From Mariprofundaceae bacterium (lineage in GTDB: Bacteria; Pseudomonadota; Zetaproteobacteria; Mariprofundales; Mariprofundaceae), in NCBI GenBank assembly GCA_027018935.1, contig JALUXZ010000214.1, positions 1 through 38,803 on the forward strand: a stretch of 38,803 bases of DNA, in the 5' to 3' direction. This document shows positions 1-38,803 of this stretch, piece by piece (the first letter of the stretch is position 1; the number at the start of each line of letters is the position of its first letter). The notes below the pieces were generated by a model, which was given only the letters and a program-made list of their open reading frames with translations, made no database searches and was not told where the DNA came from. Position numbers and translations under genes: made by a program.

Positions 1-2
1 AT

Positions 3-84
3 GGTCTGAATTCTCCAGTCTGTTGATTTGCTGTCTATGCAACTACAAATCTAACATAATCACTTGGGAATTCAGACCTTTTTT
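3..84 (+). terminator. Inverted repeat followed by T-tract (possible terminator)
   Basis: An 11-bp perfect inverted repeat (GGTCTGAATTC at 3-13, GAATTCAGACC at 68-78) is followed directly by six T residues (79-84). The loop is long, about 54 nt, so this is not a compact textbook terminator. It could be the end of an upstream transcript or a small structured RNA. The window edge hides what precedes it. Confidence 0.4.
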
Positions 85-144
85 GTTGCCCTTTATTGTT
101 TCATCGGACAGCAATGATTTAAAGAATATAAATCAGGATATTTC

Positions 145-1275
145 ATGGTCGAACCTTTTAAAAACGCATTTAACACCGAGCTTATTTTTGCGATGGCTGA
201 ACAATTTCATCAGCAATGGTCTGGGTTTGATAACAAAGGTTTTTTCGTTGCTGCGTCAGAAGGCTTGGATGCGCTTGAATTAAAACAGCGTTCTGAACAA
301 ATCATGTATGCAATGGTCAAATATTTACCCAATGATTTCGCAAAAGCTGGTGAAATTATTCTAGAAAGCCTGAGCCCTGCACGTGAGGGTGATATTTTTG
401 GTGTCACGACGGATAAACAAGGTATTGCGGGCTGGGCGATTATGCCCATCACACATTATGTGGGTTTATATGGTCAAAAACATTTTGATTTATCCATGAC
501 TTTATTCAAAGAATGCACCAAACGCTTTTCTTCAGAGTTTGGCATTCGTTTTTTTCTTTTAGAGTATCCTGAAAAGACACTGCTTACCATGAAAGAGTGG
601 GCTAAAGATGCAGATAGGCATGTACGGAGACTGGCATCAGAAGGTTCTCGTCCAAGATTGCCTTGGGCTATGCAGTTGCCTGCTTTTATCAACGATCCCT
701 ACCCTGTCATTGAGATATTGGAAATACTTAAAGATGATCATGAAGAATATGTGCGGCGTTCGGTCGCAAACAATTTAAATGATATTGCCAAAGATCATCC
801 CGAGCTTGTAGCAAACATTGCAAAACAATGGATGTCTGGAGCCAGTACGGAACGAAAGAAGCTTATCCGCCACGCTTGCAGAACATTACTCAAACAAGGT
901 AACAACCAAGTGTTGCAGGTCTTTGGTTATCATTCGCCTAAGCTGAAACAAGTGAAAATACAAATTGAAACCCCCAAGGTCACCTTTGGCACAGCATTGC
1001 AGTTCAACACCTCAATTATTTCAAATGCCACACATACGCAGAGCTTGATGATTGATTATATTATTCACCATCAAAAAGCCAATGGCACAACATCACCCAA
1101 GGTATTCAAGTGGCGTATTAAAAAATTAGCCCCAAATGAAACTCTCACCTTTGCAAAAAAACACATGATGAAAAAGATAAGTACGCGCAAGTATTATCAA
1201 GGTTTGCATACATTAGAAATCATCGTGAATGGTATTTCTATAGGAAAAGCGAATTTTGAGTTGTTGATAACATGA
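145..1275 (+). CDS. AlkC-like DNA alkylation repair glycosylase with C-terminal Ig-like domain
   Basis: A 376-residue protein of the HEAT-repeat DNA glycosylase superfamily (AlkC/AlkD). These enzymes excise N3-alkylated bases without flipping the base out. Residues about 1-260 look like the helical HEAT-like array. The segment HVRRLASEGSRPRLPWA near residue 160 is the conserved signature I associate with the AlkC branch. After residue about 270 the sequence turns beta-rich, matching the C-terminal immunoglobulin-like domain known for some AlkC proteins, and the length fits that two-domain form. The ATG at 145 has AGGA at 135-138 as a weak ribosome site. The gene stands alone; the next gene begins about 100 bp downstream. 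The family call is from motif recognition, and catalytic residues were not verified. Confidence 0.8.
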   Translation: MVEPFKNAFNTELIFAMAEQFHQQWSGFDNKGFFVAASEGLDALELKQRSEQIMYAMVKYLPNDFAKAGEIILESLSPAREGDIFGVTTDKQGIAGWAIMPITHYVGLYGQKHFDLSMTLFKECTKRFSSEFGIRFFLLEYPEKTLLTMKEWAKDADRHVRRLASEGSRPRLPWAMQLPAFINDPYPVIEILEILKDDHEEYVRRSVANNLNDIAKDHPELVANIAKQWMSGASTERKKLIRHACRTLLKQGNNQVLQVFGYHSPKLKQVKIQIETPKVTFGTALQFNTSIISNATHTQSLMIDYIIHHQKANGTTSPKVFKWRIKKLAPNETLTFAKKHMMKKISTRKYYQGLHTLEIIVNGISIGKANFELLIT

Positions 1276-1343
1276 ACAAATTGCATAACCATTCAAACTA
1301 ATAGGTTCAAACTAATATAGGCTTTATACAAGGGGGAGCAATT

Positions 1344-1376
1344 ATGAAGATTACTTTTTTCAGGAGTAAAATATGA
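1344..1376 (+). CDS. Possible 10-residue leader peptide
   Basis: A short frame of ten codons starts with ATG at 1344 behind a very strong Shine-Dalgarno run (AGGGGGAG, 1331-1338). Its TGA stop overlaps the ATG of the membrane-protein gene at 1373 (ATATGA). The arrangement would allow translational coupling. The peptide has no recognisable features, and such a frame can occur by chance, so this is tentative. Confidence 0.3.
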   Translation: MKITFFRSKI

Positions 1377-1771
1377 AAAAACTGCTCATTTTCTTTGCCG
1401 CAGGCTCTGTAGGTGCATTGGCCAATAGCCTTACTGTATGGGCGTTTGGCTACTACGGCATCACGGCATCACTGGGTGTTGCTATCGCCCCACCCTTATC
1501 ACCTGATTGGCTCTACCCTCGCATTGTATGGGGAGGCCTATGGGGACTACTGTTTATATTGCCTATATTGCAATCAAAACTATTGCTCAAAGGAGCAGTT
1601 CTAAGCCTATTCCCCACAGCCGTTCAATTGTTTGTTGTATTCCCTATGATGGCTCATAAAGGTATGGCAGGACTTGATGTAGGGCTTCTTACCCCATTAT
1701 TTGTAATATTTTTCAACTGGATATGGGGTGTTTCTACAGCTTTGGCAATTAAGCATGGGAGTCATAAGTGA
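1373..1771 (+). CDS. Small integral membrane protein, unknown function
   Basis: A 132-residue hydrophobic protein that I do not recognise. It has about four membrane-spanning stretches: around residues 4-28, 48-68, 70-93 and 104-126. Glycines and aromatic residues are frequent, and there are short polar loops but no catalytic motif. The ATG follows CAGGAGT at 1361-1367, a good ribosome site with suitable spacing. The DUF302 gene starts about 50 bp downstream on the same strand, so the two may be co-transcribed. The protein ends in a short basic tail (KHGSHK). Confidence 0.65.
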   Translation: MKKLLIFFAAGSVGALANSLTVWAFGYYGITASLGVAIAPPLSPDWLYPRIVWGGLWGLLFILPILQSKLLLKGAVLSLFPTAVQLFVVFPMMAHKGMAGLDVGLLTPLFVIFFNWIWGVSTALAIKHGSHK

Positions 1772-1822
1772 AATTTTCCGTAAAGCCTTTAACTCGAGCC
1801 TTCTACCCAAAAGGAGAATGAA

Positions 1823-2275
1823 GTGAAAAAAACAATATTTATATTACTCTTGGTGCTATCTATTTCATTCACAGCTAATGCAGCTGATGGGATGATAAGT
1901 GTAGAGAGTCAATACAGTGTTACTGCTACAGCTGAAAGATTTGAAAAAATATTAAATGAAAAAGGAATGATTCTCTTTAACAGAATTAACCATTCAAAAA
2001 ATGCTTCTAAAACTGGCATTCAATTACGTGAAACTGTGTTGATTATATTTGGTAATCCAAAGGCAGGAAGTCCACTTATGAAGTGCCAGCAAAGTATCGC
2101 TATAGATCTGCCGCAAAAAGCTTTAATATGGAAAGATGAAAATAATAAGGTATGGATTTCATACAATGATATTAGTTATTTAAAAAATAGGCATCACCTT
2201 CAAGGCTGTAAAAAGGTAATCTCAAAAATAAGTGAAACCCTCAAAAGCATTACAACATCAGTATCTAAGGAATAA
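1823..2275 (+). CDS. Secreted DUF302 domain protein
   Basis: A 150-residue protein with a clear Sec signal peptide (residues 1-20, cut after TANA), so the mature protein is probably periplasmic. The rest matches the DUF302 fold, with the family hallmark FGNPKAGSPLM at residues 76-86 and the following DLPQKALIWKDENNKVWISYN pattern around 95-115. DUF302 proteins have no firmly established biochemical role. Two cysteines in the mature part (88 and 129) could form a disulfide. The start is GTG, with AAGGAG at 1811-1816 at ideal distance. It lies downstream of the small membrane protein and converges on serS, with the miniature-element cluster in between. Confidence 0.85.
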   Translation: MKKTIFILLLVLSISFTANAADGMISVESQYSVTATAERFEKILNEKGMILFNRINHSKNASKTGIQLRETVLIIFGNPKAGSPLMKCQQSIAIDLPQKALIWKDENNKVWISYNDISYLKNRHHLQGCKKVISKISETLKSITTSVSKE

Positions 2276-2339
2276 AATAGAAGACATAAAAAATAACCCC
2301 GCCCATAATAACAAGCGAGGAAATAAGCTTGGGGCTATA

Positions 2340-2649
2340 GGGCACCTCGAAAAAACTCGGACGAGTCAAACGACGCTGATTTTTACTCATAGCAAGGCGC
2401 AATGAAATGAGTCATAGCATCGCTATTGCCCATTTTATTCAACGAAGCTAGGGAGGTGCTGATTAACTCTGAATGAGTGGATATGCGATTCAAAATCACC
2501 AACACAGCAAGCGCAAGCAATAGCCCCGCTATTGCTAAGTAGACTAACGCAGGTGCTGGCAATTTTGGGCGTATAGGCATCATTTATTGAGTTGATTAGC
2601 GCCTCCCTAGGGGTGAAAAGCACAAGTTTGGCGAAGTTTCGAGGTGCCC
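2340..2649. mobile_element. Palindromic miniature element, copy A (interrupted)
   Basis: First of three copies of one repeat family; the other copies are at 11114-11274 and 30140-30300. It begins GGGCACCTCG and ends CGAGGTGCCC, and is flanked by the 4-bp duplication TATA (2336-2339 and 2650-2653). Compared with the other copies it has lost about 10 bp near its right end and is split by a 155-bp insertion at 2452-2606 plus its CTAG duplication. It has no coding capacity. It lies between the convergent DUF302 and serS genes, and its last base is the first base of the serS stop triplet on this strand. It is probably a non-autonomous transposable element moved by a transposase encoded elsewhere. 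Confidence 0.85.
2452..2606. mobile_element. IS5-like miniature element nested in copy A
   Basis: A 155-bp insertion with imperfect terminal inverted repeats: the left end GGAGGTGCTGATTAACTC matches the reverse complement of the right end at 15 of 18 positions. It is flanked by a CTAG duplication (2448-2451 and 2607-2610). Removing it restores the sequence seen in the 30.1-kb copy. The ends and the CTAG target resemble the IS5 subgroup, which prefers YTAR sites. It carries an internal perfect 8-bp hairpin (AGCAATAG 2516-2523, CTATTGCT 2529-2536) and no transposase, so it is a miniature derivative. Confidence 0.8.
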
Positions 2650-3941
2650 TATACAACAATACGCTCTAGTCCACCGACATAAGGTCGTAATTTTTCTGGA
2701 ATAACAACAGAATCATTGCCATGTTCATCAAGCTGCCAACCGTTTTCAAGAATTGCCACCAAGGTACGTCCAATCGCCAAGCCTGAACCATTCAAGGTTG
2801 CTACTGCTTCTGGTTTACCTCCTTCAGAGCGAAAACGAATGCCAGCACGCCGCCCTTGAAACTGGGCGAATGATGAGCATGATGAAATTTCACGGTAGCA
2901 AGATTGACTTGGTAACCAAACTTCCAAATCAAAGGTTTTCTGCGCTGAAAAACCAATATCTCCCGCACATAAATCAACCACACGGTAAGGTAGTTCCAAG
3001 GCTTCCAAAATAGCCGCAGCATGCCCGGTTAATTCATTCAAACCATCCAACGCATGCTCTGGATGCACCAATTGCACTAACTCAACTTTATCAAACTGAT
3101 GTTGGCGAATCATGCCACGGGTATCGCGCCCTGCAGAGCCTGCTTCACGGCGAAAACATGGTGTATAAGCACAATGGCGAATCGGTAAATCAGCCGCATC
3201 TAAAATAGTATCTTGGTATAAATTCGTAACAGGCACTTCAGCGGTAGGAATTAAAAATGCATCCTCACCTTCAAGGTGATACAAATCATCTTCAAATTTG
3301 GGTAACTGACCTGTTCCAGTTAAAGTCTTACGATTGGCAATCGCTGGCACCCAAACTTCTTCATAGGCATGTTGGTCAGCATGCATATCAAGCATAAACT
3401 GCATCAAACCACGCTCTAAACGTGCGGCTGCACCACGTAGTACCGAAAAACGGCTACCTGCCAACTTTGCACCTGCTTCAAAATCAAGAATACCCAATGC
3501 CTCACCAATATCCCAATGGGCTGGTACTTTATCTTGGCGCGGCTCACCCCAACGTCGAATTTCAATATTGTCATTTTCATCCGCACCATCAGGCACAGAT
3601 GCATGTGGCAAATTCGGAATTTCTAACAAAGCATCAGAGAATGCGGCTTCAGCTTCTTTGGCTTGTACATCCAACAGTTTGGATTGCTTGGCAACCTCAC
3701 CCATGCGTGCCAATTCTTTGGAAGCATCATCACCATTCTTTTTCTTTTGACCAATCAGTTTGGATACACTGTTGCGCTCGGCCTGCAAAGCTTCTGACTG
3801 CGCTTTTACATCACGCTGTGCTGTATCCAAAGCACGTGCACGTGCCCATGCAGAACCCTCTGCTACTAGAGCTTCGCCACGACGTGCCAAAGCCTCTTGC
3901 ATCACTTCAAAATCTTTACGAAAGGCCTTCCGATCAATCAT
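2649..3941 (-). CDS. serS: Seryl-tRNA synthetase
   Basis: A 430-residue class II aminoacyl-tRNA synthetase that charges tRNA-Ser, and also tRNA-Sec where present. The N-terminal 100 residues form the long antiparallel coiled coil that grips the tRNA variable arm. The catalytic core has class II motif 2 ([20 protein letters not shown], about residues 260-280) and motif 3 near the C-terminus ([18 protein letters not shown]). Length is normal for the family. The start ATG lies inside the end of gyrA: the two frames share 8 nt (ATGATTGA), and AAGGTGATG upstream serves as ribosome site, so translation is probably coupled to gyrA. The TAG stop abuts miniature element A, which now forms the 3' flank of the gene. 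Confidence 0.97.
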
Positions 3942-6465
3942 TCACATCACCTTCATTACTGTTTGTTTCATTATTATTCGTTTCATTACCCGAGTCTTCA
4001 GTTCCATTGACATCAAATAACTCAGCTTCTTCTTCATCCTGCTTTTCAACCACACGCACTGCGCCAATCACACGTTCTTTTTTATCACACTTAATCAAAG
4101 TAACGCCCTGCGTATTACGACCAATGACAGAAATACCATTCATCTTCATCCGCATCAAACGTCCCGTATCGGTCATCATCATCACTTGATCATCATCAAG
4201 CACCTGAATCGTTGCCACCATCGAACCGTTGCGGTCGCCTGTTTTCAATGTGAAGACACCCTGCCCACCGCGTTTTTGACAATTGTATTCTGATACCAAG
4301 GTGCGTTTGCCATAACCATTCTCAGAAACCACCAATAGCGAGGCTTTTTCTGCCACCAAGGTCATAGAAATAACTTCATTATCTTTCGGCATACGCATAC
4401 CTGTCACACCGCGTGTACTGCGTCCCATGGTGCGAACATCCGTTTCATGGAAACGAATCAACTTACCGCCACTGGATGCCAGCATAATGTCTTGCTCACC
4501 ACTGGATTTCACCACACCAATCAAACCATCATCATCATCGAGTTTGATAGCGATAATGCCGTTGGTACGAATATTCTGATATTCAGAGAGCTTGGTTTTC
4601 TTAATCACACCATTTTTGGTTGCCATCACAATGCAATGTTCATCATCAAACTCACGAACCGCCAATGTAGCTGAAATCTTCTCATCTTTTTCAACAGGCA
4701 AAAGGTTAATCAATGCTTTACCACGTGTTGCACGCCCTGCTTGCGGAATTTCATAGACTTTTTTGCGGAATACACGCCCTTTATCTGAGAAGAACAACAA
4801 ATAGTCATGTGTTGATGCGACCATCAACTGCGTCACAAAGTCTTCTTCTTTGGTGGTCATGGCTGTTTTGCCTTTGCCACCGCGACGTTGTGCACGGTAT
4901 AAGGTTGTCGCGTTACGCTTGATATAGCCCTCATTAGAAATGGTTACAATCATATCTTCTTCGGTAATCAAATCTTCCACCGAAAGCTCTGCTGTTTCAT
5001 CCATGATTTCAGCACGGCGCGGGTCAGCATATTTATCACGCACTTCTTCAAGTTCTTCACGAATCACTTTCATCAACAATTTTTCATCTGCTAAAATAGC
5101 TTTTAAGTGTGCAATCAAAGCCTGGACTTCTTCAAATTCTGCTTTGATTTTGTCATACTCAAGACCAGTCAAACGTTGCAAACGCATATCGAGAATTGCT
5201 TGTGCTTGTTTATCCGAAAGTGCAAAAGTGTCCATCAAACCCTGTTTGGCTTCCGCACCTGTTTGGCTTGCACGAATAAGTTTAATCACTGCATCAATAT
5301 GATCCAAGGCAATGAGTAAGCCCTCTAAAATATGGGCGCGTGCTTCTGCTTTATTCAAATCAAACAAACAACGACGTGTAACAACCTGGCGGCGGTGATC
5401 AATAAAGTGCAATAAGAGTTCACGCACACCACAAAGTTTTGGCTGCCCATCCACCAACGACAGCATATTACAGCTAAAGTTGCATTGCAGCTGAGTATGT
5501 TTGTAAAGGTTATTTAAAATAACTTCAGGAATTTCATTGCGTTTTAACTCAATATAAATACGCATGCCATCACGATCTGATTCATCACGCAGGTCAGAAA
5601 TGCCTTCCAATTTCTTATCTCGCACCAAATGCGCGATATTTTCAATCAATTTTGCTTTATTTACCTGATATGGCAATTCAGAAATAATCAGCGATGCTCG
5701 TTTGGTACGCTTATTGATCTCAACACTGGCTTTGGCACGCATGGTGACCGAACCACGACCAGAAATAAAAGCATCACGCATGCCTTTGCGACCATAAATA
5801 AATGCACCCGTTGGAAAATCAGGACCAGGCATGATTTGCATCAATTCATCATCATCGGCATCAGGATTATCAATCAAAGCAATCGTCGCATTGATACTTT
5901 CACCCAAATTATGAGGAGGAATATTGGTTGCCATGCCCACGGCAATACCTTGTGAACCATTCACCAACAAACAGGGAAATTTAGCAGGCAATACTTTTGG
6001 CTCAGACAACGAATCATCGTAGTTCGGGCCAAAATCAACGGTGTCTTTATCAATATCAGCCAATAATTCAGCCGATAATTTACTCATGCGCGATTCGGTA
6101 TAACGCATTGCTGCAGGAGAATCACCATCCACAGAGCCGAAGTTACCCTGCCCATCGACAAGCACATGACGCATGCTCCAGTGCTGTGCCATACGAACCA
6201 AGGCATCATATACGGCTGTATCACCGTGCGGATGATATTTACCAATCACATCACCAACCACACGGGCTGATTTTTTGTAAGGTTTATCATGGGTACAACC
6301 CAAATCTTGCATGGCGTATAAAATACGACGATGAACGGGTTTTAAACCATCTCTAGCATCAGGCAATGCACGCCCAATAATAACACTCATGGCATAATCC
6401 AGATAGGAGCGTTTCATCTCATCTTCAATCAGAACTGGTGCTGCTGGGTTCAGTATTTCGTCCAT
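3934..6465 (-). CDS. gyrA: DNA gyrase subunit A
   Basis: An 843-residue GyrA, the breakage-reunion subunit that with GyrB negatively supercoils DNA. The catalytic tyrosine is Tyr122 (in AMRYTES). The quinolone-resistance region carries Thr83 and Asp87 in E. coli numbering; Thr83 is a normal wild-type state in several Gram-negatives. The GyrA box (QRRGGKGK) precedes the C-terminal beta-pinwheel. The tail after the pinwheel is acidic, then Asn/Glu/Thr-rich, with an [11 protein letters not shown] near-repeat. The start has GGAGAT close upstream. tRNA-Arg lies 34 bp upstream on the same strand, and serS overlaps the 3' end. Confidence 0.98.
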
Positions 6466-6499
6466 TTTATCTCCGTGTGTACATACTCAATAAAAATCA

Positions 6500-6576
6500 T
6501 GGTGCCCTCGACAGGAGTCGAACCTGTGGCCTACCCCTTAGGAGGGGGTCGCTCTATCCAACTGAGCTACGAGGGC
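6500..6576 (-). tRNA. tRNA-Arg (anticodon CCU)
   Basis: Read on the minus strand the sequence folds into a full cloverleaf. The acceptor stem is GCCCTCG/CGAGGGC, the D stem GCTC/GAGC, the anticodon stem ACCCC/GGGGT with loop CTCCTAA, and the T stem ACAGG/CCTGT with loop TTCGACT. The anticodon CCT reads AGG arginine codons. The 3' CCA is encoded (6500-6502). It sits between the apt terminator and gyrA. Confidence 0.96.
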
Positions 6577-6710
6577 ATAAATAATATCATCAGGGCATAA
6601 GAAAGCACGCCTAAATGATGCAGCATGATAACCACAATAAAGGCATCCTGCACGCACTGACTTAACATTACTGAACATATATAAATCAATAAATTAATAA
6701 AGAAAAAAAA

Positions 6711-6734
6711 GAAAAAAACACTTACAAAAGTGTC
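6711..6734 (-). terminator. Rho-independent terminator of the rpoS-apt unit
   Basis: On the minus strand a 6-bp stem ACACTT/AAGTGT with a 4-nt loop is followed by a run of seven T residues. It lies about 50 bp beyond the apt stop codon. A second, weaker A/T hairpin (about 6756-6778) lies between it and apt. Confidence 0.8.
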
Positions 6735-6785
6735 TTTATAAATTCACCTTCATTCATAAAAAAAGTGAGCTTTTTTTTGTGAATA

Positions 6786-7313
6786 TCAATAGGAAAGTAA
6801 GTGATGTACTGGGGTATCGCCCAATAATTGACGACCATTCAAAAAGGACAACTCAATCACAAACAAACAGGCTACTACATCAGCACCAAGTTGGTTAACC
6901 AGATTTAATGTAGCCTTGGCGGTGCCACCTGTCGCCAACAAATCATCAATAATGACAACTTTTTGCCCATGAGCCAAAGCATCACGGTGAATCTCTAGGC
7001 GATCCATACCGTACTCAAGTTCATATTCAATCGCATGCACATCGGCTGGCAGCTTCCCTGGTTTGCGCACTGGCACAAAGCCCAAACCCGTCAACTGAGC
7101 TAAAGCTGCGCCAAATAGAAAACCTCGCGATTCAACGCCAACAATGAGACTCGCATCACTCGGCACGTGGCATGCCAATGCTGAAACACAAGCACCAAAA
7201 GCATCACCATCTGCCAATAACGGCGTAATATCTTTAAACGTAATACCTGGTTTGGGGTAATCTGGAATATCGCGAATAAAATCGCGGAAATTTATAGCAT
7301 TGGATGAGTTCAA
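6786..7313 (-). CDS. apt: Adenine phosphoribosyltransferase
   Basis: A 175-residue cytosolic purine-salvage enzyme converting adenine and PRPP to AMP and pyrophosphate. The N-terminal DYPKPGITFKDITPLLAD segment is typical of Apt, and the PRPP-binding loop VVIIDDLLATGGT is at residues 119-131. Length is normal. The start appears to be TTG at 7313: it has a strong ribosome site (GAGGAG) at proper distance and overlaps the rpoS TGA (TTTGA), and no in-frame ATG exists before the conserved region. It is the last gene of the pcm-yqaA-nlpD-rpoS-apt unit and is followed by a terminator. Confidence 0.95.
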   Translation of the reverse strand: MNSSNAINFRDFIRDIPDYPKPGITFKDITPLLADGDAFGACVSALACHVPSDASLIVGVESRGFLFGAALAQLTGLGFVPVRKPGKLPADVHAIEYELEYGMDRLEIHRDALAHGQKVVIIDDLLATGGTAKATLNLVNQLGADVVACLFVIELSFLNGRQLLGDTPVHHLLSY

Positions 7314-8155
7314 ACAATCTCCTCAAGACAAATATGATCTGCATCCATCAAGGATCGCAGTTTTTTCAAAGCAACTACTTGAATTTGACGAATACGCTCA
7401 CGCGTTACGCCCATATGTTGACCTATAGCTTCAAGTGTCCATGGATCCCCATGGCTTACTAGACCATAGCGCAATCGTACCACTTCCTGCTCTTTTTTGC
7501 CTAACTTTTCCATCCAATCCATCAACATAGCATCACGAATAGATGCATCCAGCTGATCTCCGGGCAACTCAGCTCCTACATCTTCTGTAACATCATATAA
7601 CGTAAAATCACCGTCATCATGCAATGTAGTATCTGCACTTTCTGTTTGTACAGTTGCGCTTAATAGTGCCTGAATACGTGCAGGTGTCTTACCCATATGT
7701 ACCGCAATTTCACTTTCACTTGCCTCACGCCCCAAGATGGTGCGCAAATGATTCGCAGATCGCAACATGGAATTGTATTCTTTACCCACATGCACAGGTA
7801 AGCGAATCGTGCGCCCTTGATTCATAATTGCACGCTCAACAGACTGACGAATCCACCATGTCGCGTATGTTGAAAAGCGACAGCCATGTGCATCATCAAA
7901 CTTTTCCACAGCCCGCATCAGACCAATGTTTCCTTCTTCAATAAGATCCGCCAACGGCAAATCACGATTCATATAACGCCGTGCTATTTTTACAACCAAA
8001 CGAAGGTTTGCATTGATCATATGCTGGCGTGCATCCTCATCACCTTTAGCAATGCGCCGTGAAAGCGCCACCTCTTCCTTGGCAGTCAAAAGATTATAAC
8101 GCGATATTTCACGCATATAAATAGTCATCGGATCAACACTACGTTTTTTAGCCAT
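7310..8155 (-). CDS. rpoS: RNA polymerase sigma factor RpoS
   Basis: A sigma-70 family factor of 281 residues from the chosen start. Region 1.2 begins at DPMTIYMREI. Region 2 carries RLVVKIARRYMNRDLPLADLIEEG and FSTYATWWIRQSVERAIMNQ, and region 4 ends with the helix-turn-helix TLEAIGQHMGVTRERIRQIQ. The RYMNR-LPL and RTIRLPVHV patterns and the nlpD neighbour identify RpoS rather than RpoD or RpoH. The frame is open to 8245, but the ATG at 8155 (MAKKRS) is preferred because GGAGGG lies 6 nt upstream. The N-terminus is then about 50 residues shorter than in E. coli RpoS. A 174-nt gap separates it from nlpD and could hold its own promoter or a regulatory leader. Confidence 0.93.
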   Translation of the reverse strand: MAKKRSVDPMTIYMREISRYNLLTAKEEVALSRRIAKGDEDARQHMINANLRLVVKIARRYMNRDLPLADLIEEGNIGLMRAVEKFDDAHGCRFSTYATWWIRQSVERAIMNQGRTIRLPVHVGKEYNSMLRSANHLRTILGREASESEIAVHMGKTPARIQALLSATVQTESADTTLHDDGDFTLYDVTEDVGAELPGDQLDASIRDAMLMDWMEKLGKKEQEVVRLRYGLVSHGDPWTLEAIGQHMGVTRERIRQIQVVALKKLRSLMDADHICLEEIV

Positions 8156-8329
8156 TTGCCACCCTCCATCTTCGAATGCCAACATTGACAAACTTTCCAA
8201 CATGTGCAGTAAGATAATGTATAATAAACCTAGCGCATATCGCATAAATATGCTATAGAGGTTAAAAAGTCTTTAAATAAAACAAAAAAGAAGTACTACG
8301 TTGCTTCGCAAGAACTTTAAAAGCCCTCA

Positions 8330-9103
8330 CTAACGTTTTTTAGGTAAATATGACAAGGGATCTACGGGTGTAGGTCCGCGCCTTACTTCGAAATGCAGAT
8401 GTGGTCCAGTTGCGCGACCCGTATGACCTACACGGGCAATAACATCACCTGTTTTAACACGCTCACCTTTGCGAACTAGGTTGCGTTGATTATGTGCATA
8501 AGCAGTAAACAAATCATGTCGATGGCGAATAATAATCAGCCGCCCATAACCACTTAGACGATGATCTGAATATACCACTTCACCAGCTGCTGCTGCATGA
8601 ATCGCAGTACCTTCTTTTGCACCAATATCTATACCATCATGCATTCGGCTTCCTCGACGACCAAAGTGACTAGTCAACACACCATTCACAGGCCAACGCA
8701 AACGTGATGATTTGGCACTGTGGCGCGTGGTTTTTTTTGCCGAATACTTTCGCGTTGTTTTTTTAACAGCCTTTTTTGTGCGTTTGGTTTTATATTGATG
8801 CTTGGCGACTGGCAGAGTACGTGAACGGGGCGCAACACCTTTTAAGTAAATCCTTTGTCCTGTATAAATTGTGTAAGGCGAACGGATATGATTATTTCGA
8901 GCCAAAGTTTTGTAGTTAATGCCAAAACGGCGACCAATACTGTATAATGTATCTTTAGAGCGAACCTTATACGTTGAAGCATACGAGCTATGCTTTGTGC
9001 TTGCATAATGTTTTTGCTTATAAACAGGCAGCTCCGTTTTGAAGCAGCCCGCCAGCAGCAGTATGAAACAGGCTAAGAAAAAATATTTTAACTTAGTAGC
9101 CAT
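8330..9103 (-). CDS. nlpD: NlpD-like LysM/M23 lipoprotein
   Basis: A 257-residue envelope lipoprotein. It has a type II signal peptide with lipobox LLAGC (Cys20) and a LysM peptidoglycan-binding domain (about 45-88). A Lys/Arg/Thr-rich linker (about 100-135) leads to an M23 (LytM) domain to the end. Unlike the degenerate LytM domain of E. coli NlpD, the zinc ligands are present: His155-x3-Asp159 (MHDGID), His204 and His235-x-His237 (HLH). It may therefore be an active endopeptidase rather than only an amidase activator. The frame extends upstream, but the ATG at 9103 gives a proper signal peptide and overlaps yqaA by 16 nt. Position before rpoS matches the classic nlpD-rpoS pair. Confidence 0.9.
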   Translation of the reverse strand: MATKLKYFFLACFILLLAGCFKTELPVYKQKHYASTKHSSYASTYKVRSKDTLYSIGRRFGINYKTLARNNHIRSPYTIYTGQRIYLKGVAPRSRTLPVAKHQYKTKRTKKAVKKTTRKYSAKKTTRHSAKSSRLRWPVNGVLTSHFGRRGSRMHDGIDIGAKEGTAIHAAAAGEVVYSDHRLSGYGRLIIIRHRHDLFTAYAHNQRNLVRKGERVKTGDVIARVGHTGRATGPHLHFEVRRGPTPVDPLSYLPKKR

Positions 9104-9711
9104 AACCCTAAAAAACCTAAAACAACCAAGATACCCACAGCCAATGTTGCCCACTCAAAATACTTTTCAACCCAAGCCCTTAAATCATCACCACCCCAAC
9201 GCAAAAGAGCCCCTTCCAAGAAGAATCGTGCTCCACGGGAGAGTAAGGCAGTAAATACAAAACCAATAAAGGGTAAACCAAAGGTGCCCGCTGCAATGGT
9301 AATAACTTTAAAAGGGATAGGCGAAAAACCCGCAACTAATACCAGCAACAAACCCCATTCAAGAAACAGCCCTTCTACCACATGAAATTGCTCTATTGCG
9401 CCATAAAACTGCAAAACAGGCTCGGCAATGCTCGCAAATAATAACATACCAATGCCATAACCAAGGATTGCCCCTACCGTCGAGCCTGCTGTACAAACTG
9501 CTGCAAAACGAAGTGCCAAGTCGGGTCTTCCCAAGGCTAGTGCTAGTAATAGAATATCTGGCGGAATAGGAAACACACTCGCCTCAATCAAAGCAATAAA
9601 AAACAATGCCCATTTGGCTTGTGGATGCTCAGCCCAAGCCAACGTCCAATGATAAGCACGACGCAACCATGATTCTTTAGCAACTGGTAGTTCTGATTCT
9701 GTCAACGTCAC
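9088..9711 (-). CDS. YqaA-type VTT/DedA-superfamily membrane protein
   Basis: A 207-residue inner-membrane protein of the VTT (SNARE-associated/DedA) superfamily, YqaA branch. It has an N-terminal amphipathic stretch, then several hydrophobic segments around residues 33-60, 66-93, 115-137, 140-162 and 185-206. The pattern FPIPPD near residue 47 and FSPIPFKVITIAAG near 128 are the paired re-entrant loop motifs of the superfamily, which is linked to lipid scrambling or transport in better-studied members. The start is GTG with GGGGAG upstream and overlaps the pcm stop (GTGA). Its stop lies inside the nlpD start region, so the three genes look translationally coupled. The exact substrate is unknown. 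Confidence 0.85.
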   Translation of the reverse strand: MTLTESELPVAKESWLRRAYHWTLAWAEHPQAKWALFFIALIEASVFPIPPDILLLALALGRPDLALRFAAVCTAGSTVGAILGYGIGMLLFASIAEPVLQFYGAIEQFHVVEGLFLEWGLLLVLVAGFSPIPFKVITIAAGTFGLPFIGFVFTALLSRGARFFLEGALLRWGGDDLRAWVEKYFEWATLAVGILVVLGFLGLWLLS

Positions 9712-10358
9712 AACTCCCCTTTTAATAACGGTACAAACGTACAGGCATCAAAATATTCTTCCTCAATACCCTTTTTCAACTTCTTACGACGAACCAAACG
9801 GTGTGAGCCCTGTTCACCTTCAGGCATTAACAATACACCACCTTCACGCAATTGATCCATCCATACATCAGATGCAAACCCTCCCGCAGTCACCATGATC
9901 GCGTCAAAGGGTGCATATTCCTCCCAACCGAGTAAACCATCCCCACATTTCAACATAACATTAGCATGATGGGCTAGACGCAGATTCTTGCGCGCTTTAG
10001 CATGCAATATCGCAATACGTTCAATACTATAAACACGGCGACACAAACAAGACAGCACAGCCGTTTGATACCCACAGCCTGTACCTATTTCCAAAACACG
10101 CTCATGCCCTTCAAGTGATAATAACTCAGACATACGAGCCACCATAAATGGCTGTGATATAGTCTGCCTTGCACCAATGGGTAAGGAAGAATCATGGTAA
10201 GCACGGCCAAGCAATGCATCATCCACAAACAAATGCCTAGGAACAGTGTTCATAGCATGTAAAACACGAGCGTCCGTAATACCAGCAGGCATTAACTGCT
10301 CTTCAACCATACGGCGGCGTGGACGTTCAAAAGATAAAAAACGACGGTTTAGACTCAT
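9708..10358 (-). CDS. pcm: Protein-L-isoaspartate O-methyltransferase
   Basis: A 216-residue cytosolic repair enzyme that uses S-adenosylmethionine to methylate L-isoaspartyl residues in damaged proteins. The SAM-binding motif I is VLEIGTGCGYQTA (residues 88-100). Upstream are the family signatures VPRHLFV and ISQPFMVARM, and downstream DAIMVTAGG. Length is standard. It is the first gene of the overlapping pcm-yqaA-nlpD-rpoS-apt group and begins 47 bp after tRNA-Pro. The neighbourhood resembles the surE-pcm-nlpD-rpoS arrangement known in gammaproteobacteria, here without surE and with yqaA inserted. Confidence 0.95.
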   Translation of the reverse strand: MSLNRRFLSFERPRRRMVEEQLMPAGITDARVLHAMNTVPRHLFVDDALLGRAYHDSSLPIGARQTISQPFMVARMSELLSLEGHERVLEIGTGCGYQTAVLSCLCRRVYSIERIAILHAKARKNLRLAHHANVMLKCGDGLLGWEEYAPFDAIMVTAGGFASDVWMDQLREGGVLLMPEGEQGSHRLVRRKKLKKGIEEEYFDACTFVPLLKGEL

Positions 10359-10405
10359 AAAAGCTTAATCATTTGGTATAAAGTAATGTATGATAACATA
10401 AGGAT

Positions 10406-10482
10406 TGGTCGGGACGAGAGGATTTGAACCTCCGACCACTACACCCCCAGTGTAGTGCGCTACCAGGCTGCGCTACGTCCCG
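10406..10482 (-). tRNA. tRNA-Pro (anticodon GGG)
   Basis: The minus strand folds into a cloverleaf. The acceptor stem is CGGGACG/CGTCCCG, the D stem GCGC/GCGC, the anticodon stem CTACA/TGTAG with loop CTGGGGG, and the T stem GGAGG/CCTCT with loop TTCAAAT. The anticodon GGG reads CCC/CCU proline codons. The 3' CCA is encoded (10406-10408). Confidence 0.95.
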
Positions 10483-10487
10483 CTTAA

Positions 10488-10741
10488 TCATAACTTATTG
10501 ACTTTAAAGTGATTTAACAACTTATATTTTCCTTTTTTACCCCAAAACACCTGTTCGGACACAATTTCAGGTACAGTGCGAAATAATTGTTCGGGTACAA
10601 ATTTAAGGATAGTTTCACCTTTACAACAAGAATTGTACCCGATATTACAAAGAAATCGGCTATGTTCAAGAGCTTCACACGAGATCACTCCTAAAATACG
10701 TACTCGAAAGCCACATTCACCAACCAATTCTCAGAGCCTTT
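10488..10741. other. Unassigned stretch with inverted repeat
   Basis: No recognisable gene. A 79-codon frame on the minus strand (10488-10727) lacks a family match I can recognise and a convincing start. Several TGTTCGGgTACA-like words recur, including a perfect 10-bp inverted repeat (TCGGGTACAA 10591-10600, TTGTACCCGA 10633-10642). The stretch lies between tRNA-Pro and the hsdR remnant and looks like decayed DNA, possibly a scar of past insertion beside the tRNA gene. Confidence 0.4.
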
Positions 10742-10996
10742 TCAACTTGAAAGCTCACTCGCTAGCAAATCACTTTGCTCAAGCACTCTATCTGCTGCCA
10801 TCAAGATTAAATCAGGTGGATAGCCATAGCGTTTGAGCGATTTCTTCACCATAAGTCTAAGCTTGGCTTTAACATCATCACGCTTGTTCCAATCCACCGT
10901 CGTATTTTTTCGGATACCCTCAACAATACGGTGAACCAGCTCTCTAATATCTTCCTGTTTCATCAATGAAAAAAATATGGAGCTTTCGCTCAACAA
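10742..10996 (-). pseudogene. C-terminal remnant of type I restriction subunit HsdR
   Basis: An 84-codon frame whose product from about residue 15 (IRELVHRIVEGIRKNTTVDW, then KAKLRLMVKKSLKRYGYPPD and VLEQSDLL) matches the extreme C-terminal helical domain of HsdR. HsdR is the translocase/endonuclease subunit of type I restriction-modification systems and is normally about 1000 residues. The nuclease and helicase domains are absent and no hsdM or hsdS is nearby. An in-frame stop lies three codons upstream of the TTG used here; an ATG at 10963 is the first ATG. This is best read as a gene fragment rather than a functional small protein. Confidence 0.75.
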
Positions 10997-11033
10997 GAGG
11001 ACTTAGTTGGGAGTGATCAGAGCAAGCTAACAT
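10947..11033 (-). CDS. Possible 28-residue ORF overlapping the hsdR remnant
   Basis: A short frame starts with ATG at 11033 behind a strong GAGGAG ribosome site and runs into the hsdR fragment in another frame. The end of the peptide (HIFFIDETG) vaguely resembles the beginning of DUF3800 proteins. This might be a fusion scar between two decayed genes, or chance. Very tentative. Confidence 0.2.
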
Positions 11034-11113
11034 ATTGACTCTCCTCAATTCATATCAAAATAAACCGTATTTCCAGCACTTAAAAATACCTTTTCAACAA
11101 AACATCCACTGTA

Positions 11114-11274
11114 GGGCACCTCGAAAAACCTCGCACGAGTCAAACGATGCTGATTTTCACTCATAGCAAGGCGCAATAAAATGAGTCATAGCATCGCTAT
11201 TGCCCATTTTATTCAACGCCGCTAGGGGTGAAAAGCACAAGTTTGGCGAAGTTTCGAGGTTTTTCGAGGTGCCC
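11114..11274. mobile_element. Palindromic miniature element, copy B
   Basis: A complete 161-bp copy of the family seen at 2340 and 30140. Its terminal inverted repeats are perfect over 20 bp (GGGCACCTCGAAAAACCTCG and its reverse complement). It is flanked by a TGTA duplication (11110-11113, 11275-11278). The interior is also quasi-palindromic, so the whole element can fold as one long hairpin. It lies between mscS and the hsdR remnant. Confidence 0.88.
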
Positions 11275-11317
11275 TGTAGTAAGGGCCTCCCATCGGGTGA
11301 TCTTCCCCAATAAAATA

Positions 11318-12133
11318 TCACTCAGGCTTATTAAGGTGAACATCCATCTGAGGATAAGGAATTGAGATTTTATACTCATCAAATGTAAGTTTGACTTTTT
11401 CAGTCACATCATACAAAACACCCCAATAATCACTGCTTTTCACCCAAGGTCGAACATTAAAGTTCACGCTTGAGTCCGCCAACTCTGCCACAGCTACCAA
11501 TGGTTTTGGCTCTTCAAAAATACGCTCATCAGCAGCCATAATTTCATTCAAAAGATCTTTTGCTTTGCGTATGTCATCATCATAACCAATGCCAAACACC
11601 ATATCGATGCGGCGCGTATCACGTGCTGAATTGTTGGTAATCGTTCCACCGTAAATATCGCCATTGGGCACAATAATTTCACGATTATCGCCTGTCCGCA
11701 TCACAGTATTGAAAATGTTTATTTGCTCTACAACACCAGAAGTGCCGCCTGCTTCAACAAAATCACCCAATTTAAATGGCTTGAATACAATCAACATCAC
11801 ACCCGCAGCAAAATTTTGCAGGGTACTTTGCAAAGATAAACCAATCGCCAAACCTGCGGCACCAATTAAGGCAATAAATGATGTGGTATCCACACCCAAT
11901 TCATTCAATGATGCAATGACAATAAACAGCATCAATACAGCCTTAACAATCGAACATACAAATTTAACAAGCATCTCATCGGTGCCCGATTTGGTTAATA
12001 GTTTATCAATCACATTAACAATAAGGCCTGCAATAATACGGCCCACAATAAAAATCGCTGCCGCCATTGCTATGTTAATGCCCCAAGGGATTACATAATC
12101 GTTTAATAAACCTTCAATATTTGATGTGTCCAT
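11318..12133 (-). CDS. mscS: Small-conductance mechanosensitive channel (MscS family)
   Basis: A 271-residue MscS-type channel that opens on membrane tension during osmotic down-shock. Three transmembrane helices lie at about residues 15-38, 58-80 and 85-115. The third is the glycine/alanine-rich pore helix (IALIGAAGLAIGLSLQSTLQNFAAG), followed by the beta domain (FKPFKLGDFVEAGGTSGVVEQI) and the alpha/beta C-terminal vestibule. Length is close to E. coli MscS (286). The ATG follows GAGGG at proper distance. The gene is probably transcribed on its own; miniature element B lies just beyond its 3' end. Confidence 0.93.
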   Translation of the reverse strand: MDTSNIEGLLNDYVIPWGINIAMAAAIFIVGRIIAGLIVNVIDKLLTKSGTDEMLVKFVCSIVKAVLMLFIVIASLNELGVDTTSFIALIGAAGLAIGLSLQSTLQNFAAGVMLIVFKPFKLGDFVEAGGTSGVVEQINIFNTVMRTGDNREIIVPNGDIYGGTITNNSARDTRRIDMVFGIGYDDDIRKAKDLLNEIMAADERIFEEPKPLVAVAELADSSVNFNVRPWVKSSDYWGVLYDVTEKVKLTFDEYKISIPYPQMDVHLNKPE

Positions 12134-12214
12134 ACCACCCTCTCTCTTTTTATGAAAAATACTAGCCTAAAGCTAACCAAGTCCTATTATTTTAACTGCC
12201 CGCTATATTAAGAC

Positions 12215-12949
12215 TTAAAGAGCTAAAAGACCAACCAAGCAAATGACAATCAAAGCTCCACCAATGGCTTGTTTAAAATATCCCCCATCACCAGCAATCA
12301 GTTGATGATGTAATTTTAAGCCAATCACATGCCCTACGGCAGCACATGGCAGAAGCCAAAGGTGAACTGACCACCAAAAATTCACCCCAGCATATGCCAA
12401 AACAGATAGCTTGATAGACACCAAAACAAACCAGAGTACAAACAAGGTATTACGCACCTGTGCTTTGCTCACCCGATGCATGGCTACTGCCACAATCAAG
12501 GGAGCGCCAGTCAACGATACGCCTGCAATATAACCACCCAATACCAGCAAAACCCTATCCACCCACACATTTTGGCTTTGAATCTGATATTTCAATACAT
12601 AACACAGACCATAAAACAGCGTAACACTATAAATAAATACAACCACCCATGCTGTTGGCAAGGTTAGCAAACCAAATACCCCCAGTAAGGTCGGTATAAT
12701 CATCACTGCCAAGGTGTGGCGAACAAACACCCAATCAACATGAGCTAACTTTGAAGCCACCGTAATTGAGCTGAAAAACAACAAATGAACACCAATCAAT
12801 GGTAACCAAATAATTGGGTCATTTACCACCAAAAGCAATAAGGGCAGTCCCAGTGCCGCTCCTCCAAAACCTAGCCCTGAGCGTACAAAACCAGTCCATA
12901 CAAAAATAAGAGCAGTGGCAATATATTGCCAGGGTAAAAGATCATCCAT
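12215..12949 (-). CDS. TauE/SafE family sulfite/organosulfonate exporter-like permease
   Basis: A 244-residue polytopic inner-membrane protein of the TSUP (TauE/SafE) family. The N-terminal half carries the family glycine-rich motif TGFVRSGLGFGGAALGLP (about residues 19-36). The second half has the matching repeat GGYIAGVSLTGAPLIVAVAMH (about 138-158). There are about eight hydrophobic segments. Family members export sulfite, sulfoacetate or related C-S compounds; the substrate here is unknown. It begins 12 bp after the preceding ABC ATPase gene and has no strong ribosome site, so it may rely on coupling to that gene. Confidence 0.85.
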   Translation of the reverse strand: MDDLLPWQYIATALIFVWTGFVRSGLGFGGAALGLPLLLLVVNDPIIWLPLIGVHLLFFSSITVASKLAHVDWVFVRHTLAVMIIPTLLGVFGLLTLPTAWVVVFIYSVTLFYGLCYVLKYQIQSQNVWVDRVLLVLGGYIAGVSLTGAPLIVAVAMHRVSKAQVRNTLFVLWFVLVSIKLSVLAYAGVNFWWSVHLWLLPCAAVGHVIGLKLHHQLIAGDGGYFKQAIGGALIVICLVGLLAL

Positions 12950-12961
12950 AAAGAGTGCTTG

Positions 12962-13759
12962 CTACAGGCTGATGCGTTCAGATGGGTGTGTAATAGGTCT
13001 AGCCGCCAATAATTCACGCGTATAATCATCTTTCGGGTTGGCAAACACATCCGCAACCTTGCCCTGCTCCACCACCTTACCATCAAACATCACCAACACT
13101 CGGTCTGCAATATGTTGAATCACCGATAAATCATGTGAAATAAACAAGTAAGCTAAATTCGATGCTTGCTGTAACTCTTTTAATAGGTTCAATATTTGCG
13201 CCTGCACCGATACATCCAGTGCTGAAACAGGCTCATCCAATACCAAGGCCTTCGGTTTCACAATCAAAGCACGGGCAATACCAATACGTTGCCGCTGCCC
13301 TCCCGAAAACTGGTGTGGATAACGCTGCATTGTCGCTGCACTCAAACCGCATTGCTGTAGTACTTCTGCCACCGCATCACGACGCTGTTGTTTGTTCATA
13401 TCGGGGCGATGCACCCTTAAGCCTTCCGCGACACTTTCCCAAATGCGCATACGCGGATTCAACGAAGCAAAAGGGTCTTGAAAAACCATTTGAATCTGAT
13501 GCCGTTGCACCCGTAAAGCTCGCCCTTTTAACTGGCTAACATCGTTTCCCTGCCACGATATTTGTCCATCATCACTATCAATCAAACGCATTGCCAAGCG
13601 TGCCGTCGTTGATTTCCCACTTCCAGATTCACCCACAATTGCCAGCGTTTCACCAGCATGTAAATGAAAGCTCACATCATCCACAGCTTTTTTAGCCTGC
13701 CCTTGGCGCAATAAACCACCACCTTGAAAAGTTTTGCTTAAGTTGTGAACTTCTAACAT
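12962..13759 (-). CDS. Oligopeptide/dipeptide-type ABC transporter ATPase (OppF/DppF-like)
   Basis: A 265-residue ABC ATPase. Walker A is GESGSGKST (residues 43-51), the Q-loop FQDPFASLNPRMRI, the signature FSGGQRQRIGIARAL, Walker B ALVLDEPVSALD, and the H-loop LFISHDLSVIQ. The SLNPRM and VSALDVSVQAQIL wording is characteristic of the OppF/DppF branch, which pairs with an OppD/DppD ATPase to drive peptide or nickel uptake. It overlaps the next ATPase gene by 7 nt (ATGTTAG). No permease or binding-protein gene is adjacent, so the pair is split from its transporter. Confidence 0.92.
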   Translation of the reverse strand: MLEVHNLSKTFQGGGLLRQGQAKKAVDDVSFHLHAGETLAIVGESGSGKSTTARLAMRLIDSDDGQISWQGNDVSQLKGRALRVQRHQIQMVFQDPFASLNPRMRIWESVAEGLRVHRPDMNKQQRRDAVAEVLQQCGLSAATMQRYPHQFSGGQRQRIGIARALIVKPKALVLDEPVSALDVSVQAQILNLLKELQQASNLAYLFISHDLSVIQHIADRVLVMFDGKVVEQGKVADVFANPKDDYTRELLAARPITHPSERISL

Positions 13760-14754
13760 GATATGTCTGCCTTTATATTTTCCTGCCGCTCATCCCGCAC
13801 ACAAACATGTACACAACGCGCAATATGCTCACCTTGCTGCCAAGCATTGGCAGCTATTGGCAGCTCACAATCAGTATTTGCATAGGGACAACGCACTGCA
13901 AAACGACAACCCTCTGACCATTCTCCAGGTGCAGGAACCTGACCTTCAATAACAGTCAGAGCTTGCTCGCTTTTCGCCACTTCAGGACGGCAACCCATCA
14001 ATGCTTGTGTATAGGGGTGAGCTGGATAATCAAAAATATCCATCACTGTGCCACTTTCAACCACCTCACCAGCATACATAACAACCACATCATCACACAT
14101 TTCAGCAACCAAACCAAAATCATGGGTCACCAATAACATGCCCAAGCCTTTGTCTTGTTGTAGTTTTCGAAGCAAAGCAATAATGCGCTTTTGTACCGAC
14201 ACATCCAATGCCGTAGTTGGCTCATCAGCAATGATATAATCAGGGTTGGCAGACATCGCCATAGCAATCAATACACGTTGGCGCATACCACCTGATAAAG
14301 CATCGGGGTATTGCTGCAATAGATGTTCAACATCTTGCAAACCAACATCTTCCAATAACTGCATCGCATGTAACTTAGCATCATGGCGGTTTAAATCTAA
14401 ATGCAGGTTAATCACTTCAAGCATCTGACTGCCAATCGAGAAAACAGGGTTCAATGCCGTCATTGGCTCTTGAAAAATCATGGCGATTTTTCCACCACGC
14501 ACTTTTCTTAATTGTTTTTCAGACATGGCAAAAACACTTTCGCCATGCAATTGAATATCACCGTTTATTTTTGTGATGCCCTGATGCTCACCCAAACGCA
14601 AAATGGATTGTGCTGTGAGTGTTTTGCCACAACCCGACTCCCCAACCAGCCCCATAACGCGCCCAGCCTTTATGGATAGTGAGACATGACTAACAGCCTG
14701 AACAGGTGTTTGTTGCATTGGAACAGACAATGATAAATCTTTTATTTCAAGCAT
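13753..14754 (-). CDS. Oligopeptide/dipeptide-type ABC transporter ATPase (OppD/DppD-like)
   Basis: A 333-residue ABC ATPase, upstream partner of the OppF-like gene. Walker A is GESGCGKT (residues 38-45), the signature LSGGMRQRVLIAMAM, Walker B YIIADEPTTALD, and the H-loop LLVTHDFGLVAEMCD. The C-terminal extension has the cysteine motif CRFAVRCPYANTDC typical of the oligopeptide branch, where an iron-sulfur cluster has been reported for some members. The region upstream is the 400-bp AT-rich gap, so this is the first gene of the unit. The substrate cannot be told from the ATPases alone. Confidence 0.92.
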   Translation of the reverse strand: MLEIKDLSLSVPMQQTPVQAVSHVSLSIKAGRVMGLVGESGCGKTLTAQSILRLGEHQGITKINGDIQLHGESVFAMSEKQLRKVRGGKIAMIFQEPMTALNPVFSIGSQMLEVINLHLDLNRHDAKLHAMQLLEDVGLQDVEHLLQQYPDALSGGMRQRVLIAMAMSANPDYIIADEPTTALDVSVQKRIIALLRKLQQDKGLGMLLVTHDFGLVAEMCDDVVVMYAGEVVESGTVMDIFDYPAHPYTQALMGCRPEVAKSEQALTVIEGQVPAPGEWSEGCRFAVRCPYANTDCELPIAANAWQQGEHIARCVHVCVRDERQENIKADISC

Positions 14755-15153
14755 GAGCCTAAGTGTGACAAAAGGCTGCTAAGCTTTCCAGTCTGGAAAC
14801 TCTGTTTACATAAAATTCAATACAATGCAAGCCCCAATAAGCTCAAATATACAAAGTTCTCCACAATATAATGATCATTTTCGACTCAACCCAATTTACA
14901 TAAAATGTATATTAATATAATATCATAAGTATTTATTATATAACAATAAAATTATATTGATTAAATAATAGGCAACATGTCATATAGGACTCTAATGTGA
15001 CAAATCAAACAAAATAAAGAAAGTCATCCACAAAGTTATCCACAGGTAATGTGGGTAACATTTGAAACACTTCATTTACAACAACTTAGCCTATTTTTGC
15101 ATATATTGCAGCTCTAAAAACACCTTAAACCATGTAACTTTTTCGAGCTCCCT
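14755..15153. other. AT-rich intergenic region with DnaA-box-like sites
   Basis: A 399-bp gap with no gene. The middle (about 14890-14975) is extremely A/T rich. To its right are one perfect DnaA box (TTATCCACA, 15036-15044) and two one-mismatch boxes (TCATCCACA 15024-15032; TTACCCACA on the minus strand, 15050-15058). A further one-mismatch box (TTCTCCACA, 14857-14865) lies to its left. It separates two minus-strand units, so it must also hold the promoter of the ABC ATPase operon and the 3' end of the helicase transcript. Confidence 0.6.
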
Positions 15154-18100
15154 TTATTTTAACGGTGCAAACAAAGCATCCATATCATCAGGTGTCCAAA
15201 GCTGCTTTCTAGCCCCACCCTTCTGATACATTCCCTCTGCCAACTCACGCTTTCTATCTTGTAGCTCAAGAATTTTTTCTTCAACCGTACCTTCCGTAAT
15301 AAGCTTATAAACAAACACCGACTTATCTTGTCCAATACGGTGGGCACGGTCAGTTGCCTGATTTTCAGCAGCAGGATTCCACCAAGGGTCATAATGAATC
15401 ACTGTGTCAGCAGCTGTTAAATTCAAACCAACACCACCTGCCTTTAAACTAATTAGAAACAATGGTACTTCACCATTCTGAAAGCGTTCAACAGGCGTTT
15501 GCCTATCTTTTGTTTTACCTGTCAGTGTCACATAATCAATATCAAGCGCCTTTAACTCTTCCTCAATTAACTTGAGCATACCTGTAAATTGCGAAAACAA
15601 TAAAATACGCCGACCTTCTTCAATCATTTCAAGCAACATTTCCCGCAACATGCTCAGCTTTGCCGATTGAGGAACTTCCCCCTCAACAACACCTTTTACC
15701 AACCGAGGGTCACAGCAAACCTGACGCATTTTAAGTAGTGCATCGAGCACAATAATTTGACTTTTATCCATGCCCAGAGATGCAACAGCATCCCTCACTT
15801 TTTTCTGCATCGCCAAACGCACACTTTCATACATTTCACGCTGTTGATCTGTCAAATCTATACTACGAATCATCTCTGTTTTAGGCGGCAACTCCCCCGC
15901 AACTTCTTCTTTACTACGCCGCAACAAGAATGGTCGCACACGTAAATTTAATGCTTCCTGACGCGCAGCATCACCTTCCTTTTCAATCGGCTTACGAAAC
16001 AATTGCATAAAATTCTTCTGATCATACAGATAGCCTGGCATCAGAAAATCAAATTGCGCCCACAATTCACCCAAATGATTTTCCATCGGCGTGCCAGTCA
16101 TACATAACTTATGCGCTGCCTGAAGTTTTCTAACTTGCTGCGCCATTTTAGAGCGTGGATTTTTAATATATTGTGCCTCATCCAAAATCAACAAGTGCCA
16201 AGGTTGTGTTTGCAATACTTCAAAATCTCGCACCAATAAAGGGTATGTGGTTAAAACCAAGTCGTACTGCTGCAATGAGCCAAAATGCCTTGCACGCTCT
16301 GAACCATGCAACACCAACACCTTTAAGTTTGGGGTGAATTTCTCAGCTTCACGTCGCCAGTTATACATCAAGCTGGTCGGAGCAATCACAATAGCAGGGT
16401 TATCCAAACGCCCCTGCTCCTTTTCTATTAAAATATGTGCCAATGCCTGCACAGTTTTTCCTAAACCCATATCATCTGCAAGAATAGCATTAAGCTGCAT
16501 TTCCCGTAAAAATTGCAACCAACTCAGACCTTCACGTTGATAATCACGCAATTCAGCTTGTAGCCCTATAGGTGCTTGGCATTCAGGAATTGTTTTTAAA
16601 TCCGAAAGCTTTTTCATATGCTGAAGCCATACACTGCTACTTACTTGCACAGGCACTTCTGCATCTTTCAAACTCTCTTCCAATGCCAGCATTTGCGGTG
16701 CGCTTAACATTACTTCCTGCGGTTTATGGCTAGCAAACACATCCAACATATAATGCAAAATATTGGCAATCATCTCGCCAGGAGCCGCCAACATACGCCC
16801 ATCAAGCAAAGGCAAAGCAACCGTTTCTTTGACTTTTAAATTTAACAACGATGCCTCTTGCAATAAATCAGGGTTCATACCCACCCAACGACCTAAGACT
16901 TCAATCAAATCAATCGCTTCGCCATCATCCAACGTTACAGTGAAAGAAGTCTGCCCCATCAAACTATTACCTTTATCACCATGTTTATCCATATCCAACT
17001 GCCACGATTGCGCTGTTTCCATGCGATAAGCAAAATCTGGTGAAATTTCTACATGAAAGCCTTTTTCTTTCAAAACTGGCACTTCATACAATACCCATTC
17101 TGGCCAATAATTATGATCACGCAGACTGAAATAATGTTTGCTAATATGCTTACGATTGCGCGGCATATAATCATCTATCAAAGCATGCAAGCCTGCACCA
17201 TACAAACACGAAACAGCCTCAGCTTCAGCAGCTCTATCACGATCGAAATCAACCACCAAGCCATGAGAAACAGTCCTGAATATTGGGTTTTCAGATACCC
17301 CAAAAGGCAACTTATGACCATCATAATCAAATAAAATCGCAACAATATGCCGCTTTTCAGGCTGTGGTCGATCCAATTGTAATTCTTTGGTTAATAGCTG
17401 CACAACAGCAACAGGCGCAATGCTACGACGCTGATATTGCAAGCGTTCAGGCATTGGCACACCTTTAGGAAGCTGCTCTTCAATATCCTGCAAATCTTCA
17501 TCCGAGCACTGCAAATCCAAAGCTGGCATATTCAAAAGAATTTCTGCGACATCAGCTTCTTGCCCACATTCGATTGCGCCTGCGCAGTAATTTTTAGCAT
17601 CAATATACCATGGTGGTGATGTCGCAAGCACATAACCTTCTTCAACAGGCTTCTGCAATGCAAGCTGCAAATACTGTGATCCATGCTGATCACTTTTCCA
17701 GAAGAAATCAGCCATACATTTGTCAGCCAATTTGAGTGCTGGTGTGTTTTGATCCAACCAATAACAACGCTCGGTTGCCAATAATCTACGCAGCAATGCC
17801 AAGCCTGCTTCACCCTTCAAAGTATAGTTACGTAACGACATCGACAGCGAACTATCATTTGCCACTGTTTTTAAAATATGTTCGTCAGAAGATAAAATAT
17901 ATTGCGGGATATTATGCCCCAAAATATTACTCGCCTGATAAGCATTGGCTTTGCCATAACTACCATCTTTTAAAATACGTGTGGTTAAAAAGCGCAAACC
18001 AATGTGCCGGCTATGAGCATCAGGCTCAAGAATATAGAGCAGCCGTTGTTTGACATGATCGGGATAAATGATTGCTGCTGTATGCCCTGAATCGGATTTT

Positions 18101-18465
18101 TCCATGCCACCCAACCACATGGAGAATGTATCCGATGTAGCCTTTTCCTCTTCATCAACAGTATCCATTTCTTCCTGCTGATCATCCAGCAGTTCATACA
18201 AGGTTGCAGCCACATGCTTGCAATGTTTGGCTTTTGTCAGGCAATCACAACGACTTTTAAGTCCGCCTCTAGAACCAAATTCAAGTGAAACTTTATATAC
18301 ACGTGATGCACTACCTTCCACACGGGCATCCACGCCACAAACATCATCTAACTCAATGAATTCAAGCACTTTATCGCATTCAAAATAATCTTTACCACGT
18401 TGGGCATATGTTTCACCCACCCAATTTACAATCTTAGCTTCACTAAGTTTAGGGATTTCATACAT
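15154..18465 (-). CDS. SWIM zinc-finger SNF2-family DNA helicase
   Basis: An 1103-residue Snf2/Rad54-type ATPase. The N-terminus has a SWIM zinc finger with Cys73, Cys75, Cys82 and His84 ([12 protein letters not shown]), followed by about 500 residues without recognised motifs. The helicase core then carries motif I (DDMGLGKT), motif II (DEAQ), motif III ([14 protein letters not shown]), motif V ([26 protein letters not shown]) and motif VI (DRAHRIGQ). Such bacterial proteins are presumed to remodel protein-DNA complexes; the substrate is unknown. The frame is open to 18489, but the ATG at 18465 has AGGAAG upstream and overlaps the uvrB stop by 8 nt, so translation is probably coupled to uvrB. 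This adjacency suggests a DNA-repair role. Confidence 0.92.
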
Positions 18466-20458
18466 CGTTGTTGTCTTCCTGTTGCTCATGGTTTTGTTTT
18501 AGTATCAAAAGCTCATCACGGTATTTGCCTGCATCTTCAAAACGCAAATCTGCCGCAGCTTCTGTCATCAATCGTTCCAATTCTTTCATACGAATCGCTG
18601 CATCGTAGGCATTCAATGGCGCAGCTTCTTCTACCTCGGGAATATGCCCATAATCCATTTCATACACGGAACCCAAAATATCTTTAATTGCAGACTTTAC
18701 TGTTCGCGGTGTAATGCCATGCTGTTCATTGTATGCCAACTGTTTTTCACGCCTTCGTGCCGTTTCATCCATCGCTTTTTGCATCGACTTGGTGATTTTA
18801 TCGGCATACAAAATAACCCTGCCTTCAACATTGCGTGCCGCACGCCCAATGGTTTGAATCAAGGAACGTTCAGAGCGCAAAAAGCCCTCTTTATCGGCAT
18901 CAAAAATCGTTACCAACGCTACTTCTGGCAAATCCAAACCCTCTCGCAACAAGTTAATCCCCACCAGTACATCAAAAGCACCCAAACGCAAATCGCGCAG
19001 TATCTCCATACGCTCCACAGTATCAATATCGGAGTGCAAGTAGCGGACTTTTAAATCGAGATTATTAAGGTATTCAGTTAAATCTTCCGCCATACGTTTG
19101 GTCAAACACGTCGCCAGCACTCTGAAACCACGTGCGATGACTTCATTGGCGACCGAAACAAAGTCATCTACTTGCGTTGAAGCTGGACGTATCTCTATTT
19201 CAGGATCAAGCAAACCTGTCGGGCGAATGACCTGCTCGGCAAATACACCACCCGTTTTTTCCATTTCATACACACTGGGTGTAGCCGATACATAAATATT
19301 TTGCGGCACAACCGCTTCAAATTCATGGAATTGTAAAGGTCGGTTATCCAAAGCTGATGGCAAGCGAAAGCCAAAATCTACCAAGGTTTGTTTGCGCGAC
19401 CTATCGCCCTTAAACATTGCCCCAATTTGTGGCACCGTGACATGCGATTCATCAATCATCACCAAAGCGTTATTGGGCAGATAATCCAGCAGTGTTGGTG
19501 GTGGTTTGCCAGACTCTTGCCCTGTTAAATGCCGCGAATAATTCTCTACACCACTACAATAACCAATTTCCTGAATCATTTCGAGATCAAAAACCGTGCG
19601 CTGCTCCAAACGTTGAGCTTCCACTAATTTGTTTTGATCATAAAGCTCCGCCAAACGCTCTGCCAATTCCTCTTTGATGGTTCCCATGGCTCGCACCAAC
19701 AGATTACGTGGCGTAACAAAATGAGATTTTGGAAACACCGTATATTTATGCAGTGATTGTAGGCGTTTACCTGTTAATGGGTCAAACTGCGAAATAGCAT
19801 CAATTTCATCACCAAACAACTCCACACGAATGGCAAAATCTTCGGCATGGGCTGGAAAAACCTCAATCACATCACCGCGCACACGAAATGTGCCACGGTG
19901 AAAGTCCACATCATTGCGCTCATATTGCAGTTCCACCAATTTATTAACCACCGTCCGCTGATCAACTTCACGCCCTATTTCAAAATACTGCAACATCTTG
20001 GCATAGGCTTCTGGGCTTCCCAATCCATAAATACATGATACCGATGCCACGATAATCACATCTTCACGTTCCAAAAGCGCACGTGTTGCAGCATGACGCA
20101 TGCGATCAATTTGTTCATTGATGGCAGAATCTTTTTCAATATAAGTATCCGATGATGGCACATAAGCTTCTGGCTGATAATAATCATAATAGGATACAAA
20201 ATATTCCACAGCGTTATCAGGGAAGAATTGTTTAAATTCACCATATAATTGCGCAGCAAGTGTCTTGTTTGGAGCTAAAATCAATGTTGGTTTCTGTGTT
20301 TTTTCAATCACACATGCCATGCTAAATGTCTTACCCGATCCTGTTACACCAAGCAGCGTTTGGTGCTTTTCACCAGCCTCAATGCCAGCTAATAACTCGG
20401 CAATAGCCTGTGGCTGATCACCCTGAGGTTCGAATTCACATTTCAATGTAAAGCGCAT
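18458..20458 (-). CDS. uvrB: Excinuclease ABC subunit B
   Basis: A 666-residue UvrB, the damage-verifying helicase-like subunit of nucleotide excision repair. Walker A is [12 protein letters not shown] near residues 38-49. The beta-hairpin that inserts between strands is present ([25 protein letters not shown], about residues 90-115). Helicase motifs V and VI follow, and the C-terminal UVR domain for UvrA/UvrC contact is at about 628-660. Length is normal. No SOS (LexA) box is obvious in the 118-bp divergent gap shared with the citramalate synthase gene. No good ribosome site is visible at the ATG. Confidence 0.97.
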
Positions 20459-20576
20459 CGACGCAGACTATGTTTTTTTTATACCATGCCTATTAAAAAA
20501 TGTATCACAAGCATCTGATTATCTAGCGTGTTATCATTCGTGTGTTTATTTTAGATGCGATAGGAAGCATAAACTC

Positions 20577-22187
20577 ATGATTATGAATCATCGTAGAATC
20601 CAGCTTTATGACACAACCTTACGTGATGGTGCACAGACCGCTGGCATTCACTTTTCCGCAGAAGATAAAAAGCGTATTGCCCATCAATTAGCCGAATTTG
20701 GTATGGATTGGATTGAAGGTGGTTGGCCAGGGGCTAGCCCAACTGACAGCCAGTTTTTTGAACTTATGCGCAGTCGCTCATGGTCACATAGCCGCTTGGT
20801 TGCCTTTGGTAGCACAGCTCGATCCACACAGAACATCGATAAAGATAAAGGCTTAACTGCTCTCATTCAGAGCGGCGCAGATGCTTGCTGTATTTTCGGT
20901 AAAAGTTGGGATCTTCATGTCACCACTGGTTTGGGCATTACTTTGGAAGAAAATATACAGCTGGTACAAGCATCTATCACTCTATTAAAACAGCACATGC
21001 CCACGGTGATGTTTGATGCTGAACATTTCTTTGATGGTTATGCCGCAAACGCTGAATATGCCATGCAGGTTTTAGCAGCTGCGGTAGCAGGCGGTGCAGA
21101 TACACTTATATTATGCGATACCAATGGCGGTTCACTTCCCAATCAAATATCTGACTGTGTACAAGAAGTAATAAAACAATACCCTCATATAAGCATTGGT
21201 ATTCATGCCCACAATGATTCAGAAATGGCTGTTGCTAATTCTATCGCTGCAATTTGTAGTGGTGCATCGCATATTCAAGGTACCATCAATGGTATTGGTG
21301 AACGTTGTGGTAATGCCAATCTAATTTCATTGATTCCGACACTGTGCTTAAAGCTTCATATGGATTGTGGTATCGAGCCAGAGCAACTCAAGCAGCTTAA
21401 ATCACTATCTTCATTTGTGAATGAAATGGCGAATCGACTGCCTTGGCAACATCAACCTTTTGTAGGGCAGAATGCCTTTGCACATAAAGGTGGCATCCAT
21501 GTTTCAGCTATTCGCAAAGAAAGCAGCTTGTATGAACATATTAACCCTGCTTTTGTAGGCAATGAACAGCGTGTTTTGGTTTCCAATCAAGCTGGTCGCA
21601 GCAATATTCTGGCTAAATTACAACAACTCGATCCCGACTCCAACATCTCATCCGATGATCCTATCATCACTGAATTTGTTCAACGCATCAAAGCCATGGA
21701 AGCCAATGGTTATGCCTTTGAAGGCGCGGATGCCTCCTTTCAACTATTGTTACGCAAAGCATTGGGGCAATTCAAACGGCATTTCAAGCTGGTAAGTTTC
21801 CGTGTGCTTGATGAAAAACGAGGGCATTTAGAAACCCCTGAATCAGAGGCGACTGTGCAAGTTCGTGTTAATGGTGAGTTACTGCATACTGCTGCCCTTG
21901 GAAATGGCCCTGTGAATGCTATGGACAAAGCATTGCGCGCCGCATTAAGTGGTGTTTATCCAACCTTGGAATCCATGCGTCTTACCGATTTTAAAGTGCG
22001 TGTATTATCAACCAAAGAAGCCACCCAAGCTGCGGTACGTGTACTTATTGAGTCATCCGATGGCATACGCAAATGGAGCACCGTTGGTGTGTCAGAAGAT
22101 ATGCTAGAGGCAACTTACCATGCACTCAATGATGCCATCGAATACAAACTCGTCATCGACAACATCCCCCCCGATGACACACTCTAA
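20577..22187 (+). CDS. cimA: Citramalate synthase
   Basis: A 536-residue HMGL-like acyltransferase of the isopropylmalate/citramalate synthase family. It condenses pyruvate and acetyl-CoA to (R)-citramalate, opening a threonine-independent route to isoleucine. The N-terminal TIM barrel has the metal/substrate motif YDTTLRDGAQ (residues 10-19) and the metal-binding HAHND motif (IGIHAHNDSEMAV). The C-terminal LeuA-like allosteric domain (about 395-525) would sense isoleucine. Length and the GAQTAGIHFS wording fit the citramalate branch rather than LeuA. The ATG at 20577 follows AGGAAG; a second ATG two codons on is possible. The gene is monocistronic and diverges from uvrB. Confidence 0.88.
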   Translation: MIMNHRRIQLYDTTLRDGAQTAGIHFSAEDKKRIAHQLAEFGMDWIEGGWPGASPTDSQFFELMRSRSWSHSRLVAFGSTARSTQNIDKDKGLTALIQSGADACCIFGKSWDLHVTTGLGITLEENIQLVQASITLLKQHMPTVMFDAEHFFDGYAANAEYAMQVLAAAVAGGADTLILCDTNGGSLPNQISDCVQEVIKQYPHISIGIHAHNDSEMAVANSIAAICSGASHIQGTINGIGERCGNANLISLIPTLCLKLHMDCGIEPEQLKQLKSLSSFVNEMANRLPWQHQPFVGQNAFAHKGGIHVSAIRKESSLYEHINPAFVGNEQRVLVSNQAGRSNILAKLQQLDPDSNISSDDPIITEFVQRIKAMEANGYAFEGADASFQLLLRKALGQFKRHFKLVSFRVLDEKRGHLETPESEATVQVRVNGELLHTAALGNGPVNAMDKALRAALSGVYPTLESMRLTDFKVRVLSTKEATQAAVRVLIESSDGIRKWSTVGVSEDMLEATYHALNDAIEYKLVIDNIPPDDTL

Positions 22188-22236
22188 AGAAGCTCTGAAC
22201 GAGTCATAAACTCGCACTTTTCATTCAGAAGTTCTG
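22188..22236 (+). terminator. Imperfect hairpin just after cimA
   Basis: Starting right at the cimA stop codon, AGAAGCTCTGAA (22188-22199) pairs at 10 of 12 positions with TTCAGAAGTTCT (22224-22235). It encloses a smaller 5-bp hairpin (CGAGT/ACTCG) followed by CACTTTTC. This could end the cimA transcript. The T-run is short, so the call is weak. Confidence 0.35.
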
Positions 22237-22284
22237 TAAACAACGCTGTTCATTCTGACAAAGAATATCATCCAACCATTACAA

Positions 22285-22308
22285 TGGCGGAAGCCAAAGC
22301 TTCCGCCA
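22285..22308. repeat. Perfect 10-bp hairpin
   Basis: TGGCGGAAGC and its reverse complement are separated by 4 nt, forming a G/C-rich stem in the convergent gap between cimA and the outer-membrane protein gene. No T-run follows on either strand, so it is not a standard terminator. Confidence 0.5.
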
Positions 22309-22382
22309 GCGATGCAACATTTATTCTTCAATAAAAAGTTGAGTAACTGTTCAACATAGTCATAAATAAACTTGTAGCCGTT

Positions 22383-22510
22383 CAGGTTACCGTGTTTTTT
22401 CTACTAGTACCAACAGTAGATGCTTTTAGGCGAGGCGAAAAACGCAGTCTACTATTGTAAGTGAGCATTTTTCAACGCAGCTAGCGGAAAATAAACGGCA
22501 AGCTGGATCA
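22383..22510. repeat. Diverged relative of the palindromic miniature element
   Basis: A quasi-palindromic stretch: the outer arms match at about 17 of 23 positions, and an inner stem is GAAAAAcGC/GCaTTTTTC. It shares the interior wording of copies A-C (TAGGCGAGGCG, and TTCAACGCAGCTAG against TTCAACGaAGCTAGG) but not their GGGCACC ends. Limits are approximate. It lies in a convergent gap and may be an old or alternative subfamily. Confidence 0.45.
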
Positions 22511-22544
22511 TTACAAAACTAAAACATCTTAAATAATACGCGCT

Positions 22545-23108
22545 TTAGAAATGATATTGTGCGTTAAGTGAAAGAGAGCTTGCTTCTAAACCCTGAAAGT
22601 TGGTTTTAATCGCTATTGCATTTGTTTTTGGTTTACTAAGCATATGAGAATATTCTAGACCAATGCTATAATCATCCATAACACGATATTGCGCACCCAA
22701 GCCATAAGAATAACCAGTACGGGTTTTCGTTTGTTTGACTAAACCAGGCTCACTATAACTCGAACGTACCGTGGCTACACCTAACAATGCATAAGCCATC
22801 CAACGCTCATCAAACTCATACCTAGGTTTTAGGTATGCTGCAGCAAAGTAATCAATACCCATGCGTGGCTGTAAGGTAAGCTCCTCACCTGTTGTGCCCG
22901 TTTTACCAATACGAATTTCACCACCAAAATTCTCGGAAAAGTCATCTCCTAATTGTAAGTAAGCTCCTGTAGTCGCTTTTTTTGTCACACCGCTACCAAG
23001 GTTGAATGCACCCAAACCCAGTCCTACATAAGGCTCAGAGGCCTGAGCTACACCACCAAAAGTAAGCATTAAAGATGCTGCGACAGCAATTTTTATCGTC
23101 TTTTTCAC
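22545..23108 (-). CDS. Outer-membrane beta-barrel protein
   Basis: A 187-residue exported protein with a signal peptide (residues 1-23, ending AQA-S). The mature part shows alternating hydrophobic/polar strands with many Gly, Tyr and aromatic residues, ending in the outer-membrane C-terminal signature LNAQYHF. It begins EPYVGLGLGAFNLG, a typical first strand of the eight-stranded OmpA/OmpW-like porin family. The length of about 164 mature residues suits an eight-stranded barrel. The start is GTG at 23108 with AAAGGAG upstream. The function is unknown; it could be a structural or adhesion barrel. It is monocistronic. Confidence 0.8.
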   Translation of the reverse strand: MKKTIKIAVAASLMLTFGGVAQASEPYVGLGLGAFNLGSGVTKKATTGAYLQLGDDFSENFGGEIRIGKTGTTGEELTLQPRMGIDYFAAAYLKPRYEFDERWMAYALLGVATVRSSYSEPGLVKQTKTRTGYSYGLGAQYRVMDDYSIGLEYSHMLSKPKTNAIAIKTNFQGLEASSLSLNAQYHF

Positions 23109-23354
23109 GTAAGTTCTCCTTTGATTTAATGAAAGGGCGCAACGTAAGAAGCCAACCTGAACTGAAACTGAATATTCATTACATCAAACCATTAGAATAA
23201 AAAAGGTCTTTAATCCCTGCCTCCAAAACAGTAATAAACGCATAGCACTAATTTTCCATTGGGAATATCTCACAAACTTACCATCGACAAAGTTCCAACC
23301 TGTGATACGCTCTAATAAAGCATCATTCAAAAATCTAAAAGGATACGAGCACCC

Positions 23355-23588
23355 ATGATCCAAGAACAACCCAACAACCCATTGCATGGCATCACCCTAG
23401 AAAAGATTATAAACACCCTAGTCGAACATTACGGCTGGAAAGAGCTTGGAGAGCGTATCACGATTCGCTGCTTTAATGATAACCCTTCTGTAAAATCCAG
23501 TCTGAAATTTCTGCGTAAAACACCATGGGCACGCGATAAAGTCGAAGCATTATATATCACCACCCAAAACAGTGTTTGGAAAAAATAA
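23355..23588 (+). CDS. VF530 family (DUF2132) small DNA-binding-like protein
   Basis: A 77-residue cytosolic protein matching the VF530/DUF2132 family. The pattern [20 protein letters not shown] (residues 7-26) and the [21 protein letters not shown] segment cover the whole conserved domain. The fold is small and helical and was proposed to bind DNA; its role is not established. The ATG follows AAAGGA. Its TAA stop overlaps the start of the parvulin gene (TAATG), so the pair is probably an operon. Confidence 0.85.
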
Positions 23589-23866
23589 TGCGCAGTGCGA
23601 TGGCAAAACACATTTTGGTCAAAACCAAACCAGAAGCCGAAAAGCTTAAAATTCGTCTGGATAAAGGCGAAGATTTTGGCTCGTTAGCAAGAAAGTATTC
23701 CACATGCCCATCAAGAAAACGTGATGGTGATTTGGGGGAAATCTATCCTGGGCAATTGGTCAAGCCGATTGAAAATGTCATTTTCAAGAAGCCTCTCTCA
23801 AAAGTTCATGGACCCATCAAAAGTCGCTTTGGTTATCATCTGGTTATTGTGTATTTTCGCAATTAA
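23588..23866 (+). CDS. Parvulin-type peptidyl-prolyl isomerase (PpiC-like)
   Basis: A 92-residue single-domain parvulin with no signal peptide, so cytosolic. It catalyses cis/trans isomerisation of X-Pro bonds. The domain covers the whole protein: AKHILVKTKPEAEKL, then GEDFGSLARKYSTCPS, GDLGEIYPGQLV and the C-terminal GPIKSRFGYHLVIV. Length is that of E. coli PpiC (93). The frame is open a few codons further upstream, but the ATG at 23588 overlaps the DUF2132 stop and fits the family; MAKH at 23600 is an alternative start. The pairing with DUF2132 suggests co-translation. Confidence 0.9.
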   Translation: MRSAMAKHILVKTKPEAEKLKIRLDKGEDFGSLARKYSTCPSRKRDGDLGEIYPGQLVKPIENVIFKKPLSKVHGPIKSRFGYHLVIVYFRN

Positions 23867-24011
23867 ACTTTGATAGAAATACATGTAACAATACTGTGAT
23901 TTATTACTCATAACTTGTATATATCATAAGCAACATTATGCTGCGGGAAATTCAAACCTTACTCATTCATTTGTTATGCTAGGTTAATCTTCTTTTTATA
24001 CGGAACATGCT

Positions 24012-25607
24012 TTGATTTCTACATCTGCTATCACCATGCAATTCGGGGATCAACCCCTCTTCGAAAACGTCACTGTAAAATTTGGCGACAACAACCGCTA
24101 TGGACTCATTGGAGCCAACGGCTGTGGCAAATCAACCTTTATGAAGATATTGGGTGGTGATTTGGTGCCTACTGCTGGCACTGTACAAATTGGCGAACAT
24201 CAACGCATTGGTAAATTACGCCAAGATCACTTTGCCTTTGAAGAGCATACAGTACTTGATACGGTGATGATGGGTCATGAAAAACTTTGGAAGATCAAAG
24301 AAGAGCGTGACCGTATTTATAGCATGGAAGAAATGTCCGAAGAAGACGGTATGCGAGCCGGCGATTTGGAAGGACAATTTGCAGATTTGGATGGTTATAG
24401 TGCCGATGCCAATGCTGGTGATTTATTAATTAGCATGGGGATTCCCGTGGATGTGCATTATGACTTAATGAAATCCATTGCACCGGGCTGGAAATTGCGT
24501 GTATTGCTTGCTCAAGCCTTATTTGGTGACCCTGAAATTATCTTGCTTGATGAGCCAACCAACAACTTGGACATCAATGCTATTCGCTGGTTAGAAACGG
24601 TAATTATGTCTCGCAACGCAACCATGCTGATTATTTCACATGATAGACACTTTTTGAATAGTGTCTGCACACATATGGCAGATGTGGATTATGGTGAAAT
24701 CCGTTTATATCCAGGTAATTATGATGATTACATGGAAGCATCATCACTGGTTCAAGAGCAACTACTGACTGCCAATGCCAAGAAAAAAGAAGAAATTCAA
24801 GAATTACAAGCATTTGTACGCCGCTTTTCAGCCAATGCATCCAAGGCAACACAGGCACAATCACGCGCCAAGAAGCTCGATAAAATCAAGCTGGATGAAG
24901 TTAAAGCATCGAGCCGTGTAGCTCCCTTTATGCGTTTCACACAGGATAAAAAATTATTCAAAATCGCTTTAGAACTACAAGAAGTCAGCAAAGGCTTTGA
25001 AGAAGGAAAACCACTGTTTAAGAATTTTGATTTGATGGTTCCTGTTGGTGAGCGTATTGCCATTATTGGAGCCAACGGTATTGGTAAGACGACGTTGATG
25101 CGTTGTCTGGCAGGTGACTTAGAGCCTGACAGCGGCACCATCAAGTGGTCTGAAAATGCTAATATTGGTTATTATGCACAAGATCATTCGGCTGACTTTA
25201 AAGATAATGAAAGCGTATTTGATTGGATGGCACAGTGGAAAAAAGAAGAGCATGGTGAACAAGAAATTCGCGGCAATTTAGGGCGCATGTTATTCAATAA
25301 ACATGACATGAGCAAAAAGGTTCAACAGCTTTCTGGTGGTGAGCAAGGGCGCATGTTATTCGGCAAATTTATGTTTAAAAATCCCAATGTTCTTTTATTA
25401 GATGAGCCTACCAACCATATGGACATGGAATTCATTGAATCTTTGAATAGTGCGCTAGAACGCTATGAAGGCACCTTGATTTTTGTGAGCCATGATCGTG
25501 AGTTCGTATCATCATTGGCAACACGTATTATTGAGCTTACAGCTGAAGGTATTGTTGATTATCATGGTAGCTATGAAGAATATCTAAAAAGTCAGGGTGT
25601 GAATTAA
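24012..25607 (+). CDS. ybiT: ABC-F family ATPase, YbiT type
   Basis: A 531-residue soluble protein with two ABC domains and no membrane segment; ABC-F proteins act on the ribosome. The first Walker A is GANGCGKST (about residues 34-42), and the second is GANGIGKTT near 355. The first signature is replaced by [15 protein letters not shown], a YbiT hallmark; the second is [12 protein letters not shown]. The linker between domains is charged ([29 protein letters not shown]), as in YbiT. The start appears to be TTG, because the only nearby ATG (24007) is out of frame and stops after two codons. No neighbouring gene overlaps. Confidence 0.92.
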
Positions 25608-25630
25608 AAAGCACCCCCCTCCCCCATGCA

Positions 25631-25660
25631 TTCAGATTCATTTCAGGTTCATCATATAAA
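25631..25660 (+). promoter_or_regulatory. Tandem direct repeat and -10 of the cytochrome operon
   Basis: Two adjacent 11-bp direct repeats, TTCAGATTCAT (25631-25641) and TTCAGGTTCAT (25642-25652), lie just before a -10-like TATAAA (25655-25660). Eleven-base tandem repeats overlapping -35 are the usual layout for OmpR/PhoB-type regulators, and such a regulator is encoded in the same operon. The predicted transcript start would lie only a few bases before the ATG. Confidence 0.6.
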
Positions 25661-25669
25661 GTTCGCTGC

Positions 25670-26254
25670 ATGGACACAAAAAATGCAAAAGAAGTTGAAG
25701 TTTGGAGCTTATCCCTTCGCTTATTTCACTGGCTTTTAGTAGCCGCATTTTTCACATCATGGTGGACAAGTGATCATCATATTCGCCTGCATATCCTTGC
25801 AGGTGCAGCCATTGCTGGTCTTCTCTTATACCGCCTTATTTGGGGTGTTTTAGGTGAAAACCATGCAAAGTTTTCATCTTTTACCCCATCATTTGCAAAT
25901 ATCAAACAGCATGTATTGGATTTGATCCGTCGCCAACCTAGACATTATATCGGTCATACGCCGATAGGCAGCTTGATGATTTATGCTCTGCTGGCGAGCC
26001 TTCTCATCCTCGTTACATCTGGTTTTTCACTGATTGCTTTGCAAATGAATTTTGGTCCATTCTATGGATTACAAGCAAATTATAACACCGAAATCTTTAT
26101 TCAATTCATACACGCTTGGTGTTTTGAAACACTGCAATTTCTTGTGTTTATTCATCTGGCTGGTGTTGTTGTAGAAAGCAGCTTGCAACACTCAAACCTT
26201 ATAAAATCTATGTTTACAGGCAAAAAAACAATCAAGGAGAATATAAATACATGA
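25670..26254 (+). CDS. Cytochrome b561-type di-haem membrane protein
   Basis: A 194-residue cytochrome b561 family protein, an inner-membrane electron carrier. It has four hydrophobic helices (about residues 17-35, 40-60, 100-125 and 145-170). Candidate haem-ligand histidines are His20, His41, His148 and His162. The opening EVEVWSLSLRLFHWLL is the family signature. It lacks a Shine-Dalgarno sequence at its ATG and is the first gene of a six-gene operon. It overlaps the SHP gene by 4 nt (ATGA). With SHP and DHC it likely forms a quinol-to-periplasm electron path. Confidence 0.88.
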   Translation: MDTKNAKEVEVWSLSLRLFHWLLVAAFFTSWWTSDHHIRLHILAGAAIAGLLLYRLIWGVLGENHAKFSSFTPSFANIKQHVLDLIRRQPRHYIGHTPIGSLMIYALLASLLILVTSGFSLIALQMNFGPFYGLQANYNTEIFIQFIHAWCFETLQFLVFIHLAGVVVESSLQHSNLIKSMFTGKKTIKENINT

Positions 26255-26670
26255 AATCACTTATCATACTTATCGGCTTTATCATATTCATTAGCTTGGC
26301 AGTCAGCCAAACTGCTTTTGCTGCAAATAACACTGTCACAATGCTACTGGAAAAATACCAGAGCGAAGGCGCTCATCAATTTGATGCCAACAAAGGAAAA
26401 TCCATGTGGCAAGAGCAGCATATACAAAAGAAAACAGGAAAATCAGTAAGTTGTTCAACATGTCATACCAGCGATTTGCGTAAAACAGGCAGCCATATTC
26501 GCACAGGTAAACTTATTGAAGCGATGTCTGCAAATATCAACCCCGAGCGTTTCCAAGATGCCAAAAAGATAGAAAAGTGGTTCAAACGAAACTGTAAATG
26601 GACTTGGGGGCGTGAATGCAGTGCGCAAGAGAAAGGTGATTTTCTAACTTTTTTCAATCTCAATAAGTGA
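26251..26670 (+). CDS. SHP-type cytochrome c (DUF1924, sphaeroides haem protein)
   Basis: A 139-residue exported monohaem cytochrome. Residues 1-24 form a signal peptide (ends AFA-A). The haem-binding motif is CSTCH (Cys68, Cys71, His72). The family pattern RTGK, NPERF, KVEKWFKRNC and GRECSAQEKGDF is complete. In the studied SHP the sixth ligand is an Asn directly before a disulfide Cys, and Asn114-Cys115 here fits, with Cys123 nearby. SHP binds oxygen and nitric oxide after reduction. Ribosome site AAGGAG precedes the overlapping start. It partners DHC and the b561 gene on either side. Confidence 0.88.
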   Translation: MKSLIILIGFIIFISLAVSQTAFAANNTVTMLLEKYQSEGAHQFDANKGKSMWQEQHIQKKTGKSVSCSTCHTSDLRKTGSHIRTGKLIEAMSANINPERFQDAKKIEKWFKRNCKWTWGRECSAQEKGDFLTFFNLNK

Positions 26671-26708
26671 TAAGAAATACAAAATTATTTAAAAATAAGG
26701 AGAATATT

Positions 26709-27290
26709 ATGAAACAAAAACGATTTTGGGGTACAATTTTGCTCTTTGGCTGTATTTCGCTATCCATGGCAACACTGGCATGGAGTGATGGCTGGGAATG
26801 GGGAGAAAGTGATGAGCATGAAGAAAGAGGTTTTATGCAACAAACTGCGGGCGTTCCTCCTGTGATCAATAAAGCATATAAAAATGAGTGCTCTGCGTGC
26901 CATTTTGCTTATCCTGCGGGCTTTTTACCAAAGCGTTCATGGGTCAAGATCATGACTACATTAGATGATCATTTCGGAGAAAATGCAGAGCTTGATGATG
27001 AAACAATGAATGACATTACAACTTATTTAAGCACGCATGCTGCCGATCAAACGCCCAATCGTTTTAGCCGCAGTATTACACGTTCTATTGCCGATAAATC
27101 TGTGCCATTACGAATCACAGAAACCAACTACTTTCTTCATAAACACAGAGAAATTCCAAAACGTATGGTGCAGGGAAACATCAAAGTACGCTCATTCTCC
27201 AACTGTCTTTCATGCCATACAGGTGCATCAGAAGGCTCTTTTGGTGAAGACAGTGTACACATACCTGGGTACGGACGTTGGGAGGATTAA
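26709..27290 (+). CDS. Di-haem cytochrome c (DHC family)
   Basis: A 193-residue periplasmic cytochrome c with two c-type haem motifs, CSACH (Cys61, Cys64, His65) and CLSCH (Cys166, Cys169, His170). It has a signal peptide (about residues 1-26). The flanking words CHFAYPAGFLPKRSW and LDDHFGENAELDDETM are hallmarks of the DHC family, known as the electron donor to SHP. The frame is open to 26667, but the ATG at 26709 has AAGGAG just upstream and gives a proper signal peptide. The 3' end overlaps the PepSY gene by about 13 nt. Confidence 0.9.
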   Translation: MKQKRFWGTILLFGCISLSMATLAWSDGWEWGESDEHEERGFMQQTAGVPPVINKAYKNECSACHFAYPAGFLPKRSWVKIMTTLDDHFGENAELDDETMNDITTYLSTHAADQTPNRFSRSITRSIADKSVPLRITETNYFLHKHREIPKRMVQGNIKVRSFSNCLSCHTGASEGSFGEDSVHIPGYGRWED

Positions 27291-27592
27291 GCCCCCGTTT
27301 TTTAGCTGTTGCTACGGTATTTATCGCCGTAGCAATGGCTATGTCTCAAGCCATCGCCGATGATGATCTTGAGCTGGCACGCCAACTGCGCAACACAGAG
27401 AGTATTTTGCCACTATCGCAAATTCTCAAAGAAATCGAAGCCTCCTATCCCGGTACCTTATTGGATGTGAACTTAGAGTATGAAGATTTAAAACTTATTT
27501 ACGAAATTGAGATATTGGATAGCAAACATGTTGTGCAAGAAATAAAGGTTGATGCGACTACGGGTAAAATTTTAACGGTGGAGACTGATTAA
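27278..27592 (+). CDS. Small PepSY-domain periplasmic/membrane-anchored protein
   Basis: A 104-residue protein with an N-terminal hydrophobic stretch (about residues 7-28, ending SQAIA), acting as signal peptide or anchor. A single PepSY domain follows (LSQILKEIEASYPGTLLDVNLEYEDLKLIYEIEILD, then VDATTGKIL). PepSY domains in this context are often encoded beside two-component systems and haem or redox proteins, and may modulate the sensor. The best start is TTG at 27278, since no ATG or GTG lies before the hydrophobic region. It overlaps DHC and its TAA overlaps the regulator start (TAATG). Confidence 0.82.
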   Translation: MGGLSPRFLAVATVFIAVAMAMSQAIADDDLELARQLRNTESILPLSQILKEIEASYPGTLLDVNLEYEDLKLIYEIEILDSKHVVQEIKVDATTGKILTVETD

Positions 27593-28284
27593 TGCGCTTA
27601 CTTCTTATTGAAGATGATACCACCTTAAACCAAGAGCTTAGCCAGCAACTGCGCAAACATGGCTTCGCAGTCGATAGCGAGAAAAGTGGTGTCAATGGTG
27701 CATTTATGGGGGAAACTGAGCCTTATGATGTAATTATTCTTGATCTTGGTTTACCTGATTTACCTGGTTTGGATGTTCTATCCCAATGGCGTAACAAACA
27801 TATTGCCACCCCCGTGCTTATTTTGACAGCGCGTGGCGCATGGCATGAAAAGGTCGAAGGATTTAAAGCTGGTGCTGATGATTACCTAACCAAGCCTTTC
27901 CACATTGAAGAGTTGATCGTGCGTTTACAAGCCTTGATTCGACGATCTGCAGGCATCAACAATACAAACATAACGATTGGCGAATTATCACTCGATGAAC
28001 CCACCCAATCCGCCCATTGGCAGCCTACAGCGGGGGAAAAGCAAGACATACAGCTTACTGGCATTGAATTTCGCTTATTACGCTATTTTATGCTACACCC
28101 TAGAAAAATACTTTCCGCGTCACATTTATTAGAACACGTCTATGATTTTGATGATGAAAAAGAAAGCAATGTGATTCAGGTTTATATAAATAGGTTAAGA
28201 AATAGAATTGGTAAAGAAGCCATTTGCACACGTCGAGGACAAGGTTATTACCTTAACCCTGACGCCTTACAAAGCAGTAAATAA
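27592..28284 (+). CDS. OmpR-family response regulator
   Basis: A 230-residue two-component regulator of the OmpR/PhoB class, QseB/PmrA-like. The receiver domain is residues 1-115 with the acidic pocket Glu7-Asp8-Asp9, phospho-acceptor Asp51 (VIILDLGLPD) and the conserved Lys in LTKPF near 101. The winged-helix DNA-binding domain ends ESNVIQVYINRLRNRIG, RRGQGYYL. It starts on the PepSY stop and is followed after 2 nt by its kinase. The tandem 11-bp repeat upstream of the cytochrome b561 gene is a plausible target. Confidence 0.93.
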   Translation: MRLLLIEDDTTLNQELSQQLRKHGFAVDSEKSGVNGAFMGETEPYDVIILDLGLPDLPGLDVLSQWRNKHIATPVLILTARGAWHEKVEGFKAGADDYLTKPFHIEELIVRLQALIRRSAGINNTNITIGELSLDEPTQSAHWQPTAGEKQDIQLTGIEFRLLRYFMLHPRKILSASHLLEHVYDFDDEKESNVIQVYINRLRNRIGKEAICTRRGQGYYLNPDALQSSK

Positions 28285-28286
28285 CA

Positions 28287-29588
28287 TTGTATTCACTCAA
28301 TAAACGCCTCACCCTTAGTCTTGCTGGAAGCTTGGTGTTCTTTTTTATCTTTCAAACGCTCATGATTGATCGAGAAGTAGAAAAACTCAGTGAACAAAGC
28401 CTCATATCACGGCTAGAACATGATCAACGATCCTTGCTTGCAGCTCTTAAGTGGCAACCACCTGCCGCACCAGAGCTTAAACAAAGTTATATCCCTGATA
28501 TTTATACACGTGCTTTTTCTGGTCATTATTATGAGCTTAGCGTTGATGGTCATAGCTTTCGTTCAAGATCTCTATGGGATGAAAAACTTACCCCAACAAA
28601 TGCACCACTAACTCGCAATGTATTAGGCCCACACAATCAACTATTACTTATCCTTTCACAAGATTTCATCGTGCATAACAAGCCCGTAACTATCCGCATA
28701 GCCGAAGATGTTTCACACTTTGAAGCTATGACCAGTGCCTTTCAAGGCAACTTGTTAATACTTGCCGCAATGGCTGTATTAACCCTGCTTATTTTACAAA
28801 GTTTGATTATTCACTATGGCTTAAAACCACTGCTGCGAATCCGCCAGCAGCTAGGCCAACTAGAACGCGGTGAAATTCATCAAATAACCATACCCGCCCC
28901 CAAAGAAATTATGCCTTTGGTAACAGAAATCAATCATCTGATAACACTCATAAATAAGCGTTTAGAACGATCCAGACATGCCTTGGGAGATTTGGCGCAT
29001 GCATTAAAAACCCCACTATCAGTCATCCAGCAAATTGTTGAACGACAAAAAAACACAGCTGATAACAGCCAGCTTCAAAATCAACTACAACAGATAGAAC
29101 AACGTATTACCCGTCAACTTGCTCGGGCTCGAACTGCAGGGCAATCACCTGGTGGGCAATGGTTAAAGCCATATAACGACCTTCATGAGCTGCTGAATGT
29201 ATTTAAAAAATTATTTCCCAACAAAACAATCACACTGGCAATATCTGACACGCTAAAAATTGAAGCTGATCGTGAGGATATGATGGAAATATTCGGAAAT
29301 TTATTGGAGAATGCTTGTAAATGGGCAAGTTCAACAGTGCATTGTCAAATAGAAAAATCTCACAACAAACTATTAATTACAATCGAAGACGATGGCGCAG
29401 GTATTAGCCCTGATAAACATCAACACTTATTAGGCAGAGGCATACGTGCCGATGAATCCAAACCAGGGCATGGTCTGGGTTTAGCTATTGTTAGCGAAAT
29501 CGTAAATACTTACAAAGGCGAAATAAAACTTACCCAGTCAGCAAACCTGCAAGGTTTGCAAGTGCATATTACTTTACCGCAATCTTAG
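28287..29588 (+). CDS. Sensor histidine kinase (PhoQ/QseC-like)
   Basis: A 433-residue membrane histidine kinase. Transmembrane segments are about residues 8-27 and 154-176, enclosing a periplasmic sensor of about 125 residues. A HAMP-like segment follows, then the dimerisation helix with phospho-acceptor His238 (GDLAHALKTPLSVIQQ). The ATPase domain has the N box (NLLENACKWAS), G1 (EDDGAGIS) and G2 (GHGLGLAIV). The start is TTG at 28287, chosen because MYSLNKRLTLSLAGSL matches the expected cytoplasmic lead to the first membrane helix; no good ribosome site is seen. It is the last gene of the haem operon, and its stop lies at the edge of a long inverted repeat. Confidence 0.9.
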   Translation: MYSLNKRLTLSLAGSLVFFFIFQTLMIDREVEKLSEQSLISRLEHDQRSLLAALKWQPPAAPELKQSYIPDIYTRAFSGHYYELSVDGHSFRSRSLWDEKLTPTNAPLTRNVLGPHNQLLLILSQDFIVHNKPVTIRIAEDVSHFEAMTSAFQGNLLILAAMAVLTLLILQSLIIHYGLKPLLRIRQQLGQLERGEIHQITIPAPKEIMPLVTEINHLITLINKRLERSRHALGDLAHALKTPLSVIQQIVERQKNTADNSQLQNQLQQIEQRITRQLARARTAGQSPGGQWLKPYNDLHELLNVFKKLFPNKTITLAISDTLKIEADREDMMEIFGNLLENACKWASSTVHCQIEKSHNKLLITIEDDGAGISPDKHQHLLGRGIRADESKPGHGLGLAIVSEIVNTYKGEIKLTQSANLQGLQVHITLPQS

Positions 29589-29671
29589 CCCGCATGATTT
29601 ATAAATCATGTGATGATTGCGAATAAAGCAGCAAGTAAGGGTGCGATAGTATTTGTGAATCATGTGGGCTA
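29586..29671. repeat. Inverted repeat starting at the kinase stop codon
   Basis: TAGCCCGCATGATT (29586-29599) pairs at 13 of 14 positions with the sequence at 29658-29671. Inside it CATGATTTATAAATCATG (29593-29610) is a perfect 18-bp palindrome. It may act as a transcription terminator of the cytochrome operon or be a miniature element; no target duplication is clear. Confidence 0.5.
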
Positions 29672-29700
29672 GATGAGCTATACTGAAAATACATATCTAA

Positions 29701-29726
29701 CCTGGATTATTCATGAATAGTCTAGG
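29701..29726. repeat. 26-bp near-palindrome upstream of DUF167 gene
   Basis: CCTGGATTATTCA and TGAATAGTCTAGG form a palindrome with only two G-U-type mismatches and no loop. It sits 30 bp before the likely DUF167 start. It could be a dimeric regulator site or a remnant of the inverted repeat before it. Confidence 0.4.
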
Positions 29727-29755
29727 CTAAAAAGTCAGGGGGTCTCTTGAGGCAT

Positions 29756-30067
29756 ATGGCAAAACGCGTAAAAATGAATACTTTTTATACTTGGGATAAA
29801 AAAGTCCTCGTACTCAACATCTTAGGAACACCCAATGCTAAAACTGATAAAATTGGTAAACCCAAAGGCAATCAACTTAAAATAAGTGCGGCGGCGGTAC
29901 CACGCGGCGGCAAAGCAACGGATCATATGGTGAAGTTTTTGGCAAAAGAATTTGGTGTTAGGATCTCTGATATTGAAGTCGTATTTGGTCGCATGAATGT
30001 AAACAAACAAGTACGTATTACAGCCCCTACTCGATTGCCAGCAGTCATCGCACGCCTAGAAAAATAA
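29756..30067 (+). CDS. DUF167 (YggU family) protein
   Basis: About 103 residues from the ATG at 29756. The domain matches YggU/DUF167: the VLNILGTPNAKTDKIG opening, the central GNQLKISAAAVPRGGKATDHMVKFLAKEFGV and the C-terminal VNKQVRITAP. These are small cytosolic alpha/beta proteins of unknown role. The start is uncertain: TTG at 29747 has AGGGGG before it, the ATG at 29756 has GAGG close by, and the ATG at 29774 lies nearest the conserved domain. The gene stands alone, with inverted repeats upstream and miniature element C downstream. Confidence 0.85.
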   Translation: MAKRVKMNTFYTWDKKVLVLNILGTPNAKTDKIGKPKGNQLKISAAAVPRGGKATDHMVKFLAKEFGVRISDIEVVFGRMNVNKQVRITAPTRLPAVIARLEK

Positions 30068-30139
30068 ATTTACGATCACAGACTTCTTTAAAAGTTCATT
30101 TATCATCCATAAAACGATAGAATAGCCACTTAAATTATG

Positions 30140-30300
30140 GGGCACCTCGAAAAACCTCGTACGAGTTAAACGACGTTGATTTTTGCTCATAGCAAGGCGT
30201 AATAGAATGAGTCATAGCATCGCTATTGCCCATTTTATTCAACGAAGCTAGGGGTGAAAAGCACAAGTTTGGCGAAGTAGCGAGGTTTTTCGAGGTGCCC
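30140..30300. mobile_element. Palindromic miniature element, copy C
   Basis: A complete 161-bp copy with the same 20-bp perfect terminal inverted repeats as copy B, flanked by a TATG duplication (30136-30139, 30301-30304). The interior matches copies A and B closely. It ends only 18 bp before the DUF1841 start codon, so it now forms the upstream region of that gene and may affect its promoter. Confidence 0.88.
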
Positions 30301-30318
30301 TATGGATAAGGTGCGCAT

Positions 30319-30774
30319 ATGAACACGCCAGAAGAATATAAACCATCCCGCGAAACGCTACGGGCACACCGCCAAATATTTTGGGATGCATGGCAAAAAG
30401 CCCAGGCCAACTTGCCATTGGATGCCTTACAAGTACGCATTGCGCGTGTGATTAAAATGCACCCCGAATACCATGCTTTCTTTGCAGATATGGAAGATTT
30501 TCTTGATCGTGATTTTGAAATGAATGATGGCATGAACCCTTATTTGCATCTATCGCTGCACTTGGCTCTCGAAGAACAAGCTGCAACCAAGCAGCCTCCT
30601 GAAATGGCGCGTGCACTTGAGTATATGGTCGCTATTAAAAAAATAGATCGCCATGATGCCTTACACAAAATTTTAGAAATTCTTGCTGAAACAGTGCATC
30701 AATCACAGCGTATGGGGCAGGAACCCGATGTTTTGGCCTATGCCACACGTCTTAAGGAGCTTATCCAATCATGA
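30319..30774 (+). CDS. DUF1841 family protein
   Basis: A 151-residue soluble protein matching DUF1841, a proteobacterial family of unknown function. The words SRETLRAHRQIFWDAWQKA, ARVIKMHPEYHAFF and MNPYLHLSLHLALEEQ are conserved in order. It is largely helical with no catalytic motif I can name. AAGGTG at 30309-30314 is a close ribosome site. It overlaps the downstream membrane-protein gene by 4 nt (ATGA). Miniature element C lies just upstream, so any native promoter has been displaced or must lie within or beyond that element. Confidence 0.88.
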   Translation: MNTPEEYKPSRETLRAHRQIFWDAWQKAQANLPLDALQVRIARVIKMHPEYHAFFADMEDFLDRDFEMNDGMNPYLHLSLHLALEEQAATKQPPEMARALEYMVAIKKIDRHDALHKILEILAETVHQSQRMGQEPDVLAYATRLKELIQS

Positions 30775-31100
30775 TACGCAATATTATTGTCAGCCTACTT
30801 TTTTTCTTTGGACCTGCTTTATTGATGTTTGTCTTACGAAATATGTTTTTTTTCTGGAAATTACAAAAAGACATAAAACAACATCAACCTGACATCATTG
30901 ATATCACACCCCAAAAAGCAGGCGCACCATCACACTTTTTCCTCGCCAGTGCGATAGCTATTGGTCTTATATCCGCATATTTCGCTTATAGTCAACTCAC
31001 CAATAGCAACTCAGATGCTAAAACCGAATATACACCAGCGCACATCAATGCTCAGGGGGAGTTGGTTCCAGCGCAGCGTCTAACACGCCCTGGCTCATAA
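30771..31100 (+). CDS. Small two-helix membrane protein (possibly DUF6111-like)
   Basis: A 109-residue protein with two membrane segments (about residues 5-30 and 57-76) separated by a short charged loop. The C-terminal polar tail has the wording YTPAHINAQGELVPAQ, which recalls the DUF6111 family, though I am not certain. The function is unknown. It overlaps DUF1841 by four bases and is probably co-translated with it. It converges on the small zinc-ribbon gene 9 bp downstream. Confidence 0.65.
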   Translation: MIRNIIVSLLFFFGPALLMFVLRNMFFFWKLQKDIKQHQPDIIDITPQKAGAPSHFFLASAIAIGLISAYFAYSQLTNSNSDAKTEYTPAHINAQGELVPAQRLTRPGS

Positions 31101-31109
31101 AGGTTATAG

Positions 31110-31265
31110 CTAAATTTTGATTGCCTGCGTTTTTTCCATATGACCCTCTTCAGGGGTTACTTTCAAACGTACATTGGTTCCACAAAACGGACATTCATAG
31201 ATGTCTGCCTTCTCAGCCTGAAATTTTTCTTTGCAACGTGGGCATGTCATCTTAACCTGTTTCAT
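31110..31265 (-). CDS. Small zinc-ribbon protein
   Basis: A 51-residue protein with two CxxC pairs (Cys8-Cys11, CPRC; Cys25-Cys28, CPFC), a zinc-ribbon of the MJ0042 type. It begins MKQVKMTCPRC. The frame is open further upstream, but the ATG at 31265 has an excellent ribosome site (GGGAGGAAC) immediately before it. The C-terminus is charged and unstructured. A role in nucleic-acid binding or as a regulator is possible but not shown. It diverges from the AddB-like gene across a 108-bp gap. Confidence 0.75.
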   Translation of the reverse strand: MKQVKMTCPRCKEKFQAEKADIYECPFCGTNVRLKVTPEEGHMEKTQAIKI

Positions 31266-31373
31266 TGTTCCTCCCAAACATAATAATCTAAGCATCCAGC
31301 ACTTTAAAAAATATCTTGTTGCTACTTAGGTTTAAAAAAGCAGTAACAATTTGCAACTGCAATTGAAGGTGAT

Positions 31374-34034
31374 ATGACCGATAAAATCAAGCCAAAAATC
31401 ATTTCGAGCACTGATACTCTGACCCATCTTGCACAAGGCAGTCTACTTATCACCCATAGCCCGCAACTGGCAAGCGACTGGAAACACCGCTATAGCACCA
31501 AACAAAACAGTATTGCCTGTGAAACACCCCGTGTTTATACATGGTCAGCATGGCAATCTGAATTGTTTCAACTGGCATCGGATAAGGTTTGTCTCAAAGA
31601 CATGCAAGAACAACTGCTTTGGCAACAAGCTATCAAACACGACCTTGCAAATGCAGCCGAGAGCAGTATTCGCGGCCTTGCCAAGCAAGCAAGTCAAGCT
31701 TATGCACTTATGCAATCATACCAAATATCCACAGAGACACTTATACAAGCAGGTGGTGATGAAGCAGAGGCTTTGGCGCGTTGGATTGATGTTATACATC
31801 TCCAACTTGAGCAAGCACACTACCATCCATACATACTCAAGGCCGATATATCTGCCCTACTACTCACACCTAAAAAAGATTTAAACCTTCCTACATGCAT
31901 TATCTTTGATGGCTTTGAATGTTTTACACCCATGCAAGAGAAGCATCTTGATATGTACGCCAATATGGGCATTAACATCTTGCAAATTGAACGCCAAATA
32001 TCACCACAGAACATCAGCCTGTATCCATGCCAAGATGAACAAGCAGAATATCAACACCTTGCCTTGCAAACCCAAGCCATTCTTGAAAACCAACCACAGG
32101 CTCGCATCGCCCTTGTAAGCGTGCAAACAAGCCAACAAAGCGAGCTGTGTGAGCTCAAGCGGCATATGCAAAAAGTTTTAAGCCCTATATCTCGCTTACA
32201 CCCTGAAACACAACAACAAATCATCGCCACACAAGAGATGTTGGCGGATAGCCCTATGATTCAGCAAGCTCTGCACATGCTGGCTCAAGCTGCACATCAT
32301 GAGCTGGCTTTTGAAGATTTTTCACCTTTGTTATTTTGCCCTTGGATACGAGGTTTTGAGCAAGAGCGCATGGCACGTGCCTCGTTGGAAGCTACATTCC
32401 GTCAACAAAACCGCCATCGTATCCAACTTAAACCCCTTTTGAAATCATCCGAGTTACAGCTCATGTCTGCTTTCAAAAGTTGTATTGAAAGCATCATAAC
32501 ATGGCAACAAAGCCTACCTAAAAAACAATCTGCCGCACATTGGATCAAAGCCTGTCAGCACCTATTACAATCTTGTGGTTTTCTTCAAGCTGGGTTGGCA
32601 CATGAAAGTGCGCGTAGTTCATCCGAAATACAATTAATGAATGCACTGCATGAAAACATCACCCAATTGATTGCCTTGGATGCCATACAAGAAAGCTGTA
32701 CATGGTCACAGTTTCTTATTCATTTACGCTCTAGCTGCGCGGAAACAAAAATACCCCAGCCAGTAAGCTTGCCCAATGTCATGGTATTAAACATGCAGCA
32801 AGCCATTGCTATGCAGTTTGATTATGCGCTTATTTATGGCATGGATGACACCAGTTTCCCACCTATCCCACGCCCGCAAAGCTTCTTACCCATTCGTATG
32901 CAACAAGATTACCGTATTCCCATGTCGCATGGTTCATTGGTATTTGAATCCTGCCAATGGTTATGGCAACAAATGTTGCATATCGCACCACATATCATGG
33001 TGAGTTATGCTCAACTACGAGATGAGCAAAGCATGCAAGCATCAAGCTTTGTCACTTCATTGCCCATCAATACTGCTTTATGCCATGATACAATCATTGA
33101 AACATGGGTAACAGAAGACTTTGATGATAGCCAGCTCGTACCTGTACAGAATATGGATTCTATTCGCGGCGGCACAGGTATTATCAAGCATCAATCAGCC
33201 TGCCCTTTTCGGGCTTTTGCAGCGCATCGTTTACGCATTGATACCTTGGGTGAGACAAGCCCTGGCATTGAGCCTTCCACCAAAGGTTCATTGATTCATC
33301 TAGCATTAGAATATATTTGGCAACAATTACTCACCCAGCAAAAACTATTGGCCATGAGTGATGAACAACGCCAAGAACTCATTGGACATAGCATTGAACA
33401 TGCTTGGTTACAGAATAAGAAACCCGTTGATTTTCAGAGCCAAGATATTGAGAAAAAACGCATGCATGGTTTATTGCAACAATGGTTAGCATTAGAAACC
33501 CAGCGCCCCCCTTTTCAAATCGAAGCACTGGAAAATACCTATCAATTATCATTGCCAACAACGGGAAAAATCAGCTTCCCCATCACTATTAAAGCCGACC
33601 GTATGGATAATGATGCCCATGGTCATCGTTTATTAATTGATTACAAAACAGGGGCAAAACAATCCTCTAGCCAATGGCTTGGTGAGCGCATCGCTGAACC
33701 ACAGTTGCCAATTTATGCGTTGGCTGCTGATTTAGGCGCACAAGATGCCGTAAGTTTCGCCAGCGTTCGTAGCGGTGACGATATGGGTTTTGAAGGTTTA
33801 AGTGGTGAAGATATGGGCATCAAAGGGCTCACTTTATGCGATGGTAAACGCAGCCGACCTGATGATTGGCAAACTGTCTTAGACATTTGGCAGCAACAGA
33901 TTGATGCTCTGGCTGAGGAATTTATTCAGGGGCGCAGCGATGTTGCAGCACGCGATAAAGATGCCTGCAAGTATTGCCAACTCGAAGCTATTTGTCGCAT
34001 TGATGAATTAGCAGATAAGGAGCAACAATCATGA
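31374..34034 (+). CDS. AddB-like nuclease with iron-sulfur motif
   Basis: An 886-residue protein resembling AddB and the family of probable DNA-repair proteins related to it. The N-terminal helicase-like part has no Walker A, as is common for this branch. The C-terminal PD-(D/E)xK nuclease has LLIDYKTG with Asp756, Tyr757 and Lys758. Four cysteines placed as in the AddB Fe-S staple are present: Cys610 (in SACPFRAFA), then Cys865, Cys868 and Cys874 (CKYCQLEAIC). The ATG follows AAGGTG. It overlaps the helicase gene by 4 nt. Together they are likely a double-strand-break end-processing complex, the counterpart of AddAB/RecBCD. I assign it by motif, not alignment. Confidence 0.85.
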   Translation: MTDKIKPKIISSTDTLTHLAQGSLLITHSPQLASDWKHRYSTKQNSIACETPRVYTWSAWQSELFQLASDKVCLKDMQEQLLWQQAIKHDLANAAESSIRGLAKQASQAYALMQSYQISTETLIQAGGDEAEALARWIDVIHLQLEQAHYHPYILKADISALLLTPKKDLNLPTCIIFDGFECFTPMQEKHLDMYANMGINILQIERQISPQNISLYPCQDEQAEYQHLALQTQAILENQPQARIALVSVQTSQQSELCELKRHMQKVLSPISRLHPETQQQIIATQEMLADSPMIQQALHMLAQAAHHELAFEDFSPLLFCPWIRGFEQERMARASLEATFRQQNRHRIQLKPLLKSSELQLMSAFKSCIESIITWQQSLPKKQSAAHWIKACQHLLQSCGFLQAGLAHESARSSSEIQLMNALHENITQLIALDAIQESCTWSQFLIHLRSSCAETKIPQPVSLPNVMVLNMQQAIAMQFDYALIYGMDDTSFPPIPRPQSFLPIRMQQDYRIPMSHGSLVFESCQWLWQQMLHIAPHIMVSYAQLRDEQSMQASSFVTSLPINTALCHDTIIETWVTEDFDDSQLVPVQNMDSIRGGTGIIKHQSACPFRAFAAHRLRIDTLGETSPGIEPSTKGSLIHLALEYIWQQLLTQQKLLAMSDEQRQELIGHSIEHAWLQNKKPVDFQSQDIEKKRMHGLLQQWLALETQRPPFQIEALENTYQLSLPTTGKISFPITIKADRMDNDAHGHRLLIDYKTGAKQSSSQWLGERIAEPQLPIYALAADLGAQDAVSFASVRSGDDMGFEGLSGEDMGIKGLTLCDGKRSRPDDWQTVLDIWQQQIDALAEEFIQGRSDVAARDKDACKYCQLEAICRIDELADKEQQS

Positions 34035-37000
34035 GCAGCGAAGTTCGCCAACAGGCGATTTCACCCAATCAATCCTTTCTGGTGCAAGCACCTGCTGGCT
34101 CAGGCAAAACAGAATTGCTCACCCAACGTATTTTGGCACTGCTTGCAGTCGCACAAGAGCCTGAAGAAATCATGGCACTAACCTTCACCCGCAAAGCTGC
34201 CGCAGAGATGCGGGCGCGTGTCTTGGAATCACTACGCATGAGCAAGCCTGATGATGAACAAAGTCATCGTATGGGCACTTGGTGCTTGGCTGAAAAAGTA
34301 TTGCAACGCTCGCATGAGCGGCAATGGAAGTTGCTAGAAAATCCCAATCGCCTGCGCATGATGACTTTGGATAGCCTGACATCTATGTTGGCACGCCAGC
34401 TGCCCCTACTTTCTGGGTTGGGTGATATGCCACGTCCTAGTGAACATGCCAGCGCGATGTACCAGCAAGCTGCCGAAAACACCCTCAATCATGCAGCACG
34501 CCATTATCGCACATCCGTAGAGACACTCTTATTACATCAAGATCACAATACCACAGCAGTGATTTCTCTGATCGCTAATATGCTACAAAACCGCGAGCAA
34601 TGGCTAAAATATATCGCAGAATATGCCCGTAACACGCAAGGTTTACGTGATTTATTGGAGCATCATCTTGGCTATTATCTTGAGCATCAATTACAACTAT
34701 GTAATGCCCTTATACCTCTGGAATACAAAGCCGATTTACCTGCCTTGATGAGCTTTGCAGCCGAGCATGGCGGTTCGGATTTATGGAGCATTGGGGCATG
34801 GCCAGAAGAGGATATAGAACACCTGCAAACATGGCAGACTATCGCAGGTTTCCTACTCACTGGCAGTGGTACATTTCGTAAAACAGTAACCAAAACACAA
34901 GGCTTCCCTGCCGATAGAAAAGAAGAAAAGAGTGCTATTTTAGATATTCTTTCACATCTATCTGATATTCCCGAGCTTGCACAGCAATGGCATGATATTC
35001 AGAAGATGCCCGATTCACCGCATTTTTCTGATAAGCAATGGCAAGTTTTAGAAGCACTTTTCACACTATTACCACTTGCCTCTTCTGAGTTGCAAAACAT
35101 ATTCACACAACAAGGCACAGCAGATTTCACTGAAATATCACTGCGTGCATTGGATGCATTATCCGATGAGCAAGGTCGTCCATCGGATGTGTTGCTAAAA
35201 CTCGATTATCGTATTCAACATATCTTGGTCGATGAATTTCAAGATACCTCTGAATTACAAATTGAATTATTGCGTTGCCTTACTGCGGGCTGGCAGGAGC
35301 AAGATGGACGCACACTCTTTATGGTGGGCGATCCTATGCAGTCTATTTATCGCTTTCGCAAAGCTGAAGTTAGTTTATTTTTAGAAGCTGCAAATAACAA
35401 TGTTGACCTGCCTGAAATTTTAGCTTGCTCCCTGCAACGCAATTTCCGCTCTAGCCCCAAGATTGTGGATTGGGTCAATCATGCTTTTGCACAAATATTT
35501 CCAGCCCAAGCCGATGCGATCAGTGGTGCGGTATGCCATGCTCAAGCCAAAGCTGCACGTGAACATGCTGGTAATGTTCATCTACATCTACAAACAGGCG
35601 AAGATACACAAGGCGAAGCCATGGCTATCATGGAAATCATTCAAGAAGCACGTCAACAAGGGCAACGGGTTGGCATACTTGCTCGCACCCGCAAACATTT
35701 ACATGCCATCATGCCTACCCTTGAGAGCGCAGGGATTGCATTTCGTGCAGTGAAGATTCTGCCCTTGGCAGCACAGCCAGAAATTCGAACCTTACGTGCT
35801 TTAACACGTGCCTTGTTACACCCCGCCGATAAAGCATCTTGGGCAGCCTTGTTGCGTGCGCCATGTTGCGGACTAAACAATCAGGAACTCTTTGAGGTGT
35901 TGGGCAGTCATCTCTCTCAACCAGTCTGGGAAGTTTTACATGATGCCGAATTATTATCCTCACTTCAGCCCAACACCCGCTTACGCATCGAGCATCTCAC
36001 CCATGCTCTAGCACCTTGCATGGCAACAGTCAGACATATATCCGTTCGACATTGCATCGAAACAGCTTGGTTACGCCTTGGTATGCCGCATTTATTAAAA
36101 GGTAGTGCCCATACCAATGTTGAAATGGTCCTACAGCTTTTGGATAGCTTGGAATCCGAACATGTTGCAGGCTCCATTCACTTTAGACATTTTGATGAAC
36201 GCCTTGAATTTTTGTATGCCGCTCCCAATAGTAGCCCTGATGCTGCTATGGTAGAACTGATGACCATTCATGGCGCAAAAGGTCTGCAATGGGATGTGGT
36301 CATCTTACCTGGCATGGGCAAAACAAGTGGGCGAAATGATGCACCTTTGATTGCCTTCACCGAAGCCCCTGTACAAGGCGAAGGTTTGTTTTTACTCTCG
36401 CCTAAAGCACAAACGCGCAGCAAAGATAAGCTGTTTTCATTTATTCAAAATGTTGAAAAGAGTAAAGATTTACACGAACAGCATCGCCAGCTTTACGTTG
36501 CCTGTACCCGTGCAGAGAGTCAGCTACATATTGTCGGGCATGTATCAGAGAAAAATGGCACGGCCACAAAAGGCTCTTTTTTACACACGCTTCTTGAGCA
36601 TGATGAAGGCTGCTTTGGCGCAGAGATAACACAACTTGAAAAGCTTGAATCCGATAGCACAAGTATTGCTACAAAACTTCAACGCATGCGTGATATGCCA
36701 GTCGCCATAGCAGCATTCCCAACGCTTGACTCAGAACAACAAAACAAAGCCACCTTTGCTTGGGCTGGGTTGGAAGCGGCACCTGTGGGCAATGTCTTGC
36801 ATGCCATGTTTGAAGATATTGCCAATATAGGCATTGAGCAATGGAGCTCTGAAAATAGTGCTAAAGCCATGCGGCGATTACTTATTCAAGAAGGTTTATC
36901 AGGGGATATATTAGAGTCTGCCCTACAGCGCTGCCGAGCTGGGCTAAATAACACCCTAAACAGTGAGCGTGGCAAGTGGATTCTTTCGAACAAACATCAG

Positions 37001-37315
37001 TATGCTCATTGTGAATGGGCAATTTCCCATCTCAATGGCTCTCGCCTCTCTCATTATATTGTGGATCGAAGTTTTGAGGATGAAAATGGCATACGCTGGA
37101 TCATTGATTACAAAACTGCCAGCCATGAAGGTGGCGATATAGAGCACTTTCTTAACGAGGAATGCCAGCGTCATCAAAGCCAATTGCAGCGTTATGCACT
37201 TGCCTTACAGGCCATGGGACATCACAATCTGCAACTTGCACTATATTTCCCCATGCTCGATGCGTGGCGAGAGTGGGAAGCTTTCCCAGAAGCAAACCGT
37301 GAAGGGGAAGATTGA
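34031..37315 (+). CDS. AddA-like UvrD-family helicase-nuclease
   Basis: A 1094-residue superfamily 1 helicase. Motif I is APAGSGKTE with Lys26, Ia LTFTRKAAAEMRARV, II VDEFQDTS (Asp401-Glu402), III VGDPMQSIYRFRKAE, IV LQRNFRSS, V TIHGAKGLQWDVVILPG and VI LYVACTRAESQLHIVG. At the C-terminus a PD-(D/E)xK nuclease has WIIDYKTA with Asp1026 and Lys1028, then HQSQLQRYALAL. It therefore resembles AddA or RecB. A ribosome site (AAGGAG) lies inside the preceding gene, and the two frames overlap by 4 nt. It is the motor subunit partner of the AddB-like protein. Its end overlaps the DUF945 start. Confidence 0.92.
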   Translation: MSSEVRQQAISPNQSFLVQAPAGSGKTELLTQRILALLAVAQEPEEIMALTFTRKAAAEMRARVLESLRMSKPDDEQSHRMGTWCLAEKVLQRSHERQWKLLENPNRLRMMTLDSLTSMLARQLPLLSGLGDMPRPSEHASAMYQQAAENTLNHAARHYRTSVETLLLHQDHNTTAVISLIANMLQNREQWLKYIAEYARNTQGLRDLLEHHLGYYLEHQLQLCNALIPLEYKADLPALMSFAAEHGGSDLWSIGAWPEEDIEHLQTWQTIAGFLLTGSGTFRKTVTKTQGFPADRKEEKSAILDILSHLSDIPELAQQWHDIQKMPDSPHFSDKQWQVLEALFTLLPLASSELQNIFTQQGTADFTEISLRALDALSDEQGRPSDVLLKLDYRIQHILVDEFQDTSELQIELLRCLTAGWQEQDGRTLFMVGDPMQSIYRFRKAEVSLFLEAANNNVDLPEILACSLQRNFRSSPKIVDWVNHAFAQIFPAQADAISGAVCHAQAKAAREHAGNVHLHLQTGEDTQGEAMAIMEIIQEARQQGQRVGILARTRKHLHAIMPTLESAGIAFRAVKILPLAAQPEIRTLRALTRALLHPADKASWAALLRAPCCGLNNQELFEVLGSHLSQPVWEVLHDAELLSSLQPNTRLRIEHLTHALAPCMATVRHISVRHCIETAWLRLGMPHLLKGSAHTNVEMVLQLLDSLESEHVAGSIHFRHFDERLEFLYAAPNSSPDAAMVELMTIHGAKGLQWDVVILPGMGKTSGRNDAPLIAFTEAPVQGEGLFLLSPKAQTRSKDKLFSFIQNVEKSKDLHEQHRQLYVACTRAESQLHIVGHVSEKNGTATKGSFLHTLLEHDEGCFGAEITQLEKLESDSTSIATKLQRMRDMPVAIAAFPTLDSEQQNKATFAWAGLEAAPVGNVLHAMFEDIANIGIEQWSSENSAKAMRRLLIQEGLSGDILESALQRCRAGLNNTLNSERGKWILSNKHQYAHCEWAISHLNGSRLSHYIVDRSFEDENGIRWIIDYKTASHEGGDIEHFLNEECQRHQSQLQRYALALQAMGHHNLQLALYFPMLDAWREWEAFPEANREGED

Positions 37316-38592
37316 TGAAAAAAATCACTGTCTTAGTATTATTCATGATTGCCATACTGGCTGTGCCTTTTGGCATCGGCTTTGTTACTGAAAAGCGCAG
37401 TGAAGCATTAACCGCGCACTATCGCTCAAACCCTGCGATTCATGCCATAGAAGACAGTTTTCAACGAGGCTGGTTTCATAGTGATGTGCTATCTAAAATA
37501 TCGCTTTATTTACCAGAAATCAGTGATAAAAACATTGACCTCGTGATACACCAATCCGTGCGCCAAGGGCCTATTTTGTGGGGAGATAAACGCCCTCTAT
37601 CGTTTGGATTTGCCGATGTGAAAACTGATATTGAACTGCCAGCTGATATGCAAAATGAATTCACACAAACACTTGGCAGAAGCATCAGCATCCTTAGCCA
37701 ATTACACTATGACGGCTCACAAAGCTCCACACTTTCTATGCCTGAATTTACCCAAACCAGTAAAGATAATACACACATCACCTTTCATCCGCTCACCTTA
37801 AAAGCCCATAGCAATCTACCCGTAAAACAACTACAAGGAACATTGAACTGGCAGGGCATTGAGCTATTCAAGGGCGATAAGCACACAAGCATTGGAAAAA
37901 GCTTATCCCATATTGATGTACAAAAAGAAGGTGTTATTTGGGTGGGTAATATGGATTGGAGCACAGACGCCCTTTCATTCCGCAACAAAGAAAATACCTT
38001 TTATATTGAGCGTATTAATGCCAATGGAGAAATCCTTATTGATACACAGCAGCGTGTATCAAGTTCACAAAGACTTCATGTTGAGCGAATCAAGAATCAA
38101 GGCATTGAGTATGGCCCTGGGAAATACACCATCATACTGAATCATATTCCGCTAAGTGTTTTTGAAAAATTGGATGAAATGCAGCAACAAATTTCAGCCT
38201 TGCCTGTTGCACAGCAAGAGCAAGCTATGAAAAATATGGGCTTTAGCATGTTTAGCTTATTGCCTGATATTTTAGCAGCTGAACCCGAAATCAAATTGCA
38301 CGATGTTTTGCTCACCACGCCCGATGGTGATATTCAAGCTGAATTTGATTTTACACTTACAGGTCTGAACAAGCAGGATATAATGAATTTCACAAAAATT
38401 AAGAAACATATTCATATGGACATGCAAGTGCAGCTCCCTAGGGCTTGGGTGCCTGACGATAAAAAAGCAAATATTGAAACACTATTACAAAAGGATTGGC
38501 TACTGGAAGATGGTGATATGCTGCATAGCACACTGCATATGGCAGACGGCGTTTTAACCATCAATGACCAGACTGTCCCCCTACCCTTTTAA
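37315..38592 (+). CDS. DUF945 (YdgA-like) membrane-anchored protein
   Basis: A 425-residue protein with one N-terminal membrane segment (about residues 2-22) followed by a long periplasmic region typical of DUF945/YdgA. The opening after the anchor (EKRSEALTAHYRSNPAIHAIEDSFQRGWFHSDV) matches the family. The family has no firm function and may be an envelope protein. The ATG at 37315 overlaps the helicase stop (TGATG) and has AGGGGA upstream, so it is preferred over TTG three bases earlier. It is followed after 9 bp by riboflavin synthase. Confidence 0.85.
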   Translation: MKKITVLVLFMIAILAVPFGIGFVTEKRSEALTAHYRSNPAIHAIEDSFQRGWFHSDVLSKISLYLPEISDKNIDLVIHQSVRQGPILWGDKRPLSFGFADVKTDIELPADMQNEFTQTLGRSISILSQLHYDGSQSSTLSMPEFTQTSKDNTHITFHPLTLKAHSNLPVKQLQGTLNWQGIELFKGDKHTSIGKSLSHIDVQKEGVIWVGNMDWSTDALSFRNKENTFYIERINANGEILIDTQQRVSSSQRLHVERIKNQGIEYGPGKYTIILNHIPLSVFEKLDEMQQQISALPVAQQEQAMKNMGFSMFSLLPDILAAEPEIKLHDVLLTTPDGDIQAEFDFTLTGLNKQDIMNFTKIKKHIHMDMQVQLPRAWVPDDKKANIETLLQKDWLLEDGDMLHSTLHMADGVLTINDQTVPLPF

Positions 38593-38601
38593 GGAAGACT
38601 T

Positions 38602-38803
38602 ATGTTTACAGGAATTATTCAGGATGTCGGAACTATCCGAAACATCACCCACGAACAGCAGCAAAGCCATATGAGCTTTGAAACCAGCTTAGATATGTCC
38701 AACTGGCAGTTGGGTGATTCGGTGGCAGTTGATGGTTGCTGTTTGACCATCACAGATTTCCCCACAAAGCATCAATGGACTGCAACATTATCCTTGGAAA
38801 CAC
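38602..38803 (+). CDS. ribE: Riboflavin synthase alpha chain (partial)
   Basis: A gene start cut by the window edge; 67 codons are visible. The product begins MFTGIIQDVGTIRNI and contains GDSVAVDGCCLTIT, both diagnostic of riboflavin synthase alpha, which converts 6,7-dimethyl-8-ribityllumazine to riboflavin. The ATG follows AAGGAAG. It may belong to the same transcript as DUF945, since the gap is only 9 bp. No riboswitch lies in the short gap. Confidence 0.92.
   Translation, partial: MFTGIIQDVGTIRNITHEQQQSHMSFETSLDMSNWQLGDSVAVDGCCLTITDFPTKHQWTATLSLET

Follow-up and report, generated by a model that had tools for sequence, protein, structure and literature searches.

A PepSY-linked sensor kinase and a predicted TTCAG-N6-TTCAG operator in the SHP operon of a Mariprofundaceae-like genome

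In the survey by Meyer, Kyndt and Cusanovich (2010, PMC2909971), SHP is described as the one c-type haem protein known to bind oxygen, its role being unsettled; for the Rhodobacter sphaeroides protein, O2 binding and NO oxidation (NO dioxygenase activity) are cited there. The same text reports a six-gene SHP operon for Magnetococcus, Reinekea, Mariprofundus and Shewanella oneidensis. In Allochromatium vinosum grown on pyrite, the SHP gene was the second most induced (PMC11267869, Table 1), alongside DHC, cytb561, regulator, kinase and metal-efflux genes with neighbouring locus tags, and the same genes were suppressed on elemental sulfur. These data compare growth modes, and the authors assign the cytochromes to electron transfer with pyrite. 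Two signalling systems are relevant as well. In the DbfQRS system of Vibrio cholerae, the PepSY protein DbfQ binds the sensor domain of DbfS with a Kd of 30 nM, membrane damage raises DbfR output, and DbfRS responds to neither Fe(II) nor Fe(III) (PMC12714742). In the BqsRS (CarRS) system of Pseudomonas aeruginosa, BqsS binds Fe2+ (PMC12666569), and the BqsR repeat overlaps the -35 region in one dissected promoter (PMC4682146).

We analysed a 38,803-nt stretch of DNA (the window). Six open reading frames on the + strand, all within 25670-29588, have a Pfam match above the cut-off:

25670-26254, + strand: cytB, cytochrome b561-type membrane protein, 194 aa (PF01292, 8e-20)
26251-26670, + strand: SHP, DUF1924 monohaem cytochrome c with the Asn distal ligand motif, 139 aa (PF09086, 1.6e-38)
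26709-27290, + strand: DHC, dihaem cytochrome c, 193 aa from the ATG at 26709 (PF09626, 9.2e-38)
27278-27592, + strand: PepSY protein with a signal-peptide-like start, 104 aa (PF03413, 8.5e-11)
27592-28284, + strand: OmpR/PhoB-type response regulator, 230 aa (PF00072, PF00486)
28287-29588, + strand: SK1-type sensor histidine kinase, 433 aa (PF02518, HATPase_c, 5.1e-19)

The genes abut or overlap, with 38 nt between SHP and DHC and an overlap of DHC with PepSY. Because the identical six-gene order is seen again in other genomes, the grouping is not a chance one, and the six linked genes named in a sequence-only reading of this DNA are real. The most likely start of DHC is the ATG at 26709, preceded by AAGGAG, and not GTG 26667. 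The PepSY start at TTG 27278 is uncertain, and the kinase has a TTG start at 28287; its HisKA match (20.5 bits) is under the cut-off. In type the locus is an SK1-regulated SHP operon; its genome is Mariprofundaceae-like (Zetaproteobacteria), the named relatives of the window belonging to the Mariprofundaceae.

As in the SHP operons of Meyer et al., SHP lies next to a membrane cytochrome b and a dihaem cytochrome c. The window SHP matches the solved relative 1dw0 (2.1e-17) and the DHC, which contains two CXXCH motifs, the solved structure 3u99 (1.6e-37). SHP carries a single CXXCH together with the distal motif KWFKRNC...C, which supplies the Asn sixth ligand and two following cysteines (KWFKRNCKWTWGREC). 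By regular expression, 43 of 45 SHPs from the surveyed loci have the Asn form, one has Asp and one lacks the motif. By homology, CytB is likely the quinol-oxidising entry point, and DHC is the likely electron donor to SHP.

Our survey of SK1 kinases was run as a search across genomes, since a contig search with the window kinase had returned seven loci, three of them remote. A PepSY gene was found within about 2.6 kb of the kinase for 79 of the 93 SK1 kinases examined (66 of 80 without the 13 seed loci), and the linkage is thus conserved beyond the source organism. PepSY is near 52 of 61 SK1 kinases whose fetched stretch has no SHP, and at none of 13 SHP loci lacking SK1, so that it belongs to the sensor module. 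The earlier suggestion of a PepSY protein that adjusts the kinase to haem-protein redox state finds no support in this pattern, as PepSY tracks the kinase. In distance matrices, PepSY shows a partial correlation of 0.27 with the sensor and of 0.25 with the catalytic part of the kinase; as these are about equal, we claim no specific PepSY-sensor coupling. AlphaFold models, each from a 5-row alignment, reached a pLDDT of 63 for the kinase and of 69 for PepSY; the latter, of low confidence, has a PepSY-like alpha-beta topology and weakly matches YpmB and CD1622 (E about 0.01, with no match at E <= 0.001). The small PepSY gene adjoins the regulator-kinase pair as in DbfQRS-like systems, and a periplasmic location is predicted from its signal-peptide-like start. 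No link of SHP or DUF1924 to PepSY was found in the open-access literature searched. A kinase tree made by a quick method has ten changes of the SHP-association label, at least six of them forced by its starred branches.

The sensor of the window kinase (residues 30 to 150, approximately) carries SGHYY(E) and RSRSLWD, variants of the periplasmic SK1 motifs SGVYWQ and RSRSLWD. The PepSY gene two genes upstream would correspond to Orf1 of Meyer et al. by position, not by Orf1 sequence. A sensor model derived from SHP-operon kinases also finds locus L139. It picks up bqs-like loci too (two PepSY genes, regulator and kinase); their genomes measure 3.7-6.7 Mb, and two of these loci have Arg44 and Glu48 in BqsS numbering. 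In the window kinase, positions 44-49 read EHDQRS, so that the BqsS stretch RExxEN is not conserved, and the residues Glu45 and Glu48 of the BqsS-type Fe2+ site are His45 and Arg48. Because the Fe2+ ligand Glu48 is replaced, the BqsS signal is not simply transferable to this kinase.

A repeat search of the window, compared with shuffles, and the conserved columns of a promoter alignment yielded a candidate operator, which is also found ahead of a second gene:

25631-25646, + strand: exact direct repeat TTCAG-N6-TTCAG, predicted response-regulator operator (25631-25652 as two 11-mers)
25657-25662, + strand: -10-like TANNNT, 10 nt past the repeat, at a fixed distance in the alignment of 18 operons
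22545-23108, - strand: outer-membrane beta-barrel gene, 187 aa, GTG start (PF13505, 2.5e-19), predicted second regulator target
23157-23172, - strand: exact TTCAG-N6-TTCAG again, 48 nt ahead of the barrel start codon

Upstream of SHP-SK1 operons the repeat is exact in 18 of 23 cases and present with at most one mismatch in 21, and 59 permuted pentamers average 0.07 in the same 23 operons (maximum 2). When all exactly repeated pentamers at spacings 2-19 are counted, TTCAG at spacing 6 comes first. Columns 26, 27 and 31 of the alignment hold 0.78, 1.68 and 1.68 bits. Judging from the -10-like element, transcription would start near the ATG, leaving the cytB transcript leaderless or nearly so. 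A pentamer direct repeat of 11-bp period close upstream of a -10 element is the BqsR-type arrangement, here with a different pentamer. At SK1 loci outside SHP operons the signal is weak: the exact repeat occurs in 4 of 60, and one permuted pentamer reaches 6. A consensus promoter scan was not used, giving 13 promoter-like matches against a shuffle mean of 11.9; the same scan returned 7 terminator-like matches versus 3.6 in shuffles.

The barrel gene lies 2.5 kb from the operon, and its orthologue adjoins the kinase in several relatives. The locus had been called self-contained, which is not wholly accurate, as this gene with the same predicted operator lies beyond its coordinates. The repeat, at no more than one mismatch, precedes the barrel gene in all 16 closest orthologues (window included); SK1 was detected in 15 of these 16 genomes, the exception (G036) being 67% complete and still possessing the box. 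The box is absent from all 14 other barrel loci, which are the listed best matches per genome at below 44% identity and include three from SK1-positive genomes (G002, G011 and G148), so some barrels fall outside the predicted target set. Further sites are found upstream of six second-family barrels and of one MipA-family gene.

Across the family, the strict motif TTCAGNTTNNTTTCAG is present in 20 of 23 SK1-positive and 2 of 31 SK1-negative genomes (Fisher p about 1e-9, the genomes being related); the first count involves some circularity, since part of the operons and barrel genes concerned had served to define the motif. It is missing from three SK1-positive genomes (G011, G023 and G026), and in two of the 20 (G015 and G132) the listed sites precede neither operon nor barrel. 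The window's own genome has nine exact repeats, two of them in the window, against two for a reversed-pattern control. One of the other seven (C209) overlaps the initial codons of an open reading frame of 246 aa with CXXCH and is left unclassified. The remaining six were treated as chance occurrences, three (C124, C161, C213) lying inside longer reading frames and three (C39, C155, C244) having no listed open reading frame behind them.

We propose that the operon itself encodes a DbfQRS/BqsRS-like sensor. By analogy with DbfQ-DbfS, PepSY would bind the periplasmic domain of the kinase and keep it in an "off" (phosphatase) state, from which an envelope or metal perturbation would free it. The phosphorylated regulator would then bind TTCAG-N6-TTCAG, an operator predicted from its conservation and located directly before the -10 element. 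Binding there would activate the regulator's own operon, and with it the SHP branch, as well as outer-membrane beta-barrel genes, 22545-23108 being one example. Homology and the literature suggest that quinol supplies the electrons, which would reach SHP by way of cytochrome b561 and the dihaem cytochrome; SHP may carry out periplasmic oxygen or NO chemistry. To this whole model, with its PepSY-gated sensor, its operator and the co-activation of SHP branch and barrels, we assign a probability of about 0.68. Going further, SHP could be the effector arm of an envelope or metal stress response, in which a DbfQRS-like, PepSY-gated sensor commands through one operator both a quinol-fed, O2/NO-reactive haem branch and barrel remodelling, the PepSY-kinase module having been joined to or separated from SHP repeatedly in evolution; taken jointly, these statements are tentative and fall slightly short of even odds.

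That PepSY senses, or relays to the kinase, the SHP/DHC redox or ligand state, making the operon a haem-based O2/NO sensor, would suit the co-encoded, predicted periplasmic or membrane-bound proteins and an SHP with Asn ligand and cysteines as in the O2-binding type. We strongly doubt it, given the co-occurrence of PepSY and kinase at loci with no SHP in the fetched stretch, the lack of PepSY at SHP loci without SK1, and window PepSY and kinase sequences without any CXXCH. The kinase might alternatively be a BqsS-like ferrous-iron sensor that turns on the SHP branch at high Fe2+, in keeping with an iron-oxidiser lineage; Fe2+ binding by BqsS, the pyrite induction in A. vinosum and the bqs-like loci found by the same sensor model, two with Arg44 and Glu48, speak for it. 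We rate it lower, as unlikely, because Glu48 is Arg in the window kinase; the RExxEN stretch is lost as well, and DbfRS, of the same family, is insensitive to both forms of iron.

Binding of the repeat by the linked regulator is a prediction, and another regulator could control SHP operon and barrels through it, the linked one having other targets. The boxed barrel orthologue of G036, where SK1 went undetected in a 67% complete genome, fits such a division, which we nevertheless consider improbable: the strict motif follows SK1 across the 54 genomes, and the spacing equals that of the BqsR operator. Finally, the operon might belong specifically to an electron chain fed by iron or iron sulfide and not be a branch induced by stress, as the Mariprofundaceae-like host lineage and the pyrite assignment of the A. 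vinosum SHP/DHC genes would suggest. This is distinctly improbable, since SHP was undetected in 35 of 61 genomes surveyed, including 17 of 37 of the window's family (several of the genomes being incomplete), and is present in many lineages (64 of 397 genomes; see also PMC2909971).

A predicted operator and a second target class make the SHP role testable, in terms of the signal at the promoter and of what would require SHP and an outer-membrane barrel jointly. Tying the 2010 names SK1 and Orf1 to DbfQRS/BqsRS makes the mechanism of PepSY as a direct kinase modulator applicable to SHP operons. The six-gene arrangement itself has been known since 2010: Meyer et al. describe a single operon CytB/SHP/DHC (sDHC)/Orf1/RR/SK1 with the same sensor motifs as in the window. 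The label "under-described" is therefore apt only in so far as PepSY goes unnamed in the accessible text of that paper and the physiological role is still unsettled; operator and outer-membrane target, likewise absent from that text, are proposed here. DbfQRS shares the gene order PepSY-RR-HK, and L139 resembles it in PepSY length, domain position and the regulator Asp51. The word "cytochrome" is absent from the main text of the DbfQRS paper, and its regulon comprises biofilm, metabolism and stress genes, in place of which we propose the SHP branch and outer-membrane barrels. The window kinase resembles DbfS/BqsS, but the operon here has one PepSY gene and its kinase no conserved Glu48, whereas BqsRS has two PepSY genes and Glu48 as Fe2+ ligand. 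The BqsR operator TTAAG-N6-TTAAG (PMC4682146) has the same 6-nt spacing as the TTCAG repeat, and this repeat, as a probable operator placed before outer-membrane protein genes as well as the SHP operon, is apparently the new part.

As the sequence-only reading had proposed, the window carries a complete b561-SHP-DHC-PepSY-regulator-kinase set on one strand. Features of the window, this set first:

25670-29588, + strand: genes for cytochrome b561 (cytB), SHP (DUF1924), dihaem cytochrome c (DHC), PepSY protein, OmpR-type regulator and sensor kinase
22545-23108, - strand: outer-membrane beta-barrel gene (PF13505), orthologue of those discussed below
23157-23172, - strand: second exact TTCAG-N6-TTCAG of the window, ahead of the barrel gene
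6500-6576, - strand: tRNA-Arg(cct)
10406-10482, - strand: tRNA-Pro(ggg)

Solved SHP and DHC chains are sequence matches of the window SHP and DHC. The draft genome (2.57 Mb, 97% complete, 7.8% contamination), in which the window is contig C214, contains one SHP and one SK1-type sensor; the nearest named kinase relatives come from drafts labelled Mariprofundaceae (two), Proteobacteria and Zetaproteobacteria (82, 73, 84 and 57% identity). The arrangement is already known: the six-gene SHP operon with the kinase SK1 was described, with Magnetococcus, Reinekea, Mariprofundus and Shewanella oneidensis as examples, together with a strong correlation between SK1 and Orf1 (Meyer et al. 2010, PMC2909971). 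That paper recognizes SK1 by variants of SGVYWQ and RSRSLWD, and in the window kinase these read SGHYYE and RSRSLWD. By position the PepSY gene corresponds to Orf1; the word "PepSY" does not occur in the paper, which gives O2 binding and NO dioxygenase activity as SHP chemistry.

To which partner the PepSY protein belongs was surveyed in 397 genomes of the phylum, of which 177 encode an SK1-type sensor domain (counted at E <= 1e-6) and 64 an SHP; in at least 28 of these 64, SK1 lies within ~5 kb of SHP (two listings compared by eye). The 105 stretches chosen (early SHP loci, SK1-positive members of the window's family and further SK1 loci, about one to two per genus among the matches listed) gave, with the window, 106 loci, which were searched using profiles made from the first of them. 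A regulator was located within ~2.6 kb of 91 of the 93 SK1 kinases and a PepSY gene within the same distance of 79 (66/80 once 13 seed loci are removed), so that the PepSY-kinase linkage extends beyond this organism. Among the 14 exceptions, five (L127, L138, L187, L188, L189) have PepSY slightly farther away and two (L115, L190) are truncated by a contig end. Of the 61 SK1 loci with no SHP within the fetched DNA (a part of them in genomes that have SHP elsewhere), 52 have PepSY; of the 13 SHP loci without SK1, none has it. PepSY therefore belongs to the sensor, not to the haem system. The co-occurrence raised by the sequence-only reading thus holds for the kinase and does not extend to SHP as such. 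This agrees with findings on Vibrio cholerae DbfQRS, in which DbfQ, itself a PepSY protein, binds the sensor domain of DbfS with a Kd of 30 nM and favours phosphatase activity; the same paper puts PepSY genes in the vicinity of two-component genes at over 60-fold the expected frequency (PMC12714742).

The PepSY-regulator-SK1 genes are missing from the SHP loci L038, L044, L045, L048-L052 and L054-L056, and the genomes concerned include some from the same genus as the window (G004, G005, G010). Locus L047, of a Zetaproteobacteria family, has one more cytochrome b561-like gene (6349-7098) between SHP and DHC.

Reading of the sequence ahead of cytB revealed the repeat TTCAGATTCAT TTCAGGTTCAT at 25631-25652; a pattern derived from it, with up to 3 mismatches allowed, has a single match in the window and no match in 100 shuffles. 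Among 23 SK1-bearing SHP operons, a few of which are near relatives, 18 carry exact TTCAG-N6-TTCAG ahead of their first gene (mean 0.07 and at most 2 for 59 permuted pentamers), and 21 carry it with no more than one mismatch (mean 0.76, at most 9, the latter for AGCTT, which overlaps the motif). The count at two mismatches (22/23, average 4.22) says little, because one overlapping permutation also reaches 22. A motif-free count of exactly repeated pentamers at spacings of 2-19 likewise ranks TTCAG/6 first (18/23), followed by TTTCA/6 (6/23). Aligned, the 18 promoters read TTCAGNTTNATTTCAGNTT, with TANNNT 10 nt on and an ATG about where the transcription start is expected. The exact repeat precedes two of nine SK1 loci with SHP in another layout (control average 0.07, maximum 2). 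It is weaker at 60 SK1 loci without SHP, with 4 exact, 13 at one and 40 at two mismatches (control averages 0.22, 1.34 and 8.9; maxima 6, 15 and 25), where GTCAG with spacing 6 leads (11/60). Among SHP loci without adjacent SK1 whose genomes have SK1 elsewhere, the exact box precedes cytB in L043 and L056 and is absent in L038, L050 and L051; it is also absent in eight SHP loci whose genomes gave no SK1 match.

In four relatives a further box directly follows the kinase gene, ahead of an outer-membrane beta-barrel gene, which encodes 188-191 aa in three of them and is disrupted in L035; a fifth relative, L185, has the box with no barrel ORF behind it. The L035 copy (~3160-3522) has an internal stop, with the box still ahead and a complete SHP operon alongside. 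Two or more exact sites, as in the window, arose in 2 of 300 composition-matched first-order Markov windows. Thirty fetched barrel loci were split at 44% identity and the box was sought within 180 nt. All 16 barrels at or above 44%, the window's included, have it with at most one mismatch, 11 exactly (permuted controls: mean 0.53, at most 8, and mean 0.10, at most 3). It is present in none of the 14 below, which are the best barrel match listed for their genomes, three of these SK1-positive (G002, G011, G148). SK1 is found in 15 of the 16 orthologue genomes, with none detected in G036 (67% complete). Across the family list, the strict motif TTCAGNTTNNTTTCAG occurs in 20/23 SK1-positive versus 2/31 SK1-negative genomes (reversed-pattern control: 3 matches over all 54). 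By our reading, an SHP operon or barrel lies behind it in 18 of the 20; in the other two (G015, G132) it precedes neither, and likewise in the two SK1-negative genomes. The strict motif also precedes six further low-identity barrels (G019, G064, G128, G145, G148, G025), so the targets seem to include another barrel family and, in G103, a MipA-family gene. In the window's own genome, L195 (G000:C209:6550) has an exact TTCAG-N6-TTCAG that overlaps the start of a 246-aa ORF, in its first codons; the ORF contains a CXXCH, and the site may be chance or a further target.

What is observed directly is the gene content, its order and conservation, and a repeat that goes together with SK1 and with barrel genes. 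Beyond this, we propose that the regulator would bind the TTCAG repeat and activate, that PepSY would restrain the kinase as DbfQ does, and that the signal may be an envelope or metal perturbation. DbfR output is raised by membrane damage, not by Fe(II) or Fe(III) (PMC12714742). In A. vinosum on pyrite versus sulfide, the gene for DUF1924 (SHP) ranks second in induction (log2 7.10); induced along with it, under neighbouring locus tags, are DHC at 5.54, cytb561 at 5.13, regulator at 4.15, kinase at 2.18, a 'membrane protein-like' gene, by position probably Orf1, at 5.32, FieF at 3.51 and RND/Czc genes at 3.0-4.6 (PMC11267869). That study relates the cytochromes to pyrite-linked electron transfer and reports three of these genes as suppressed on elemental sulfur; it does not use the term "sphaeroides heme protein". 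The sequence-only reading had put the module forward as a candidate for an under-described one. The arrangement has been in print since 2010. Of the predicted operator with its outer-membrane targets we found no account in the open-access literature (most subscription journals lie outside it); it offers a direct way of testing the function of SHP.

The SK1 kinase is of the same family as DbfS and Pseudomonas aeruginosa BqsS: BqsS is given as the DbfS orthologue (PMC12714742), and Vibrio has SK1 (PMC2909971). Our sensor model, derived from the kinases at SHP loci, additionally picks up loci where a regulator and a kinase are accompanied by two PepSY genes; at the published BqsS positions 44-49 their residues match partially (L121 REETEG, L134 RNDSEN) or more weakly (e.g. 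L135 KDETQT). It picks up, too, loci resembling DbfQRS in a PepSY protein of 132-149 aa and regulator Asp51; we infer the labels "Pseudomonas-like" and "Vibrio-like" for these. When SHP linkage is mapped onto a quick 93-kinase tree, 10 changes are needed, against an average of 26.7 in shuffles, so SHP linkage is clustered yet repeatedly gained or lost. The BqsR operator, TTAAG-N6-TTAAG, of which one pentamer covers the -35 site in one dissected promoter (PMC4682146), shares the N6 spacing of the predicted TTCAG-N6-TTCAG operator but differs in the pentamer. Unlike BqsS, in which Glu48 is an Fe2+ ligand (PMC12666569), the window kinase reads EHDQRS at positions 44-49, with Arg at the ligand position. 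Many SHP-linked kinases, the window's included, have His-Asp at BqsS-numbered positions 45-46, where bqs-like kinases have other residues; this is possibly a different sensing site.
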